Source: Ureibacillus sp. FSL W7-1570 (GTDB lineage: Bacteria; Bacillota; Bacilli; Bacillales_A; Planococcaceae). Taken from it: a DNA stretch of 64,000 nucleotides. Below are positions 1 through 64,000 of the stretch, in pieces (position 1 is the first letter of the stretch; every line of letters starts with the position of its first letter). A program made the translations under genes and the position numbers. The notes beneath the pieces were generated by a model that saw only the letters and a program-made list of their open reading frames with translations, ran no database searches and was not told the origin of the DNA. Location of the stretch: NCBI RefSeq assembly GCF_038593265.1, contig NZ_CP151979.1:2797001-2861000 (forward strand), written 5' to 3'.

Positions 1-54
1 AATGAGGATGTGCCGGGATTGCTTGCTGCGGGTGGGGGAAGTATAAAGAAATAA
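1..54 (+). CDS. C-terminal tail of an unidentified protein (partial)
   Basis: The first 17 codons read open in frame 1 and end at a TAA at 52-54. The tail is Gly/Ala-rich and ends in Lys-Lys. The gene starts before the window, so no domain can be seen and no family is assigned. It is co-directional with the flavin reductase gene that follows about 160 bases later. The call rests only on an open frame at the window edge. Confidence 0.3.
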   Translation, partial: NEDVPGLLAAGGGSIKK

Positions 55-106
55 ACATTTCGCTCTTTATGTCAAAAAGTTTCATCCCGCAACGGATCAG
101 GAAATT

Positions 107-142
107 TTCAGCCTAAAGACTGAACTTTTTCTTTTTTCATTC
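107..142 (+). terminator. possible weak terminator
   Basis: A short stem (TTCAG ... CTGAA) is followed by a T-rich run with two C interruptions, just before the flavin reductase promoter region. The stem is only about 5 bp, so support is modest. Confidence 0.3.
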
Positions 143-217
143 CGTTTCCTGTCGAATGATTTATGCATTTGTTACAATAAACAAATGGAAGAACACAATA
201 GATGGAGGATTCACAAC

Positions 218-772
218 ATGAAAATTCTGCTCGTAGACGGTACAGTTTTTGGTACAAAGACGGGTGCGCTGTTGAGACAGGTGGAACAATATATAAAAGA
301 ATTGGATTCCGGTTTGGAATTGGAAATCTTGTATTTTTCAAAATTGAAACATCAAATCCTTGATGGGAGTCCGCTCAATGATGATATGAAAATGATGATC
401 AAAAAATTTGAAGAAGCGGATGGATATATATTTGCAACACCGATTTACCAAGCTTCCATACCTGGGGTGCTAAAAAATGCGCTGGATATGCTGCCTCCGA
501 AAGCATTGCGCTACAAACCGGCAGCGATTGTGGCAAACGGTGGCACGTTCCAACATCATTTGGTGGTGGAAAACCAATTCCGTCCAATTTTGGATTATTT
601 CCGTTGTTTAGTGACTCCAAATTATGTTTATACCCATACATCCCATTTCGGTGAAAACGATCAAATCATCGATCAGGATATCCATGAACGTTTGCGTGAA
701 TTGGCCCGCGTCTTTGTGCAATACTGCAAAATGAGCCAAACGTTGACAAAGGAACCGATCGACAAACATTAA
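218..772 (+). CDS. NADPH-dependent FMN reductase-like flavoprotein
   Basis: A 184-residue flavodoxin-fold protein. The N-terminus (strand, then a Gly-Thr-rich loop and helix) is the phosphate-binding loop of the NADPH-dependent FMN reductase family. The segment TPIYQASIPGVLKNALD is the diagnostic motif of SsuE/azoreductase-type reductases. It would reduce FMN with NADPH in the cytoplasm and hand it to an acceptor. The ATG at 218 is chosen because GGAGG lies at 204-208; an earlier in-frame ATG at 185 has no ribosome-binding site. The gene stands alone before a terminator. It could supply FMNH2 to the flavin monooxygenase at 31 kb, but distance makes that only a guess. The physiological acceptor is unknown. 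Confidence 0.8.
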   Translation: MKILLVDGTVFGTKTGALLRQVEQYIKELDSGLELEILYFSKLKHQILDGSPLNDDMKMMIKKFEEADGYIFATPIYQASIPGVLKNALDMLPPKALRYKPAAIVANGGTFQHHLVVENQFRPILDYFRCLVTPNYVYTHTSHFGENDQIIDQDIHERLRELARVFVQYCKMSQTLTKEPIDKH

Positions 773-818
773 TCATATTCATTCATCCAACATCAGCGGG
801 AAATAACTTCAGCCATTA

Positions 819-865
819 AAGTCTTTAAATCTTTGCGAATGAGAGATTTAAAGGCTTTTTTATTT
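819..865 (+). terminator. rho-independent terminator after the flavin reductase gene
   Basis: Inverted repeat GTCTTTAAATCT / AGATTTAAAGGC (821-832 and 844-855) with one G-T pair, followed by a T run. Confidence 0.8.
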
Positions 866-1017
866 TTCCCCGAAAGCGCAGAGCCAATTTTTGGTTCCAC
901 CACCTTGATCAGAGAATAAACACATGATCAAGAAGAAATGTAATAGTATGATGACCAATTGGACATTCTAAAAAATAGAGCAGTTATTTCATCAAACAGA
1001 TTGGAGAAAAAGAACCA

Positions 1018-2361
1018 ATGGTTTCAACAGAATCCCTTTCATGGATTGTCAGCCAATTTAAAGATACAAAAGAACTGACACAAAAAGAGTTGGAATTCGA
1101 AAATAAAAAAATGACGGTATTATACATTAAATCTCTGATCGATCAGGAATTGTTCCAGCAATACATTGTGAATCCATTTTTTGAAATGAAAACGGAAGAA
1201 CAGTTCCGCGTTTATTTGACGGCATTGCCCCAATTTCAGGAAGTCCAATCAAAAGAAGAAGGACTTTTATATGTCATGGAAGGAAATATACTCGTTGCGC
1301 TTCAAGAAAATTTGTATGCCATCGATTTCAAGTTGGCCAAAAACAGCGATGTCAACTCCACCTCTGTGGAAACAACCATCCATGGTTCGGAATTGGCATT
1401 AAGTGATAATTTGATGACAAACGTTAACATCATCCGCTCGTTTTATCATCAACCCTCGTTAATCATTGAATATTATTTGAAAGGGGAAGTGAACAAGCCG
1501 AAAGTGGCGCTGATTTACGATCAGGAAAAAGTAAAAAAGAAGGCATTGGAAATCATTAAAGAAAAACTTCAGCAAATTGACAAGCAAATCATTACAGAAA
1601 CTCCCCAATTCAATAATTTTTTAAACGATAAACGTTTCTCTTTATTCCCCCAAATGATTTTAACGGAACGTCCTGACCGGGTTGTTTATAATCTTGCGGG
1701 CGGAAAAGTCGTATTGTTGGTGGATGGCAGCCCTCAATCCATGATTGCGCCTGCGGTATTTTTTGATTTTATGACAACCATGGAGGACAACTACCATACC
1801 CTCTTTATTTCTTATTATTTAAAGATGCTGCGTTATTTCGGCATCTTTGTATGTATTTTGCTGCCCGGCATTTATATTGGGGCCGCTTCCTTTTCTCCTG
1901 AGGTTATCCGGACGGAATTGATGTTGACCATCGCCGGAAGCCGGATGGGGGTTCCGTTCACTTCCTTTGTGGAAGTGTTGTTCATGCTTTTCTTTATGGA
2001 GCTTTTGCTTGAAGCGAGTATCCGTCTTCCGAAAGCCATCAGTGCGACGGCCGCAACCGTTGGAGGTTTGATTTTGGGAACAGCTGTGACGGAAGCTGCC
2101 CTTGCTTCGAACATCATGGTCATTATCGTATCGGCCGTAGCGATATCCACTTTTGTCATTCCTGTCAATGAAATGGCCTTTGCCATCCGCATAGTGCGGT
2201 TGTTTTTGATTGTCATTGCCAGCATTTTTGGCTTGGCCGGTCTGACATTGGGATTATTATGTTTGATTATGTATCTTGTCAATCAGTCAAGCTTTGGGGA
2301 ACCGTTTTTAAGAGTGTATAACTACGGAAAAGGGGATAAGAAGTCGGAGGGACAGGCTTGA
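1018..2361 (+). CDS. spore germination protein, GerA family (A subunit of a nutrient germinant receptor)
   Basis: A 447-residue GerA-family protein. The N-terminal half (about residues 1-240) is the soluble domain; the C-terminal half has about five membrane helices with the conserved segments around LLPGIYIGAASF and PVNEMAFAIRI. It would sit in the inner spore membrane as the A subunit of a GerA-type receptor that senses nutrients and starts germination. The start ATG is preceded by TTGGAGAAAAAG. It is followed with a 4-base overlap by the B-subunit gene and then the C-subunit lipoprotein, the classical A-B-C order. Length is a little under the usual 480-500 residues because the N-terminus is short. 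The germinant cannot be told from sequence. Confidence 0.93.
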   Translation: MVSTESLSWIVSQFKDTKELTQKELEFENKKMTVLYIKSLIDQELFQQYIVNPFFEMKTEEQFRVYLTALPQFQEVQSKEEGLLYVMEGNILVALQENLYAIDFKLAKNSDVNSTSVETTIHGSELALSDNLMTNVNIIRSFYHQPSLIIEYYLKGEVNKPKVALIYDQEKVKKKALEIIKEKLQQIDKQIITETPQFNNFLNDKRFSLFPQMILTERPDRVVYNLAGGKVVLLVDGSPQSMIAPAVFFDFMTTMEDNYHTLFISYYLKMLRYFGIFVCILLPGIYIGAASFSPEVIRTELMLTIAGSRMGVPFTSFVEVLFMLFFMELLLEASIRLPKAISATAATVGGLILGTAVTEAALASNIMVIIVSAVAISTFVIPVNEMAFAIRIVRLFLIVIASIFGLAGLTLGLLCLIMYLVNQSSFGEPFLRVYNYGKGDKKSEGQA

Positions 2362-3476
2362 GTCGATACTACTATTACCTGATTTTGATCAATATGATTG
2401 CCAATATTATTTCCGCTGTTCCTACTATTCTCTTGCATTATCGGCAAGAAGGGGCGGTTTCAGCTTTACTTGTTGGTATGGTGTTAGGAACAATCATCGT
2501 GTATGTTTATACGAAATTTTTCAATGCCTTCCCTGGGATGACTCTTCCGGAACTGTTGGTGAAAACGACATCCAAATGGTTTTACTACCCAATGTTATTT
2601 TTTATGGCAATCATGTGGTATATTGCGGGGGTAAGCACCCTGATCACTTACACCTTTCTGCTGATACGGTATCTGACCCCCGATATTCCCATCATGCTGG
2701 TTGGATTGACATTAATTATTTCCATCATTTTCGGGTGTTTTATGAAAACCGATCGGGTGTTGTATACAATCGAAATCATTTTTTTGATTAATTTTCCAAT
2801 CATTGTTTTTATCATTATCAAAGCTTACACAAACGAAAGCTTGAATTGGGACTTTATCATGGAAGCCATGCTGCACGTTGTGGAGATGCCGAATCTCAAT
2901 GTCATCGCTGCCTGCATCTTTTTATCGCTCGGCGTCGTGAACCTTGTCATTTTTAACCGTTTCTTTACGAATAAACAAAATTTCGGTTTGAAACAGATTA
3001 TCGTGATCGCTTTTATCGCCGGTACGACGATTTTTACCACTTACTTTATCCCGATTGGTTTCCACGGTTATACGGCGATCGAAGAACTGGTTTATCCATG
3101 GGTTGCAACCAGCGACTCGATGAGAATGAGATATTTCTTGATAGAACGTTTAGTCTATGTGTTTTTGCTTCTTTATTTAGTAATGGCCTTTTTAAGCATC
3201 TTGATCCACTGGCATGTAGCTGTCGAACTGTTCAAGTTTATTTTTAAATTTGAAAGAATGAAATATAAAGGAATCCATTATGGTTATCTGATCATTGTCC
3301 TCTTTTTTACCGTTGCTTCACTATTCTTGATTGTGACTTTGACGGAGTATCAATTGTTCCAGTATTCGAAAATCTTTTTCAATCTGACCGCTGTCATTTT
3401 TTTTGCCATGTTTTTTGTACTTTTCTATGTTTCTAGGAGGATGAAGGGTGCGGATAATAAAGATAGTGAAAACTAA
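2358..3476 (+). CDS. spore germination protein, GerB family (B subunit, APC-type permease fold)
   Basis: A 372-residue, nearly all-hydrophobic protein with about ten predicted membrane helices, typical of the GerB/YndE family, which belongs to the amino acid-polyamine-organocation superfamily. It is the B subunit of a germinant receptor and is thought to carry the germinant-binding pocket. Translation starts at TTG 2358, overlapping the TGA of the A gene, with GGAGG at 2346-2350. This overlap indicates translational coupling. Its 3' end overlaps the next gene by 29 bases. Confidence 0.93.
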   Translation: MSRYYYYLILINMIANIISAVPTILLHYRQEGAVSALLVGMVLGTIIVYVYTKFFNAFPGMTLPELLVKTTSKWFYYPMLFFMAIMWYIAGVSTLITYTFLLIRYLTPDIPIMLVGLTLIISIIFGCFMKTDRVLYTIEIIFLINFPIIVFIIIKAYTNESLNWDFIMEAMLHVVEMPNLNVIAACIFLSLGVVNLVIFNRFFTNKQNFGLKQIIVIAFIAGTTIFTTYFIPIGFHGYTAIEELVYPWVATSDSMRMRYFLIERLVYVFLLLYLVMAFLSILIHWHVAVELFKFIFKFERMKYKGIHYGYLIIVLFFTVASLFLIVTLTEYQLFQYSKIFFNLTAVIFFAMFFVLFYVSRRMKGADNKDSEN

Positions 3477-4578
3477 AGTTTTCATCCTGGCCACAATTCC
3501 ATTACTGATCCTGCTTTCAGGTTGCGGTGAGTTTAAAGATATCGATAAGATGGTTTTTGTTTCGATGATCGGGGTGGACCGATCGGAGGATCCGGAAAAG
3601 CCTTATAAAATCATTCTAAAGCTTTATGTGCCGACAAGTTCTTTCAGGCAAAATCCCACTCCTGAATATTCATATCTTATAAAAGAAGGAGCGACGTTGG
3701 CCGAAACGATTTCACTGCTGGAAGCTTATATTGATAAAGAATTGGATTTTGGCCACTCGAGGTTGATTGTTGTCGGTGAGAAAATGCTGCAAGATCAAAA
3801 AAATGAGGTAATTTTGGACTTTTTGATCCGAAGACCGGATATTCAAATGATCTCTTACTTTACAGTGGGTAGACCGAATGCGGAAGAAATTGTCAAGTTT
3901 ACCCCCGCCGGAGAAACGGCATTGCAACCAACCCTATTCAATTATTTTGATAATAATGGAGCGGAAAGTTCGTATATCGTAACAACCTTTCTGTTCGATT
4001 TCAGGAGAAGGATCAAGGAAGAAGGAATTAATCCCATTTTGCCGATTGTTGAAATGAACGAACCCAAAACCCATTTTATTGTGAATAAATCCATTGTATT
4101 GGCGGAAGACAAGCCTCCTTATGAACTGGATCCCGAAAAAACGTTGCTTGTCAAATTGCTATCAAATGAAGCAAAAAATGTCATTTTTGATGTGGATAGG
4201 GGAGGCGAGAATTTTGTTGCCAGATTAGATACCGTTAAAACCAAATATAATGTGGATGCCGGAAAAGATGGTAAAGTTTCGATAAAGGTTGAAATCAAAT
4301 TGGCTGGGATGATTACGGAATCGAAAAAAAATTTGAGCAACAAAGAATTGCCAAGATATAACAAACTGTTGACCGAGGAAATGAAGGAGAAAGTGACAGC
4401 GTTCATTCAAGAACTGCAGACGGAAGGATATGATCCGATCGGTTTCGGTTTACAATTAAATTCCCATACTCTGCCGAAAAATCGGATGAGTGAAAATGAA
4501 TGGCTGTCTGCGTTTAAAAATGCGGATGTGGAAGTGAGTGTGAAGGCGGGCTTGAAAAGTACGGGAAGTATTGAATAG
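3448..4578 (+). CDS. Ger(x)C family spore germination lipoprotein (C subunit)
   Basis: A 376-residue lipoprotein. The signal peptide ends at the lipobox LLSGC, and the next residues (the DIDKM and MIGVDRSED motifs) are typical of Ger(x)C proteins. The mature protein should be anchored to the outer face of the inner spore membrane beside the A and B subunits. The GTG at 3448 is chosen because AGGAGG at 3435-3440 precedes it by seven bases; it lies inside the end of the B gene. This closes the three-gene receptor operon, followed by a strong terminator. Confidence 0.92.
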   Translation: MRIIKIVKTKVFILATIPLLILLSGCGEFKDIDKMVFVSMIGVDRSEDPEKPYKIILKLYVPTSSFRQNPTPEYSYLIKEGATLAETISLLEAYIDKELDFGHSRLIVVGEKMLQDQKNEVILDFLIRRPDIQMISYFTVGRPNAEEIVKFTPAGETALQPTLFNYFDNNGAESSYIVTTFLFDFRRRIKEEGINPILPIVEMNEPKTHFIVNKSIVLAEDKPPYELDPEKTLLVKLLSNEAKNVIFDVDRGGENFVARLDTVKTKYNVDAGKDGKVSIKVEIKLAGMITESKKNLSNKELPRYNKLLTEEMKEKVTAFIQELQTEGYDPIGFGLQLNSHTLPKNRMSENEWLSAFKNADVEVSVKAGLKSTGSIE

Positions 4579-4595
4579 GATGGGAAGGACTGATT

Positions 4596-4640
4596 GCAAA
4601 AAAATCAAATGGAAGGATTTCCCGCATTTGATTTTTTTGC
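4596..4640 (+). terminator. terminator after the germination operon
   Basis: Perfect 16-bp inverted repeat (4596-4611 with 4625-4640), A-rich on the left and T-rich on the right arm. Confidence 0.85.
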
Positions 4641-4658
4641 ATTATTCATGCTGGACGT

Positions 4659-4688
4659 TTTACATACCATACATGGGTATTGTATAAT
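4659..4688 (+). promoter_or_regulatory. csoR promoter with a CsoR-type copper operator in the spacer
   Basis: TTTACA (4659-4664) and TATAAT (4683-4688) are 18 bp apart. The spacer holds ATACC-N7-GGTAT (4664-4680), the pseudo-palindrome expected for CsoR. The same half-sites and spacing recur before copA. Binding here would block polymerase; Cu(I) would release the repressor. Confidence 0.75.
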
Positions 4689-4709
4689 GAGTTGAAGGAT
4701 TGGAGGTTG

Positions 4710-5027
4710 ATGAAACTGGAAAAAATAAATGGAGAGCATTGTTCTCATCGAAGAAGCCACCATCCGGAACATGTGAAAAAGGATTTGATTACCCGTTTAA
4801 ACCGGATTGAGGGACAAATTCGCGGCGTCAAAGGAATGATTGAACGGGACGAATATTGCGATGATGTCATCACACAAATTGCTGCCACCCAATCGGCTTT
4901 GAACAGTGTCGCCAAAATTTTATTGGAAGGGCACATTAAAGGTTGTGTCGTCAGCAGACTGAGGGATGGCGATGAAGAAATTCTTGATGAATTGATCGTA
5001 ACGATTCAAAAATTAATGCGTAAATAA
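4710..5027 (+). CDS. csoR: copper-sensing transcriptional repressor CsoR
   Basis: A 105-residue all-helical DUF156 (CsoR/RcnR family) protein. The Cu(I)-binding triad is present as Cys50, His75 and Cys79, with the same spacing as in Bacillus subtilis CsoR. The family core RLNRIEGQIRGVKGM is intact, and a His-rich N-terminal stretch precedes it. It would repress its own operon and copA and leave DNA when Cu(I) binds. The ATG at 4710 is chosen because GGAGG lies at 4702-4706; an upstream TTG would fall inside the promoter. copZ follows 14 bases later. Confidence 0.93.
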   Translation: MKLEKINGEHCSHRRSHHPEHVKKDLITRLNRIEGQIRGVKGMIERDEYCDDVITQIAATQSALNSVAKILLEGHIKGCVVSRLRDGDEEILDELIVTIQKLMRK

Positions 5028-5041
5028 GAGGAGGATATCTA

Positions 5042-5248
5042 ATGGAAACGGTAACATTGAATGTGAAAGGCATGTCTTGCAATCATTGTGTAAAAGCGGT
5101 GGAAGGAAGCGTTGGCTCTTTGGATGGCGTACAAGAGGTGAAAGTGAATTTGGAAGCCGGAGAAGTAAAAGTGACTTTTGATCAATCCAAAGTGAATTTG
5201 GATCAAATCAAGGAAACCATCGATGACCAAGGTTATGATGTGGAATAA
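5042..5248 (+). CDS. copZ: copper chaperone CopZ
   Basis: A 68-residue single heavy-metal-associated domain with the Cu(I)-binding motif MSCNHC (Cys13 and Cys16) in the first loop. It carries Cu(I) in the cytoplasm and delivers it to CopA and to CsoR. It lies directly after csoR with its own AGGAGG site, so the two are co-transcribed. In B. subtilis copZ is paired with copA; here a weak terminator and a second operator separate it from copA. Confidence 0.95.
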   Translation: METVTLNVKGMSCNHCVKAVEGSVGSLDGVQEVKVNLEAGEVKVTFDQSKVNLDQIKETIDDQGYDVE

Positions 5249-5339
5249 TTTCAGGGATTTATTGAACCATATCGGCTCATTTGATGGCAATAATTATTGA
5301 TGATTTGAACATATCCCTTGTTTTCCCGACCATAATAAC

Positions 5340-5378
5340 AGTGCCTTTTTTAATACATGATCCGGGCACTTTTCTTTT
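5340..5378 (+). terminator. weak terminator between copZ and copA
   Basis: Stem AGTGCC / GGCACT (5340-5345 and 5365-5370) followed by a T-rich run. The loop is long, so termination may be partial. Confidence 0.5.
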
Positions 5379-5388
5379 TAAATTCTAT

Positions 5389-5405
5389 ATACCCTATAAT
5401 GGTAT
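5389..5405 (+). promoter_or_regulatory. CsoR-type operator over the copA -10 region
   Basis: ATACC-N7-GGTAT, with the same arms and spacing as the csoR operator. TATAAT at 5395-5400 lies inside it, so repressor and polymerase would compete directly. Transcription would start only about 20 bases before the copA start codon. Confidence 0.72.
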
Positions 5406-5425
5406 AAATGTGGGGGATCTTCGCG

Positions 5426-7855
5426 ATGAATCATGAACAAAATCCAAACTTGAAAGAAACGACCCTTCAGATAACAGGCATGACTTGTGCGGCCTGCGCC
5501 AACCGGATTGAAAAAGGGTTAAAGAAGATGCCTGGTGTGGAAAGTGCCAATGTGAATTTGGCATTGGAAAAATCAACTATTCAATATGATCCAGGCAAGG
5601 TCAGCGTGAAAGATTTGGAAAAGAAAATTGAAGATTTGGGCTATGGTGTGGTGAAAGAGAAAAAGGAACTGGTCATAACAGGCATGACTTGTGCGGCCTG
5701 TGCCAACCGGATTGAAAAAGGACTCAACAAAATGCCGGGTGTCACAAACGCGGCCGTCAACCTGGCTTTGGAGAATGCGACGGTGGAATTCAACCCTTCC
5801 GAAGTGAGCGTGTCCGATATAATTCAACGGATTGAAAAATTGGGATATGGGGCCCATTTGAAAGAAAATGGGCGGGAAGCGACCGATTACCGGGAGCAGG
5901 AAATCAAAAAGCAATTCGTCAAATTTGTGGTGGCCGCCGTTCTTTCGTTGCCCTTGTTATGGACGATGGTCGGGCATTTTCCTTTCACATCCTTTATCTA
6001 TATGCCTGATTTTTTAATGAACCCTTGGGTGCAAATGGCGTTTGCCACACCGGTGCAATTTATCATTGGATGGCAGTTTTACACAAGCGCCTTCAAAGCA
6101 TTGAAAAACGGCAGTGCCAATATGGATGTACTTGTGGTCCTTGGTACGTCCGCCGCATACTTTTATAGTTTCTATCAAACAATAAAAGTGTTTGGAACGA
6201 CTGTGCATCCGGATCTTTATTTTGAAACGGGCGCGGTGTTGATTACATTAATTCTGTTGGGGAAATTGTTTGAAGCGAAAGCAAAAGGGCGCTCTTCCGA
6301 AGCCATCAAGAAGCTGATGGGCTTGCGGGCAAAACAGGCGCGGGTGTTGAGAGACGGCATCGAGAAAGAAATTCCGTTGGATGAAGTCGTTGTGGGCGAC
6401 ATTCTTCTTGTGAAGCCGGGCGAGAAAATCCCGGTGGACGGAGAAGTGATCGAAGGAAATACCGCTGTCGATGAATCGATGCTGACGGGCGAAAGTATCC
6501 CGGTGGATAAAACCGCAGGATCATCCGTTTTCGGTTCAACCATCAATAAAAACGGATTTATCAAAATGAAAGCGACGAAGGTCGGAAAGGACACAGCCCT
6601 TGCGCAAATTATCAAAGTCGTGGAAGACGCCCAAGGTTCGAAAGCTCCCATTCAACGGCTTGCCGACAAAATTTCCGGCATCTTTGTGCCGATTGTCGTT
6701 GGCATCGCCATCATCACGTTTATGGTTTGGATTTTCTTCATAGCACCGGGAGAAGTGGCGGCAGCCCTTGAATCGATGATTTCCGTTTTAGTGATTGCCT
6801 GTCCATGTGCTCTGGGTCTTGCAACGCCGACATCCATTATGGCGGGTACCGGCAGAGCGGCGGAATACGGCATTTTATTCAAAGGCGGCGAATATCTTGA
6901 ACAAACCCACCATGTTGACACGGTCGTAGTCGATAAAACCGGAACCGTCACAAAGGGCGAGCCGGCATTGACGGACGTGGTTGCGGCGGAAGGCAAAGAT
7001 GAACAAGCATTCCTCGCCTTGATTGGTTCTGTAGAAAAACAGTCGGAACACCCATTGGCCCAAGCGATTGTGAAAGGGATTGAAGAGAAAGGGATCTCTT
7101 TCAGCGAAGTTCAAGACTTTTCAGCGATTCCCGGGCTTGGTGTGCAAGGAATTGTGGATGGAAAAAAAGTGCTTGTCGGGAATAGAAGATTTATGCAAAC
7201 GAATCACGTAGATATTTCGGCTGTTTTACCTTACGTGGAACAGCTTGAGGAAAACGGGAAAACCGCCATGTTGGCAAGCATTGACGGCGAGTATGCCGGT
7301 ATGGTGGCGGTCAGCGATACGGTGAAGGAGACGTCGAAACGGGCCATTCAGCGATTAAAAAATATGGGCATTGAAGTGATTATGCTGACGGGAGATAATG
7401 AACGGACAGCGAAAGCGATAGGCGGGGAAGTCGGCGTCAATCAAGTCATTGCGGAAGTGCTTCCTGAGCAGAAGGCGGAAGAAATCAAGAAGTTGCAGGG
7501 GGCAGGCAAGAAAGTGGCAATGGTGGGAGATGGAATCAACGATGCGCCTGCATTGGCCGTTTCAGATATCGGAATGGCCATTGGCACCGGTACGGATGTG
7601 GCCATTGAAGCGGCGGATGTTACGTTAATCCGCGGCGATTTAAACAGCATTGCCGACGCGATTTTGATGAGCCGTAAAACGATGCGGAACATCAAACAAA
7701 ACCTGTTCTGGGCATTTGCATATAACACGATTGGCATTCCCATTGCGGCAGCAGGTTTTCTTGCCCCTTGGGTGGCCGGCGCGGCAATGGCCTTCAGCTC
7801 CGTTTCCGTTGTATTGAATGCATTGCGATTACAACGGGTAAAACTGAACGGCTAA
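5426..7855 (+). CDS. copA: copper-exporting P1B-type ATPase CopA
   Basis: An 809-residue Cu(I) P-type ATPase. Two N-terminal heavy-metal-associated domains each carry [14 protein letters not shown]. Then come eight membrane helices, the TGES actuator motif, the transport-site CPC (Cys459-Pro-Cys461), the phosphorylated Asp503 in DKTGT, and the GDGINDAP hinge. It exports Cu(I) across the cytoplasmic membrane using ATP. The ATG at 5426 is preferred because GGGGGA lies about ten bases before it; an upstream in-frame ATG at 5408 would sit almost on the transcription start. The two metal-binding domains are almost identical at the DNA level over their first 45 bases. It has its own CsoR operator. 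Confidence 0.96.
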
Positions 7856-7862
7856 TTTCATG

Positions 7863-7894
7863 AAATCACGATCAGGTTTGGTCGTGATTTTTTG
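7863..7894 (+). terminator. terminator after copA
   Basis: Stem AAATCACGA / TCGTGATTT (7863-7871 and 7882-7890) ending in a T run. Confidence 0.85.
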
Positions 7895-8076
7895 TTTGCT
7901 TGAAAAAGATACAATTACTTGCGTTTATGAAGATAACTTGAAAGTTAAAATCATACTTGAAGCTTCCGCTGAATGACCTGAATTCCAATGCATAAATCCC
8001 TATGAAATGCAGATGCTGTAAATATAACAAATGAGGAGATTACCATAAATATTCAACATCAACAGGAGGAATTCCA

Positions 8077-8709
8077 ATGAGAAAGCAGCTTCTTGTATTT
8101 ACAGCATTTTTAAGCCTCTTTTCATTAACCGCTTGCGGGGATACGGAAAATGTATCGGTAAAAAATGAAAAAAAACCAACAGAATTATTAAATAGCGAAG
8201 ATGTGGATGTGACAAACAATCAAGCGGACGGAGATAAAGTTCTCGGAGAAAACATGGACGGCAAAGGGCATGCGGATGTTACCCATTCTACGTGGGGCAA
8301 AATACCGGAAGGATTAAAAGAAGCAAAAAACCCAAAATTTAAAGTGGGGGACAAAGTCATTATCAATGCAGCCCATAATGATGATATGCAAGGCTCGGAA
8401 GGAACTGTTGTGGGCGCTTATGAGACTACGGTCTATTCGATTTCCTATGAATCAACCGTTGGAGAGCCGGAAGAAAACAAGAAATGGTTCGTACAGGAAG
8501 AAATCGATTCCCTTGGCGAAAGTAAATTGGATGTCGGATCCAAAGTCATTATCGAAACCGACCGTGAAGAAGGGATGCAAGGGGCGGAAGGTGTCATTGA
8601 CACTGTTGAAAAAACGGTTGTGTATATGGTAGATTACGTTAATAAAGAAGGGGAAAAGGTGGAAAATTATCAGTGGCTCAAAGAAAGCGAGCTGTCCCCT
8701 GCAAAATAA
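8077..8709 (+). CDS. ydhK: YdhK-type lipoprotein with two DUF1541 repeats
   Basis: A 210-residue lipoprotein. The signal peptide ends in the lipobox SLTAC. After an acidic linker the mature part holds two tandem DUF1541 repeats of about 55 residues (near residues 88-145 and 150-207), each with a VGxKVII start and a MQGxEG turn. The family is anchored to the outer membrane face; its function is unknown. Homologues are often found beside copper or heavy-metal genes, and here it follows copA, so a role in extracellular metal tolerance is plausible but inferred. AGGAGG precedes the ATG. Confidence 0.85.
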   Translation: MRKQLLVFTAFLSLFSLTACGDTENVSVKNEKKPTELLNSEDVDVTNNQADGDKVLGENMDGKGHADVTHSTWGKIPEGLKEAKNPKFKVGDKVIINAAHNDDMQGSEGTVVGAYETTVYSISYESTVGEPEENKKWFVQEEIDSLGESKLDVGSKVIIETDREEGMQGAEGVIDTVEKTVVYMVDYVNKEGEKVENYQWLKESELSPAK

Positions 8710-8865
8710 AATGGCGCTATTCAAAATCTGAATTGAATAAAGCTTCTATCCGAAATCATCTCTTATCCGGAGATGATTTCTTTTGTCATGCCTATCGATT
8801 TATTTCTATAATGTGATTATAGAAATCTTTTTATTGTTTATAAATGATACAAAAGGATGAAGGCT

Positions 8866-9732
8866 ATGAATATGAACATTCTTGTCACGGTCGATTCCAA
8901 TTATCTCCACCCCTTAAAAGTCATGTTGAAATCATTGTTCATGAATAATCCAAAAGAAAGCTTCTCCATTTACCTTGTCCATTCATCCATACCCGTTCAG
9001 CAACTTGAATCATTGGAAACTTTTGTTTCCAGTGAAGGTCATGCGTTTCATAGCATTCAGATCGATGAGGATCTATTCAGTGAAGCGCCCACTCTGTTGC
9101 ATTATACGAAAACCATGTATTATCGATTGCTCGCCCACAAAGTGTTGCCGCAAAATATGGAGCGCATCCTTTACTTAGATCCGGATATTTTAGTCATTAA
9201 TCCAATTAGAGAATTATATGAACTTGATTTGGAAGGCTATCTTTATGCCGCGGCGGATCACCGGACAATGCCGATTACGGAAATCAACAAAATCCGGTTT
9301 AATCCTTTTGATTTGGAATGTTACTATAATTCCGGTGTTTTATTGATGAATTTGGCATTGCAACGGGAAGAAATTGATGAAAAGGAAATTTTTGAATTCG
9401 TAAGAAAATATCATTCCAAGTTGATCATGCCCGACCAGGATATTATGAACGCTCTTTATTCCAAGCGGATTAAAGGAATCGACGAAGTGAAGTACAATTA
9501 TGATGCACGGTATTACAATATTTATAAGCTCAAAAGCAGCGGCGAAGTGGACATGGATTATGTTATGAACCATACCGTGTTTCTGCATTTTTGCGGGAAA
9601 AAGAAACCGTGGAAGAAAAATTATAGCGGAAAATTTCATTCCTTGTATAAACATTATGAAAAAATTACGAATGACACGATTCAGGCATTGGAAAGCATCC
9701 GTGCCGAATCTATCAATGAAAAAGTATTTTGA
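8866..9732 (+). CDS. family 8 glycosyltransferase
   Basis: A protein of about 288 residues with the retaining GT8 fold. The nucleotide-sugar and metal-binding DxD motif is seen in YLDPDILVINP; the later motifs YYNSGVLLMNLA and HFCGKKKPW are typical of the LPS-galactosyltransferase-like GT8 group common in Firmicutes. It would transfer a sugar from a UDP-sugar to a cell-surface or intracellular acceptor; neither can be specified. Three closely spaced ATGs begin the frame (8857, 8866, 8872). 8866 is chosen because AAAGGATG lies about seven bases upstream; 8857 is possible. It is monocistronic, ending at a bidirectional terminator. Confidence 0.85.
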   Translation: MNMNILVTVDSNYLHPLKVMLKSLFMNNPKESFSIYLVHSSIPVQQLESLETFVSSEGHAFHSIQIDEDLFSEAPTLLHYTKTMYYRLLAHKVLPQNMERILYLDPDILVINPIRELYELDLEGYLYAAADHRTMPITEINKIRFNPFDLECYYNSGVLLMNLALQREEIDEKEIFEFVRKYHSKLIMPDQDIMNALYSKRIKGIDEVKYNYDARYYNIYKLKSSGEVDMDYVMNHTVFLHFCGKKKPWKKNYSGKFHSLYKHYEKITNDTIQALESIRAESINEKVF

Positions 9733-9770
9733 TAGAACTTATCGATGCGGACAGTTCCAAAACCCTTGAT

Positions 9771-9811
9771 AAAAAAGAGGCTTGATTCATCAAAAGAATC
9801 AAGCCCCTTTC
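9771..9811. terminator. bidirectional terminator between converging genes
   Basis: Stem GAGGCTTGATTC / GAATCAAGCCCC with an A run on the left and a T-containing run on the right, so it can serve the GT8 gene and the small membrane-protein gene on the other strand. Confidence 0.7.
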
Positions 9812-9989
9812 AATAATCAGGATTCAACGCCTTCTTTTTTACAATACCTATGCTCAGAAGCGTAATGCCAATCACACCGCCGATAAATTGATCAATGTAG
9901 AAATCGCCATCCCGAAACAATCGAATGAAAAATCCACCGCCAAAAATGACGGTTAAAAGAATGCCAAAAGATAATAAACCATATTTCAA
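9810..9989 (-). CDS. small membrane protein, function unknown
   Basis: A 59-residue protein with two predicted membrane helices separated by a short charged turn, ending in a Lys-rich tail. No family is recognised. The TTG start at 9989 is chosen because GGTGG lies about eight bases before it; the frame stays open to another TTG at 10037, which has no useful ribosome-binding site. It lies between converging and diverging single genes, so context gives no clue. Confidence 0.5.
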   Translation of the reverse strand: MKYGLLSFGILLTVIFGGGFFIRLFRDGDFYIDQFIGGVIGITLLSIGIVKKKALNPDY

Positions 9990-10076
9990 AAAAACACCAC
10001 CCGTTTCGATTCTCTTGTTCAATATGACAACATGCAATTCCCATAAGATACATTTTTTGGAATGTTGTATACATAA

Positions 10077-10119
10077 AACAATAGACTATCAATCAGGGAG
10101 AAATCAATAGTCTATTGTT
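10077..10119 (-). terminator. terminator after the short-chain dehydrogenase gene
   Basis: Perfect 13-bp inverted repeat AACAATAGACTAT / ATAGTCTATTGTT followed on the minus strand by TTTTATG. Confidence 0.7.
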
Positions 10120-10157
10120 GTACTTTTCCTTATGAAGAAAAAGTTTGATATCTTTTA

Positions 10158-10892
10158 TTACATAGCTGTCAATCCGCCATCGATTACAAATTCAGATCCG
10201 GTAGAGTAGGAAGATTCATCGGATGCAAGATACAGCACTAAATTGGATACTTCTTCCGGTTGAGCCATGCGTCCCACAGGAATTTGTTTTGCAAATTCTT
10301 TGATGACTTCCACCGCATCTCCTTGCGTAACCATTGGTGTTTCAATAACACCTGGATGAACGGAATTGACGCGGATGCCGAGATGCGCAAGTTGGAGTGC
10401 AGCCGCTTTTGTAAATCCGCGAACGGCAAATTTGGAATCTGTGTAGCCAATTGCTCCACCGACGATTCCGTTGATGGAAGAAATATTGATAATGGAACCG
10501 CCGCCAGCTTTTTGCATGGAAGGGACAACCGCTTTTGTGCCAAGAAATACGGACACTTGGTTAATATCAATGATTCTTCGGTATTCTTCCTCTGTTATCT
10601 CCATTAAAGATTTGCTCATGCTGATGCCGGCGTTATTCACCAAAATGTTCACAGGACCAAATGTGTTTTCCGCTTCTTCAATGACTTTTTTCCAATCGTC
10701 CGCTTTTGTCACATCTTGCTGTACAAATTTTACGTTTTCTCCCAACTCAGCTTCCAATGCTTTTCCACCTTCTGCATTAATATCGGTGAAAACGACTTTT
10801 GCCCCTTCTTTAACAAAACGGCGTACATGGCTGGCACCCATTCCACGGGCTCCACCAGTAACAATTGCCACTTTTCCATCTAAACGCCCCAT
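10158..10892 (-). CDS. SDR family NAD(P)-dependent oxidoreductase
   Basis: A 244-residue classical short-chain dehydrogenase. The Rossmann glycine motif TGGARGMG is at residues 12-19, NNAG at 86-89, and the catalytic residues are Ser138/139, Tyr150 and Lys154 (YTDSK). The C-terminal SEFVIDGG motif is intact. The overall pattern is closest to 3-alpha/20-beta-hydroxysteroid and glucose dehydrogenase-like SDRs; the substrate cannot be assigned. An Asp near residue 37 favours NAD(H). The ATG at 10892 is chosen because AAAGGAGTGG precedes it. The promoter region holds a cre-like site and a 9-bp inverted repeat around the -10 box, so carbon-source control is likely. Confidence 0.88.
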   Translation of the reverse strand: MGRLDGKVAIVTGGARGMGASHVRRFVKEGAKVVFTDINAEGGKALEAELGENVKFVQQDVTKADDWKKVIEEAENTFGPVNILVNNAGISMSKSLMEITEEEYRRIIDINQVSVFLGTKAVVPSMQKAGGGSIINISSINGIVGGAIGYTDSKFAVRGFTKAAALQLAHLGIRVNSVHPGVIETPMVTQGDAVEVIKEFAKQIPVGRMAQPEEVSNLVLYLASDESSYSTGSEFVIDGGLTAM

Positions 10893-10914
10893 CACAACCA
10901 CTCCTTTTTTAATT

Positions 10915-10928
10915 TGTATACGCTTACA
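10915..10928 (-). promoter_or_regulatory. cre-like site (CcpA) before the SDR gene
   Basis: TGTATACGCTTACA matches the cre consensus TGWAANCGNTNWCA except at one position and lies just downstream of the -10 box, a repressing position. Confidence 0.45.
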
Positions 10929-10961
10929 TTTATTATAATAGGAAAAAATGTAAGTTACCAA
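10923..10961 (-). promoter_or_regulatory. SDR promoter with palindromic operator candidate
   Basis: On the minus strand, TTGGTA and TATAAT (10956-10961 and 10932-10937) are 18 bp apart. A perfect 9-bp inverted repeat CTTACATTT / AAATGTAAG (10923-10931 and 10946-10954) brackets the -10 box. Confidence 0.55.
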
Positions 10962-11035
10962 TCAAAAGTTTCTAAAATGAATGATGCTCGAAGATATGCT
11001 ATAGTAACTTTATGACTTACGAAAGGATGTAACCT

Positions 11036-13219
11036 ATGGCAAAAAGTTTAGTGTTGGCCGAAAAACCGTCAGTGGCGCGCGATATTGCGCGGGTGTTGAA
11101 ATGCAACAAAAGCGGCAACGGCTATTTGGAAGGAAATCAATACATCGTCACTTGGGCACTGGGCCATTTGGTGACCCTTGCCGATCCCGAGCATTACGAT
11201 GTGAAATATAAAACATGGAAGCTTGAGGATTTGCCGATGCTTCCGAATGAAATGAAACTGATGGTCATCAAGCAGACAGCGAAACAATTCAACAATGTGA
11301 AAACCCAACTTCACCGGAAGGATGTCGGCGAAATCATCATTGCGACTGACGCCGGAAGGGAAGGGGAGCTGGTGGCGCGGTGGATTATCGAAAAAGCGAA
11401 AGTCCGAAAACCGATCAAACGTCTCTGGATTTCATCGGTGACGGATAAAGCGATCAAAGAAGGGTTCAAAAATTTAAAACCAGGGAAACTGTATGAAAAC
11501 TTATATGCATCCGCCGTTGCCCGGTCTGAAGCGGACTGGTATATCGGATTGAACGCGACACGGGCGCTTACGACAAAATATAATGCCCAATTAAACTGCG
11601 GGCGTGTGCAAACGCCGACTCTGGCCATCATTGCCGCCCGGGAGGAAGAAATCAAAAACTTTGTCCCGAAAGAGTATTATGGAATCCAGGCAATCGGCGA
11701 CAAAGTGACCCTCACATGGAAAGATGCTTCCGGCAACACGCGGAGTTTTCATAAAGAAAAAATCGAATCCATCATCCAAAAGGTAAGGGGCAAAAACGCA
11801 GTTGTCACAGCCGTCGAGAAAAAGATGAAAAAATCCTACGCTCCCGCACTCTATGATTTGACGGAATTGCAGCGGGATGCCAACAAACTGTTCGGTTTTT
11901 CCGCAAAAGAAACGTTGAACATTATGCAAAGGCTGTATGAGCATCATAAAGTATTGACGTATCCAAGAACCGATTCCCGATATCTTTCATCCGATATCGT
12001 TTCTACCATTCCGGAAAGACTGAAGGCGTGCGGTGTTGGCGAATATCGGCAATTGGCCAATGAAATTTTGAAAAAGCCGATCAAAGCCAACAAAGCTTTT
12101 GTGGATGACGCAAAAGTCAGCGATCACCATGCCATCATCCCGACTGAACAGGTGCCGAATTTATCCAAATTTACCGACAAGGAACGCAAAATATACGATT
12201 TGGTGGTCAAACGTTTCATGGCGGTGCTTCTCCCTCCGTCAGAATATGTCCAATTGACGATTCATGCAAAAATCGGGGATGAAACCTTTATCGCCAAAGG
12301 GAAAAACATTTTGAATGCTGGCTGGAAAAAAGTATTTGCCAGCGATGTGTCGGAAGAGGATGATGAAGATGTTCGCGAACAAGTATTGCCGCCGATTGAA
12401 AAAGGGGATACGCTGTCGATTACGGGCATCCAGATGACAGAAGGGAAGACGAAGCCGCCTGCCCGCTTTACGGAAGCCACACTGCTTTCCGCAATGGAAA
12501 ATCCGACGAAATATTTGGAATCGAACAACCGGAAGCTGGCGGAAACATTAAAATCCACCGGCGGACTCGGAACGGTGGCAACCCGCGCCGATATCATCGA
12601 GAAGTTATTCAACAGCTTCATGATTGAAAAACGCGGCGGAAAGGAAATCTACTTGACTTCCAAAGGCCGCCAGCTTCTGGACTTGGTGCCGGAAGATTTG
12701 AAATCCCCGGCTCTCACCGCCGAGTGGGAAATGAAGCTCGAGCAGATTGCAAAGGGCAAACTGAAAAAAGAAGCGTTCATCAACGAAATGAAACAGTATA
12801 CAAAAGAAATTGTCCGAGAAATCAAAACGAGCGATAAAAAATATAAACACGAAAACCTTTCATCCAAAACTTGCCCGGAATGCGGAAAATGGATGCTCGA
12901 AGTGAACGGGAAGAAAGGGAAAATGCTCGTTTGCCAAGACCGGGAATGCGGCTATCGGAAAACCGTCTCCCAATTCACGAATATCCGCTGTCCAAATTGC
13001 CATAAGAAGATGGAATTGCACGGAGAAGGGGAAGGGAAAATTCTCGTTTGCCAATGCGGATTCCGTGAAAAATGGTCCACATTCCAAGAAAAGCGGAAGC
13101 ATCAAACAAGCGGAAAAGTGGACAAGCGGACGCTCCAAAAATATTTGAAGAAAGAAAATGAAACCTTTTCGAATAATGCGCTTGCGGAAGCATTGAAACA
13201 ATTGAAACTCGATCAATAA
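11036..13219 (+). CDS. topB: DNA topoisomerase III
   Basis: A 727-residue type IA topoisomerase. The N-terminal TOPRIM domain (LVLAEKPSVARDIARVL, then DAGREGE) is followed by the active-site region with Tyr309 in YPRTDSRYL. Two C-terminal four-Cys-type zinc motifs (CPECGKW... and CPNCHKK...) lie near residues 615-680. The enzyme cuts and passes single strands to relax negative supercoils and decatenate replication intermediates. Length and domain order fit Bacillus TopB, which is a housekeeping gene rather than a plasmid-borne TopB. GAAAGGATG precedes the start. It stands alone. Confidence 0.96.
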   Translation: MAKSLVLAEKPSVARDIARVLKCNKSGNGYLEGNQYIVTWALGHLVTLADPEHYDVKYKTWKLEDLPMLPNEMKLMVIKQTAKQFNNVKTQLHRKDVGEIIIATDAGREGELVARWIIEKAKVRKPIKRLWISSVTDKAIKEGFKNLKPGKLYENLYASAVARSEADWYIGLNATRALTTKYNAQLNCGRVQTPTLAIIAAREEEIKNFVPKEYYGIQAIGDKVTLTWKDASGNTRSFHKEKIESIIQKVRGKNAVVTAVEKKMKKSYAPALYDLTELQRDANKLFGFSAKETLNIMQRLYEHHKVLTYPRTDSRYLSSDIVSTIPERLKACGVGEYRQLANEILKKPIKANKAFVDDAKVSDHHAIIPTEQVPNLSKFTDKERKIYDLVVKRFMAVLLPPSEYVQLTIHAKIGDETFIAKGKNILNAGWKKVFASDVSEEDDEDVREQVLPPIEKGDTLSITGIQMTEGKTKPPARFTEATLLSAMENPTKYLESNNRKLAETLKSTGGLGTVATRADIIEKLFNSFMIEKRGGKEIYLTSKGRQLLDLVPEDLKSPALTAEWEMKLEQIAKGKLKKEAFINEMKQYTKEIVREIKTSDKKYKHENLSSKTCPECGKWMLEVNGKKGKMLVCQDRECGYRKTVSQFTNIRCPNCHKKMELHGEGEGKILVCQCGFREKWSTFQEKRKHQTSGKVDKRTLQKYLKKENETFSNNALAEALKQLKLDQ

Positions 13220-13347
13220 ATGCATGAATGCATGGGCTAAAAAAGAAGGGGACGCTCCGAAAGGCTTTTTGCGGATGTCGGTGACGCTTCCGTCACAAAA
13301 AAATGGCGGAAAGCAGGAGGAGCGAAGGAAAGTTGACAAAAATTATA
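13220..13347. other. intergenic stretch after topB, no gene supported
   Basis: This stretch is G+C-rich for an intergenic region. Fragments such as GGGGACGCT and AGGAGCGAAGGA resemble pieces of the MITE-like element at 21253-21549 but not collinearly. A 65-codon open frame crosses it and runs through the terminator, so it is not believed to be a gene. Confidence 0.4.
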
Positions 13348-13388
13348 GGGGATCCGGAAAGTATTTGGCTTTCCGGATCCCCTTTTTT
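13348..13388 (+). terminator. strong terminator after topB
   Basis: Perfect 14-bp stem GGGGATCCGGAAAG / CTTTCCGGATCCCC followed by six T. Confidence 0.93.
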
Positions 13389-13563
13389 GAGTGCTTTGAA
13401 TTTCAAACCAGGATGGGGTAAGAGTCCATGAATGGTTTGATGTTGACAGAGAGATTTGGAATGGCCAAAGAGTATCCATCATGTGCAATCTTTTCTATAA
13501 AGGATTTTTCAAAAATAAAGAAAAATCGGAGGGAAAACTCTTTCCCAACCGCTTTTCCTTTTT

Positions 13564-14838
13564 TTATTTTGTTGCATGAGGCAACCATAGAGTGAGGGAA
13601 GGTATATAGGTCAGAATCAACAAGACCACAACGGAAGTGACTAAAAACGGCCATAGAGATCTGACCAACTCGCCAATCGGCACTTTTGTAATGGAAGAGG
13701 CAATGAATAATCCGGAACCGACCGGGGGCGTTAAGATACCAATGGTCAAGTTGATGCAAATGATGATTCCAAAATGAATCGGATCCACATTATACAATGG
13801 AAGCAAAGGCATAAAAATTGGAACCAAAATAATCAATGCGGCAATACCATCCATAAACATTCCCAGAATCAAAAGGAAAATGTTCACGAGCATTAAAAAT
13901 ATCACCGTACTGTCCGAAATGGAAACCATCCATTCGGCAATGAGTTGCGGTACCCGTTCAAAAGCCAGCATCCATCCAAAAATATTGGCCATGGCAATCA
14001 AAATCGTAATGACTGCCGTTGTGGAAACAGTGTTAATTAAAATTCTTGGGATTTGTGAAAACTTAAGTTCCCGATAAAAGAACAGACCCACCAGCAGCGC
14101 AACGAAACTTGCAACGGCTGCAGATTCTGTTGCCGTAAAGGCACCGCTTAAAATGCCGACGATGATAATAAGCGGAACGGAAAGCGCCGGCAGTACACTT
14201 AAAAAGGAGCGAAACATTTCCCCAATCGATGCCCGCTTTTCTTTGGGCCAACTTTCTTTCAAACCAATGAAGGCAATAATGACGATGAAGGAGAGGCCCA
14301 ACAAGATTCCAGGTATTACCCCCGCCTTGAACATGTCCGCAATGGAAGCTCCAGAACTGACACCATAAATAATAAAGAGCATACTTGGCGGGATGATTGG
14401 CCCAAGAAGCCCAGCTGCAGCTGTTGTCGCAGTACTGAAAGATCTGCTGTAGCCCGACTTCTCCATTTCAGGCACCATTGTCCGGCTCATCATGGCAATT
14501 TGAGCTGTTGCGGAACCGATAATGGCCGCCAGCATCATGTTGGCGGCCACGTTTACATATGCGAGTCCGCCTCGAAAATGCCCAATGAACTGTTTCGCAA
14601 AATTCACTAGCCTTTTTGTAATCCCGCCGAAGTTCATCAATTCCCCGGCGAGCATGAAAAGGGGAATTGCAAGTAGTCCGTAGTTTTCCATTCCGGAATA
14701 CAGCCGTTGAGGGACTGTGATTAATAATGTCAAATTATCTGTGGTGAAAATATAGATGACAGTTGTAATTCCAAGAACATAGGCAATTGGGACGCCCAAC
14801 AATAGCAATACAGCAAAAGCAATGAGCGCAATGATCAA
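13564..14838 (-). CDS. dctM: TRAP transporter large permease (DctM family)
   Basis: A 424-residue membrane protein with about twelve hydrophobic helices and the DctM signatures (GIPIAYVLG, FMLAGELMNFGG, GLLGPIIPPS, LTPPVGSGLF). It is the Na+-coupled translocation subunit of a tripartite ATP-independent periplasmic-type transporter. Translation starts at TTG 14838, overlapping the TGA of the small subunit, so the two are coupled. It closes a dctP-dctQ-dctM operon. Adjacent gentisate genes and a shared operator suggest the cargo is an aromatic carboxylate; that is inference. Confidence 0.93.
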   Translation of the reverse strand: MIIALIAFAVLLLLGVPIAYVLGITTVIYIFTTDNLTLLITVPQRLYSGMENYGLLAIPLFMLAGELMNFGGITKRLVNFAKQFIGHFRGGLAYVNVAANMMLAAIIGSATAQIAMMSRTMVPEMEKSGYSRSFSTATTAAAGLLGPIIPPSMLFIIYGVSSGASIADMFKAGVIPGILLGLSFIVIIAFIGLKESWPKEKRASIGEMFRSFLSVLPALSVPLIIIVGILSGAFTATESAAVASFVALLVGLFFYRELKFSQIPRILINTVSTTAVITILIAMANIFGWMLAFERVPQLIAEWMVSISDSTVIFLMLVNIFLLILGMFMDGIAALIILVPIFMPLLPLYNVDPIHFGIIICINLTIGILTPPVGSGLFIASSITKVPIGELVRSLWPFLVTSVVVLLILTYIPSLTLWLPHATK

Positions 14839-15332
14839 TGTAAGGCACCCCCATCTTCTCCCTTAAAGGTCTGGATTGTGTTATTGATGACATGGATCGT
14901 CGAAAAGGCAAAGGAAATTGGGATACTTAAGTAAAAATAGATTTTAGGCCAATTTAAAGCTGTTGATTTTTGAATGAAAATATTCGGTTTCATAATCCAA
15001 TCCATTGCCAAGTAGAGAACATAGGCAACAAAGATTAATAAGATGAGGTTGCTGATGATCGTCAAATATTTTTTATACGTTTTCGAAACCGCATCAATGA
15101 ATAACGTGATGGAAGGTGAGCTTTTTTCTTTCAAAACCATGCTTCCGCCAATGAATGTAATCCAGATCAAGCAGAAGATGGCCAACTCATCTGACCATAA
15201 TAAAGGGCTTTTCAACACATAACGGAAGAAAAATCCTCCAACCATCGATATTAACAATGTCATCGCAAGAGTAAATGCCAACACTTTCTCAATGAAATAA
15301 ACGACATCGCTGATTTTGTTAATAACTTTCAA
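14835..15332 (-). CDS. dctQ: TRAP transporter small permease (DctQ family)
   Basis: A 165-residue protein with four membrane helices and the DctQ pattern of a Trp-containing second helix (LLWSDELAIFCLIWITFIGG). It is the small membrane subunit that pairs with DctM. The start is TTG 15332 with AGAGGGTG upstream. A stem-loop separates it from dctP, and its stop overlaps the dctM start. Confidence 0.9.
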   Translation of the reverse strand: MKVINKISDVVYFIEKVLAFTLAMTLLISMVGGFFFRYVLKSPLLWSDELAIFCLIWITFIGGSMVLKEKSSPSITLFIDAVSKTYKKYLTIISNLILLIFVAYVLYLAMDWIMKPNIFIQKSTALNWPKIYFYLSIPISFAFSTIHVINNTIQTFKGEDGGALH

Positions 15333-15372
15333 AAGAACACCCTCTATCTATTACAAGATTCATTGGTAATCC

Positions 15373-15421
15373 AAAAAAAGGGGACTTGTTCCACTTATCC
15401 TTCATTTATAAGTTAGTCCCC
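15373..15421 (-). terminator. attenuating stem-loop between dctP and dctQ
   Basis: On the minus strand GGGGACT ... AGTCCCC followed by seven T, with an inner ACTTAT/ATAAGT stem. It would let the binding protein be made in excess of the membrane subunits, if read-through is partial. Confidence 0.75.
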
Positions 15422-15432
15422 GACTCAAAAAA

Positions 15433-16461
15433 CTATTTATTGCTTTCAGCCTCTTCAATAAATGCTTTGATAATATCTGATTTCTCGGAAAATTCATTTC
15501 GAACTTCATCTGTTACTGTCTGGAAGGCAGAAGTATCAATATTTTCCAATACTTCAACACCGGCGTCTTTTAATGTTTGCAAATTGGATTCTTCACGTTT
15601 AATGGCTTCTTGCACTCCCCAGTCAACCGCATTTTTCAATGCTGTACGGATCATCTCTTGATCTTCCGGTGATAATGAATCATAAACTTGTTTACTCATT
15701 ACGATGACAGTAGGGAATGTCATTTGGTTTGTTAAGGTTAAATATTTAGCCACTTCATAATATTTCTCAGTGACTAGAGCATCCAAATCGATATCAATGC
15801 CATCGATTACGCCTGTTTGTAAAGAAGTATAAACTTCACTCAGCGGCATTGCTGTCGGTCCAGCACCAACTTTTTCCCAGTAAGATTGCATGGCAGGGCT
15901 ACCGATAATTCGGATCTTTTTCCCTTTCAAATCTGCAGGAGATTTCGCAAAGCCATCCGTCATCAAAACATGTCGGTTTCCGGCAAACATAAAGTCCAGA
16001 CCCACCAGACCCTGGGAATTCAATTCCTCCAGCATTTGTTTTGCCGGTTCAGATTCCCGCAGTGCTATAGCTTCCTCTATACTTGAGAATAAATAAGGCA
16101 TAAACCAGGCATTCAATGAATCTTGACGGGTGCTCATGTAAGCGTTTGTCATAAAGCCAAAGTCAATGGCACCGGTTTCTAATTGTTGCACCATATCCGC
16201 TTCCGTTCCCAATGTTGAAGCAGGGTGAATTTCAATATCAAAACGTCCATCCGAAAGTTTTCTTAATTCTTCACCAAATTTCTCGGCTGTTACGTTCCAG
16301 ACGTGATTTTCCTGCACAACGTGAGCAATCTTAAATACGCGGGTTTCCCCCTCAGCCCCCGCATTTCCGTTGGATTCGGAAGAGTCGTTGCTTCCGCATG
16401 CAGCTAATGCAAGAACTAATCCCCCAATAAGAAAAGAAAAAAATAATTTTTTAAAACTCAT
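15433..16461 (-). CDS. dctP: TRAP transporter substrate-binding lipoprotein (DctP family)
   Basis: A 342-residue lipoprotein. A signal peptide ends at the lipobox ALAAC, then a Ser/Asn-rich linker and a DctP domain. The conserved Arg of the carboxylate-binding site lies in the segment GKKIRIIGSP, followed by the typical LSEVYTSLQTGVIDG motif. It captures a carboxylate outside the membrane for DctQM. The ATG at 16461 is chosen because AAGGGGGA precedes it; the open frame continues 20 codons upstream without a site. Its promoter carries the operator shared with the gentisate genes. Confidence 0.93.
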   Translation of the reverse strand: MSFKKLFFSFLIGGLVLALAACGSNDSSESNGNAGAEGETRVFKIAHVVQENHVWNVTAEKFGEELRKLSDGRFDIEIHPASTLGTEADMVQQLETGAIDFGFMTNAYMSTRQDSLNAWFMPYLFSSIEEAIALRESEPAKQMLEELNSQGLVGLDFMFAGNRHVLMTDGFAKSPADLKGKKIRIIGSPAMQSYWEKVGAGPTAMPLSEVYTSLQTGVIDGIDIDLDALVTEKYYEVAKYLTLTNQMTFPTVIVMSKQVYDSLSPEDQEMIRTALKNAVDWGVQEAIKREESNLQTLKDAGVEVLENIDTSAFQTVTDEVRNEFSEKSDIIKAFIEEAESNK

Positions 16462-16605
16462 AAAAATCCCCCTTGTTTGAATAAAAAATAATATGTAAAA
16501 GACTATTTGCAATAAAATCAATCTATCAATATTACATGATAGTCTTTGACAACATATTCAATTTTTTAAGTAAACCAATCGTAAAATCATTGTCCTTAAA
16601 TAGAA

Positions 16606-16623
16606 AATTTCGTTTACGAAATT
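16606..16623. promoter_or_regulatory. palindrome in the dctP leader
   Basis: Perfect inverted repeat AATTTCGT-TT-ACGAAATT between the dctP promoter and gene. It differs from the 19-bp operator shared with the neighbours and may bind a second regulator. Confidence 0.45.
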
Positions 16624-16635
16624 AACGTCTATTAA

Positions 16636-16683
16636 TAGTGAACTTGATACACTAATAATATAAATTTGTCACAATAGTGTCAA
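16636..16683 (-). promoter_or_regulatory. dctP promoter with island operator
   Basis: Minus-strand TTGACA (16678-16683) and TATTAT (16655-16660) are 17 bp apart. The operator TAGTGAA-N5-TACACTA (16636-16654) abuts the -10 box, covering the expected transcription start. Confidence 0.8.
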
Positions 16684-16737
16684 TATTTTTCACATTTCCA
16701 ACTTAGAAAAATTGAAAACTTATTAGAAAAAAATGAG

Positions 16738-16776
16738 ATAAAAGAGCAGAATCCCATTTGGAGATTCTGCTCTTAT
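16738..16776 (-). terminator. terminator after gentisate dioxygenase gene
   Basis: Stem AAGAGCAGAATC / GATTCTGCTCTT followed on the minus strand by TTATCTC. Confidence 0.75.
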
Positions 16777-16784
16777 TTGTTTCA

Positions 16785-17918
16785 TCATCTGAATGCCGCT
16801 TTAAATTCTCCGGTGATTTCTTGGAATCCATTATTAGATTCATATTTTTGTTCAACTTCCAGGTCGAAGCGTTCCATAATCGGCAAGTCGTTGACAGAGA
16901 ACAGGTAAGAGTCCTCGGATGCCACATGTTCATACCAAGCCCAGTTCGGTACTACAAAATAGTCGCCTTGTTTCCAGTCGAAGCGCACACCGTTGATCAC
17001 CGAATAACCGGAACCTTTGTGCACGTTATAAACCGTTGAATGTGTATGACGCAACGCTTTTGTATGGAAACCTTTCGGCAAAAATTGCATTCGGGTACCA
17101 AGAGTAGGGTTAGCCGATTTGCCAGTGGATGGATTAATGTATTCCACTGCATAACCGTGGTTTGGATCCGGATCGAATTCCATTAATCCTTTGATGGCAT
17201 CGACTGTTCGCTGCCATTTGAAGTTTGCCAGTGGTGCAATTGTATATTTGCCATCTCCCAATGGGCGAACCATGCCGCCTTGGTAACGTTTTTCGCTGAA
17301 GTTGTCCGGCACTTCCGGACGTTGTAAACCGTCTTCTGTATCTTCGTATGGGTCAAAGAATGTACCGCCAATCGCAAATACGGTTGGAATGTCTAATGCA
17401 TCCATCCATAACATTGGCTCGGTGCCAACATGTTCATGGCCATGCCATAAACCTTTCGGAGTGATGAGGAAATCTCCTTCCTCCATGAATACCCGTTGTC
17501 CTTGGACAATTGTGTATGCACCAGAACCTTTTGAAATAAAGCGCATGGCGTTTTGAGAGTGGCGGTGGGATGGCGCCTTTTCACCAGGCAGCAAGCTTTG
17601 GACAGCTACATAGATTGTTTGGGTTGTGGATGCCCACCCCCAAGGTTTGCGATAGGTCAAACCAGGATTTTGGAAATAGATTGCCCGGCGTTCACCACCG
17701 CGTTCAGGTGTAAAAATTTGGGTAGCTTCCGCCATTTTCTTCTCAATCAATTCACTGCTCCAAAGATAAGCTTCCGCTTGCGGAGTCGGTGTGTGATGCA
17801 TGATTTCTGGAATCGCTTCCCAAAGTGGCCCAAGATGATACTGCTGAATGTCTCTCGTGAAATCGGTTACAATGGAACTTTTCATAAATTCTTTCATTTC
17901 TTGACTTACTTCACCCAT
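16785..17918 (-). CDS. gentisate 1,2-dioxygenase
   Basis: A 377-residue bicupin. The first cupin (about residues 100-165) carries HRHSQNAMRF and the GLWHGHEH metal ligands; the second (about 270-335) carries LRHTHSTVYNV and WYEHVA. This layout and length match ring-cleaving gentisate 1,2-dioxygenases, which use Fe(II) and O2 to open gentisate to maleylpyruvate. 1-Hydroxy-2-naphthoate dioxygenase is a close relative and cannot be fully excluded, but the neighbouring flavoprotein hydroxylase and FAH hydrolase favour gentisate. The ATG at 17918 is chosen because AAAGGAG lies seven bases before it; the ATG two codons earlier is too close. It follows the hydrolase gene by 70 bases in one operon. 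Confidence 0.92.
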   Translation of the reverse strand: MGEVSQEMKEFMKSSIVTDFTRDIQQYHLGPLWEAIPEIMHHTPTPQAEAYLWSSELIEKKMAEATQIFTPERGGERRAIYFQNPGLTYRKPWGWASTTQTIYVAVQSLLPGEKAPSHRHSQNAMRFISKGSGAYTIVQGQRVFMEEGDFLITPKGLWHGHEHVGTEPMLWMDALDIPTVFAIGGTFFDPYEDTEDGLQRPEVPDNFSEKRYQGGMVRPLGDGKYTIAPLANFKWQRTVDAIKGLMEFDPDPNHGYAVEYINPSTGKSANPTLGTRMQFLPKGFHTKALRHTHSTVYNVHKGSGYSVINGVRFDWKQGDYFVVPNWAWYEHVASEDSYLFSVNDLPIMERFDLEVEQKYESNNGFQEITGEFKAAFR

Positions 17919-17988
17919 GGTCATTCTCCTTTTCCAATTATTTTTTAAAGGGAGCAGCCGATAAGCTGCTTATACCAAATGGCTGGCA

Positions 17989-18939
17989 TTAAACGTTTGC
18001 CGGTTGTTTGACAGCTTTCACTTTATTTTCAAGTACTCCAATCTTCTCGATTTCGATTGTGACAACATCTCCGTCTTTTAAGAATTGAGGAGGGTTCATG
18101 GCAAAACCGACGCCTCCAGGGGTACCTGTCAATATAAGATCGCCTGGCTCAAGAGTCAATAAGCCGGATAAGAAGGAAACCAGTTTTGGAACATTAAATA
18201 CAAAGTCATCGGTATTGGTAGATTGTCTCACTTCACCGTTTACTTTTAAGACCATTTCAAGTCCAGCCGGATCGCCGATTTCATCCGCAGTCACTAAGTG
18301 AGGCCCCAACGGTAAAGAGCCGTCCACTGTTTTTCCTTGCAGCCATTGAAGGGTGCGGCGTTGAATATCGCGATATGTGACGTCGTTGGCAATGGTATAT
18401 CCTGCCACATAATCGAGCGCATCTTCTTCAGAAACATTCCGTGCTTGTTTACCAATGACGAAAGCGAATTCCATCTCATAATCCAGCTGTTCAGAAATAG
18501 GATAGTATGGAATGTCATCTTCCGGACCGATAATCGTGTTGGCAAATTTTGCAAAAATGACTGGATGGGTTGGAATTTCTCGGCCCATTTCTTGAATATG
18601 TTTACGAAAGTTGTGGCCTACACAAATGATCTTTCCAGGTTTTTGAACAGGTGCTTCAATTTTCACTTCACTGCGGTGGTAAACCGCTTTTTTATCGGAA
18701 TAATCAGGGTTTTCCAAAATGAAATCGATGGCTCCTTGTGCAAGTACCAATGATTCTTTTCCACCCTGGAACAGTTCATCTGTTATGGCAGGTACATATG
18801 CATGGGCAATTTCTTGATAACGGTATTTGCCTTGTGCTTTAAGCTGAGCCTGGTAAGCGCAGTTTAAATCGATCACTTGATTGTTTACAATTGCACCGGC
18901 GCGGATGTGTCCGTCTGCTGTAAAATTGACTAATTTCAT
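17989..18939 (-). CDS. FAH-family hydrolase, probable fumarylpyruvate hydrolase
   Basis: A 316-residue fumarylacetoacetase-fold protein. An N-terminal domain of about 75 residues precedes the FAH core with GKIICVGHNFRKH, the metal ligands in DYEMEFAFVIGK, and the C-terminal LTGTPGGVGFAM motif. In the gentisate pathway such enzymes split fumarylpyruvate (or maleylpyruvate) into pyruvate and fumarate (or malate). The extra N-terminal domain makes it longer than the roughly 230-residue NagK-type enzymes. It is the promoter-proximal gene of the dioxygenase operon, with AGGAGG before its ATG. Substrate is inferred from context. Confidence 0.88.
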   Translation of the reverse strand: MKLVNFTADGHIRAGAIVNNQVIDLNCAYQAQLKAQGKYRYQEIAHAYVPAITDELFQGGKESLVLAQGAIDFILENPDYSDKKAVYHRSEVKIEAPVQKPGKIICVGHNFRKHIQEMGREIPTHPVIFAKFANTIIGPEDDIPYYPISEQLDYEMEFAFVIGKQARNVSEEDALDYVAGYTIANDVTYRDIQRRTLQWLQGKTVDGSLPLGPHLVTADEIGDPAGLEMVLKVNGEVRQSTNTDDFVFNVPKLVSFLSGLLTLEPGDLILTGTPGGVGFAMNPPQFLKDGDVVTIEIEKIGVLENKVKAVKQPANV

Positions 18940-18963
18940 TAATTGTCCTCCTAATTATAATTA

Positions 18964-19022
18964 TAGAGAATCAAGTTCACTATTTATATAAAAATATTAA
19001 TCTCTTGTAAAAATGTTGTCAA
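18964..19022 (-). promoter_or_regulatory. promoter of the hydrolase-dioxygenase operon with island operator
   Basis: Minus-strand TTGACA (19017-19022) and TAATAT (18994-18999) have the ideal 17-bp spacing. The operator TAGAGAA-N5-TTCACTA (18964-18982) lies just past the expected start site, so binding would block elongation or initiation. Confidence 0.82.
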
Positions 19023-19055
19023 TATTTTTTGTTTTCAGAAATATCCATGTAGAAA

Positions 19056-19087
19056 TAAAAAACTCCCACCTTTAAAAGCAGGCGGGA
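19056..19087 (-). terminator. terminator after the first IclR gene
   Basis: Stem CCCGCCT / AGGTGGG with G-U pairing, followed on the minus strand by six T. Confidence 0.75.
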
Positions 19088-19101
19088 AAAGATTTTTAAG
19101 G

Positions 19102-19863
19102 TTATTCACTTGAAACGGATTCGGAAAAACCGTATTGAGAGGAAATTTCCTTGCTGATGTTGATAATGTATCGGCTGACCGGATGATCCGATGAAGTGGG
19201 AATAGTTTGCGTATAGCCGACAATGGTGATTGCCCCCAGTAATTCCTTTTCAAAATTTAAAATTGGGACGCTGAAGGAAGATACATGGGTTACTAATGGT
19301 TCAATTTTTGAGACAAAATAAGTTTTTCTTGCCGTTTCGAATTCTTTTTGCAGTTCTTTTAATTGTGCTTCATTCAATTTTTCCATTTCGGAATCAAGCC
19401 ATTTTTTGACCAGTTCATTATGGAAGGAAGCAAAAATGACTCCGGTAGATGAATGTAAAGGCAAGTTTGTTCCAATTTGCGCACCGATGTTAATTCCATA
19501 TAATGCGTCTGAAATATAGGAAACCAGAGGACCGCCGACGGATGGCACCGCAAGTAGGGCGGTAAGACCGGTTTTCTCGCTGATTTTTTTCAAATACGGA
19601 ATCACCACTTCCACGATTGAAGTTTGTCCCTGGGCAAGATTCCCCAATTGAATCAATTTATGTCCCAAAGAATAAGTATTGTCGGGATTTCGCTGAATCG
19701 CCCCGAATTCATGCAAGGTTGTCAAATATTTGTGCAAATTGCTTTTGGTCATTGATGTGATGTTTTGTATTTCTGAAAATTTCAATGGCTTATTATGGGT
19801 TGCGATGATTTCTAAAATGTTTAAACCGATTTCTAATGATTGAATCTTGTTTTCTTTTGACAT
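19102..19863 (-). CDS. IclR family transcriptional regulator
   Basis: A 253-residue IclR protein: an N-terminal winged helix-turn-helix (about residues 8-65) and a C-terminal effector domain (about 80-250) with YGINIGAQIGTNLPLHSS and VSSFSVPILN. It is divergent from the flavoprotein hydroxylase gene and co-directional with the dioxygenase operon. It is the best candidate to bind the 19-bp inverted repeat found at three island promoters, with an aromatic acid as effector. Start ATG has GGAGG six bases upstream. It is clearly paralogous to the IclR protein at 21561-22313. Confidence 0.92.
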   Translation of the reverse strand: MSKENKIQSLEIGLNILEIIATHNKPLKFSEIQNITSMTKSNLHKYLTTLHEFGAIQRNPDNTYSLGHKLIQLGNLAQGQTSIVEVVIPYLKKISEKTGLTALLAVPSVGGPLVSYISDALYGINIGAQIGTNLPLHSSTGVIFASFHNELVKKWLDSEMEKLNEAQLKELQKEFETARKTYFVSKIEPLVTHVSSFSVPILNFEKELLGAITIVGYTQTIPTSSDHPVSRYIINISKEISSQYGFSESVSSE

Positions 19864-19948
19864 AATATTCCTCCAACTACATCTGATGTCCGATATTATA
19901 GCAAATAATTGATTTAGAAAGAAATTTTAGAATTTTTCGATTTAAATA

Positions 19949-20004
19949 TTGACGGATATTAGAATTGTATTATAAAGTTTTCTTAAAGAGAACGCTGTTC
20001 TCTA
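19949..20004 (+). promoter_or_regulatory. hydroxylase promoter with island operator
   Basis: TTGACG (19949-19954) and TATAAA (19971-19976), 16 bp apart. The operator AAGAGAA-N5-TTCTCTA (19986-20004) lies just past the expected start site, the same geometry as at the two other island promoters. Confidence 0.78.
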
Positions 20005-20045
20005 AAAATGGAACGATTGATTCAAACAAAGGGGTGGAGTTTTTT

Positions 20046-21236
20046 ATGTCAAAAATTAGTGATGTGATTGTAGTAGGCGGTGGAATCGGGGGATTAGCCG
20101 CTGCTTTAGCTGCAAATGATGCGGGGAAATCTGTTGCGGTATTTGAACAGGCGCCGGAATTTGGAGAAGTGGGGGCAGGTCTGCAATTGGCGCCGAATGC
20201 ACTTGAAGTGTTGGATCGCTTCGGGGTAAAGGAAGAAATATTAAAATATGCCGTATTGCCAAAAAGATTAGTATTAAAGGATATTTATTCAGGAAAAGAA
20301 GTGGCATCCCTTGATTTGGGAGAGGGATTCCAAAAAGAGTTTGGCCAACCTTATATCGTAATGCACCGTTCCGATTTGCACCGTGTGCTCTTTGAAGCAT
20401 GTCAAAAACGGAAAAACATCAAATTTTTCACAAACTCAAGAATTCAAACTGCGGAACAAGAAAATGGCACTGTTACAATCATTTCTGAGAAAGGCGACAG
20501 ATATTCAGCGGATGCCGTTATTGGTGCGGATGGGGTAAAATCGAATCTTCGCAAATTATTTGTTGACGATGCCCCGGTGAACTCGGAGTATGTGGCGTAT
20601 CGTGGAACGATTCCGATCGAAGAAGTGAAAGATCAAGTGACGTTGGATGATGTGATTATGTGGATTGGTCCAAATCTTCACTTGGTGCAATATCCAATCC
20701 GCCGCGGAGAATTATTCAATCTGGTAGTGGTTTTCAAATCTTACGATACATCCGTGGAAGATTGGGGAACGCCGGAAGAATTATTCCGCCGCTTTGAAGG
20801 GGCACATCCGGATGCACATTATTTATTAAAATTCATCAATCGCCAGTTCAAATGGCAGATGTTTGACCGGGAACCGATTGACACTTGGTCAAAAGGCAAT
20901 ATAACATTGCTTGGAGATGCGGCTCATGCGATGTTGCAATATCTTGCACAAGGCGGCGTTCAAGCGCTTGAAGATGCTTGGTGCCTAAGAGAAAAACTGA
21001 TTGAATGCGATACGTATGAAGAAGCGTTTAAAAAATATGAAAAAATCCGCGCTCCCCGTGCCGGCATGGTTCAACGGAGTGCCCGCAAGTGGGGGGAAAT
21101 TATCCATGCGGAAGATGAAGTGTTAAAAATGGTGCGGGATGCAGTGTTCGAAAGACATAAACCTACAGATTATCATGTCGTAGACTTCCTATACGGCATT
21201 TTTAAAAAAGAAAAGGAAGTGTCCGGCATTCAGTGA
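20046..21236 (+). CDS. FAD-dependent aromatic hydroxylase, probable 3-hydroxybenzoate 6-hydroxylase
   Basis: A 396-residue single-component flavoprotein monooxygenase. The FAD-binding GGGIGGLAAALA motif is at the N-terminus, the DG motif (GADGVKS) near residue 165, and the GDAAHAM motif near residue 290 with the following LAQGGVQALED. It should use NAD(P)H and O2 to hydroxylate an aromatic acid. Next to gentisate dioxygenase the expected reaction is 3-hydroxybenzoate to gentisate; salicylate 1-hydroxylase-type or hydroxynicotinate-type activity is less likely. The ATG at 20046 is chosen because GGGGTGGAG precedes it. It is transcribed away from its probable IclR regulator and ends just before a MITE-like element. 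Confidence 0.88.
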   Translation: MSKISDVIVVGGGIGGLAAALAANDAGKSVAVFEQAPEFGEVGAGLQLAPNALEVLDRFGVKEEILKYAVLPKRLVLKDIYSGKEVASLDLGEGFQKEFGQPYIVMHRSDLHRVLFEACQKRKNIKFFTNSRIQTAEQENGTVTIISEKGDRYSADAVIGADGVKSNLRKLFVDDAPVNSEYVAYRGTIPIEEVKDQVTLDDVIMWIGPNLHLVQYPIRRGELFNLVVVFKSYDTSVEDWGTPEELFRRFEGAHPDAHYLLKFINRQFKWQMFDREPIDTWSKGNITLLGDAAHAMLQYLAQGGVQALEDAWCLREKLIECDTYEEAFKKYEKIRAPRAGMVQRSARKWGEIIHAEDEVLKMVRDAVFERHKPTDYHVVDFLYGIFKKEKEVSGIQ

Positions 21237-21252
21237 TATATGGAACAAAAAT

Positions 21253-21549
21253 GAGGCTGGGACATAACTAATAAAGTGAACGAGCTGCAAAAAGAATTTT
21301 TGTAAAAAATTGATTGGAGTGACGGGGCGAGTGCTCCTGTCGCTCCGCTTTCGTCGCAAAGCAAAAGCTTTCCTGCGGGAACAGCCCGAGTCTCGAGACC
21401 CCGCAGGAGCGAAGGATTGAGCTCCGAGGAGGCTCGAGCCGGGCCCGCGGAAAGCGTCCCCGGAACGGAAATCAATTTTCTTCAATTATCAAAAAAACAC
21501 CATTTTCTCCCGGGAGAAAATGGTGTTTTTTATCTTTTGTCCCAGCCTC
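21253..21549. mobile_element. MITE-like element with IS1182-type ends
   Basis: A 297-bp non-coding segment bounded by inverted repeats GAGGCTGGGACA. The repeat extends outward as AAAAAT on both sides, giving 18 bp in total. The intact IS1182-family element at 25324-27144 has the same 12-base core at both ends. Its interior is G+C-rich with nested inverted repeats (for example CCTGCGGG / CCCCGCAGG). It sits exactly between two converging genes and its right end supplies a terminator hairpin. No transposase is encoded; mobilisation by the IS1182 transposase is inferred from the shared ends. Confidence 0.65.
21491..21532. terminator. bidirectional terminator hairpin inside the MITE-like element
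   Basis: Perfect palindrome: AACACCATTTTCTCC paired with its complement, flanked by A and T runs on both strands. It would end both the hydroxylase and the second IclR transcripts. Confidence 0.85.
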
Positions 21550-21560
21550 ATTTTTCACTC

Positions 21561-22313
21561 TTATTCATGATAGCCGTAAATTCTTGACATTTCCTTGCAT
21601 ATGTCGATGACTTTTTGAATCATTTCAACTTTTGGATCGTTCGGGATGTTTTCCGTAAACCCGATTACCGCAACAGCGGCTATAATTTCATTTTTGTAAT
21701 TTAAAATCGGCACGCCGAAAGAAGATACATGATTGACAAGCGGTTCCTTCGCAAAGGCTACATGGGAGCTGCGGATTTCCTGCAATTCTTTATGAAATTG
21801 TTCCTCAGAAAAATTCGGAATCCTTTCTTGCTCCAGCTTAATCCATTGGGCCACTTCTTCGTTCTTTGAATAGGCGGCAAACACTTTCCCGGCGGCGGAT
21901 AAAAGAGGCAGTTTTGTGCCGATTTGGGCGCCGATATTAATGCCGTAATTGGTATTCCAAATATTTGTAATCACCGGGCAATCATTTAACCAAATGGAAA
22001 GAGAAGTGGACATCTGCGTAATATTGCTGATTTCTTTGAAGTACGGAGATAATTTGCTTGTGATATCATGATTTCTCATGGCTGCATTTCCGTATTCAAG
22101 GAGTTTGTAGCCAAGAGAGTAGGAACCTTGTCGATCCCGATATAACAGGTCAAGCTGTGTTAGTGTGTTCAAATATTTATAAAGGTTGCTTTTGGATATA
22201 CCTGTTTTTTGCTGGAGTTCCGTAAATTTCACCGGAACGTCGCTTTGTGCGACGACATCAATGATTTTAATCCCTTGACTAAGTGAACCGATAGTTGAAG
22301 GAGATTTTGTCAT
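21561..22313 (-). CDS. second IclR family transcriptional regulator
   Basis: A 250-residue IclR protein with the winged helix-turn-helix (KFTELQQKTGISKSNLYKYL) and an effector domain carrying YGINIGAQIGTKLPLLSA and VNHVSSFGVPILN, the same segments as in the IclR at 19102-19863. The two are paralogues, probably from a local duplication. It is divergent from the DinB-fold gene and may control it. Start ATG has AAAGGA upstream. Its own target site was not identified. Confidence 0.9.
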   Translation of the reverse strand: MTKSPSTIGSLSQGIKIIDVVAQSDVPVKFTELQQKTGISKSNLYKYLNTLTQLDLLYRDRQGSYSLGYKLLEYGNAAMRNHDITSKLSPYFKEISNITQMSTSLSIWLNDCPVITNIWNTNYGINIGAQIGTKLPLLSAAGKVFAAYSKNEEVAQWIKLEQERIPNFSEEQFHKELQEIRSSHVAFAKEPLVNHVSSFGVPILNYKNEIIAAVAVIGFTENIPNDPKVEMIQKVIDICKEMSRIYGYHE

Positions 22314-22439
22314 AAAAATTGTTCCTTTCTGGTGTAGGTTGTATTCATTGCGTATTCATTAATAATAGTTTAATATTTTATGATATATATTATCAATATA
22401 AGGGGTAAAATTCACTATTTTGATAAAGGGGAGTTTGAT

Positions 22440-22934
22440 ATGGTTGTTCAAGTATTAAATGACAAACTGGTATCATTCAAAAACAGTATAGAGAAAATCA
22501 TTGAAGTGCTGGAAAACACAGATGAAGAAAAGTTGTATATGAAGCCTTCCGAAAAGGAATGGTCCGCTATGCAAATTGTATCACATGTTTTGGAAGCAGT
22601 GGATTTTTGGGTGGCGGATTTAGAAGCATTGCTTATTGTACCAGGGGCCAAATGGGGACGCAATCACGAGCATGTTCGCCGTTTGGCAGCGGTTAGTGAT
22701 CAGGTGGTATCCCAATTGAAAAAAGAAGAAGCGGTTGAAAAACTAAAAAATCTTGTTCCTAAAGTTGAACAGGTACTGTCAAAAGTGAAGGAAGAGGATT
22801 TAGAAAAAACCGCGCCCAGCTATAATCCAAAGTTTGATGGCAAACCGTTGTCTTTTTTAATCGATCACTTAATTATCGATCATGTGGAAAGTCATTACGG
22901 CCAAATGGTACGTCATCTTGAAAAAGTGAAGTAA
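22440..22934 (+). CDS. DinB-fold metalloprotein, candidate thiol-dependent maleylpyruvate isomerase
   Basis: A 164-residue four-helix DinB/YfiT-fold protein with the metal triad His49, His148 and His152 (SHVLEAV and DHVESHYGQM). DinB proteins include bacillithiol S-transferases and the mycothiol-dependent maleylpyruvate isomerase of actinobacteria. The gentisate genes beside it encode every other step but no isomerase of the glutathione type. This protein could therefore convert maleylpyruvate to fumarylpyruvate with bacillithiol as cofactor; that assignment is inference from fold and position. The ATG at 22440 is chosen because AAGGGGAG precedes it. It could equally be an unrelated bacillithiol transferase. 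Confidence 0.85.
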   Translation: MVVQVLNDKLVSFKNSIEKIIEVLENTDEEKLYMKPSEKEWSAMQIVSHVLEAVDFWVADLEALLIVPGAKWGRNHEHVRRLAAVSDQVVSQLKKEEAVEKLKNLVPKVEQVLSKVKEEDLEKTAPSYNPKFDGKPLSFLIDHLIIDHVESHYGQMVRHLEKVK

Positions 22935-22949
22935 GTGGCAAGGGGAAAG

Positions 22950-22979
22950 ATCGTTTCGGTAAGGGACGGTCTTTTTTCA
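22950..22979 (+). terminator. terminator after the DinB-fold gene
   Basis: Stem AAGATCGT / ACGGTCTT with one G-T pair, followed by six T in total. Confidence 0.65.
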
Positions 22980-23055
22980 TGAAGACGATCCAACCCGCTC
23001 CAGGAAAATCTGATATGATAGGTATTGCATGAATGGAAATTGAAGGTGATGAAAG

Positions 23056-23541
23056 GTGACGAAAAAGAAAATCGCAAAAACCAATGCTATTCGGTTATTG
23101 GAACAAAAAAAGGTGCCTTTTCAATCCATTGCTTATGAGTCGGAGGGGGCAATCGACGGGGTATCGGTGGCGAAGAAAATAGGGCATCCGGTGGACCATG
23201 TCTTCAAAACCCTTGTGACGACGGCAGGGGCTGGAAAAATGTATGTGTTTGTAATCCCCGTGGAAGCGGAGTTGGATTTAAAAGCGGCTGCAAGGGTGGC
23301 CGGTGAAAAGAAAGTGGAGATGTTGCCTTTAAAAGATTTGCTGGGGACAACCGGCTACGTGCGCGGAGGCTGTTCACCCATCGGCATGAAAAAGCTGTTT
23401 CCGACATTTATTGATAAGTCCGCGGAAAATCTTGATTACATCATCGTCAGCGGAGGAAAAATTGGATTGCAAATTCAATTGGCCCCAATGGATTTGGCAA
23501 ATGCAGTAGATGCGGATTTTGCTTCTGTTACAAAAAAATAG
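23056..23541 (+). CDS. ybaK: Cys-tRNA(Pro)/Cys-tRNA(Cys) deacylase YbaK
   Basis: A 161-residue YbaK/EbsC protein. The catalytic-region signatures include the Lys in HVFKTLV, the central [14 protein letters not shown], and [14 protein letters not shown]. It hydrolyses mischarged Cys-tRNA(Pro) in the cytoplasm and so guards translation accuracy. The start is GTG 23056 with AAGGTGATG upstream. Neighbours on either side are unrelated, so it is likely a single-gene unit. Confidence 0.93.
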
Positions 23542-23690
23542 ATTTTTTCGTAATGAAGAAGGGGCAGGAAGTTCTGTTCCAGGAACGTGTTGACCATTCA
23601 AAAAATGCCGGTATGGCTCCAGCGGCATGTGGAAAATGTTTGTTTGGAAGCAGGGGTAGAAAGATTTAGATAGAAAGAAGGGCTTGAAGG

Positions 23691-24335
23691 ATGAGGAAAG
23701 TTTATTCATGGCGTTGGGGATTTTACATCGCCGGTTTAATCATTATGGCGTTGGGAATTGCGATGGTGATTAAAGGAGAAGAAATCGGGGTCAATGCGTG
23801 GGATGTGTTGCATATCGCTTTATATAAAACAATCGGATTATCGATCGGTTCCTGGGTAATTATAACGGGGCTTATCATTGTTGCCTTTACTTCGCTCATG
23901 TATAAAAGTTTTCCAAAAATCGGCACATGGTTAAACATGTTGTTGACAGGCGTGTTCATCGACTTCTTTTATTGGCTTTTGCCTGAAGCGGAGAATTTTT
24001 TCTTCCAATTGATCTATTTTTTGATCGGCATTTTTGTTTTAAGTTTTGGCACAGGGATGTACATTTCGCCAAATTTAGGATCGGGTCCACGGGATGGATT
24101 GATGATGTGGATTGTTGAAAAATTGGGGGGAAGCATTAAAGTTGCCCGCATGTCCATTGAGTTGATCGTTGCTGTGATCGGATGGATATTGGGTGGCCCC
24201 TTTGGCATCGGCACGGTCATTATTGCGGTTGGATCCGGCTATATTGTGCAATTTGCATTGCCTTACTTCCAGAAACTGCTATTAAAATGTATAGGGGAAG
24301 AAGCGATGGAAGGGGAGAAACCGTTTATCCATTAG
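23691..24335 (+). CDS. YczE/YyaS/YitT family integral membrane protein
   Basis: A 214-residue protein with about five membrane helices. The family-typical segments GVNAWDVLHIAL (near residue 30) and GSGPRDGLMMWIVEK (near residue 130) are both present. Members are annotated as conserved membrane proteins; the molecular function is unknown. It has an AAGGG site before ATG and a terminator hairpin after it. It ends tail to tail with the acetyltransferase gene. Confidence 0.85.
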   Translation: MRKVYSWRWGFYIAGLIIMALGIAMVIKGEEIGVNAWDVLHIALYKTIGLSIGSWVIITGLIIVAFTSLMYKSFPKIGTWLNMLLTGVFIDFFYWLLPEAENFFFQLIYFLIGIFVLSFGTGMYISPNLGSGPRDGLMMWIVEKLGGSIKVARMSIELIVAVIGWILGGPFGIGTVIIAVGSGYIVQFALPYFQKLLLKCIGEEAMEGEKPFIH

Positions 24336-24362
24336 AAATGATTCACTGCTTTTTTAGAAAGA

Positions 24363-24394
24363 GACCCAAGAAATTTTTATCCCTTTCTTGGGTC
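24363..24394. terminator. hairpin between converging genes
   Basis: Perfect 11-bp stem GACCCAAGAAA / TTTCTTGGGTC. T-rich sequence follows only loosely, so termination is likely but imperfect. Confidence 0.6.
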
Positions 24395-24406
24395 GGATAT
24401 ATTTAT

Positions 24407-24910
24407 TTACCGTATTTTTTTGCCGAGAATCAGTAAATCCCGCTTAACCCCATCCAATTCCGCCACTTCCGGCAAATGCCCCCATTTTTCAAAGCCGAAA
24501 CTGTAGAATAGTTTAAGGCTTGGTTCGTTGTGTCCAAAGATGAAAGCAAGCAGCGTGTCAATTTTATACTTAGGGCATTCCTCGATCACCTTGCTTAAAA
24601 TCTTTTTCCCCAGTCCTTTTCCTCTATAGGTTTCATGAAGATAAATGCTGACTTCAACAGTGGCATCATAAGCAGGTCTCCCATAGAAAGACTGAAAACT
24701 TACCCAACCACAAATATCTTCTTCAAATTCCACCACCCATAAAGGTCTCTTTTCAGGATTATGGCTATAAAACCACTGTAATCGATCCTCCACTGTTACA
24801 GGTTCCGTATCCGCAGTGACCATTCTGCTTGGAATCGTCGAATTGTAAATCTCCACAATGATTGGCAAATCTTCAAGGGTCGCAATACGAAAAGTCACTT
24901 CATTCGTCAC
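24407..24910 (-). CDS. GNAT family N-acetyltransferase (phosphinothricin acetyltransferase-like)
   Basis: A protein of about 167 residues with the GNAT fold. The acetyl-CoA pyrophosphate loop is seen in YRGKGLGKKIL, followed by the C-terminal GHNEPSLKLFYSFGFEKWGHL signature of the PAT/YwnH subgroup. It acetylates a small amine, possibly a toxic amino acid such as methionine sulfoximine; substrate not determined. The GTG at 24910 is preferred because AAAGG lies nine bases before it; the ATG at 24919 touches that site and is less likely. It is monocistronic. Confidence 0.85.
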   Translation of the reverse strand: MTNEVTFRIATLEDLPIIVEIYNSTIPSRMVTADTEPVTVEDRLQWFYSHNPEKRPLWVVEFEEDICGWVSFQSFYGRPAYDATVEVSIYLHETYRGKGLGKKILSKVIEECPKYKIDTLLAFIFGHNEPSLKLFYSFGFEKWGHLPEVAELDGVKRDLLILGKKIR

Positions 24911-24919
24911 ATTAATCAT

Positions 24920-25323
24920 CCTTTATTATTCATTGGTTTTCATTCAATCAACGTTTGGATGCCGGTGGAAAGGGTTTGCACAAGCCGAACATATGAAATT
25001 GTTGTTTTCCTTCATTCCAATCGTTTCTATTACCAGTATAAAATAAAACAATTTCGAAAGGGAAATGGCTCCCCATTATTGTCCGCCATAACCGAAAGTT
25101 CCAGCAAGGGGGAATTTTTAAGACCTTTCAACAATTACGCTACCAATAGATAAATCAAAAATCGATGGACAATTCAATGAAGGGCGGGAGGGATGATATT
25201 GAAGGATAAAAAAATAATGCAAAAGGTGGGAGTTATTTTGTAAGGACTGGGGTTCTTCCTGGTCAGATGAAACTTTTCGCTTGCGCAGATTAAGATCCCC
25301 TTTGGACGCCAAGAAAAAGAAAG
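24920..25323. other. 404-base gap before the IS element, possible decayed gene
   Basis: No intact gene is seen. At 25193 an ATG with GGGAGGG upstream opens a 16-codon frame (MILKDKKIMQKVGVIL) closed by TAA; the same frame continues with a hydrophobic stretch, another stop, and runs into the IS end. This looks like the 5' remnant of a small membrane protein cut by the insertion, but no family is recognised. Confidence 0.35.
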
Positions 25324-25348
25324 AGGCTGGGACAAAACCCCCTCTAAA

Positions 25349-25397
25349 ATGGAAACAGCCCATGAAATTTTGGAATGAAATTTCATGGGCTGTTTTT
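25349..25397 (+). terminator. hairpin inside the left end of the IS
   Basis: Perfect stem AAACAGCCCATGAAATTT with its complement, followed by five T. It would stop transcripts entering the transposase gene from outside. Confidence 0.82.
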
Positions 25398-25416
25398 CAT
25401 TTTTTCAATAAAAAAT

Positions 25417-25476
25417 AAGGACCTCTTCTGTTAAAATTAAGTTAGCACACAAAACCTAACAGAAAGAAGGGTCCTT
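25417..25476 (+). promoter_or_regulatory. stem that hides the transposase ribosome-binding site
   Basis: AAGGACCTCTTCTGTTA (25417-25433) can pair with TAACAGAAAGAAGGGTCCTT (25457-25476) with small bulges. The right arm contains the AGAAAGAAGGG ribosome-binding site and ends at the ATG. Such a structure would keep translation low on read-through mRNA. Confidence 0.6.
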
Positions 25477-27129
25477 ATGTTCAAATATTATAACATGAAT
25501 CAATTAGTTTTGCCTCTAGATTTAGAAATAAAATTACAAGAAAATGATATTGCCTTCCACATTCACCATTTAGTTGAAAGTATTCCAGATGAAGCCTTCC
25601 AGCCGTTTCTTCGAAATACAGGTTGTCCTGCTTATCATCCACGCATGATGCTAAAAATTATTTTGTGTGCCTATTCGCAGTCTGTCTTTTCAGGTCGAAA
25701 AATTGAAGCGCTATTAAAGGACAGTATACGAATGATGTGGTTGGCACAAGGATATGAACCAAGTTATCGGACGATCAATCGTTTTCGTGTGCATCCGGAA
25801 GTAAAAGAATTAATTCGTCAATGTTTTGTCCAATTCCGTTGCCAACTGGTGGAAGAAAAGTTAATCGATCAAGAAGCCATTTTTATCGATGGTACGAAGA
25901 TTGAAGCGAATGCCAATAAATTTACTTTCGTATGGAAGAAATCCATTGAAAAATACAACCAAAGCTTAATTGAAAAATCCAATCAGCTCTACAACGAACT
26001 GTTAGAGAAGGAAATCATCCCTGAAATGGAGCGGGAAAATGAGGGAGAACTGTCCGTTGAAGAACTCGCTCAAATGGTGCAACAAGTCGATGAAGTGATT
26101 ACGGAATATGACCAAAAGATAGAAGCATCGCCCGATGCCACAGAACGAAAAGCATTAAGAAGCGAACGGAAATATCCGAAGCGAGTGTACAAACAGTTGA
26201 TTGACTTGATTTTACGTAAACAAAAGTATCAAAAAGACTTCGAAATCTTGGGTGAACGGAATAGTTATTCCAAAACAGACTTAGATGCGACGTTCATGCG
26301 AATGAAAGACGACTATATGAAAAACGGTCAATTGAAGGCTGGATACAACGTACAAATCGCAACAGAAGGTCAATACGCACTAGCTTATAGCATCTTTCCA
26401 AATCCTACTGATACACGTACATTAATTCCGTTCTTGAATAAGATAGAAAAGGATTATTTTCCGTTGCCAAAGTATATTGTCGCAGATGCTGGTTATGGTA
26501 GTGAACAAAACTATGAAGACATCCTTTCGAATCGAAAATGTGAGGCACTCATTCCATATACCATGTATGAGAAAGAACAAAAGAAGAAATATAAACAAAA
26601 TCCATTTCATCCAGACAATTGGATGTACGACGAAGAAAGTGATACCTACATTTGTCCAAATCAGCAGCGAGTAACCTTCCGTTATCGTTCTGTACGTACA
26701 GATAAGACTGGTTTCAAACGAGAATTGAAAATCTATGAATGTGAAAACTGTTCAGGATGTCCATTTCGTTCATCATGCACAAAAGCAAAGGAAGGCAATC
26801 ACCGAAAGGTCATGGTGAATGAAAAATGGGAACAACAAAAAGAATATGTAAGAGCGAAGCTTTCAGAAGAAAAAGCTGGTTCTATTTTCCGTCAACGTAA
26901 AATAGACGTAGAACCAGTTTTTGGATTCTTGAAGGCTAATTTGCGTTTCACTCGATTTTCCGTTCGAGGAAAATCGAAAGTGGAAAATGAAATGGGCATT
27001 GCCTTAATGGCCGTGAATTTACGAAAATACACGGCCAACAAAGATCAACTAACCAAAAATAATGGGGATAAATGGAAAAAGGAGAATTTGAGTTGGCTCA
27101 AATTCTCCTTTTTCCTATCTAGAAGCTAG
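25477..27129 (+). CDS. IS1182 family DDE transposase
   Basis: A 550-residue transposase. An N-terminal DUF772-type domain (NTGCPAYHPRMMLKIILCAY, near residues 48-67) is followed by the catalytic core with Asp138 (FIDGTKIEANAN), Asp337 (VADAGYG) and Glu479 (VEPVFGFLKANLRFTRFSVRG). A Cys-rich motif (CENCSGCPFRSSC) lies before the Glu. It cuts and joins the IS ends. The length is full for the family and no frameshift is seen, so it is probably active. Its last codons run through the right-end hairpin and the stop TAG is the first codon touching the terminal repeat. Confidence 0.95.
   Translation: MFKYYNMNQLVLPLDLEIKLQENDIAFHIHHLVESIPDEAFQPFLRNTGCPAYHPRMMLKIILCAYSQSVFSGRKIEALLKDSIRMMWLAQGYEPSYRTINRFRVHPEVKELIRQCFVQFRCQLVEEKLIDQEAIFIDGTKIEANANKFTFVWKKSIEKYNQSLIEKSNQLYNELLEKEIIPEMERENEGELSVEELAQMVQQVDEVITEYDQKIEASPDATERKALRSERKYPKRVYKQLIDLILRKQKYQKDFEILGERNSYSKTDLDATFMRMKDDYMKNGQLKAGYNVQIATEGQYALAYSIFPNPTDTRTLIPFLNKIEKDYFPLPKYIVADAGYGSEQNYEDILSNRKCEALIPYTMYEKEQKKKYKQNPFHPDNWMYDEESDTYICPNQQRVTFRYRSVRTDKTGFKRELKIYECENCSGCPFRSSCTKAKEGNHRKVMVNEKWEQQKEYVRAKLSEEKAGSIFRQRKIDVEPVFGFLKANLRFTRFSVRGKSKVENEMGIALMAVNLRKYTANKDQLTKNNGDKWKKENLSWLKFSFFLSRS
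27071..27116 (+). terminator. hairpin inside the right end of the IS, within the transposase codons
   Basis: Stem AAAAAGGAGAATTTGAG with its complement ending in CTCCTTTTTCC. It overlaps the last transposase codons, so termination and coding share the same bases. Confidence 0.75.
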
Positions 27130-27186
27130 TTTTGTCCCAGCCTCTTCCCGTGTAACAGGAGGGTTATATTAAAGCGGACAACAGAA

Positions 27187-27918
27187 TTAACTGTAGACCG
27201 CTTCAATACCTAAAGATTTCAGAATTTCCGCTTTCATGCGGGCAAGGGTTTCGCTGCCGCGGTTTCTGGGCCGCGCTTCCTCGATGCGGAATTCCCGCTC
27301 CACTTGCCCGGGTTTTCCGGATAAGACGATGATCCGGTCACATAAGTATAAAGCTTCATCGATGTCATGAGTGACAATCACCGCCGTTAACTGCTGCGAT
27401 TTCCAGATTTTCAGCACCAAATCTTGAAGTTGCATTTTGGTAAACGCATCGAGCGCACTGAAAGGTTCATCGAGAAGGAGCAGGCCTGGATTTGTTACAA
27501 GGGCTCTGGCGATCGCCACCCGCTGCGCCATTCCGCCGGATAATTGTTTGACATATAAATTTTCCGCATGTTCGAGTCCCACTTCTTTCAACAGTTCCCG
27601 AGCGGCAGCGGTGTTTTCTTTTTTATTTCCATTCAGGCCAAACTGGACATTTTCAAGCACTGTCAACCATGGAAAAAGCCGCGGTTCCTGGAAGACGACC
27701 CCGATTTCTTCGTGGGGTCCCTGAATTTTATCGCCATTGATGAGAATGTCCCCGCTATATCCTTGATCGAGACCGGCAATGGCTTTCAAAATGGTACTTT
27801 TCCCCGAACCGCTTTTTCCGAGCAGCCCGATGATTTCGCCTTTTTCCACGGAAAAGGAGACATTCCGCACGCCGTTATCGCCTTCGAAAATGCGGTTGAG
27901 TCGATTGATGGTAAGCAT
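27187..27918 (-). CDS. ssuB: sulfonate/organosulfur ABC transporter ATP-binding protein
   Basis: A 243-residue ABC ATPase of the nitrate/sulfonate/taurine class. Walker A GKSGSGKST, Q-loop VFQEPRLFPW, signature LSGGMAQR and Walker B LLLLDEPFSALD are intact, with the His-loop VIVTHDIDEAL. It energises import through the SsuC permease at the cytoplasmic face. Its ATG lies two bases after the ssuC stop. It is the last gene of the metY-ssuA-ssuC-ssuB operon, and an IS lies just beyond it. Sulfonate cargo is inferred from metY and the flavin monooxygenase nearby. Confidence 0.9.
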   Translation of the reverse strand: MLTINRLNRIFEGDNGVRNVSFSVEKGEIIGLLGKSGSGKSTILKAIAGLDQGYSGDILINGDKIQGPHEEIGVVFQEPRLFPWLTVLENVQFGLNGNKKENTAAARELLKEVGLEHAENLYVKQLSGGMAQRVAIARALVTNPGLLLLDEPFSALDAFTKMQLQDLVLKIWKSQQLTAVIVTHDIDEALYLCDRIIVLSGKPGQVEREFRIEEARPRNRGSETLARMKAEILKSLGIEAVYS

Positions 27919-27920
27919 GT

Positions 27921-28760
27921 TTAACCTCCTATCGCGCTAGTATCTCGCCATGCCAATACTTTATTTTCAATAATTTTCACAAACCAGTCCGTCAATTTGC
28001 CGACAATCGCGAACAACAAGATGCTGGCAATGATGATGTCGGGGGAGGAAGAGTTTTGCCCGATCACCAGGAGATATCCCAATCCTTCGCTCGCTCCCAT
28101 CAATTCGGCGGCAACGACGAACATCCATCCCAACCCAAGGCCGCTACGGAGTCCTGTGAAAAAGGAAGGGAGGCTTGCCGGGAAGATGATGCGTTTGACC
28201 AATTGGAAATGGCCCAATCCATATACTTTTCCGACTTCAATCAATTTCCGGTCCACGTTCAAAATGCCGCTGACGATGTTCAAATAAACAGGGAAGAATA
28301 CCCCGACGGCGATCAAGCTGATTTTCGATGCTTCCCCGATGCCCATCCATAAGATGAAGAGGGGCACCCAGGCCAAGGAAGGAATCGATTTGAATGCCTG
28401 GATAATCGGATCAAAAATTTTCTCGGCTTTGCTGTAAAATCCGACAATGGATCCCAACAATACGGCTGCCACAGTACCGATGAAAAACCCGATGCCCACC
28501 CGGTAAAAAGTGATACCGACATGGGACCATAAAGAACCGTCTTGCACTAAACGCACAATCCGTTCAATGACATTTCTTGGGGAAGGGAGCTGGTAAGACG
28601 GTATAAATCCTGTTTCCGTTGCGGCCGTCCAGACGGCAAGCAGCAGGGCGGGCAAAATGAAGCCGAGCCATACATTCGAATTTCTTTTCTTTTTGGCCGA
28701 TTTTTTTGTTTCAATAGAAAGCGGGATTGTTTGGGATATTCCGGATACTTTTTTACTCAA
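27921..28760 (-). CDS. ssuC: sulfonate/organosulfur ABC transporter permease
   Basis: A 279-residue BPD-type permease with a Lys-rich cytoplasmic N-terminus and about six membrane helices. The EAA-type cytoplasmic loop that contacts the ATPase is visible as EVGKVYGLGHFQLVKRIIFPASLP. It is the membrane channel for the SsuA-captured substrate. Start is TTG 28760 with AAGGAGG about twelve bases before, a rather long spacing. It lies between ssuA and ssuB in the operon. Confidence 0.9.
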   Translation of the reverse strand: MSKKVSGISQTIPLSIETKKSAKKKRNSNVWLGFILPALLLAVWTAATETGFIPSYQLPSPRNVIERIVRLVQDGSLWSHVGITFYRVGIGFFIGTVAAVLLGSIVGFYSKAEKIFDPIIQAFKSIPSLAWVPLFILWMGIGEASKISLIAVGVFFPVYLNIVSGILNVDRKLIEVGKVYGLGHFQLVKRIIFPASLPSFFTGLRSGLGLGWMFVVAAELMGASEGLGYLLVIGQNSSSPDIIIASILLFAIVGKLTDWFVKIIENKVLAWRDTSAIGG

Positions 28761-28775
28761 TTTTAGTAAACCTCC

Positions 28776-29759
28776 TTATTTACTTACTTTTTTAGCGAAA
28801 GAAGGATCAATCAATTCATCGATATGTTTTGTCAAATCCGCTTTCTGATCGATGACACCCGCTTTTTGCAAGATATCTCCGGCTGCATGAAGAGCTTCTT
28901 TTTGTTCGTTGGATGGGATGTACGTATCAAATTTTGTGCGTTCCAATTGTTTTTTCGCTATGTCCAGATCGATTTGAGCTTCTTTTGCGATGATTTCCGC
29001 CGCTTCATCCGGATGCTCAAGGATCCATGCACGGGCTTTTTCATACAATTGAATCACTTTTTCCACCGCTTCCGGATGTTTCTCCGCAAACTCTTTCCGG
29101 ACATTTAAGAAATTATACGTATTGAAATCAATGTTTCGATAAAAGATCTTCGCACCGGATTTCAATTCGGCTGTTGCCATGATCGGGTCAAGGCCGGCCC
29201 AGGCATCCACATCGCCTTTTAATAAAGCCTGATAGCCGTCTTGGTGCTGCAAGTTGACAAATTGAATATCCTTTTCGGATAAACCGGCTTCATTCAATGC
29301 GCGAAGCAGGAAGATGTATGGATCTGTTCCGTAAGTGGCGGCTACCTTTTTACCTTTCAAGTCTTCCACGCTTTGAATGGAAGCATCTTTTGTGAGAAGA
29401 GCCGTCCATTCAGGAGTGGAGGTAATATAGATGTTTTTGATCGGCACATCTTTTGTTTTGGTAATTAGTGTCGCCGCACCGGCTGCCGATCCGAAGTCAA
29501 TGCTGTTGGAAGTCAAGAATTCCAGCGCTTTATTGCTTCCTTGGCTTAATGTCCATTCGACTTTGACGCCTTCTTTTTCAAATTCTTCCTCCGCCCAGCC
29601 GTTATATTTTAATATGAGACTGGTAGGAGAGTAATAGGCATAATCCAAACGGATGGTTTTCAATTCTTCATTCCCGGAAGCATTGCTTGATGAGCATCCT
29701 TGAAGAATGAGGGTAAGAGCAAGAATTAAGGTTAGCACTATGGCAATGTTCTTTTTCAA
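28776..29759 (-). CDS. ssuA: sulfonate/organosulfur ABC transporter substrate-binding lipoprotein
   Basis: A 327-residue SsuA/NMT1-type lipoprotein. The signal peptide ends at the lipobox LILQGC; the mature part has the family motifs IRLDYAYYSPTSLI and SNSIDFGSAAGAATL. It binds an organosulfur compound outside the membrane. The TTG at 29759 is chosen because AGAAGGAG lies eight bases before it; a GTG three codons upstream touches that site. Preceded by metY and followed by ssuC with very short gaps. Confidence 0.9.
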   Translation of the reverse strand: MKKNIAIVLTLILALTLILQGCSSSNASGNEELKTIRLDYAYYSPTSLILKYNGWAEEEFEKEGVKVEWTLSQGSNKALEFLTSNSIDFGSAAGAATLITKTKDVPIKNIYITSTPEWTALLTKDASIQSVEDLKGKKVAATYGTDPYIFLLRALNEAGLSEKDIQFVNLQHQDGYQALLKGDVDAWAGLDPIMATAELKSGAKIFYRNIDFNTYNFLNVRKEFAEKHPEAVEKVIQLYEKARAWILEHPDEAAEIIAKEAQIDLDIAKKQLERTKFDTYIPSNEQKEALHAAGDILQKAGVIDQKADLTKHIDELIDPSFAKKVSK

Positions 29760-29773
29760 CGAAAACACTCCTT

Positions 29774-31063
29774 CTAAATGGTTTGTAAGACTGCTTTTTG
29801 CAATGCTTGATTTAAGTCTTCTTTAATATCTTCAAAGTCTTCAATTCCGCAAGAGAGGCGGATCATTTCTTCTGTAACCCCGGTTTTTACCAAATCCTCT
29901 TTTGACAACTGCTGGTGAGTGGTTGTCGCGGGATGGATGATCAGGGATTTGGCATCCCCCACATTGGCAAGATGGGACCAGAGCTTTGTTTCATCCAGTA
30001 CTTTCGCGGCCGTTTTCCGGTCTCCTTTCACACCGAAAACAACAATTCCGCCAAAACCGTTTTTAAAATACTTTTTGGCATTTTCATAGGATTCATGACC
30101 GGAAAGTCCCGGGTATCGGACCCATTCCACCGCTTCATGCTGCTCTAAATATTGTGCAAGTTTCAGAGCGTTTTCACAGTGGCGCTGCATGCGGAGGTGC
30201 AACGTTTCAAGGCCGATCAATAACAGGAAAGCGTTAAAAGGGGATAAAGAAGCTCCATAATCCCTTAAAAGCTGCGCTCTCACTTTTGAGGCGAAGGCTT
30301 CACGGCCGAATTTTTCGTAAAAGCGCACACCGTGGTAAGTCGGATCGGGCTCCGTAAATTCCGGGAAACGTCCGGAGTCCCATGGGAAGTTCCCGCTGTC
30401 AATAATGACACCGGCAATGGCAGTGCCATGTCCGCCAATCCATTTTGTTGCGCTATGGATGACGATGTCTGCTCCCCATTCAATCGGCTTTGTAATATAA
30501 GGCGTTGTAAAGGTGCTGTCAATCACAAGCGGAATGCCATGAGCATGGGCCACTTTGGCGGTTTCTTCGATATCCAAAACATGCAGGCTGGGATTACCGA
30601 TTGTTTCTGCGAAAATCGCCTTTGTTTTATCGGTGATTTTTTCTTCAAATTGTTTTGGATCGGTGCCCGGCACAAAAATGACGTTAATGCCGGCCCTTCT
30701 CAAAGTGGCATCCAACAGATTATATGTACCGCCATATATATTGGAAGAAGCGATGATTTCATCGCCTGGTTTTGCCAATGTCAATAAAGCCAATGTGATT
30801 GCCGCTTGGCCGGAAGAAGTCGCAATGGCGCTCACTCCGCCTTCAAGGGCAGCCATCCGTTTTTCGAAGACATCCACCGTCGGATTGCTCATTCGGGAAT
30901 AAATGTGACCATCTGCTTCCAAAGCGAATAGTTTGCTGGCATGTTCGGCACTTTCGAAAACATAGGAAGTGGTTTGATATATAGGAACAGCTCTTGAACC
31001 ATAGTCGCTGTCGGGCGCCTGGCCGTGGTGTACAGCAAGGGTATCAAATCGGTATTCAGTCAT
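29774..31063 (-). CDS. metY: O-acetylhomoserine sulfhydrylase (aminocarboxypropyltransferase)
   Basis: A 429-residue PLP enzyme of the Cys/Met metabolism family. The N-terminal FDTLAVHHGQAPD and the PLP lysine in SATKWIGGHG are characteristic of the long MetY type rather than cystathionine gamma-synthase. It makes homocysteine from O-acetylhomoserine and sulfide in the cytoplasm. Being first in an operon with sulfonate uptake genes, it would use the sulfide derived from the imported compound. AAGGAGAGA precedes the ATG. No S-box or T-box leader is seen in the 195-base divergent region. Confidence 0.93.
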   Translation of the reverse strand: MTEYRFDTLAVHHGQAPDSDYGSRAVPIYQTTSYVFESAEHASKLFALEADGHIYSRMSNPTVDVFEKRMAALEGGVSAIATSSGQAAITLALLTLAKPGDEIIASSNIYGGTYNLLDATLRRAGINVIFVPGTDPKQFEEKITDKTKAIFAETIGNPSLHVLDIEETAKVAHAHGIPLVIDSTFTTPYITKPIEWGADIVIHSATKWIGGHGTAIAGVIIDSGNFPWDSGRFPEFTEPDPTYHGVRFYEKFGREAFASKVRAQLLRDYGASLSPFNAFLLLIGLETLHLRMQRHCENALKLAQYLEQHEAVEWVRYPGLSGHESYENAKKYFKNGFGGIVVFGVKGDRKTAAKVLDETKLWSHLANVGDAKSLIIHPATTTHQQLSKEDLVKTGVTEEMIRLSCGIEDFEDIKEDLNQALQKAVLQTI

Positions 31064-31118
31064 TGGAAATGTCTCTCCTTCGAGTAGTGAATTTTTTGAA
31101 CATTTTGTTATCGACCAT

Positions 31119-31199
31119 GATATATCACATTAATCCAATGTGTCAACTATGTTTTGTAGGAAAAATACTATTGAATTAAATAGAGTAATGTGATAGGAT
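31119..31199. promoter_or_regulatory. divergent promoters between metY and the flavin monooxygenase gene
   Basis: Minus strand: TTGACA (31141-31146) and TATATC (31119-31124), spacing 16, for metY. Plus strand: TTGAAT (31171-31176) and TAGGAT (31194-31199), spacing 17, for the monooxygenase. Both carry TAATGTGATA across the -10 region, once on each strand, which may be a common regulator site. Confidence 0.55.
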
Positions 31200-31257
31200 T
31201 AGTGCAATTAAAAAATTCAGATAGTTTCGAATAGAAAGAAAGGAAGGCGGAGCAAAT

Positions 31258-32316
31258 ATGAAATATGGCTTTTGGATGCCGGTTTGGGGCGGCTGGCTGA
31301 GAAATGTGGAAAATGAAAACATGCCCACTACCTTTGAATACTTAAAAACATTGGCACAAAATGCGGAACAAAAAGGGTATTCGATGACACTCATTCCGGA
31401 ATTATTTTTAAATGATATAAAAGGAATTGAAGCGCCGTCGATGGATGCATGGTCCACAGCGGCAGCCATCAGCGCCGTTACGGAAAAATTGGAAATCTTA
31501 GTGGCTATCCGTCCGGGATTCTATAACCCTGCCACTTTTGCGAAAACGGCAACAAACATCGATCACATCAGCGGAGGCAGACTTTCATTGAATATTGTTT
31601 CCGCATGGTGGGAAGAAGAGGCGAGACAATATGGCGGACAGTTTACAGCCCACGATGACCGATATGCCCGCACGGAAGAATTTATTGAAGTGCTGAAAGG
31701 CTTATGGAATCACACGCCGTTTTCTTATAAAGGGAAGTTCTATCAATATGAAAATACGTATTTGGAGCCGAAGCCGCTGCGCAATCGCCATATTCCGCTC
31801 TATGCCGGCGGGGAAAGCGAAACAGGCAAACAAACGATTGCCAAAACTTGCGATTCTTATGTAATCCACGGGGGAACAGTGGAAGAAGTGAGAGAAAAGC
31901 TTGCTGATATGCAAAATCGAAGAAAAAATTTAGGAAAACCGCCTTTTGAAACCTTTGGAATGGCCGCATTTGTCATTTGCCGGGATACAGAAGAAGAGGC
32001 GAAAGAAGAATTGGCCCGCATTACGGATGTATCTGAGGGAAGTCCGGGCTATGCGGGATATCAGGATTTTATCAGCAAGTCTCAATTAAATGTAAATGTC
32101 AGCCTGGAAGACTATTCCGTATCCAACCGCGGTTTGCGTCCAAATTTAATCGGAACGCCGGAACAAATCGCAAGACGCATACTGGAATACGAAGATGCCG
32201 GAGTGAATTTATTGATTCTCCAATTCTCCCCTCAATTGGAAGAGATGAACCGCTTTGCGGAAAAAGTGATGCCGTTGGTGGAAGAATTGAGAAAAGAAAA
32301 ATTAGGAGTGAAATAA
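31258..32316 (+). CDS. LLM-class flavin-dependent monooxygenase (alkanesulfonate/dimethylsulfone type)
   Basis: A 352-residue luciferase-like TIM-barrel protein. The N-terminal FWMPVWGGWLRNVE, the central GGRLSLNIVSAWWEEEARQYG and the GTPEQIARRI motif place it with SsuD/SfnG-type enzymes that use FMNH2 and O2 to break C-S bonds. The substrate is inferred to be a sulfonate or sulfone imported by the adjacent SsuABC system. A strong GGAAGGCGGAG precedes the ATG. Its TAA is directly followed by the ATG of an ATP-grasp gene with no gap. No flavin reductase is adjacent; the reductase at 218-772 is a distant candidate. Confidence 0.88.
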   Translation: MKYGFWMPVWGGWLRNVENENMPTTFEYLKTLAQNAEQKGYSMTLIPELFLNDIKGIEAPSMDAWSTAAAISAVTEKLEILVAIRPGFYNPATFAKTATNIDHISGGRLSLNIVSAWWEEEARQYGGQFTAHDDRYARTEEFIEVLKGLWNHTPFSYKGKFYQYENTYLEPKPLRNRHIPLYAGGESETGKQTIAKTCDSYVIHGGTVEEVREKLADMQNRRKNLGKPPFETFGMAAFVICRDTEEEAKEELARITDVSEGSPGYAGYQDFISKSQLNVNVSLEDYSVSNRGLRPNLIGTPEQIARRILEYEDAGVNLLILQFSPQLEEMNRFAEKVMPLVEELRKEKLGVK

Positions 32317-33273
32317 ATGTCAAAAATCTATGTCATCCATGAAAACGATGAATGGACAGTTCATCTGACGAAACGTTTGGAAGAATTGAATCTCCCTTAT
32401 GAGTTGTGGCATTTGGACGAGGGGACGGTTGATCTGACGAAGGAGCCGCCGAAAGGGATTTACTATAGCCGGATGAGCGCTTCATCCCATACGCGCAACC
32501 ACCGCTTTGCTCCGGAGTTGACGGGGGCGGTGCTTGCATGGCTGGAGCATCACGGCCGTACAGTATTGAATGGAACGAAGGCATTATCATTGGAGTTAAG
32601 CAAAATCAATCAATACATCGCTCTTGAAAAAGCGGGGATCCGCGTGCCAAAAACGATTGGGGCAGTCGGAAAAGAGCAGATTGTGAAAGCGGCGGAAAGC
32701 CTGGGAAAAACACCTTTTATCACAAAGCATAACCGCGCCGGAAAAGGGCTTGGTGTACAATTATTCCATTCCATCGACGCATTGAAAGAATATCTTGATG
32801 GACCGGCATATGAAGAGCCGGTGGACGGCATCACGCTGATCCAGGAGTATATTAAAGCGCCGGAATCCTATATTACACGGGCAGAATTCATCGGCGGAAA
32901 ATTTTTCTACGCTGTGCACGTGGATACTTCGAAAGGGTTTGAGCTTTGCCCGGCAGATGCTTGCCAAATCAATGACTTGTTCTGCCCGGTTGGCGAGCAG
33001 GTGGAACAGAAACCAAAATTTGAAATCATTGACGATGTGGATTTGGAGCAAATCGCAACGTATGAAGCGTTCTTGCAGGCCAATGACATCGCAGTTGCCG
33101 GCATTGAGTTCATCAAGGATGAAAACGGCGTCGTTTTTACGTACGACATTAATACAAATACGAATTACAACAGCGATGCGGAAGCAAGAGCAGGCAAATA
33201 CGGCATGTTGGAAGTGGCGAAGCTTTTAGGGAAAGTGCTGGAAAGTGAAAAAGCATTGGTAAGCGGGGCCTGA
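32317..33273 (+). CDS. RimK-like ATP-grasp ligase paired with the flavin monooxygenase
   Basis: A 318-residue ATP-grasp protein. The pre-ATP-grasp domain covers about residues 1-105; the ATP-binding part contains FITKHNRAGKGLGVQLF and the Mg-binding end GIEFIKDENGVVFTYDINTNTNYN. RimK-type enzymes join an amine to a carboxylate through an acyl phosphate. Its start is the base after the monooxygenase stop, with AGGAG inside that gene, so the two are translationally coupled and probably act on one substrate. No pathway that needs such a pair is known to me; the ligation partner is unknown. Confidence 0.82.
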   Translation: MSKIYVIHENDEWTVHLTKRLEELNLPYELWHLDEGTVDLTKEPPKGIYYSRMSASSHTRNHRFAPELTGAVLAWLEHHGRTVLNGTKALSLELSKINQYIALEKAGIRVPKTIGAVGKEQIVKAAESLGKTPFITKHNRAGKGLGVQLFHSIDALKEYLDGPAYEEPVDGITLIQEYIKAPESYITRAEFIGGKFFYAVHVDTSKGFELCPADACQINDLFCPVGEQVEQKPKFEIIDDVDLEQIATYEAFLQANDIAVAGIEFIKDENGVVFTYDINTNTNYNSDAEARAGKYGMLEVAKLLGKVLESEKALVSGA

Positions 33274-33338
33274 TGGGCATTTTTGAATCAGGCCGAAGTT
33301 TTTGGCGCACCTTTGCTTTCGGTGGAACAAAATCAAAC

Positions 33339-33374
33339 GGCTTAAGCTTTTACGGGGGCTTAAGCCTTTTTTTA
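33339..33374 (+). terminator. terminator after the ATP-grasp gene
   Basis: Stem GGCTTAAGC / GCTTAAGCC followed by seven T. Confidence 0.9.
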
Positions 33375-33571
33375 TTGTAAAAATGAAATTTTTCCCGAGC
33401 ATCGGTAAATCCAGTTTCACTTCATCAACGCCATTTTTTGTATTGAGCGGGGTGCATGCTTTTTCTAATATGAAATAACATCATTTCTTTCGGGAATTTG
33501 CGTTTCATCGGATAAGAATTGAAGGTTCCTGTCATATAGTGACTGTAAACAACCCAGTTGGAGGTGGAGAA

Positions 33572-34753
33572 TTGGCAAAAGTTCTGGATGCATTTCTTGA
33601 GGAAAACTTGCAGCAATTAAAAAGCCAAGGATTATATAACCGAATTGATGTGTTAGAAGGGGCGAACGGGCCTGTCATTGAAATCAACGGCAAAAGGTTG
33701 ATTAATTTATCATCCAATAATTATTTAGGTTTGGCGACGAATGAGCAACTGAAGAAAGTGGCCAAAGAAGCCATCGACAAATACGGAGTCGGGGCAGGAG
33801 CAGTACGAACGATTAACGGGACCCTCGATTTGCATCAGCAATTGGAAGAAAAGATTGCCGAGTTTAAAGGGACGGAAGCGGCAATCAGCTACCAGTCCGG
33901 TTTCAACTGCAACATGGCTGCCATTTCCGCAGTGATGGATCAGGAAGACTGCATTTTATCGGATCAATTGAATCACGCTTCGATTATTGACGGCTGTCGA
34001 TTATCCAAAGCAAAGATTGTTGTATATACTCATTCTGATATGGATGATTTGCGGAAAAAGGCCAAGGAAGCCGCGGAATCCGGGCGCTACCGGAAGATGA
34101 TGGTCATTACCGATGGCGTTTTTTCAATGGATGGGGATTTGGCGAAGTTACCGGACATTGTAGAAATCGCGAAGGAATTCGATTTGATCACATATGTGGA
34201 TGATGCCCACGGTTCAGGGGTCACCGGGAATGGAAGAGGGACGGTAAAGCATTTCGGATTGGAGAAAGAAATCGATTTTCAGATTGGGACGTTGTCAAAG
34301 GCGATCGGTGTTGTCGGCGGCTATGTGGCAGGGAAGAAAAGGCTGATTGATTGGCTGAAGGTGCGATCCCGTCCATTTCTTTTTTCAACGGCGGTGCCTC
34401 CGGGGGATGTGGCGGCAACCATTGCAGCGATTGATATGTTGATGCAGTCGAAAGAACTGACCGACAAGTTATGGGAGAACGGCAATTATCTTAAAGCGGG
34501 ATTAAAAAAGCTCGGGTTTGATATCGGGAATTCGGAAACGCCGATCACCCCTTGCATCATTGGAGATGAAAAATTGACACAGGCGTTTTCAAAACGTTTA
34601 TTGGAAGAAGGCGTTTATGCAAAAGCCATTGTGTATCCGACCGTACCAAGAGGAACAGGCCGCATCCGCAATATGCCAACCGCCAGCCATACGAAAGAAA
34701 TGCTGGATGAGGCGCTTGCCATCTATGAAAAGGTGGGGAAAGAGCTGTTATAG
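33572..34753 (+). CDS. kbl: glycine C-acetyltransferase (2-amino-3-ketobutyrate CoA ligase)
   Basis: A 393-residue alpha-oxoamine synthase. The substrate loop SSNNYLGL, the DDAHGSG motif and the PLP Lys243 in TLSKAIG are present. It cleaves 2-amino-3-ketobutyrate with CoA to glycine and acetyl-CoA, the second step of threonine degradation; 8-amino-7-oxononanoate synthase is a close relative. The TTG at 33572 is chosen because GGAGGTGGAG precedes it, whereas an upstream GTG has no site. The matching threonine dehydrogenase starts at 63654, far away. A P-loop protein gene follows 38 bases later. Confidence 0.9.
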
Positions 34754-34790
34754 GTGTCTGGCACTACAATCACCCGGAAAGGATGATCCA

Positions 34791-35852
34791 TTGAAAGGTT
34801 CCATTACAAAATATTTTGGGCAGGCAATGACCGGACAGGGATGGAAAAATCTATATAAAGACATTGTACGGGAAGCCAAGGAAGTCTATTTTTTGAAAGG
34901 CATCTTCGGCTTCAATGTTTCCAATTTATTAAAAGAAATCGGCTATCATTATGTCAATAAAGGCCATGATATCGAATTTTTCTATGATCCCCTTTTTGAA
35001 AATACCATTCAGGCAACCTTCATCAAAGGCATCGACACTTTATTTCTCCAAAGCTCAAAACCTTCCATTGAACCAACGCAACTTGGCACCCGCGATAAAG
35101 TCATTTCCTTCTATGAATGTTTGGAAGAACCGATCCTCATAAAACATGGCGAACGATTGAAGCAACTTTCCGAGGAAGCCGAAAAATGGCATGATCAATG
35201 TTTTGCTTCTCTTCAACAAGCCATCCGGATTCACGATGATTGGGAAAAAGAGACGCAGGCCCATATGGATTGGAAGGCGTATGAACAGCAACAGGATGAA
35301 TTCTTTGACCAAATATTTGACGGCATGCTTCTCAATAAATCCGGTGTTTTAACCCACCGCTTGTTCGGAACGCTGACGCCGGATGGGGCCAAAGATTTTC
35401 TGCAAAATATTACACGGAATATGGACAGAAGATATTTTATTAAGGGATTGCCAGGGACAGGAAAGTCGACCATGTTGAAACAGTTGGCGCAAGATGCGTT
35501 AAAAAGAGGGTTTGATGTCCAAAAGGTGTGGTGCGGATTAGATTCCAAATCCATCGACATGGTCATTTTGCCGGAGTTGAAGCTTTGCATTTTCGACAGT
35601 ACCGCTCCCCACGAATACTTCCCTGAAGATGGAAGGGAAGGGGATGTCATCTTTGACATTACAAAACATTGCCAACTATCCGATGAAGCCGAGGCGAAAA
35701 TTGAAGAAATTTCAAAGGAATATCGGAAAGCGATTCTCCGTGCGACGAACTACGCCAAATTGTATGCTGAAGCAGAAAAGGAAATCCGCGAAATCATTGA
35801 CCAAGCAACGAACTTTTCAAAATGGAAAAAACAGTCGTCCCTTCTGTTTTAA
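34791..35852 (+). CDS. two-lobed P-loop ATPase-like protein with a degenerate first site
   Basis: A 353-residue protein of the Bacillus PRK06851-type family, which normally has two P-loop domains in tandem. The C-terminal lobe has an intact Walker A (FIKGLPGTGKSTMLKQLA, near residues 215-232) and the conserved VWCGLDSKSIDMVILPEL. The N-terminal lobe has the same layout (KGIFGFNVSNLL, then the paired strand) but has lost the Gly-Lys-Ser/Thr core, so it probably cannot bind ATP. The family's function is unknown. The TTG at 34791 is chosen because AAAGGATG lies about nine bases upstream. It is co-directional with kbl and may share its transcript. Confidence 0.75.
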   Translation: MKGSITKYFGQAMTGQGWKNLYKDIVREAKEVYFLKGIFGFNVSNLLKEIGYHYVNKGHDIEFFYDPLFENTIQATFIKGIDTLFLQSSKPSIEPTQLGTRDKVISFYECLEEPILIKHGERLKQLSEEAEKWHDQCFASLQQAIRIHDDWEKETQAHMDWKAYEQQQDEFFDQIFDGMLLNKSGVLTHRLFGTLTPDGAKDFLQNITRNMDRRYFIKGLPGTGKSTMLKQLAQDALKRGFDVQKVWCGLDSKSIDMVILPELKLCIFDSTAPHEYFPEDGREGDVIFDITKHCQLSDEAEAKIEEISKEYRKAILRATNYAKLYAEAEKEIREIIDQATNFSKWKKQSSLLF

Positions 35853-35856
35853 CATG

Positions 35857-35896
35857 AAAACCCCTTGGATTCTCTTGAGAGGGTCCAAGGGGTTCA
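35857..35896. terminator. terminator hairpin between converging operons
   Basis: Stem AACCCCTTGGA / TCCAAGGGGTT. On the minus strand it ends in GGGGTTTTC, so it best serves the aco operon. Confidence 0.65.
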
Positions 35897-35957
35897 AAGT
35901 CAGGAAAACATGCATCAAACATATATAAAGAGGAAAGGTGAGTGAACCATTTTCTTT

Positions 35958-37178
35958 TTATAGAAGCAGACGATATGGGTCTTGCAAGTAATCGGCGATT
36001 TTTCCCAAAAATTCCGCGGCAGGAGCACCATCGATAATTTGGTGATCGTAAGTTAAACTGAGTGGCAATTTCAATTTCTCCACCACTTCACCATTTTCCA
36101 GTGCCAGTTCTTTTTGGATGGCACCGACACCTAAAATGCCCACTTCCGGTGTATTCAAGATAGGGGTGAAGTATTCGATTTCATAACCGCCCAAGTTTGT
36201 AATCGTAAAAGTCGATCCGCTGTAAAGGCTGCCGTCCAGTGTGCCTTGCCGTGCTTCGGTTGTCACCTTCTTGATGGCAGCGCCAAGTTGGGACAAGGAC
36301 ATGAGATGGGCGTTTTTGACGACGGGAACGACCAAGCCGTCTTCCACCGCCGTGGCCATTCCGATATGCACTTCTTCCACGCGGATATATTCGCCATTAT
36401 GATACCAGGCGTTCATATCCGGCGTATCTTTTAGTGCCAAAACGACCGCTTTTGTCAGAAGGGTATTGATGCTTAGTTCATTATTGTCAAGCGGTTCTTT
36501 CACTTTCGACTTGATATCTTCGCGGAATTTCATCAATTCGGTGATATCCACTTTTCGATGGTTCGTTACTTGGGCAGTTGTTTGGACACTGCGCATCATT
36601 CGTTGGGCAATGGTTTTGCGCAAACCGGCAAGACCGGTACCATATGAAACTGCTGACGCGGATGGAACGCTGTCTGTTGCCGGAGATGCTTTCTCCATAG
36701 AGGCTTGATATCTCAATATATCCAACCGGGTAATTCGCCCGTTGCCACCTGTACCGACAACATTGCGAATATCAATGCCAAGTTCTTTCGCCATCTTGCG
36801 GGCAATTGGCGTAATAAAGATTCTTTCTCCGTCATCTTTTACATTTGATTCCGTTTTTGCAGGTTCATTTGCCACCGGTGTTTTGACGGTTTGTACTTCC
36901 GGTGTGCCGGCTGATGGAGAAGGGGAGCCGATCTGTTCACCAGGTTTTCCGATATACGCGATGGGCGCCTTACTTGGTACGACATCTCCTACTTGAGCGA
37001 CAATTTTAATGATTGTACCGGACTCTGGTGCAACGACTTCACCGGTCAATTTCTCTGAACTGATTTCCGCCACTGCATCACCTGCATGAACTTCATCACC
37101 TTCATTTACAAACCAATGTTCTACTGTACCCTCTGTCATCGTCAAGCCTAGCTTAGGCATCAATATTTCCGTAGCCAT
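35958..37178 (-). CDS. acoC: acetoin dehydrogenase E2 (dihydrolipoamide acetyltransferase)
   Basis: A 406-residue E2 protein. One lipoyl domain (Lys43 in SSEKLTGE), a Pro/Thr-rich linker, a peripheral-subunit-binding domain (TPIARKMAKELGIDIRNV, near residues 125-145) and the catalytic acyltransferase domain with DHQIIDG near the end. It moves the acetyl group from E1 to CoA. A single lipoyl domain and the gene order with acoA/acoB resemble the acetoin rather than the pyruvate complex. GAGAGGGGTG precedes the ATG. Last gene of the operon. Confidence 0.88.
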   Translation of the reverse strand: MATEILMPKLGLTMTEGTVEHWFVNEGDEVHAGDAVAEISSEKLTGEVVAPESGTIIKIVAQVGDVVPSKAPIAYIGKPGEQIGSPSPSAGTPEVQTVKTPVANEPAKTESNVKDDGERIFITPIARKMAKELGIDIRNVVGTGGNGRITRLDILRYQASMEKASPATDSVPSASAVSYGTGLAGLRKTIAQRMMRSVQTTAQVTNHRKVDITELMKFREDIKSKVKEPLDNNELSINTLLTKAVVLALKDTPDMNAWYHNGEYIRVEEVHIGMATAVEDGLVVPVVKNAHLMSLSQLGAAIKKVTTEARQGTLDGSLYSGSTFTITNLGGYEIEYFTPILNTPEVGILGVGAIQKELALENGEVVEKLKLPLSLTYDHQIIDGAPAAEFLGKIADYLQDPYRLLL

Positions 37179-37194
37179 GATGAATCACCCCTCT

Positions 37195-38229
37195 CTATTT
37201 AACTCTCAAGTCATCGATAATTTCTGTCGCTACTGTCAATACTTTATTAGCATCTGGGATATATAATTTTTCAAGATTAGCAGCAAACGGAACAGGTGTG
37301 TTTGGCGCGCATACGCATTTGATCGGTCCATCTAAATAATCAAAGGCTTTGTCTGCTACAACTGAAGCGATATCAGTTGCCGTGTTGTTGTGCGGATTGG
37401 ATTCATCGATGATAATTAAGCGGCCTGTTTTCTTCACAGACTCCAGTACTGTTTCTTCATCCCATGGTGCAACAGTGCGCAAGTCAATGACTTCGACTGA
37501 GATATTGTCCTTTTCTAAAATGTCTGCAACTTCTAAGCCGACGTACAACATTTTTCCGATGGTCACAATTGTCAAATCTTTTCCATCCCGCTTGATGGCA
37601 GCTTTGCCGATTGGGATTGTGTAATATTCTTCCGGTACTTCGCCCTTCATTCCGTACAATGTTTTATCTTCCGAAAAGATGACCAGGTTATCATCTTCAA
37701 TGGCGGAGAGGAGAAGACCTTTTGCGTCATATGGTGTTGCAGGGACAACGACTTTGACGCCTGGAATCGAACCGAACAGTCCGTAGTAGGAGCCAGAGTG
37801 TTGAGCGGCTGCGTTCACTCCAGCACCGTGCATCGTGCGCACCGTCATTGGAACTTTCGCTTTTCCGCCGAACATGTAGCGCATTTTTGAACCTTGTCCA
37901 ATGATGGAGTCAAAGCAAAAGCCGATAAAGTCGCTGAACATTAGCTCGGCTACAGGACGCAAACCGGTTACAGCCATCCCTACAGCTGCGGCCATATAAC
38001 CCATTTCGGATAGCGGCGTATCGATGACCCGTTCACGGCCGTATTTTGGCGCAAGGCCGCGGGTTACGCCCATTACACCGCCCCAAGCATCTTCGTTGGC
38101 CTCTTCCAAATGTTGGACTTCCGCTCCGCCTGCAATATCTTCTCCTAATAAAATGATGTTTTCATCTTTTGCCATTGCTTGATCAAGCGCTTCATTGATT
38201 GCACTCATGAACAATATTTCTCTAGCCAT
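37195..38229 (-). CDS. acoB: acetoin dehydrogenase E1 beta subunit
   Basis: A 344-residue transketolase-like beta subunit: pyrimidine-binding domain with LLGEDIAGG near the N-terminus, then TPLSEMGYMAAAVGMA, and a C-terminal domain with VIDLRTVAPWDEE. With the alpha subunit it forms the TPP-dependent E1 that cleaves acetoin. The acetoin call rests on similarity to AcoB-type sequences and on the operon; a 2-oxoacid substrate cannot be excluded. AAAGGAG lies nine bases before ATG. It is 30 bases after acoA. Confidence 0.88.
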   Translation of the reverse strand: MAREILFMSAINEALDQAMAKDENIILLGEDIAGGAEVQHLEEANEDAWGGVMGVTRGLAPKYGRERVIDTPLSEMGYMAAAVGMAVTGLRPVAELMFSDFIGFCFDSIIGQGSKMRYMFGGKAKVPMTVRTMHGAGVNAAAQHSGSYYGLFGSIPGVKVVVPATPYDAKGLLLSAIEDDNLVIFSEDKTLYGMKGEVPEEYYTIPIGKAAIKRDGKDLTIVTIGKMLYVGLEVADILEKDNISVEVIDLRTVAPWDEETVLESVKKTGRLIIIDESNPHNNTATDIASVVADKAFDYLDGPIKCVCAPNTPVPFAANLEKLYIPDANKVLTVATEIIDDLRVK

Positions 38230-38259
38230 TCTCTATAACTCCTTTCCAAGTTTTTTAGA

Positions 38260-39324
38260 TTAATCCGCAAAAACATCTTGATAGAGTGATTCAGGTGATG
38301 GTTCTGGACTTTTTTTCGCAAATTCAATCGCTTCTTCAATATCGCGAACGGATTCTTCCCTCAATTGATCCAACTCTTCTTCAGTCAATAAGCCGTTTTC
38401 GATGGCGTATTGACGGAATACTTCAAGCGGATCCACTTCCGCCCATTCTTTTTCTTCTCCGCTAGGCGCTTTGTAAGTTTGTTCGTCACCTTCAAAGTGT
38501 CCGTGGTTCCGGTAAGTGACGCATTCTATTAGTGTTGGTCCTTCACCTTTGCGTGCGCGTTCGATTGCTTCGCCGGCCGCTTCATAAACAGCGACAACAT
38601 CTTTTCCGTTCACCCGAACCCCAGGCATATTGTAGGCGGCCGCTCTTTCCGCGATTGTACGGGAAGCGGAAGAATACCATTGTGGAGTGGATTCAGCGAA
38701 AAGGTTATTCTCACATACAAAAATCACTGGCAACTTCCAAATCGATGCCATATTCAAACATTCATGGAATACACCTTCGTTGGCTGCGCCATCACCGAAG
38801 AAGCAAACGGCAACCCGGTCCGTTTTCTTATATTTGTTGCGCATGGCAGCACCTGTTGCCAGTCCGAAACCGCCTCCAACCATTCCGTTGGCGCCTAAAA
38901 TTCCTTTATCCATGTCGGCAATGTGCATGGAACCGCCTTTACCTTTGCAAAGACCTGTGGCTTTCCCAAAGATTTCAGCCATCATTCCTTTTAAATCGCC
39001 GCCTTTGGCAATACAATGCCCGTGTCCTCGGTGGGTGCTTGTTATGTAGTCTTCATCTGTCAGGTGGGCACAAACACCAACAGCAATCGCTTCTTCACCG
39101 GCGTATAAGTGCACAAACCCCGGAATTTCCCCGGCAGCGAAGAAACGTTTTACATTTTCTTCAAAATTGCGGATATCCTCCATGGATTTATACATGGATT
39201 TTGCCTTATCTTTTGTCAACTCCGCAGTATCCGTAGCTGTGCGAATCTCTAAATCCACCAATTCTTTCACCGACGTATCAACACTCGCAAACAATTTAGG
39301 CATGCCTTTTGCTTTTTCCGTCAT
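38260..39324 (-). CDS. acoA: acetoin dehydrogenase E1 alpha subunit
   Basis: A 354-residue TPP-binding alpha subunit. The TPP motif begins at FGDGAANEGVFHE; GKGGSMHIAD and YRNHGHFEGDEQTYK match AcoA-type enzymes, where pyruvate dehydrogenase alpha subunits differ. The N-terminus is extended by about 45 residues. The enzyme removes acetaldehyde from acetoin and passes an acetyl unit to the E2 lipoate. AGGAGG precedes the ATG. Second gene of the operon. Confidence 0.88.
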   Translation of the reverse strand: MTEKAKGMPKLFASVDTSVKELVDLEIRTATDTAELTKDKAKSMYKSMEDIRNFEENVKRFFAAGEIPGFVHLYAGEEAIAVGVCAHLTDEDYITSTHRGHGHCIAKGGDLKGMMAEIFGKATGLCKGKGGSMHIADMDKGILGANGMVGGGFGLATGAAMRNKYKKTDRVAVCFFGDGAANEGVFHECLNMASIWKLPVIFVCENNLFAESTPQWYSSASRTIAERAAAYNMPGVRVNGKDVVAVYEAAGEAIERARKGEGPTLIECVTYRNHGHFEGDEQTYKAPSGEEKEWAEVDPLEVFRQYAIENGLLTEEELDQLREESVRDIEEAIEFAKKSPEPSPESLYQDVFAD

Positions 39325-39344
39325 TCTTGATTCCTCCTTATGAT

Positions 39345-40691
39345 TTATTGATGTTTTAATATTCTTTTGGCTGTATCCTGGATCAACTCAGAAATGGTAG
39401 GGTGGGCGAAGACTGTGTTTGCCAATTCATCAACAGTACCTTCCGCTTCATGGACGGCAAGAATTTGGTGAATCAGGTCCGCCGCATTGGGTCCGACAAT
39501 CACGGCTCCCAATATTTCCCGATATCTCCTTTCGGATATGATTTTGACAAATCCTTCTGTTTCATTGGCGGCAATGGCCCGTCCATTGAATGAAAACGGC
39601 ATTTTTTCGACAATTACGTCATAGCCCTTTTTTCTTGCTTCTTCTTCACTCATCCCGAATTCGGATACTTCCGGTTCGATGAATAGGGGGCGGGGGATGC
39701 TGTATGGCGATACGGGCCTTTCTTTTTTGCCGCTCATGGCTCGGACGGCTTTGATGCCTTCCGCGCTGGCCGCATGGGCAAGAGTATAGCCGCCGATTAG
39801 ATCGCCAACGGCATAAACATGTTTCATGCTTGTTTCATAATATTCATTGACTTTCACAAATTGCTGTTTTTCATCCAACTCAAGTCCCATCGCTTTTGGA
39901 ATCTCAAGGTTTTGTTTTCTCCCCGTTGCCACCAAAAGTTGGTCAAAAGGAATTTCCCCATGGCCGGAAAGGACAACCTTTCCTTTTTTCACTTGCTGTA
40001 TGGATGCTTTTGTGATGATTTTTATTCCTAAGCTTCGAAGCTTTTCTTTTACAATGGCACGGGCTTCCAGATCAACCGTCAGCAATATGTCCGGTGCGGC
40101 TTCGATAATCGTGACATCGGCGCCGAAACTTTTCATGGCATAGGCCAATTCCACACCAATCACACCGCCGCCGATGATGGCCAATTGATTCGGTAATGTT
40201 TCCATGTCAAAAAAGGTGTTCGTCGTCAAATAATCTATATCGCTCAAACCTGGGATGTTCGGGATGAAGGGGGCACCGCCTGTGGCAAGCAACACATTTT
40301 TTCCGTAGTATCGCTCTCCATTCACTTCGAAAATTTTTCCTTCCACGTATTTCGCTTCGCCTGCAATATAATGGATGCCATTCTTTTTAAAGGTCATGTG
40401 AATGCCGGATTGTAAGGTGGAGATAATTTTGTTTTTTCTTTTCACAACGGATGGGAAATCGATTTGATTCACTGTTACGGATAAACCGTTTGCATTAAGG
40501 GCCTGTACGGCGGACAACCAGTGGCTGTATTGCAAATAAGCTTTGGAAGGGATGCAACCCACATTGAGACAGCAGCCGCCAACGGCATTTTTTTCAATCA
40601 CCGCCACTGAATTCCCGAGCTGTGCCGCTTCTTCCGCCGCGACATATCCCCCAGGTCCCGCTCCGATAATGAGTACATCATAAGTTTTCAA
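39345..40691 (-). CDS. acoL: dihydrolipoyl dehydrogenase (E3) of the acetoin operon
   Basis: A 448-residue FAD/NAD disulfide oxidoreductase. It has GAGPGGYVAAEEAAQLG for FAD, the redox-active GGCCLNVGCIPSK, a central NAD-binding IGGGVIGVELA and the C-terminal HAHPT-like FAHPTISELI with the active-site His-Glu pair. It reoxidises E2 lipoamide with NAD+. TTG 40691 starts the protein with AAGGTGATCCC before it. It is promoter-proximal, unlike B. subtilis acoABCL where it is last. A perfect cre palindrome lies upstream. Confidence 0.9.
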   Translation of the reverse strand: MKTYDVLIIGAGPGGYVAAEEAAQLGNSVAVIEKNAVGGCCLNVGCIPSKAYLQYSHWLSAVQALNANGLSVTVNQIDFPSVVKRKNKIISTLQSGIHMTFKKNGIHYIAGEAKYVEGKIFEVNGERYYGKNVLLATGGAPFIPNIPGLSDIDYLTTNTFFDMETLPNQLAIIGGGVIGVELAYAMKSFGADVTIIEAAPDILLTVDLEARAIVKEKLRSLGIKIITKASIQQVKKGKVVLSGHGEIPFDQLLVATGRKQNLEIPKAMGLELDEKQQFVKVNEYYETSMKHVYAVGDLIGGYTLAHAASAEGIKAVRAMSGKKERPVSPYSIPRPLFIEPEVSEFGMSEEEARKKGYDVIVEKMPFSFNGRAIAANETEGFVKIISERRYREILGAVIVGPNAADLIHQILAVHEAEGTVDELANTVFAHPTISELIQDTAKRILKHQ

Positions 40692-40749
40692 GGGATCACC
40701 TTCTTTTTTTTCGTGGGAAGAGTTACATAAGTAAGAATTTTCGGAATAA

Positions 40750-40763
40750 TGAAAACGTTTTCA
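40750..40763. promoter_or_regulatory. cre site (CcpA) of the acetoin operon
   Basis: TGAAAACGTTTTCA is a perfect cre palindrome. On the minus strand it lies just after a TAGACG-17-TACAAT promoter candidate (-10 at 40769-40774), overlapping the expected start, so glucose repression is predicted. Confidence 0.85.
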
Positions 40764-40863
40764 AATCAATTGTAGCGAATTTCAAAATATTCGTCTATAG
40801 ATTTTTTGAAAATTATTGGAACTTTGTTACAAAATATAACAGTTTTTAAGGTTTAATGGGATG

Positions 40864-40908
40864 AAATTTCGGGAAAGGAGAGGGGATAGGGGTATTCCTC
40901 TCCTTCAT
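40864..40908 (-). terminator. stem-loop after clpB
   Basis: Minus-strand stem AAGGAGAGG / CCTCTCCTT. Only a short T stretch follows, so termination may be weak. Confidence 0.5.
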
Positions 40909-40918
40909 TGAAGTGGAA

Positions 40919-43513
40919 TTATATCGGTTCATAATGGAAAACCGGTTCATCATTTTCGATGGAAATGGTAATACGGACATTTTCGCCGATTTGATTGGCG
41001 ATGATATCCCGGGCGAGCGGTGTTTCAATGTGCTGGACGATAAACCGTTGAATTGGACGGGCTCCATAAATTGGATCGTACCCATTCTCCGCGATCCATT
41101 GGATGACCTCCGGAGTTGCGTGCAGAATCATTTTGTTTTCATTTAATCGTTCATTGAGTTCTTTCATCATGATTTCTGCAATCGCTACCATTTGTTCTTT
41201 CACCAATGGGTTGAAAATGATGGTTTCATCGATCCGGTTTAAAAATTCCGGTCTGAAATGGGCCCGCAATTCGTTAATGACCGCTTCCCTTGCTTCAGGT
41301 GTAATGGCACCATAATTATCAATCGAATCCAATAGCAATTTTGATCCGATATTGCTTGTCATAATTAAAATCGTATTTTTAAAATCCACCGTCCGTCCTT
41401 GGGAGTCCGTAAGTCTTCCTTCATCGAGCACTTGCAATAGAATGTTGAAAACATCCGGATGGGCTTTTTCGATTTCATCGAGAACGATGATGGAATGGAG
41501 CCGATGTCGGACCGCCTCCGTCAAGTGGCCCCCTTCGTCATAGCCGGCGTATCCCGGCGGAGGACCGATGAGTTTCGCGACCGCATGTTTTTCCATATAC
41601 TCTGACATGTCCAATCGCACCATATCCAGCTCGGTACCGAACAACACTTTTGCCAGCACTTTGGCCAGTTTTGTCTTGCCGACGCCGGTAGGGCCAAGGA
41701 ACAGGAACGAGCCGGTCGGTTTATTCGGATTTTTAATGCCAGCCCTTGAACGCAAAACGGCATGGGTCACTTTTTTCACCGCTTCATCTTGTCCCACGAT
41801 GTATTGGTGTATTTCGTCCTCCAAATGCAATAGCCGTTCCCGTTCATTTTCCATAACGCCTGTAATTTTGATTCCCGTCAGCCTTTCCACGACGCGCTCG
41901 ATATCTTCGGCGGTCACTACATTATCGATAAAGGTTTTGCTTTGCTTTAATGCCTCCCATTGTTGTTCCAGCTCTTTCAGTCTCTTTTCGGATGCAGGAA
42001 TGTCACCGGTTTCCAATTGAACGATTTGACCGACTTCATTGTTCTTTACCGCTTTTTCGTAAAACTTATGCAATCTTGCCAAATTTCTTTTTTCCCGCTG
42101 CGTGAAATGGAGCATTTCCAGCTCTTTGGCCCATTGCTTTTCCATTTTTTCCTTTTCGGTTTCCAAATTTTTTAGCTGTTGTTCAAATGTATGCCGGTCA
42201 AATGCCGGGTCGGGTTCCAACTCATGCTTATAAAGGGCGATTTTTGCTTGCAAAATTTGTTCGTTGATTTTTTTGATGGAGTGGGGGACTTCATTTAAGG
42301 AAATCCGTTTGACTGCGCTGGCTTCATCCATCAAGTCAATGGCTTTATCCGGCAAATACCGGTCGGTGATGTAGCGTTTCGAAAGTTTGACGGCCGCTTC
42401 GATGGCTTCATCGGTGATAAGGGTTTCGTGATACAATTCATAATCCTCTTTAATGCCCCGCAGAATTACAATGGTTGCTTCAATCGACGGCTCATTGACG
42501 ATTACCCGTTGGAAACGGCGCTCCAATGCTTTGTCTTTTTCGATATATTCCCGATATTCATCTTGCGTGGTTGCGCCAATGCAGCGAAGTTCTCCGCGGG
42601 CAAGCATCGGTTTTAAAATATTGCCGGCATCCATGGAGCCTTCTGTACGTCCTGCACCGACGATCGTGTGGATTTCATCAATGAAGAGGATGATCCGATT
42701 ATTGGATTGTTTCACATCATTTAATACGGCTTTTAATTTTTCCTCAAATTCCCCGCGATATTTGGCTCCTGCGAGAAGGGAACTCATATCGAGATTGTAG
42801 ACGACTTTATCGAGCAAATTATTTGGAACATCTTTGTTTACGATTTTTTGGACCAACCCTTCAACGATGGCGGTTTTCCCGACCCCGGGGCTTCCTATCA
42901 ATATCGCATTATTTTTATTTTTTCTTGTCAAAATGCGGATGATATCGTTGATTTCTTTTTCTCTGCCGACAACCCGGTCCACTTTCCCCTCTATGTATCG
43001 TTGATTCAAATTGACTGCATATTTGTTTAAAGAATCGTATAGCGCTTCCTGGTTGTCGGATGTGACATTTTGCCCGTTTCGCGTTTGATTCAATTTTTCA
43101 TAGATGGATTCTTTTGTGACATGATGTTGGATCAGATATTTTGTGATTGGATTAAAATCTTGTTCAAATAGGGCAATCATCAAATGCTCGACGGAAATAA
43201 ACCGGTCCCGCAGACGTTCCGCTTCGATTTCCGCTTGTTTAAACAGCCTTTTTAGTCGTTGGCTTTCTTTTTCTCCATAAGCGATTTCCGTACCGGTTAA
43301 AGAGGGGATTTTATCCACTTCCTTATTGACGAGTTGGATCAGTTCATCCATATCAATGCTTAATTCCCGGTAAAAGTTATAGGCAAAGTGGTCCGGTTGC
43401 AATAAAGCGGCCCAGAGATGGGGAATATCCAGTTGATAATTCAGTTTCTTTTGGGCAATCTTTTTCGCATTCAGGATTCCTTCTTTTACCGCGATTGTAT
43501 AGTTTGTTGTCAT
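40919..43513 (-). CDS. clpB: ATP-dependent disaggregase/chaperone ClpB
   Basis: An 864-residue Hsp100 protein. A double N-domain (residues 1-150), first AAA+ module with GSPGVGKT and [12 protein letters not shown], a coiled middle domain of about 120 residues, and second AAA+ module with GPTGVGKT and [13 protein letters not shown]. The middle-domain length fits ClpB rather than ClpC. It rescues aggregated proteins with DnaK. The ATG at 43513 is chosen because AAAGGGTGATAAC precedes it. No CtsR heptad repeat or CIRCE was seen in the upstream 190 bases, so heat control is unclear. Single-gene unit. Confidence 0.94.
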
Positions 43514-43659
43514 GTTATCACCCTTTGCTGTGGAATAGGCAGTCTTTGTAAATCTATCGTAAGCGAAAAATCCTATGAAAATCAATCTTATTTCTGAATT
43601 TTTCGCCAATTCCGTTCAGGAGAGCTTTATGGATGCAGGACAGGCAGAGGGTACAAAAA

Positions 43660-43692
43660 TATTAACCCCTCCGCTTATTCAAAGGGGAGGGG
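43660..43692 (-). terminator. terminator after mtnE
   Basis: Minus-strand stem CCTCCCC/GGAGGGG followed by TTAATATTTTT. Confidence 0.7.
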
Positions 43693-43699
43693 AATGATG

Positions 43700-44890
43700 T
43701 CATTTTTGAACTTTCGCTTTGTCTTTTTGGAATATCCCTAATGCTTCAATACGGCGGATGGCTTCCCGGAGCCGGTCTTCTTCAACGAGCAGCCCCACCC
43801 GGATATAGCCTTCGCCGTGCTCGCCGAATCCGTTGCCGCTTGCGACTGCCACATCCGCCTTATCCAATAGGTAATCGGAAAATTCTTGGCTCGTAAACCC
43901 TTCCGGAACCGGCAACCATGCAAAGAAGGAGCCTTTTGGCGCTTTTACGTTCCATCCGATCCGGCGGGCTTCTTCCACCAGCACATTGCGGCGGGATTCG
44001 TAAATGTTTCGCAATTCTTCCACACAGGATTGATCGCCATTCAATGCATAGGCGGCCGCGCGCTGTACGGCAGGGAAGAGGCTGCAGAACAGATGGTCTT
44101 GCAACAAGTTGATGGCTTCAATGATGCTGCGGTTTCCCACCGCAAAAGCGACGCGCCAGCCGGCCATGTTAAAAGTTTTGGATAATGTATAGAACTCTAC
44201 GCCGACTTCTTTTGCCCCTTCCGCTTGCAGGAAGCTTACCGGTTTCTTCCCGTCGAATCCAAGGGCTCCGTATGCGAAATCGTGAACAACGGCAATATCA
44301 TGTTCTTTTGCAAATTGCACCGTTTTTTCGAAGAACGCCAAATCGGCTGTGGCGCCCGTCGGATTGTTTGGATAGTTCAAATACATCAATTTTGCCCGTT
44401 TTTTCACTTCATCAGGCAAAGCGTCATAATCCGGGAGAAAATCATTTTCCTCAAGCAATGGCATTGTATCAAATTGAACATCCGCCAACACCGGACCGGA
44501 TAAATAGTCCGGATAACCCGGATCCGGAAGCAGCATATAGTCTCCAGGATTTAGCACGCACAACGGAAGCTCAACCAGCCCGACTTTTGCGCCGCCTAAA
44601 ATGGCCACTTCTTCATTCGGATCGATGTCGGCATTGTATTCCCTTTTGTAAAAGTCGCTTACGGCTTGTTTTAATTCTGGCATACCACGGAAAAGGGAAT
44701 ATTTATGGGTGGCAGGATCGGCTGCCGCTTCTTGAAGCGCCTTGACGATGTGAGGAGGCGTTGGCCGGTCCGGATTCCCCTGTCCGAGATTGATCACGTC
44801 CCGCCCTTCAGCAATCGCCGTATTCACTTTTTGCACAAGGGAAGCAAAAAATTGAGTAGGGAGTTTTTGGAGTTTATCGGATAATTCCAT
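43700..44890 (-). CDS. mtnE: class I aminotransferase of methionine salvage
   Basis: A 396-residue fold-type I aminotransferase closely resembling B. subtilis MtnE (YkrV): FFASLVQKVN, GQGNPD, YPNNPTGA, VVHDFAYGA and the PLP lysine in YTLSKTFNMAGWRV. It makes methionine from 4-methylthio-2-oxobutyrate, using glutamine as donor. The divergent neighbour is the amidase mtnU, the usual partner. The second ATG (44890) is chosen because AGAGG lies six bases before it. No SAM riboswitch was found in the 160-base divergent region. The other mtn genes are not in this window. Confidence 0.9.
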   Translation of the reverse strand: MELSDKLQKLPTQFFASLVQKVNTAIAEGRDVINLGQGNPDRPTPPHIVKALQEAAADPATHKYSLFRGMPELKQAVSDFYKREYNADIDPNEEVAILGGAKVGLVELPLCVLNPGDYMLLPDPGYPDYLSGPVLADVQFDTMPLLEENDFLPDYDALPDEVKKRAKLMYLNYPNNPTGATADLAFFEKTVQFAKEHDIAVVHDFAYGALGFDGKKPVSFLQAEGAKEVGVEFYTLSKTFNMAGWRVAFAVGNRSIIEAINLLQDHLFCSLFPAVQRAAAYALNGDQSCVEELRNIYESRRNVLVEEARRIGWNVKAPKGSFFAWLPVPEGFTSQEFSDYLLDKADVAVASGNGFGEHGEGYIRVGLLVEEDRLREAIRRIEALGIFQKDKAKVQK

Positions 44891-45050
44891 GTGCATCCTC
44901 TTTTCTTATTGATTTAGTCGGTTAAGGTACAACTTGATGGAATTCTCAAAATCTGTCATTCTGTATTTTAAGGAAGTTCCCGTTTATAATTATAAGTAGA
45001 TATGTAGGAATATTATTATTTTTTTGAATAATTGTCTAGGGGGATTTGTG

Positions 45051-45845
45051 ATGAAAATTGGTTGCATTCAAATGAATGTCGGGTTTGGGAAAGTGGAGGA
45101 AAACTTCGAGCGGGCGGAACAGTTGATTCGGGAAGCGGCAAGTAAGGGTGCTGAAATTGTGGTATTGCCTGAAATGTGGAATACAGGCTATGCCCTTGAA
45201 AAATTGGAGGAGTTGGCGGATGAAAATGGAGCCCGCACAAAAGAATTCTTGCAAAATCTTGCCCGTGAGCTGGGGTTACATATCGTCGGCGGTTCTGTAG
45301 CGACTAAGCGAAACGGCAAGTTTTATAATACGATGTATGTGGTGAACCGCGATGGGGAATTGGTGAGTGAATATAGCAAAGTTCATTTATTCAGATTAAT
45401 GGATGAGGAAAAGTATTTGGAAGCGGGGGATTCCATGAACCGTTTTGATTTGGGGAATCTTCCGGCAGCGGCCGTGATCTGCTATGATATCCGTTTCCCT
45501 GAATGGCTTCGCGCCCATGCATTGGCGGGAGCAAAAGTGTTGTTCGTTTCCGCCCAATGGCCGACACCAAGAATTGATCATTGGAAAATTCTTTTGCAAG
45601 CCCGCGCCATTGAAAATCAATGCTTCGTTGTGGCAGTGAACCGGATTTCCCGCAAACCTGAAAACTTCAATGGGCAGTCCATGGTGATTGAACCTTGGGG
45701 TGAAGTGTTATGGACCGGCGCAGAAGATGAAGAGTTGGCGGTCATTGACGTAGATTTTTCAAAAGTGGATGAAGTCCGCACACGAATTCCGGTATATGAC
45801 GACCGCCGCCCGGAATTGTACGGGAAAGTGGTGGAGCAAAAGTAA
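45051..45845 (+). CDS. mtnU: omega-amidase/nitrilase-family hydrolase
   Basis: A 264-residue carbon-nitrogen hydrolase with the catalytic triad Glu41 (LPEMW), Lys110 (YSKVHLF) and Cys144 (VICYDIRFPEW). Such enzymes hydrolyse 2-oxoglutaramate, the by-product left when MtnE takes nitrogen from glutamine. The divergent position next to mtnE supports the MtnU (YkrU) identity. The ATG at 45051 is chosen because AGGGGGA precedes it; an upstream in-frame codon lacks a site. A clean terminator follows. Confidence 0.9.
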   Translation: MKIGCIQMNVGFGKVEENFERAEQLIREAASKGAEIVVLPEMWNTGYALEKLEELADENGARTKEFLQNLARELGLHIVGGSVATKRNGKFYNTMYVVNRDGELVSEYSKVHLFRLMDEEKYLEAGDSMNRFDLGNLPAAAVICYDIRFPEWLRAHALAGAKVLFVSAQWPTPRIDHWKILLQARAIENQCFVVAVNRISRKPENFNGQSMVIEPWGEVLWTGAEDEELAVIDVDFSKVDEVRTRIPVYDDRRPELYGKVVEQK

Positions 45846-45861
45846 AGGATTGGATCTATGG

Positions 45862-45892
45862 ACCGAGCAGAATGGGATGCTCGGTTTTTTTA
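45862..45892 (+). terminator. terminator after mtnU
   Basis: Stem ACCGAGCA / TGCTCGGT followed by a T run. Confidence 0.92.
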
Positions 45893-45916
45893 TTGGATTT
45901 ATTGAATCTTGAGTGG

Positions 45917-45937
45917 ACGCCATTTTTTAAATGGCGT
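45917..45937. repeat. short perfect palindrome before the ECF sigma gene
   Basis: ACGCCATTT-TTT-AAATGGCGT. It has no T tail, so it is a hairpin or operator of unknown role about 120 bases before the sigma gene. Confidence 0.5.
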
Positions 45938-46053
45938 TGGCAATTATTGCATACCAGAAATAGAGGTTTTTTGACTGTCGATAAAAAACTTTAATCCTTT
46001 GAAACTTTTCCTTTATTCCGGAAGCTCTAATTAATGAAAGGAGGATTAAAAGA

Positions 46054-46596
46054 GTGAAACATGATATCGAACTAGTGGAAAAAGCAATCAAAGAGGATGC
46101 GCAAGCCTTTGAACAATTGCTTTTTAAAGAAGAACAAATGCTTTATTATAAAGCGCTTTCCTATGTTGGAAGGAAAGAAGACGCACTGGACGTTATCCAA
46201 GAAACAACTTGCAAAGCGTTTTTAGCGATTAAAGATTTGCGAAATCCCGAATATTTCTCAACATGGCTCTTCAGAATTCTCATTCGTGAATGCTACCAAT
46301 TATTGAAGAAACGCGATCGAATGATTCCGTACGATGAAATGAAACTGTTAAGGAAAATGGAACACAAATAGGAGCTGCCATCTGATTCTTTACATTTAGG
46401 TGAAGCATTATCAAAGTTAAATGAATCCTATCAAACCTCGATTATTTTATTTTACTATCACGACCTGTCTATACGGGATATTGCCGAAGTGATGGGAAAA
46501 CCGGTTGGAACAATCAAAACCTATTTGCGAAGAGCAAAAAAACATTTAAAAAATGAATTGGAAAGGAGTTATAAGTTCAATGAAAGAACAATTTGA
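46054..46596 (+). pseudogene. ECF RNA polymerase sigma factor interrupted by an in-frame TAG
   Basis: Codons 1-105 encode sigma region 2 (DALDVIQETTCKAFLAIKDL, then STWLFRILIRECYQLL). A TAG at 46369-46371 closes the frame, but the same frame then stays open for 74 codons and encodes an intact region 4 helix-turn-helix (LSIRDIAEVMGKPVGTIKTYL) before a TGA at 46594-46596. Together they make a normal ECF factor of about 180 residues. Either a recent nonsense mutation or suppression at TAG explains this. The downstream gene overlaps the end and is a membrane protein of the DUF4179 group, which usually pairs with such factors as anti-sigma. AAGGAGG precedes a GTG start at 46054. Confidence 0.85.
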
Positions 46597-47632
46597 TCAT
46601 TTGGATGGGTTTCCACAAGACGAAGTTCGATTGGCGATTCGAACTGGAATTGCCCAAGCACAAGAGCAAATGGATGGAAAGGTGAAAACTCCTTATAAAA
46701 GAAAAATCACTTATCTTTTAAGCAGTGTGGCGGCGGTATTTGGATTATTATTTATTTCGGCTCAATATTCTCCTGCGATTGCAACGAGTTTATCGAAAAT
46801 CCCTTTAATCGGTTCTGTTTTTGGCGATTCCGACTTAATTGGTTTACAAAATGCCTACCAAGAAGGGTTGATCGACGAAATTGGCGAAACACAAACAATT
46901 AATGGAATATCCGTTACGTTAAATGAGGTTCTATATGATCAAAGCAATATTACAATCGGCCTCATTATTGAGTCTGAAAGGGAATTGGGTGAACATTATT
47001 TCGGTTCAGGCATGGATATTACGATTAATGGAAAATTGCCTAAAGTAGTTACAGGTTCTTATGGAGAAGAAATGATTTCATCAACCACTCGTACAGCCAT
47101 TCAAATGATCGGCATTACCGAAGAGATGCCTGACCAATTTGAACTGGGGCTAACCCTTAAGGGAGAAAAAGGGGAAAAATGGCACTTCTCAACGCCAATC
47201 AAAAAAATAAAAGACATCAAAACAATTCCTGTTCAACATGAACAAACAGTAGATGGCATACAACTCAAGGTAACGGAAGTGTCCATAAGCAAAACAGGTG
47301 TCAGTGTATCTTTTGAGAGTGCTGAAAAAGTGGACGATTTTGATAAAACGAGAGGAAATTATATCGATTTGCAAGTAGTTGACCAAGATGGCAACAAAAT
47401 TAAAAATCTTTCCGGAGCAGTGATAGGGGAAAGAATGAAAGATACCATCGTGTATAAAAGTAAAAAGCAATTTGACCCAATTGACTCAAAGGTGACGGAA
47501 TTGACCATTACCCCATATTTGGAGATTCCATCGAGTGGTGGCGGGGTAGATGAAAACGGTCAATATATCGAAAAGGATTATAGTGGGCTAAAAGAGGTTA
47601 AGTTTGAACCATTTACAGTGAAAATACCTTAA
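46580..47632 (+). CDS. DUF4179 membrane protein, putative anti-sigma factor
   Basis: A 350-residue protein: a cytoplasmic N-terminus of about 45 residues, one membrane helix (YLLSSVAAVFGLLFISA), then a large extracellular part with the DUF4179 domain (about 70-170) and a DUF5643-like domain (about 215-345). Proteins of this build are encoded directly after ECF sigma genes and are thought to hold the sigma factor at the membrane. The ATG at 46580 overlaps the sigma gene by 17 bases, with AAAGGAG about eleven bases upstream. The gene is intact although the sigma gene is broken. Confidence 0.82.
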   Translation: MKEQFDHLDGFPQDEVRLAIRTGIAQAQEQMDGKVKTPYKRKITYLLSSVAAVFGLLFISAQYSPAIATSLSKIPLIGSVFGDSDLIGLQNAYQEGLIDEIGETQTINGISVTLNEVLYDQSNITIGLIIESERELGEHYFGSGMDITINGKLPKVVTGSYGEEMISSTTRTAIQMIGITEEMPDQFELGLTLKGEKGEKWHFSTPIKKIKDIKTIPVQHEQTVDGIQLKVTEVSISKTGVSVSFESAEKVDDFDKTRGNYIDLQVVDQDGNKIKNLSGAVIGERMKDTIVYKSKKQFDPIDSKVTELTITPYLEIPSSGGGVDENGQYIEKDYSGLKEVKFEPFTVKIP

Positions 47633-47834
47633 TGATTGAAAAGGGCATCCTGAATTTATAGACGTCCTTTTTGGTTATAGCCCAGTTTGGGCAAATCACC
47701 AATTTAATAATGGAGTAGTTAATACTTCTAATTTTGCAATATCAGTAAATATCGTCACCAATACGGTTAATAAAAATATGTTCACCACCCCAAATTTCAA
47801 AATGAATGATAATATACTTTTTGAGGTGAACAAA

Positions 47835-49208
47835 TTGAATCTTCCACAAACCTTTCAAGAAAAAATGAAAAACTTATTGCAAGAAGAATATGATGCCTTT
47901 ATTCGAAGCTATGAAGAAGAGAAGAATCAGGGCTTGCGAATAAACACGCTAAAAATTTCAATAGATGAATTCTTACAAATGAATCCTTTTACAACCGAGA
48001 AAATACCTTGGGTGAAGGAAGGCTATTTTTATCCTGGCAATGAACGGCCAGGAAAACACCCTTACCATGAAGCGGGGTTGTATTATATCCAAGAGCCAAG
48101 TGCGATGGCGGTGGGGGAGTTTGTCGACCCGAAGCCGGGGGAGATCATTCTTGATTTGTGTGCGGCGCCGGGGGGGAAAACAACCCATCTCGCATCCAAA
48201 ATGGATGGGGAAGGGCTCTTGGTTTCCAATGAAATCCATCCGCAGCGGGCGAAAATTTTATCCCAAAACGTGGAGCGGATGGGGATCAAAAATGCCATTG
48301 TGACCAATGAAACGCCGGAACGACTGGCTGCACGGTTCCGAGGCTTTTTTGACCGGATTTTGGTTGACGCCCCTTGTTCCGGGGAAGGGATGTTCCGGAA
48401 AGATGAAGAAGCCCGCTTGCACTGGAGTCCGGAAAACGTGGCCCTTTGCGCAAGCCGGCAAGACGGGATTCTTGATCATGCCCAAAGCATGTTGAAGCCG
48501 GGAGGACGGCTTGTCTATTCCACTTGCACCTTTTCTCCGGAAGAAAATGAAGGCACGATCAGCCGATTCCTTGAAAAGTATCCGCACTTTGAGATTGAGC
48601 AGGTCGAAGTGTATGAAGGTTTCAACCACGGAAGAGCCGGTTGGGTGGAAAATGCGGCGCCAAACATTGAACGGACGATCCGCATTTGGCCCCATCGCGT
48701 GAAAGGGGAAGGGCATTACATTGCGGTGCTGAAAAAGAATGACGGGGAAGAGCCGCCTCGCTTCAAATATGCAAAACAAAAACTGGATCCGAAAATGTTG
48801 AAAGCCTATCAGCAATTTGCCGGTGAAACGCTGAATATTTCACCTTCCGGATATTTCATCGCTTTCAACGACCAACTCTATGTTTTGCCTAAAGAAGTGC
48901 CATCTTTGGAGAAATTGAAAGTGCTCCGTCCAGGCCTGCATTTGGGAACATTCAAAAAGAACCGCTTTGAGCCTTCCCACGCCCTTGCCCTGGCTTTAAG
49001 CAAAGAGGAAGCCAAAAACGTGATGGATCTTTCCGCAGGTTCGGATGAAATCATTGCCTATCTAAAAGGGGAAGTTTTGCAAGCAAATGGTTCAAAGGGT
49101 TGGCACTTGATCACCGTCGACGGCTACTCCATCGGTTGGGGGAAACTGGCAGGGAATATGATGAAAAACCACTATCCCAAAGGATTGCGTTGGATGGGGA
49201 ATGAGTAG
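47835..49208 (+). CDS. rsmF: RsmF-type 16S rRNA (cytosine-C5) methyltransferase
   Basis: A 457-residue RsmB/NOP-family methylase. The SAM-binding motif DLCAAPGGKTTHLASKM is near residue 110, the conserved DAPCSGEG near 180 and the catalytic Cys in YSTCTFSPEENE near 230. The C-terminal half has the RsmF/YebU-type extra domain and a PUA-like end. It methylates a cytosine in 16S rRNA. The TTG at 47835 is chosen because GAGGTG lies six bases before it; the frame is open further upstream without a site. Single gene. Confidence 0.9.
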   Translation: MNLPQTFQEKMKNLLQEEYDAFIRSYEEEKNQGLRINTLKISIDEFLQMNPFTTEKIPWVKEGYFYPGNERPGKHPYHEAGLYYIQEPSAMAVGEFVDPKPGEIILDLCAAPGGKTTHLASKMDGEGLLVSNEIHPQRAKILSQNVERMGIKNAIVTNETPERLAARFRGFFDRILVDAPCSGEGMFRKDEEARLHWSPENVALCASRQDGILDHAQSMLKPGGRLVYSTCTFSPEENEGTISRFLEKYPHFEIEQVEVYEGFNHGRAGWVENAAPNIERTIRIWPHRVKGEGHYIAVLKKNDGEEPPRFKYAKQKLDPKMLKAYQQFAGETLNISPSGYFIAFNDQLYVLPKEVPSLEKLKVLRPGLHLGTFKKNRFEPSHALALALSKEEAKNVMDLSAGSDEIIAYLKGEVLQANGSKGWHLITVDGYSIGWGKLAGNMMKNHYPKGLRWMGNE

Positions 49209-49455
49209 ACTAAACCGGGTTTCCCATCCGGATTAAAAATTGAAAATCCTGTTACAGGCAGCAACATATTCAAATTTTCACATACATTAGAATTAACCTC
49301 TTGAGGCTGCAATTGCGGCTTTGGGAGGTGTTTTTATTTGGTAAAAGACTTTAAAAAATGGTTAAACAGACACTGATTATTTTGTAGAATTAATTACAGA
49401 AAAGGGGTGTATTTCCTAAAATTTTGATTCATTCATCATGTTAAGGGGGATTAAT

Positions 49456-49719
49456 ATGCAAAAGATCAATATTTCCATTATAGTGCTCAGTATTTCCATT
49501 CTATTGGCTGCATGGATGGTATCAAATGCAATTAAAAATTATATGCATCTTAATGCCGGTTTTCCATCAGTTGTCGAAACTCATAATAATGACAAATATG
49601 AGTTGATTGTAAACGATGGTTGGCTTTATCTTTATGACAAATCCGATGGCCAAATTTATAAAAAGCCGGATACATCTGATAGCTCATGGGAAACAGTCAA
49701 GTATTATACAGAAGACTAG
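49456..49719 (+). CDS. small single-helix membrane protein, function unknown
   Basis: An 87-residue protein with an N-terminal hydrophobic helix (about residues 6-26) that acts as an anchor or signal, followed by a polar, Tyr- and Asp-rich outer domain. No family is recognised. AAGGGGG precedes the ATG at 49456. It lies alone between rsmF and a converging penicillin-binding protein gene. Confidence 0.65.
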   Translation: MQKINISIIVLSISILLAAWMVSNAIKNYMHLNAGFPSVVETHNNDKYELIVNDGWLYLYDKSDGQIYKKPDTSDSSWETVKYYTED

Positions 49720-49747
49720 GAATGATTGCTGTTTATATTTAATGATA

Positions 49748-49816
49748 TAAAAAAGCAACAACATCACCTTTTCGATTGACCGGAAACAGCAGGTTCAGAA
49801 AAGGTGTGTTGTGTCA
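49748..49816. terminator. long hairpin between converging genes
   Basis: ACAACATCACCTTTTC pairs with GAAAAGGTGTGTTGT with one mismatch. On the minus strand it is followed by GCTTTTTTAT, so it ends the penicillin-binding protein transcript. Confidence 0.75.
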
Positions 49817-49823
49817 TTGGTTT

Positions 49824-52340
49824 TCAATTCATCTGAACTTCCATCTTCTTTTCCTCTGCCGGCGCTTCATTTATCGGCACCGCATCTTCTACCACAACCG
49901 GTTTTTCTTCCTCAGCCGGTTTTTCCTCTTCAATCGGCTCAGCTTCTTCAGGCGGTTTTGTTTCCGTATTACCATTTGGCGCTGGTTGGTTATGTTGAGC
50001 ACCTTCATTTTTCGGTGGATTGGATGGATTTGAACCGCCATGATTGGATGCGCCATTGGAAGGAGCATTACTGCTGGAAGTCTTTTCCGCTTCAGGTGGA
50101 TGTTCCGGTGCGGTATTGCCCTGGGATTCAGTTGTTGCTTCTTTTGAAACGGGCACCGCCTTTGCCGCTTTTTCCCGCTTGATTTTTTCTTGTTTAACCA
50201 GCAATTTTTTTCCATCCATTTGGTGGGCGATTTGTATCTCGTAAAAAATTTCAGGCACCAATTCTTTGATCCAGCCGCTTCTTGCTTCTTTTGACACTTC
50301 GCCTGTGCTTGGATTTTTGTACATCCAGGCCAACCGTTTCTGGCTGAAGCCGATATCCTTTAATCCTTTATGGATCTGCTCCGAATACTCCTTCCAAATG
50401 TGACGGGATGGATCATAATTCGGTCCCATCGGTTTCGGAATATCATATCCGGTCCAGACAACGGTTGAGTGATAAGGGGTAACCCCCGCAAACCATTTAT
50501 CATGATAATCATTGGTTGTACCGGTTTTGGCAGCCGTCGTCATGCCGCTTAAACCAAATCCGTAAGCTGTGCCGTTCGGCTGATTCACCACATCTTTCAA
50601 AATCTCCAGCATCAGATTGGCGGCTCCGGCATCATAGATTTTTTTCGTTTTGCGTTCATTTTGATACAGGACTTCATCGTGTACGATATCCACTATTTTT
50701 TCGATGCCTGTCGGTTTGATGAAATTGCCGTCATTGGCCAATGTCGCATAGGCGCTTGCCATTTCCAGCGTATTGGTTCCGTATGTGAATCCGCCATAAG
50801 CGATTCCCACATGATCATCTTCCGGAACGAGACCGGAGAATTCCATTTTGCGCAAATAAGCCAACATCTTCTTAGGTCCCATTTCCATTCCCAATTGATA
50901 GGGGATGGTGTTGACGGAGCGGGCTACAGCTTCTCGCAATGTCATATAACCCGCATAAGTTCCGGTTGCATTCTGTGGACCGTTATCCATTTTTTGATCA
51001 TTCATGACAGAAGACGCCAACCGGTTCCCTTGAAACACCGGTGTATAGACAATGATCGGTTTGATGGTCGATCCCGGCTGACGATAAGATAAAAACGCCC
51101 GGTTGTAGCTGTTCGGAACGTCTTCCTGTGTACGGCCGCCGACAATGGCGAGCACATCGCCCGTTTTGTTTTCAATGGTCACGGCTGAACCTTGCATTTC
51201 GAAAATGCCGGTTTCCGGATTTTTGGATGTAAATGGGGCAAGGTGTGTATTAATCGTTTCCTGCAACAGCTTTTGTTTCTGTGAATCGATCGTCGTATAA
51301 ATCTCATAACCGCCGTTCCGGATTTTTTGATTCCATTCCAAAAAACGCTCATTATAGTCTTTCATATATTTTTCGCGTTCCGCATGGCTGTCAAACCAGT
51401 ACTGAAATTTGAACCCTTCCTTTTCCATCATGATTTTTGCCGCACTGCTCAATGCAAAAGAGACTTCATAGGTTTCCGGTTCCATGATTTTTTCAGGCAT
51501 ATTCAATTTGATTTCTTCTGATATGGCTTTCGAATACTGTTTCTCATCTATCATTTCATATTCCAACATTTTTTTCAGAATTAAATCGCGTCTTTTCAGC
51601 GTATTTTCCATATGATGAACCGGATTATATTTGGACGGATTGTTCGGAATGGCGGTTAAAAAGGCGATTTCGGATAAAGTCAAATCTTTGACCGATTTGT
51701 TGAAGTATGTTTTTGCCGCCGTTTCGATCCCGTATGCGCCGTTTGCATAGTTGATATTGTTCAAGTAAAACTCCAAAATTTGCTCTTTATCAAATTTTTT
51801 CTCCAGTTTTGCCGCGATTAAAATTTCCATGATTTTGCGTTTATATGTTTTCTCAAGGGATAAAAATTCCAGTTTCACCAGCTGCTGCGTGATGGTGCTG
51901 CCGCCTTGCGTGATGGCGCCCTTATTTTTTACCAATTCCACACCTGCGCGGAGAATCGCCTTCAAGTCGTATCCTTTGTGTTCATAGAATCGGATGTCTT
52001 CGATTGCGATTGTTGCATCTTGCACCGTTTTCGGGACATTTTCTATTTCGATATAGTCATAATCGTGGGGCGCCACTGTGGCAATGACATTTCCATCCCT
52101 GTCAAAAATGACCGTCTCTTCTTTGTTTTTGAATGTATTTTCTGTCGTGTTTTCCACTTTTTCACTTGCTTCATTCATCATGGAAAGTACATCGTCTTTA
52201 TAAGTTAATGCGATGATTAGTGCTATTAAAATGAATAGTGCTGTTCCCAATAGGGAGATTTGAAGGGATCGGATCATCAACCTTTTCAATTGTTCATTTT
52301 CTCTTAATTTTTGATAAAGTTCCGGTAGTTTGCGTTTCAA
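49824..52340 (-). CDS. class A penicillin-binding protein (PBP1A/1B-like)
   Basis: An 838-residue bifunctional peptidoglycan synthase. Short cytoplasmic N-terminus, one membrane helix (near residues 27-50), GT51 glycosyltransferase domain with AIEDIRFYEHKGYD and GGSTITQQLVK, then a transpeptidase domain with SxxK (GSTIKP), SxN (SVNT) and KTGT. A C-terminal tail of about 120 residues is rich in Pro, Glu, Asn and Lys and is low in complexity. The TTG at 52340 is chosen because AAAGGAG lies nine bases before it; TTG 52361 is in frame but unsupported. It polymerises and cross-links peptidoglycan outside the membrane. Confidence 0.93.
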   Translation of the reverse strand: MKRKLPELYQKLRENEQLKRLMIRSLQISLLGTALFILIALIIALTYKDDVLSMMNEASEKVENTTENTFKNKEETVIFDRDGNVIATVAPHDYDYIEIENVPKTVQDATIAIEDIRFYEHKGYDLKAILRAGVELVKNKGAITQGGSTITQQLVKLEFLSLEKTYKRKIMEILIAAKLEKKFDKEQILEFYLNNINYANGAYGIETAAKTYFNKSVKDLTLSEIAFLTAIPNNPSKYNPVHHMENTLKRRDLILKKMLEYEMIDEKQYSKAISEEIKLNMPEKIMEPETYEVSFALSSAAKIMMEKEGFKFQYWFDSHAEREKYMKDYNERFLEWNQKIRNGGYEIYTTIDSQKQKLLQETINTHLAPFTSKNPETGIFEMQGSAVTIENKTGDVLAIVGGRTQEDVPNSYNRAFLSYRQPGSTIKPIIVYTPVFQGNRLASSVMNDQKMDNGPQNATGTYAGYMTLREAVARSVNTIPYQLGMEMGPKKMLAYLRKMEFSGLVPEDDHVGIAYGGFTYGTNTLEMASAYATLANDGNFIKPTGIEKIVDIVHDEVLYQNERKTKKIYDAGAANLMLEILKDVVNQPNGTAYGFGLSGMTTAAKTGTTNDYHDKWFAGVTPYHSTVVWTGYDIPKPMGPNYDPSRHIWKEYSEQIHKGLKDIGFSQKRLAWMYKNPSTGEVSKEARSGWIKELVPEIFYEIQIAHQMDGKKLLVKQEKIKREKAAKAVPVSKEATTESQGNTAPEHPPEAEKTSSSNAPSNGASNHGGSNPSNPPKNEGAQHNQPAPNGNTETKPPEEAEPIEEEKPAEEEKPVVVEDAVPINEAPAEEKKMEVQMN

Positions 52341-52672
52341 ATTACCTTGCTCCTTTCGCAATTTGAAACTTTCTACCCCCAGTTTTTTTAGATTTTCATA
52401 TTTTTATACTTCCAATCTAAAAATTATTTTTTTTGATGAACATCCAATCTTTGAATCAAGGGTTCTCACGTACAGATGCTATGTATATTCTTTGAAAATC
52501 GGTTTATCACAATCCTGTTTGATGTTTAACAGAAAATACAAAAACCGTCATGGACACAAAAACTGACAACATGATTCTTCTGAAAACTGGCTATTTCGAT
52601 TTTTTTCCATTCTGTTACAATGATTAAAACTTAGTAAACAAATAAGAATTTAAGAATAAAGGGGAATGGAGA
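52341..52672. other. divergent intergenic region, 332 bases
   Basis: AT-rich region between the penicillin-binding protein gene and the solute-binding protein gene. A TACAAT box at 52616-52621 could be the -10 of the latter. No gene, riboswitch or clear operator was recognised. Confidence 0.5.
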
Positions 52673-53536
52673 ATGAAGGCAAAAAAACTTTTGGCGATTG
52701 TGCTTGCTTCCGCAGCGCTTCTCGCTGCTTGCGGGGACACGACGGAAACGGGAACTGAACCGGCAAAACAAGATACTGAATCCAAAGAAGTCAAAAAAGT
52801 GAAAGTCGCGTTTTCCCAAGATGGAAGACCGATGACGTATGTGGATGAAAATGGCGAACCGGCCGGCTATGATGTGGATGCGATGCGCCTTGTCGATGAG
52901 TACTTGGAAGATTACGAATTTGAATTTATCCCGACAAGCTCTGAAGATATTTTTATCGGCGTTGAGCAGGGAAAATATGATGTCGGGGTGAAAAACGCCT
53001 TTTATACGGAAGAGCGTACAAAAAGCTTCCTTTATCCAAAAGAATTTTTGGGGCTCAGCAGTGTGGGGTTTGTGTTGAAAGCCGATAAAGCGGATATCCA
53101 TAGTTTGAGCGATTTTGCTTCCGCAGGATATACCCTTGCGCCAATCGCTGCAAGCAGTGCCCAATATACATTGGTTGATGAATATAATAAAGCCAACCCG
53201 AACAACCAAGTGAAACTGAAAGCAGGGGATGAGTTCAACCTGGATGTGGTGCAATGGGTGAATGAAGGACGGGTCGATGGAGGAATTATCATCGAAGCCA
53301 TGTACAATGCGCAAGTGACCGATGAAAATGGGCCATACCACCAATTCAAAGATGATCTCGTCTACAATGAATTTGCCGTGATCAAAACGTGGCCGCTTTT
53401 CAACAAGAAAAACACAGAGCTTGCTGCAGCATATGACGAAGCGATGAAGGAGATCAAAAAGACGGACAAATTGAACAAATTAATGGAACAATATTATGGC
53501 AAAGATTTGTTCCCGCTGCTTGAAGCAAGCCAATGA
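52673..53536 (+). CDS. amino acid-type ABC solute-binding lipoprotein (family 3), orphan
   Basis: A 287-residue lipoprotein with lipobox LLAAC and an SBP_bac_3 fold: GRPMTYVDENGEPAGYDVDAM, then a segment ending YDVGVKNAFYTEERTKS. Family 3 proteins bind polar amino acids or cystine for ABC importers. No permease or ATPase gene lies nearby, so it either serves a transporter elsewhere or is a sensor-type binding protein. GGGGAATGGAG precedes the ATG, and a clean terminator follows. Confidence 0.88.
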   Translation: MKAKKLLAIVLASAALLAACGDTTETGTEPAKQDTESKEVKKVKVAFSQDGRPMTYVDENGEPAGYDVDAMRLVDEYLEDYEFEFIPTSSEDIFIGVEQGKYDVGVKNAFYTEERTKSFLYPKEFLGLSSVGFVLKADKADIHSLSDFASAGYTLAPIAASSAQYTLVDEYNKANPNNQVKLKAGDEFNLDVVQWVNEGRVDGGIIIEAMYNAQVTDENGPYHQFKDDLVYNEFAVIKTWPLFNKKNTELAAAYDEAMKEIKKTDKLNKLMEQYYGKDLFPLLEASQ

Positions 53537-53543
53537 TATTTTG

Positions 53544-53572
53544 ATGGCACGCAGTTTCGTGCCATTTTTTTA
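53544..53572 (+). terminator. terminator after the solute-binding protein gene
   Basis: Stem ATGGCACG / CGTGCCAT followed by a T run. Confidence 0.93.
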
Positions 53573-53661
53573 TGGAAGGAATCACCTGTCATGGCCACAA
53601 AATTTCAGCTTGTTCATGATAAAATAGATGTAAAGAATAATATGGAAAAGAAGGTGTCGGT

Positions 53662-54201
53662 ATGAAAGAGGCGTTGTTGATTGTGGATATGAGCAATGAC
53701 TTTGTGGCGGATGACGGCAGTTTGACAGCGGGAAAACCAGCACAGGAAATTGTCCCATATATTGTGGAAAAAGCAAATGAATTTTTGGAGAAGGATCATA
53801 TTGTTGTTTTTGCCATGGATGCCCATCAAGAAAACGACCCGCATTTTGAATTATGGCCTCCCCACAATGTGGTGGGCACAAAGGGACAGCAGTTGTACGG
53901 AGAGCTATATACCTGGTATGAAGCCCATAAAGACCATCCCAATGTCATCATGCAGCCGAAAGAAAATTACAATGCGTTCTTCAACACAGGGCTTGCGGAC
54001 AAGTTGCGTTCCCGTGGTGTTGTGAAGGTTCATGTGTGCGGCGTATGCACGGACATTTGCGACTTTTTGACGGTTGCAGGGGCTGATGCGGAAGGGTTCA
54101 AAACGGCCGTTCATAAGCGGGGCGTTGCGACATTTACGGATCAAGGCGATTCGTTTATTGAACATATGAAAAGATGCTTCTTTACGGAAGTGGTGGAGTA
54201 G
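53662..54201 (+). CDS. isochorismatase-family cysteine hydrolase, nicotinamidase-like
   Basis: A 179-residue cysteine hydrolase with the catalytic triad Asp9 (IVDMSNDF), Lys100 (QPKENYNAF) and Cys129 (CGVCTDIC). The metal-site residues (Asp/His around DAHQENDPHFELWPPH) fit nicotinamidases, which convert nicotinamide to nicotinate for NAD recycling. Other family activities cannot be ruled out. AGAAGGTG precedes the ATG and a perfect terminator follows; it is monocistronic. Confidence 0.85.
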   Translation: MKEALLIVDMSNDFVADDGSLTAGKPAQEIVPYIVEKANEFLEKDHIVVFAMDAHQENDPHFELWPPHNVVGTKGQQLYGELYTWYEAHKDHPNVIMQPKENYNAFFNTGLADKLRSRGVVKVHVCGVCTDICDFLTVAGADAEGFKTAVHKRGVATFTDQGDSFIEHMKRCFFTEVVE

Positions 54202-54205
54202 ACAA

Positions 54206-54239
54206 ACCTCCGAAGCTTGAATGCTTCGGAGGTTTTTTA
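54206..54239 (+). terminator. terminator after the nicotinamidase-like gene
   Basis: Stem ACCTCCGAAGC / GCTTCGGAGGT followed by six T. Confidence 0.95.
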
Positions 54240-54360
54240 CATAAATATTGGTACCCTAGGAAACAATTATATATATATCTATCTACCTTAAAGGAATAAA
54301 ATTGACTAGTAATTAAGTTGTGGTTGTGATATGTTCATCCCCATTTATTGGAGTGGTTGT

Positions 54361-55449
54361 TTGTTGAGAAAAGGAATGATCTTCATCATCCTTGTATCAA
54401 TTGTTTCAATGTCCTTTTTTGGCATCCGGTTTATGGAAAATAAAGAAACTATTGATATGAAGGAAGAATTGGCAGCCGAACAATTTATCAAAAAGCATCT
54501 TTACGAAGAAAACGGCCTGATCAAAACCGATTTGAAAGGACAATCGAATGTCTATTTGGCTGAAACGACCGGATTGTGGATGGAATATTTGGTGAAGAAA
54601 GATGATTATCTTGAGTTCAAAAAACAGGCAAAAGTATTAAAACTTTTCAAAGAAGATAGTCAGTTGATTTCATGGAAAATTGACGGAAATAGGAAAGCAC
54701 CTGCGAATGCCTTGATCGATGATTTGAGAATCATTCAGGCGCTTGAAGAAGCGTCGGATCGATGGGGGATTCCGAAATATAGAAAAATGGCGCGTCAAAT
54801 GGGGAAGGATATTGTCCGCTACAACATGGAAAATGATTATTTTATTGACCATGCGGATATAAAAACAAAGCATAAGGCGGATTTTATCACATTAAGTTAT
54901 TTAAATCCAAAAGCGATCCATTTTTTTCTGGAAGAAGAATTGATCGATGAATCCCAGTACCTGTTGAATCGGGAGGTTCTCGTCAATGCGCCGGTATCAA
55001 AAAACGGATTTTTCCCTATCACCTATTATCCTTCAAGGAATGAATATGAATTTGAGCGGGAAGTGAATTTGATTAATCAATATTACATCGGCTATTACCG
55101 CGCTTTATGGGGTGGCGATGTTTCTTCTTTGATCCGGTTCACAAAAGAATCTTTGGAAAAGTATGGAGGCGTTCTTTATGGAAGATTTTCCAGTGAAACG
55201 AAGGAGCCGGCTGTGGAATATGAAGGGGCTTCCGTTTATGCCCTGGCGATTTTAATGTGTTTGCAAGCCGGTGAAGATGATTTGGCAAGACAGCTGTTTT
55301 ACAAAATGAAAGAGTTGCAAGTACTTGATGCTTCCACGGAATATTACGGGGGATATATCAACTTGGACAGCCTTGAAACCCATACGTTTGACAACCTTTT
55401 ACCTTTAATTGCAGAGAGGGAGGCCATTGATGAAGGGGTTTTTTACTAG
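54361..55449 (+). CDS. ydaJ: YdaJ-like glycoside hydrolase of the exopolysaccharide cluster
   Basis: A protein of about 362 residues: an N-terminal membrane anchor or signal (about residues 6-24) and an all-helical barrel-like domain resembling family 8 glycoside hydrolases. In B. subtilis, ydaJ opens the ydaJKLMN operon for a c-di-GMP-dependent exopolysaccharide. The role would be trimming or releasing the polymer outside the cell. The TTG at 54361 is chosen because GGAG lies seven bases before it; TTG 54364 and ATG 54376 are alternatives. Its end overlaps ydaK by 20 bases. Confidence 0.8.
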   Translation: MLRKGMIFIILVSIVSMSFFGIRFMENKETIDMKEELAAEQFIKKHLYEENGLIKTDLKGQSNVYLAETTGLWMEYLVKKDDYLEFKKQAKVLKLFKEDSQLISWKIDGNRKAPANALIDDLRIIQALEEASDRWGIPKYRKMARQMGKDIVRYNMENDYFIDHADIKTKHKADFITLSYLNPKAIHFFLEEELIDESQYLLNREVLVNAPVSKNGFFPITYYPSRNEYEFEREVNLINQYYIGYYRALWGGDVSSLIRFTKESLEKYGGVLYGRFSSETKEPAVEYEGASVYALAILMCLQAGEDDLARQLFYKMKELQVLDASTEYYGGYINLDSLETHTFDNLLPLIAEREAIDEGVFY

Positions 55450-56239
55450 AAAAGCATACATATCTTTGAAAATCTTTTTTCTCATTGTCAGTAGTCATTT
55501 AATGCTCATTTATCTATGGCCGAAGGGGAATTCAAGTAAGCTGCCATTTTTAACTTATCTGGTGATTACTTTATGTTCCCTGTTTTTTGGCACGCTGGCC
55601 AGTTTAATCATCACGTTGATTTTTATCTTTTTTTTGGGCTCGTTTTATATGTTTGACAGCATGCATATAGTGAATTCAGCTTTTATTGAAAGATTTTTGC
55701 ATCCCCAAACTTTTCTCATTTATGGTTTCGGTTTGCTGATTACAAGTATGCTTGGCGGCAATATTCAACATGAAATCCGGAGAATGGTGAATCAAATCGA
55801 TCTGTTAAAGCAAGAGGTGGAACAATTTGTGGCGATTGATACGGAAACTTTTTTCGATAATGCACAAAGAATGGAAATTGAATTGCAGAGAGAAATGAAA
55901 CGGATCGACCGCTACGGAGGGAAATTCACTGTACTGTTTTTTGAATTGGATTATTATAAAGAGTTTTTAAAGGCTTACGGGCAAGAGGAGATGGAACATT
56001 TATTAAAGACGATAGGAGAAAAGGTAAGTAATAATTTGCGTTTATCTGATAAAAAGTTTCGATATAGCGAAAACAAATTTGCCTTTTTTTTAATTGAAAC
56101 GCCGAAAGAGCACGTTGATATTGTGGCGGAAAAGTTGGCGAATTGTTTAAAAATCCATCAATTGAAGAACGGTAAAACTGTTACATTGAATTTCCATGTC
56201 AGTTATGGGGAGTACAACAGTGTACAAATGCTGAATTAA
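55430..56239 (+). CDS. ydaK: YdaK-like membrane c-di-GMP receptor with degenerate GGDEF domain
   Basis: A 269-residue protein with four N-terminal membrane helices (about residues 8-110), a short coiled stretch, and a GGDEF-fold domain (about 130-265). The active-site motif reads Ser213-Glu-Asn-Lys-Phe217 in place of GGDEF, so it cannot make c-di-GMP. The inhibitory-site motif RxxD is kept as Arg204-Leu-Ser-Asp207, exactly five residues before. It should therefore bind c-di-GMP and switch on the YdaM/YdaN synthase, as shown for B. subtilis YdaK. AGGGAGG precedes the ATG inside the ydaJ end. Confidence 0.88.
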   Translation: MKGFFTRKAYISLKIFFLIVSSHLMLIYLWPKGNSSKLPFLTYLVITLCSLFFGTLASLIITLIFIFFLGSFYMFDSMHIVNSAFIERFLHPQTFLIYGFGLLITSMLGGNIQHEIRRMVNQIDLLKQEVEQFVAIDTETFFDNAQRMEIELQREMKRIDRYGGKFTVLFFELDYYKEFLKAYGQEEMEHLLKTIGEKVSNNLRLSDKKFRYSENKFAFFLIETPKEHVDIVAEKLANCLKIHQLKNGKTVTLNFHVSYGEYNSVQMLN

Positions 56240-56566
56240 GCATGTACAAAAACGCTCGTTTAAAGATGTACATTTTTGATTTCCCCTGTATATTACAACT
56301 TTACATGGAGTGGCGGGTATGATAGCCTTGGTTGGCTTGCCAGCCCTTGTTACTGCTGGCTTTTTAGCGGCATAATCATGCCCGCAGAGGCTCCGTGTCA
56401 AGTTGTAATTATGCACTCACTTGTATAGAGAGCCGTATAACGGTCAAAAGTGTACATGCTTATATAAGCAAAAATGTACATTTTGATACAGACATTTACA
56501 ACAGTGAAATGAAAGAAATCAATTACAAAAATTTCATTGAAGAAATAGAACGGGAGACGGTCTTTT
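56240..56566. other. 327-base spacer between ydaK and ydaL with five TGTACA sites
   Basis: An otherwise tight operon is opened here. TGTACA occurs at 56243, 56267, 56451 and 56475, and once more in the ydaK end at 56221. Two copies lie in a longer near-repeat ATGTACATTTTGAT (56266-56280 with one extra T, and 56474-56487). These flank the structured element at 56292-56409. No gene is supported on either strand. Confidence 0.6.
56292..56409. repeat. large nested inverted repeat, candidate structured RNA or palindromic mobile element
   Basis: Outer arms ATTACAACTTTACATGGAG (56292-56310) and CTCCGTGTCAAGTTGTAAT (56391-56409) pair at 17 of 19 positions, the rest as G-U type. Inside, GCGGGTATGAT (56313-56323) pairs with ATCATGCCCGC (56375-56385). 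Within that lie two hairpins: AGCC/GGCT (56324-56337) and GCCAGC/GCTGGC (56339-56360). It matches no riboswitch class I know, including the c-di-GMP ones. Confidence 0.7.
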
Positions 56567-58282
56567 ATGACCTTTGACAGACGTGTGTTGTACTGTGCCA
56601 CGTTTATGGTTTTGCTACTCATTTTCAATCCTCTGACGGCTTTTGCGGAAGACCGATTCACTTCATTGGATGAAAGAAAAGTGACGTTGATTTATTACGG
56701 TTCGGATGAAGGGTCGATGAAAAATGTGCATTTTCTTGATGGCACATTAAGCGGATTGTTTGAACATGTAGAGCTTGTCAATTTGGATGATGTGAACGCA
56801 GAGAAGCTCAGGAATTCAGAAATCATTGTTTTTTATTCGGCCTATGAAATCGATGACCAAAAGAAATTAAACCTTTTTTCCGATTATGAAGAATTTGTTT
56901 TGGGGATCGGTGACGGAGCTTTACATCTACCGCAATTTTCTGATTGGACCATTTCAGGAAAACAATCCGTTTTTTCCATAGGGGAAAAAAAGTTGGAGCG
57001 CCCAATGGAAATTTTAAAAATTAAACCTGCAGAACAGATGGAAGTGATCGAATGGGGGCAAAAGTTTGAGGAACGGTTTCCCGTCATTTTAAAGAATTCG
57101 GCGAAAGGGTTTGTGGATTTTAATACGTTTGATTCGGAACGGAGATTTATTTTCTCGAAAAGTTTATTCAGCCTTTTTCAGTTGGAGGAACCCGAAATTC
57201 ATCCGGCTTATATAAGACTGGAGGATATATCCCCGGTATCCGATCCGAAGCAGGTTTCAGAGACGGCCGCTTATTTATTGGATAAAGGCATTCCGGTGTA
57301 TTTAGTCATTATTCCTGTATACATCAATCCTGAAACGGGAAAAAAAGTCACCCTTGATGATGCCCCGGATTTGAAAAAGGTGCTGGAGCAGTTGGTGAGC
57401 CGAGGCGCTTATGTCATTTCCCACGGTTATACCCATACATATCATTCTACTGAAACGGGTGAAGGATTTGAGTTTTGGGATTCGGTCATGAATCAGCCGA
57501 TTACAGCTTTAGCTGCTGACGAATCGGTGGCAAAGATCAAGTCGCGTGATGAATTTTCGATTTTGGAAGAATATGGGAAATATTTGCGTTCGTTGCAACA
57601 GATTGAAAGTCAATATACGAAAAATAAATTGGAAAATTCCATCCATTCTTTGACGAATTGGGGGCTTCCACCCACGGCTTTTGAGGCACCACATTATGCA
57701 ATGAGTTCAAATGGTTATCGGGTGGCATCCCAATATTTCTCGGCCATTTTTGGACAAATGCAAGTTTCTGATACGGACTGGAAAGTGATGACCGCCCCTT
57801 TATTTATCAGTTCTCCGGCGATTTTAAACGGTATGACATTATATCCGGAAACGATCGGGTACGTAAATCCGGATAGCTTAGATCCGATTGGTGAAGTGGA
57901 AGAAGTATTGGATGAAGTGGCGGAAGTTCCGGGGGCGGTCATTGGCGGAATATATCACCCCTATTTGGGAATGGAGTATTTGGAGGAGTTTGTAAGTTTA
58001 TTTGAAAAAGTGCCAAATCTACAGTGGATTGAATTGGATCAATATCCTCATTCAGTTCAAACGGATTACGTTCGAATAAGTCTGCCTGGGGATGGGCGCA
58101 TTTTGGTCAAGGAAGAATTCCCGTGGCAAACCAAAATCACGAATTATTTCAAGGACAATCCGGTAGAAGCTTTGCTTTGGGTGATCGTAGCCGTTACGGG
58201 AATATTTTTGAGCATTTTTATAGTGTATATCTTCTTTTTAAGAATCCGTTACCGGAAACAGCTGTTTGAGGAGAGAAACTGA
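56567..58282 (+). CDS. ydaL: YdaL-like DUF2334 membrane protein (putative polysaccharide deacetylase)
   Basis: A 571-residue protein with a signal peptide (cleavage likely after LTAFA), a large outer domain of DUF2334, which is related to polysaccharide deacetylases, and a C-terminal membrane helix (LWVIVAVTGIFLSIFIVYI) followed by a basic tail. Candidate metal-site residues include ARG-linked IRLEDI near residue 220, SHGYTHTYH near 285 and the EAPHY motif near 370. It would modify the exopolysaccharide outside the cell. It is preceded by a GGGAG site about eleven bases before ATG. Its TGA overlaps the ydaM ATG by one base. Confidence 0.85.
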   Translation: MTFDRRVLYCATFMVLLLIFNPLTAFAEDRFTSLDERKVTLIYYGSDEGSMKNVHFLDGTLSGLFEHVELVNLDDVNAEKLRNSEIIVFYSAYEIDDQKKLNLFSDYEEFVLGIGDGALHLPQFSDWTISGKQSVFSIGEKKLERPMEILKIKPAEQMEVIEWGQKFEERFPVILKNSAKGFVDFNTFDSERRFIFSKSLFSLFQLEEPEIHPAYIRLEDISPVSDPKQVSETAAYLLDKGIPVYLVIIPVYINPETGKKVTLDDAPDLKKVLEQLVSRGAYVISHGYTHTYHSTETGEGFEFWDSVMNQPITALAADESVAKIKSRDEFSILEEYGKYLRSLQQIESQYTKNKLENSIHSLTNWGLPPTAFEAPHYAMSSNGYRVASQYFSAIFGQMQVSDTDWKVMTAPLFISSPAILNGMTLYPETIGYVNPDSLDPIGEVEEVLDEVAEVPGAVIGGIYHPYLGMEYLEEFVSLFEKVPNLQWIELDQYPHSVQTDYVRISLPGDGRILVKEEFPWQTKITNYFKDNPVEALLWVIVAVTGIFLSIFIVYIFFLRIRYRKQLFEERN

Positions 58283-59562
58283 TGGCAAATTATTTATTTT
58301 ATATATCACTCGCATTTATTTGGATCATGCTGCTTTACCATATGTTTTTGGCCCAGGGCGGGTACAGGCATTTTAAAACTTTTGAAAAAGTGATCCCCAA
58401 ATGGGAACAAAAAATGAACGAAATGGACTTGCCGACAGTAAATGTGTTCATACCTGCGCATAATGAAGAAGTGGTGATTAAACAAACGTTGACGGCGATG
58501 TCCAGATTATATTATCCAAAAGACAAATTGGAAGTCATTTTGATTGCGGATAATTGCAGCGACCGAACGAAAGAAATAGGGGAGGAGTTTGCGGCGCAAT
58601 TCCCCTTCATCCGGGTTGTTGAAACGGTGGGCGAATATAAGGGAAGAGGAAAATCCAGTGCATTGAATTTTGCATTAAAAGAATCAAAGGGAGAAATCAT
58701 TGTTGTTTATGATGCGGACAACACGCCGGAGAGAAAAGCGGTATGGAATTTGGTGATGGGGCTTGTCAATGACGAAGGTGCCGCCGCGGTTGTAGGGAAG
58801 TTCCGGGTCATCAATGCGGCCAGCACATGGCTTACAAAGTTTATTAATATTGAAACCATCACTTTTCAATGGTTGGCCCAAGCAGGGAGATATTTTTGGT
58901 TCAAAATCGCAACCATTCCCGGAACCAATTTCGCCATTCGCAGAAGCATCCTGGATCAGCTGAATGGATGGGATACCTCCGCATTGACGGAAGATACGGA
59001 ATTGACCATTCGAATCTATAATCTCGGTTACTATATCCGGTTTTTCCCTGCCGCTGTCACGTGGGAGCAAGAGCCGGAAACCTTTAAAGTATGGTGGCGG
59101 CAGCGGACGCGATGGGCGAGGGGAAATCAATATGTTGTACTGAAATTTTTAAAAAATCTGTTGCGCTTGAACAGCCGAAAGATGATGTTCGACCTTTTTT
59201 ACTTCTTTTTCACCTACTTCATTTTTTTCTTTGGCGTCATTTTATCCAATGCAATATTCGTCGTGAATTTATTTCACGAATTGGATTTGCAAATCGGTTC
59301 AGTCGCCCTCGTGCTTTGGGGAATGGCCACTTTGCTATTTTTGACGGAAATTATGATTGCCTTGAGTATTGAAAAGAATCAGTTAACGGCAGGAAATATC
59401 TTCTATACCCTGCTCATGTATTTCACCTACTCGCAAATGTGGATTCTACTGGTAATCAATGCACTATTTTTGGAACTGAAACGGATCATTAGAAAAGAGG
59501 AATCTGTTTGGTATAAAACGGAACGGTTCTCTGTAAATAAAAAGGAGGAAAAGACGGTTTGA
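58282..59562 (+). CDS. ydaM: YdaM-like family 2 glycosyltransferase (cellulose synthase-like)
   Basis: A 426-residue processive GT2 enzyme. One N-terminal membrane helix, the catalytic domain with PAHNEE, the DAD motif (YDADNT), TED (LTEDTEL) and QxxRW (QRTRWARG), then three to four C-terminal helices that form the export channel. It polymerises a polysaccharide from a nucleotide sugar and pushes it across the membrane, with YdaN as outer partner and YdaK as c-di-GMP sensor. Start and stop overlap its neighbours, showing coupling. Confidence 0.92.
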   Translation: MANYLFYISLAFIWIMLLYHMFLAQGGYRHFKTFEKVIPKWEQKMNEMDLPTVNVFIPAHNEEVVIKQTLTAMSRLYYPKDKLEVILIADNCSDRTKEIGEEFAAQFPFIRVVETVGEYKGRGKSSALNFALKESKGEIIVVYDADNTPERKAVWNLVMGLVNDEGAAAVVGKFRVINAASTWLTKFINIETITFQWLAQAGRYFWFKIATIPGTNFAIRRSILDQLNGWDTSALTEDTELTIRIYNLGYYIRFFPAAVTWEQEPETFKVWWRQRTRWARGNQYVVLKFLKNLLRLNSRKMMFDLFYFFFTYFIFFFGVILSNAIFVVNLFHELDLQIGSVALVLWGMATLLFLTEIMIALSIEKNQLTAGNIFYTLLMYFTYSQMWILLVINALFLELKRIIRKEESVWYKTERFSVNKKEEKTV

Positions 59563-61538
59563 ATAGAGCTCTACATTGGATAATTCTTCTCGGGTCCTTT
59601 TTCATTTTTTTCTCTATTCATATAAACGAAACCCAGGCTGTAGAACTTCAGGGGATCCCTATTGAATTATCCGGAGAAACCAAAGCAGTTTTGACAGATA
59701 CGCCTATTGAGCTTTTTGGTCCCACTGCCGAAACCAATTTCTACTACAATATTTATTCAAAATTGGAAGAGCGAGATTATTATGTTCAATTTGAAGTTTC
59801 GAATTCAGAGTTATTGATTGAGCCATCCACACTGACCATCAAAATTGATGGCGAACCGGTCCAGTCGGTATCTCTTGCAGGGACCACTTCACAAACAATA
59901 AAAGTAAATTTGAACCATGCCGCATTAGAAGAAGGGACGCATACAATCACCGTTGTTTTTTCCGGCAATATTGCCGCCGGGGTCTGTTTGCCTCAAAATA
60001 CAACCGGGAATTGGGTGAAGATTCTTCCATCTTCTTTTATCAACTTATATCCGTATAATAATCAGCATGGTCTCAGTTTAAAAGACTATCCTGAACGGTA
60101 TTTGGGCTCTGAAAGTCAGGAAGTATCGGTTATTATTCCGACGAAACCGTCTACGGAAACATTGCAAAGTGCATTAATGGTGGCCAACTATTTATCCGGG
60201 TTATCCTCTCAGGATCATATTTCCATAGTAAACGAAGATGAGGTGGAAAAAATCACCGGCAATATGGTGGTTGTGGGAGGCGTAGAGGAGTTCCAAGCCG
60301 GATGGATGAGAGAATTGCTGCAAGCAAATGGCAAGGAGCCGGGGGAACATTCACTCTACATTTCCCAGCTTCCTTTGACCCAAAACAATCATGCGATTAC
60401 GGCCTTATTGATTTTAGCCAAACAGCCTGAAGAGATTTTAAACAAAATTTCGATCCTTACAAATGATTACTATATTGAGCAGTTATCAGGGGAATCGATT
60501 GAAATTGAACAGTTGCCGGAGATGATTGAAGAAAATGATGAAATTACGTTAAGCAGCTTTGGACTGGATGACCTATTATTGGACAGTAATGATTCAAAAT
60601 CGCAAACATACTTTTATTATTTGCCTGTAGATAAGAAATCTGTAAGCCAGCCATCTTTGGAATTGAAATTAAAGAAAACGCAATCGATTAAAAACGCCAA
60701 ATCCGCTGAAGAATTATCGATATCAGACACGCAAGTGGAGTTGATAGTCTACATTAACGACATCCCTCATTCCATTGATATCAACTCTTTGAAGGAAGAC
60801 AAGGAGGGGAATATCACAGTCCGTTTGCCTTTTGATAAAAACATATTAAACGATAACCGATTAATTTCCATTCAGTTTGAAGCGACAGGTTTACGTGTGG
60901 AAAATCCATGCGCCGCAACGGATCAGAACCGCTGGATTTATTTGTTTGCCGACAGTGCATTCCATTTTCCAATGAAATCCTCAAATCAGGATATGGATGC
61001 GGAACTGTTCTTTAACAGTTTCCCAGTTCCTTTTTCGGATAAAAACAAGGACTTATTGATTGTGCTGCCGGACGAGGAAATTCCCAACAAAGATTTGCAA
61101 AATTTGTTCAGCGTTTTAACGTTGAATGGCAAGCTGCCTTCCATCCGGCTGCTTTCTTCTTCAGAAGTGACAGAGGACTTGTTGAATCAGGGGAACGTGA
61201 TCTTTATTGGTTCTGTCAGTCAACATGACGTATTAAAAAAAGTGGTTGACCGGCTGATCGTCAATTATGAAAATTTAAAACCGCAATTAAGCCGGGCCGG
61301 TTTTATTGAGGAAAGCGTGGAGTATTACAGCTTCATGCAAAAAAATCCATGGAATGACGATCATTATATGGCAGTATTCGATCATCTCAAAGATACCGAT
61401 CATTATTTCAGTTTGGATTTTCTGCAATTTTTATCCGGCTCCAATAACGCCGCTTCCATCGCTGTGCAAACAGGACCGGGTTCTTATTTTACAAATGCAC
61501 AATTATTAAAAAATGAGGCCGGCCAACAAACGGAGTAG
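59559..61538 (+). CDS. ydaN: YdaN-like BcsB-family exopolysaccharide subunit, cut short by TAG
   Basis: A 659-residue BcsB-like protein with a signal peptide and two repeats of a carbohydrate-binding plus flavodoxin-like module (about residues 80-330 and 370-650). It should guide the polymer outside the membrane. The TAG at 61536-61538 ends it just before the expected C-terminal anchor: the same frame continues for 35 codons with a perfect membrane helix (LTVILVILILFYL) and a basic tail, ending at TAA 61644-61646. Full length would be about 695, close to the B. subtilis protein. The TTG start overlaps the ydaM stop, with GGAGG upstream. Confidence 0.88.
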   Translation: MNRALHWIILLGSFFIFFSIHINETQAVELQGIPIELSGETKAVLTDTPIELFGPTAETNFYYNIYSKLEERDYYVQFEVSNSELLIEPSTLTIKIDGEPVQSVSLAGTTSQTIKVNLNHAALEEGTHTITVVFSGNIAAGVCLPQNTTGNWVKILPSSFINLYPYNNQHGLSLKDYPERYLGSESQEVSVIIPTKPSTETLQSALMVANYLSGLSSQDHISIVNEDEVEKITGNMVVVGGVEEFQAGWMRELLQANGKEPGEHSLYISQLPLTQNNHAITALLILAKQPEEILNKISILTNDYYIEQLSGESIEIEQLPEMIEENDEITLSSFGLDDLLLDSNDSKSQTYFYYLPVDKKSVSQPSLELKLKKTQSIKNAKSAEELSISDTQVELIVYINDIPHSIDINSLKEDKEGNITVRLPFDKNILNDNRLISIQFEATGLRVENPCAATDQNRWIYLFADSAFHFPMKSSNQDMDAELFFNSFPVPFSDKNKDLLIVLPDEEIPNKDLQNLFSVLTLNGKLPSIRLLSSSEVTEDLLNQGNVIFIGSVSQHDVLKKVVDRLIVNYENLKPQLSRAGFIEESVEYYSFMQKNPWNDDHYMAVFDHLKDTDHYFSLDFLQFLSGSNNAASIAVQTGPGSYFTNAQLLKNEAGQQTE

Positions 61539-61646
61539 CCGGCGCAATCAAATGAACGGATCATTTGGATTTCCAGCTTCATTGCATTAACCGTCATTTT
61601 AGTAATCCTCATCCTGTTTTATTTGAAAAAACGGAAATATTCATAA
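61539..61646 (+). pseudogene. detached C-terminal anchor codons of ydaN
   Basis: Thirty-five sense codons in the ydaN frame after its TAG encode a short polar linker, one membrane helix and a Lys/Arg tail. They have no start codon with a ribosome-binding site, so they are made only by read-through. Confidence 0.8.
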
Positions 61647-61694
61647 CGCCCGCCTTTGTTGGGAACGGATTGCAAAAATATAAATATTGGCAGA

Positions 61695-61727
61695 AAGCCG
61701 AGGTTGACTTCATCACCTCGGCTTTTT
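61695..61727 (+). terminator. terminator after the yda operon
   Basis: Stem AAGCCGAGGT / ACCTCGGCTT followed by five T in total. Confidence 0.93.
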
Positions 61728-61784
61728 GTTTATCCAAATAATCCCACTTGCCGTCTCAATGGTCTCATTCTAAAATAAGTTATA

Positions 61785-61796
61785 GAACATTTGTTC
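61785..61796. promoter_or_regulatory. LexA (SOS) box before the Y-family polymerase gene
   Basis: GAAC-ATTT-GTTC matches the Bacillus LexA core GAAC-N4-GTTC. It lies seven bases before a TATAAT box (61803-61808), so LexA would block the promoter. Confidence 0.85.
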
Positions 61797-61829
61797 CGTT
61801 CATATAATAGAAGTGCGGAGGTGGTTGGC

Positions 61830-63128
61830 ATGCGCATAAGCGAACTGAACTACACGAACTTCAGCCCCGAAGAATTGCATCGGCTTCTTCCGGAACGCTC
61901 GATCATTTGCATTGATATGCGCTGCTTTTATGCCAGCTGCATGGCGATGCTTCACAATCTGAATCCAATGGAAGTGCCCATTGCGGTTGTAGGAAACTTT
62001 GAGCAAAAGGGAAGCATCGTGCTTGCTGCATCACCGCCGATGAAGAAACGCTTTGGCATCAAAACGGGCTCCCGCCTTTATGAAATCCCAAAACATCCGG
62101 ACATTCGGCTGTTTGAACCAAAAATGGAATTTTTCGTGCAAATGTCTATGGAGATTACCAATTTAATCAATCAATTCGTACCGAAAGAAGCGATTCACGT
62201 CTACAGCATTGATGAAAGCTTTGTCGACTTGACGGGCACCGAAAAACTTTGGGGTCCTCCTGAAAGAACAGCGAAATATATTCAAGAAAGGATCTATAGC
62301 CAATTCCAAATTCCAAGCGCGGTGGGGATGGGGCCGAATATGCTCATGGCAAAGTTGGCTCTTGATTTGGAAGCGAAGAAAACCGACTTTGCCCACTGGA
62401 CTTATGAAGATGTTCCGAAAAAGTTGTGGCCTGTTGCGCCCCTTTCCGACATGTGGGGGATTGGGCGACGCATGGAACGCACGCTGAACAATATGGGCAT
62501 TTTCAAAGTGGGGGACTTGGCCCGAACCGATTTGCAACTGCTGGAAAAACGCTTCGGCATTTTAGGAAATCAATTGTACTACCACGCGTGGGGAATTGAT
62601 TTATCTCCCCTTGGCGCCCCTCTTGCGGAAGGGCAAATCAGCTTCGGAAAAGGGCAGGTGCTCATGCGGGATTATCGGACCCGCAGCGAAATCCTTGCCG
62701 TCATTTTGGAAATGTGCGAAGATGTGGCGCGCCGGGCAAGGGAAGCTTATCAGGCGGGAAGAACGATTTCCCTCGGTGTAAGCTACAGCAAAGATGCCTT
62801 TGGGGGAGGGTTTCATCACTCCCGGACGATTGATGAACCGACGAATGATACGATGAAAATTTATGAAGTGTGCAAAGGGTTGCTTGATGAATTTTATGCG
62901 GAACGGCCGGTACGGAAACTTTCCATCAGCCTCTCCAAACTGGAAACGGAACGCTCGATGCAATTGAGTTTTTTCGATCAGCAAAAATGGAGAAGGAGAA
63001 AACTCGGTGCAGCGATGGATGCTTTGCGCTCCAAATGGGGGCCAACCGCCGTGCTTCGCGCAGTTTCTTATACGGAAGCGGGAACGGCTCTTGAGCGGGC
63101 GCAACTCTTGGGTGGACATAAGAAATAA
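61830..63128 (+). CDS. yqjW: Y-family DNA polymerase, YqjW/UvrX type
   Basis: A 432-residue translesion polymerase. Catalytic acidic motifs are IICIDMRCFYASC near residue 30 and YSIDESFVDLT near 125; the thumb HhH segment is MWGIGRRMERTLNNMGI. The C-terminal little-finger domain includes a LSFF beta-clamp-binding motif (MQLSFFDQ). It copies damaged DNA and is induced by SOS, as the LexA box upstream shows. GGAGGTGG precedes the ATG at 61830; earlier in-frame codons overlap the promoter. A YolD-like gene follows, the usual partner. Confidence 0.92.
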   Translation: MRISELNYTNFSPEELHRLLPERSIICIDMRCFYASCMAMLHNLNPMEVPIAVVGNFEQKGSIVLAASPPMKKRFGIKTGSRLYEIPKHPDIRLFEPKMEFFVQMSMEITNLINQFVPKEAIHVYSIDESFVDLTGTEKLWGPPERTAKYIQERIYSQFQIPSAVGMGPNMLMAKLALDLEAKKTDFAHWTYEDVPKKLWPVAPLSDMWGIGRRMERTLNNMGIFKVGDLARTDLQLLEKRFGILGNQLYYHAWGIDLSPLGAPLAEGQISFGKGQVLMRDYRTRSEILAVILEMCEDVARRAREAYQAGRTISLGVSYSKDAFGGGFHHSRTIDEPTNDTMKIYEVCKGLLDEFYAERPVRKLSISLSKLETERSMQLSFFDQQKWRRRKLGAAMDALRSKWGPTAVLRAVSYTEAGTALERAQLLGGHKK

Positions 63129-63210
63129 GGGAGAGGGAAACTCCTTGCCGGAAAACTAAAACTTCATCCAGCCACCTCCAAAGTTCTGCGAAATCAAAGA
63201 GGTGAAGAAA

Positions 63211-63531
63211 ATGATCCGAGACCGCGGAAATATCAAATGGAATGCGATGATGCTTCCGGAACATGTGAAAATGCTCCGGGAATGGAGGGAAAAAGACCGG
63301 TGCGAAGAAAAGCCGGTTCTTGATGAATGGGCATTGCAAGATTTGAATGAACAGCTCCTCATTGCCTGCACCAATCACTATGAAGTGGAATTGAACATTT
63401 GGCAAAACCATCGCACCTCCAAAGTGGCAGGGAAGATAGCCAAACTTGATGACAAACGGCGCATCTGCACATTGGAAGATGGCCGCTCCTTCTCCTTTGA
63501 ATCCATCTACGGCATTACCATCATGGAATAA
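63211..63531 (+). CDS. YolD-like protein
   Basis: A 106-residue YolD-family protein, starting with the family-typical RDRGNIKWNAMMLPEH and ending in a small beta domain (KVAGKIAKLDD...). These proteins are encoded next to Y-family polymerases and are thought to act like UmuD-type partners. The ATG at 63211 is chosen because AGAGGTG lies before it. Probably co-transcribed with yqjW, 82 bases upstream. Confidence 0.88.
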   Translation: MIRDRGNIKWNAMMLPEHVKMLREWREKDRCEEKPVLDEWALQDLNEQLLIACTNHYEVELNIWQNHRTSKVAGKIAKLDDKRRICTLEDGRSFSFESIYGITIME

Positions 63532-63653
63532 AAAATAAAAATCCCCCTCTGGTCGAATGAATAGCCCGCCGGAAAGCACTGGCATATAAATAGGTTACAA
63601 CATAATCTATATTGTTCGCGCAGTGGTCTTGAATTCACAAGAGGAGGGGCGAG

Positions 63654-64000
63654 ATGAAGAGAATACTTGTCACAGGCGCGCTTGGACAGATTGGTTCGGA
63701 ACTGGTGAGAAAGCTCCGGTTTGAATACGGAAAAGATAATGTGCTGGCGACGGATATCCGGGAGGACAAAAACCATGACGGTCCCTTTGAAGTGCTGGAT
63801 GTGCTCGATGCATTAAAAATGTACGAAGTGGCGAAAAAATTTAATGCGGATACGATGATTCATTTGGCCGCATTGCTTTCCGCAACGGCTGAAATCAAAC
63901 CCATTCTTGCATGGGAATTGAACATGGGCGGTTTGTTGAATGCATTGGAAGTATCAAAAGAATTAAATATGCAGCTCTTTAATCCGAGTTCCATTGCCGT
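63654..64000 (+). CDS. tdh: NAD-dependent epimerase-family L-threonine 3-dehydrogenase (partial)
   Basis: The first 115 codons of a gene that runs off the window. The NAD motif [10 protein letters not shown], the [10 protein letters not shown] segment and the PSSIAV strand match the UDP-galactose epimerase-type threonine dehydrogenases, which oxidise threonine to 2-amino-3-ketobutyrate. The product is the substrate of the kbl enzyme at 33572-34753. GAGGAGGGG precedes the ATG. The catalytic Tyr-Lys pair lies beyond the window, so a plain sugar epimerase is not fully excluded. Confidence 0.8.

Follow-up and report, generated by a model that had tools for sequence, protein, structure and literature searches.

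What controls the gentisate genes of Ureibacillus sp. FSL W7-1570, and does the TRAP transporter encoded beside them belong to the same regulon? The window we have analyzed is a stretch of 64,000 nt (contig NZ_CP151979.1, positions 2,797,001 to 2,861,000), which contains the following genes, in positions of the window:

13564..14838, minus strand: DctM, TRAP transporter large permease (PF06808, TIGR00786 above cut-off)
14835..15332, minus strand: DctQ, TRAP small permease (PF04290)
15433..16461, minus strand: DctP, TRAP solute-binding protein (PF03480, TIGR00787 above cut-off)
16785..17924, minus strand: gentisate 1,2-dioxygenase-like cupin enzyme (TIGR02272, 277.2 bits, below the cut-off of 442.1)
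17989..18939, minus strand: fumarylpyruvate hydrolase-like FAH-family enzyme (PF01557; named from its pathway position)
19102..19863, minus strand: IclR-type regulator 1 (PF09339, PF01614; IclR1 clade)
20046..21236, plus strand: 3-hydroxybenzoate 6-hydroxylase-like flavoprotein (PRK08163, the best match by far, 407.5 bits, below the cut-off of 459)
21561..22313, minus strand: IclR-type regulator 2 (PF01614, PF09339)
22440..22934, plus strand: DinB-superfamily protein (PF12867), probable thiol-dependent maleylpyruvate isomerase

The enzymes score below the NCBIfam equivalog cut-offs, so their exact substrate is a prediction. All six relatives of the dioxygenase listed among solved structures at E 1e-20 carry the name gentisate dioxygenase, and the enzyme reaches 289.7 of the 650 bits required by the 5-aminosalicylate dioxygenase model. 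Both IclR proteins contain, above gathering score, the N-terminal HTH_IclR (PF09339) and C-terminal IclR_C (PF01614) domains which define the family. The DinB-like protein has the domain and the gentisate-cluster setting of a maleylpyruvate isomerase, and this is its likely, putative function; at 12 relative or control loci its counterpart is located between the hydrolase and dioxygenase genes. A comparison with solved chains gave no match at E 0.01.

A sequence-only reading of this DNA had proposed that one operator is shared by three promoters. The three sites are found exactly where it had placed them, as 19-bp palindromes whose full form is TAGWGAAC-N3-GTTCWCTA:

16636..16654, minus strand: candidate operator of the dctP promoter, TAGTGAACTTGATACACTA (toward dctP, TAGTGTATCAAGTTCACTA), one mismatch to TAGWGAA-N5-TTCWCTA
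18964..18982, minus strand: candidate operator of the hydrolase-dioxygenase promoter, TAGAGAATCAAGTTCACTA (toward the genes, TAGTGAACTTGATTCTCTA), no mismatches to the same pattern
19986..20004, plus strand: candidate operator of the hydroxylase promoter, AAGAGAACGCTGTTCTCTA, one mismatch

In its loose form the pattern is not special in the window: with up to three mismatches, TAGWGAA-N5-TTCWCTA gives 12 matches against a shuffle mean of 7.11, and 11 of 100 shuffles reach 12. The strict tier is special. Three window positions score at least 14/16 to the full form, against a mean of 0.08, and none of 300 permuted palindromes reaches three. The exact matches to the relaxed pattern WAGWGAA-N5-TWCWCTA in the whole 3.28-Mb genome are these same three places, all in the island. 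With up to one mismatch there is no excess (18 strand hits, 17 for the reversed control, exact control matches not being separated), and 11 one-mismatch places are found elsewhere in the genome.

Each site had also been described as lying just downstream of a promoter. All three promoters are present, and in the window the operators begin 0–11 bp past the -10 box:

16655..16683, minus strand: predicted dctP promoter, TTGACA-17-TATTAT, operator directly after the -10
18994..19022, minus strand: predicted hydrolase promoter, TTGACA-17-TAATAT, operator 11 bp after the -10
19949..19976, plus strand: predicted hydroxylase promoter, TTGACG-16-TATAAA, operator 9 bp after the -10

The same arrangement is found in other genomes. 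TTGAC occurs at most 50 bp upstream of the operator in 21/21 hydrolase, 17/18 hydroxylase and 12/12 dctP sites (0.6, 0.5 and 0.4 expected), and across loci the operator lies 0–13 bp past the predicted -10. Sites thus follow the core promoter, as in repressor-type operators, with predicted -10 boxes and not mapped starts as the reference; a protein bound there would block the polymerase. Activation is known from several further IclR-type regulators of the breakdown of aromatics. In the case of GenR, a reference title in PMC8222616 mentions both activation and repression of gen genes. Nevertheless, we consider it improbable that the IclR proteins act through these sites as activators, or as dual regulators as reported for GenR, given the location of the sites downstream of the -10 and beside well-formed -35 and -10 boxes.

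The earlier proposal depended on conservation of the repeat upstream of orthologous genes, and such conservation has been found. A site scoring at least 13/16 is present upstream of hydrolase, hydroxylase, dioxygenase or dctP in 26 of 27 relative loci, covering 14/14 genera and five families. The idea of one operator with a small local regulon is supported. Under 500 permuted palindromes the same test gives a mean of 0.63 loci and a maximum of 6/27. The 27 loci are L035–L056, L095 and L097–L100, with the window excluded; left out were L057, on a second contig of G248, L058, a further IclR locus of G207 with enzyme matches of just 25–41%, and L096, which has the second IclR of G349 in a stretch without gentisate genes. 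Counted by gene, a score of 13/16 or more is reached in 46 of the 69 upstream stretches, while permuted palindromes give a mean of 0.49 and at most 7. In 17 of 23 family loci, window included, the site centre is 31–41 bp before the hydrolase match. Distances to genes were measured to the start of the protein match rather than to a verified start codon, which makes them overlong where the match starts inside the protein. Two of 19 positions separate the dctP site of the window from that of L035, and likewise two from that of the distant L097.

No site of at least 12/16 was found within 450 bp in 5/28 hydrolase, 8/27 hydroxylase and 5/17 dctP rows. Several of these genes are inside an operon whose first gene carries the site (L050 and L051, for example). 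Others are not so explained, such as the hydroxylase and dctP of L040, the dctP of L042 and the hydrolase of L053 and L054. The consensus was derived from 60 sites scoring at least 12/16, after removal of sites with fewer than 50 bases before them and, by hand, of four rows (MHB of L052 and DinB of L055, L095 and L097); its MHB row of L100 is actually the operator of the adjoining MFS gene.

Where this IclR group is not encoded in the vicinity, none of ten gentisate-dioxygenase loci has a site of at least 13/16. This control (L101–L110) is mixed: four loci belong to genomes in which no IclR match was found (G051, G058, G031 and G009), six are second dioxygenase loci of genomes which have the IclR elsewhere, dioxygenase identity is just 41–49% in six, and a distant IclR (21%) is near L101 and L105. 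The permuted palindromes and the control loci together rule out a chance origin of the sites. Since the operator recurs in relatives with the same kind of regulator, it is very likely the binding site of that regulator. The predicted transcribed leader contains or adjoins the sites, as expected of a palindrome acting as an RNA element, but the dctP operator begins directly after the -10 and would be transcribed incompletely. An unrelated regulator from elsewhere in the genome would have to account for the presence of the operator with this IclR group in 14/14 genera and its absence from 10/10 gentisate loci lacking the group nearby. We regard either possibility as very improbable.

Exact WAGWGWA-N5-TTCWCTA shows no genome-wide enrichment in 30 genomes (46 strand hits, 60 for the reversed control); 20 of the 46 are within clusters and 26 outside, while eight cluster-bearing genomes have no exact match. 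Three of the outside places (L111–L113) were inspected, and these have been treated as chance and not as distal regulon members: L111 is between converging genes, and L112 and L113 precede genes without a visible link. CcpA (cre) sites were also considered in the dctP leader. They score 14/15 in L037–L039 and 15/15 in L053 and L054, but 13/15 in the window, where this is the usual best score, so they were not used.

Two further features, both absent from the sequence-only reading, accompany these sites:

22399..22417, plus strand: fourth candidate operator, preceding the DinB-like gene and half decayed, TAAGGGGTAAAATTCACTA; its right half is intact, and its hand-counted 10/16 equals the best score of that stretch
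20005..20014, plus strand: weak copy (aaaatggaac) of the box TTTGTGGAAT, a conserved element downstream of hydroxylase operators

In relatives, the DinB-like gene has sites of at least 12/16 at nine loci (9/26 rows, 9/10 close relatives); TTGAC was found upstream of none of the nine. The downstream box is possibly a third half-site. On the left-hand side, too, a third box gives a peak (mean 4.4 at offset 1). This is probably promoter sequence, a warning that base composition may explain a share of the right-hand score as well. As a separate observation, GGAAT follows 7 of 18 hydroxylase operators.

Which of the two IclR proteins would bind? The earlier choice, the protein at 19102–19863, finds no support. 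This type is always accompanied by the 21561–22313 type (13/13 genomes), and at the cut-offs used four genomes (G155, G156, G011 and G019) have the 21561 type only and still present the operator. The gene at 19102–19863 does adjoin the hydroxylase operator (about 132 bp) and encodes an IclR-family protein. Even so, there is little chance that it is the sole binder and that its paralogue has another role; the assignment to regulator 1 only has been set aside as underdetermined. With recognition helices as similar as TKSNLHKYL and SKSNLYKYL, both paralogues may bind. On sequence evidence, the best reading is an operator bound by the 21561 protein and probably by both.

The paralogues might instead split the regulon by operator flavour, GAGAAC/GTTCTC for the hydroxylase and GTGAAC/GTTCAC for the dioxygenase operon, importer and isomerase. 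Both paralogues are present in genera g1 and g8. There the W position of hydroxylase half-sites is A in 17/20 and T in 0/20, and that of the other promoters is T in 48/56; A predominates in G155, G156 and G011, where the IclR is of the 21561 type only. On the other hand, related genomes are non-independent samples, L045 and L046 have both paralogues and yet A-type hydrolase sites, L097 shows both flavours with one IclR found, and the recognition helices scarcely differ. We consider such a split unlikely. Equally tentative is the wider idea that the pair has started to divide one pathway through one position of the operator. Each paralogue would then perhaps sense a different compound, substrate or intermediate, and the downstream third half-site would set the strength.

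In summary, we propose, with a probability of about 0.77, that IclR-type repressors of a 3-hydroxybenzoate/gentisate regulon have TAGWGAAC-N3-GTTCWCTA as their operator and are released from it by an aromatic compound of the pathway. The regulon would comprise the hydroxylase, the hydrolase-dioxygenase operon and the TRAP importer, and in 9/10 close relatives also the DinB-like isomerase. As a dimer or as a dimer of dimers, the 21561–22313 protein, and probably also the 19102–19863 paralogue, would occupy the operator at the start site, immediately past a strong sigma-A-type promoter, and block RNA polymerase. Binding of 3-hydroxybenzoate, gentisate or a ring-cleavage product to the C-terminal domain would then release it.

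The proposed link between the TRAP transporter and aromatic catabolism finds support in the shared operator and in two distant relatives, L099 and L100, whose stretches lack TRAP genes. There the operator precedes MFS transporter genes instead, which supports the link to uptake. Against the aromatic-acid symporter model TIGR00895 (cut-off 418.55 bits), the two MFS proteins of L100 score 376 and 379 bits, and that of L099 only 80. The solved relatives listed for DctP have uninformative names (generic TRAP or substrate-binding, or sialic-acid SiaP). The TRAP transporter probably imports an aromatic acid.

These results provide a candidate binding site, with its regulon, for the gentisate pathway of Bacilli, a subject for which our literature search, judged by titles and abstract openings, found no regulator study. 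By way of the common operator they also connect a TRAP importer with the uptake of aromatics, and they correct the regulator assignment, as the 21561 paralogue is present in all 13 genomes which have the other. For the question of how duplicated repressors share or split operators, the two proteins offer a compact natural example.

Several known systems may be compared. TarPQM and FcbT are TRAP transporters of aromatic acids; as proposed here, a DctPQM importer is under an aromatic regulon, with the substrate of the present one being predicted. The best NCBIfam match of both IclR proteins is the PcaR/PcaU/PobR model TIGR02431, also of aromatic catabolism, but their scores of 74 and 91.2 bits are far under the cut-off of 284.75, and a motif published for that group, TTGTCCGATSATCGGACAR, is unlike the operator found here. 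GenR of Corynebacterium glutamicum is likewise an IclR-type regulator of 3-hydroxybenzoate/gentisate genes. Its motif, given as ATTCC-N7(5)-GGAAT in Table 1 of PMC8222616, was not found by eye in the three window sites, which have GAAC-N3-GTTC instead, and the cluster described here contains a paralogue pair. A resemblance in form is seen to the IclR group 2 operators of Suvorova and Gelfand (2021, PMC8222616), TGRAACA-N1-2-TGTTYCA; three-box sites are described in that work. The arms differ, TAGW/WCTA here and TG/CA in the motif as published there, but the core RAAC-N3-GTTY and its spacing are common to both in the consensus of 60 sites; in the window, the hydroxylase site fits this core in both halves and the dctP and hydrolase sites in one.

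The palindrome proposed from the sequence alone as an IclR operator is indeed present at the three promoters of the gentisate island, and its occurrence in relatives points to a group of IclR proteins rather than to one of them. The genes concerned are the following.

16461–13564, leftward: TRAP genes dctP-dctQ-dctM
18939–16785, leftward: hydrolase and dioxygenase
19863–19102, leftward: IclR gene (IclR1)
20046–21236, rightward: hydroxylase
22313–21561, leftward: second IclR gene (IclR2)
22440–22934, rightward: gene of the DinB superfamily

None of the three enzymes reaches its NCBIfam equivalog cut-off, and they are therefore named by family, best solved relatives and gene order. We take one solved relative, 4bjy, to be a 3-hydroxybenzoate 6-hydroxylase; its database record names it a probable salicylate monooxygenase. 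Two other features may be mentioned. Between the hydroxylase and the second IclR gene, a long inverted repeat is visible by eye (21250–21556, ends ATGAGGCTGGGACA and TGTCCCAGCCTCAT), which resembles a terminator or a repeat of the dispersed intergenic kind. Near the island, a 550 amino acid open reading frame (25477–27129) reads like an IS-type transposase.

The palindromes lie at 16636–16654 (dctP), 18964–18982 (hydrolase) and 19986–20004 (hydroxylase), with 1, 0 and 1 mismatches. Each follows a good promoter, as had been claimed: The operator begins 0 (dctP), 11 (hydrolase) or 9 (hydroxylase) bp past the predicted -10. Scored out of 16 against TAGWGAAC-N3-GTTCWCTA, three sites of at least 14 in the window are significant (permuted palindromes average 0.08, 0 of 300 reach three). 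A loose pattern with three mismatches is not, its count in the window is matched by 11 of 100 shuffles. In the whole genome, a single contig of 3.28 Mb, the relaxed exact pattern is found in these three places only; with one mismatch it is no commoner genome-wide than a reversed control (18 versus 17). The dctP leader also contains an inverted repeat, AATTTCG-TTTA-CGAAATT (16606–16623), 12 bp from the operator, perhaps the site of a second regulator.

An IclR1-like protein (E 1e-40) is found in 23 of 261 family genomes, that of the window included; the order search, also of 261 genomes, yielded the identical 23. An IclR2-like protein (E 1e-35) is found in five genomes besides that of the window in a class sample of 398. 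The sole named relative found is Ureibacillus terrenus (85% IclR1 identity). From these searches we took 24 and 6 loci; the controls were 10 gentisate-dioxygenase loci whose stretch has no close IclR of this group. Conservation was counted in 27 loci that contain the cluster, each from a different genome. The operator is conserved before orthologous genes: 26 of these loci, covering all 14 genera and five families, carry a site scoring 13/16 or better before the gene for the hydrolase, hydroxylase, dioxygenase or DctP, and the remaining one (L042) reaches 12/16. Sites of at least 14/16 are present in 21 of the 27 loci and 11 of the 14 genera. At 13/16, permuted palindromes are found in 0.63 of the 27 loci on average (maximum 6), and the operator in none of the 10 controls.

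Conservation is less complete when counted per promoter: Of the 28 hydrolase, 27 hydroxylase and 17 dctP rows, window included, 5, 8 and 5 respectively lack a 12/16 site. A TTGAC lies at most 50 bp upstream of 21/21 hydrolase, 17/18 hydroxylase and 12/12 dctP sites. The dctP sites of the window and of L097, a locus from another family, differ in 2 of 19 positions. In locus L095, two overlapping palindromes upstream of the hydrolase (4692–4719) form three half-sites, with a further site 230 bp away at 4462; locus L098 has a comparable pair 217 bp apart (6080 and 6297), so looping is possible in both. Genome G207 contains a further, diverged locus with an IclR and a dioxygenase gene, where a variant site, CTGAGAACTTAGTTCTCTT (L058:16475), lies some 78 bp ahead of the dioxygenase.

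IclR1 had been proposed as the probable binder of the operator. A tree which left out distant class-level proteins separates IclR1, with 13 rows (support 98/97), IclR2, with 17 (93/98), and a third group, with 7 (93/89). IclR2 is present in each of the 13 genomes that have IclR1; in four others (G155, G156, G011 and G019), IclR2 but no IclR1 is found at the cut-offs applied. These four keep the operator (best scores 14, 14, 15 and 13), and it is present in third-group genomes too (13–15). The recognition-helix regions in the window are MTKSNLHKYL (IclR1) and ISKSNLYKYL (IclR2). The operator thus accompanies the IclR group as a whole. IclR2 is more likely to be the main binder, and IclR1 an additional copy, which may still be one of two binders.

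Operator flavours could reflect a split between the paralogues. In genera g1 and g8, the W position is A in 17 and T in none of 20 hydroxylase half-sites, and T in 48 of 56 half-sites at other promoters, counts from related genomes which are non-independent samples. Loci L045/L046 and L097 have sites against a simple flavour rule.

A site of at least 12/16 precedes the DinB-like gene in nine relative loci, all in g1 and g8, where nine of ten relatives with the cluster have it (the exception is G238, locus L041). The window's fourth site (22399–22417, 10/16) keeps the right half alone. Thiol-dependent isomerases of the DinB type occur in other Gram-positives. The product is probably a maleylpyruvate isomerase, because a DinB-like gene sits between hydrolase and dioxygenase in L047, L050, L051, L055, L056, L095, L097–L100, L102 and L103.

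TRAP genes are present within the fetched stretch in 16 of 27 loci, and in 11 of these a site scoring 12/16 or better precedes dctP; the one in L098 is 359 bp from dctP and may belong to a different gene. Transporters were looked for in two of the 11 loci whose stretch lacks TRAP genes, and in both the operator precedes MFS genes: in L100 43 bp before one and again between the hydroxylase and another, in L099 about 350 bp before the gene. The L100 proteins score 376 and 379 bits against TIGR00895 (aromatic acid/H+ symport, cut-off 418.55), the L099 protein 80. The operator therefore seems to go along with uptake, irrespective of transporter type. The dctP leaders of L037, L038 and L039 contain a cre-like sequence near the operator (ATGAAAACGCTTTTT, 14/15), which suggests that the importer is catabolite-repressed in these relatives.

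A TAGTGRAA-like box behind the operator peaks at offset 1, where 22 of the 60 sites reach 6/8 or better; each of the remaining 17 offsets has 0–5 such sites. The mean match is 5.07, versus an average of 2.87 and a highest value of 3.43 in 2000 shuffles; when each genus and gene contributes a single site (n = 22), it is 4.64 versus 2.84. A left-hand box peaks too (4.4), probably an effect of promoter sequence. At hydroxylase promoters the downstream box is often TTTGTGGAAT, even though site and gene are anywhere from 33 to 87 bp apart (eight relatives, protein match from residue 1).

Judging by titles and abstract openings, with few subscription papers covered, we found no work devoted to a gentisate regulator from Bacilli. 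Our comparison with PMC8222616 covers parts of its main text; the motif may be predicted in its supplementary site lists. Section 13 reports three-box IclR sites, and the spacing in group 1 is unlike that of our downstream box, so we only infer that this box may be part of a three-box site. The sites lie over or directly past the predicted start, beside strong core promoters, which fits an IclR-type repressor: It would sit on the operator at the start, and an aromatic ligand would free it. GenR is both activator and repressor, according to a reference title in PMC8222616. In a Cupriavidus LysR-type system, 3-maleylpyruvate is reported as the true inducer (PMC11603403); a ring-cleavage product is thus an inducer candidate for the present system.
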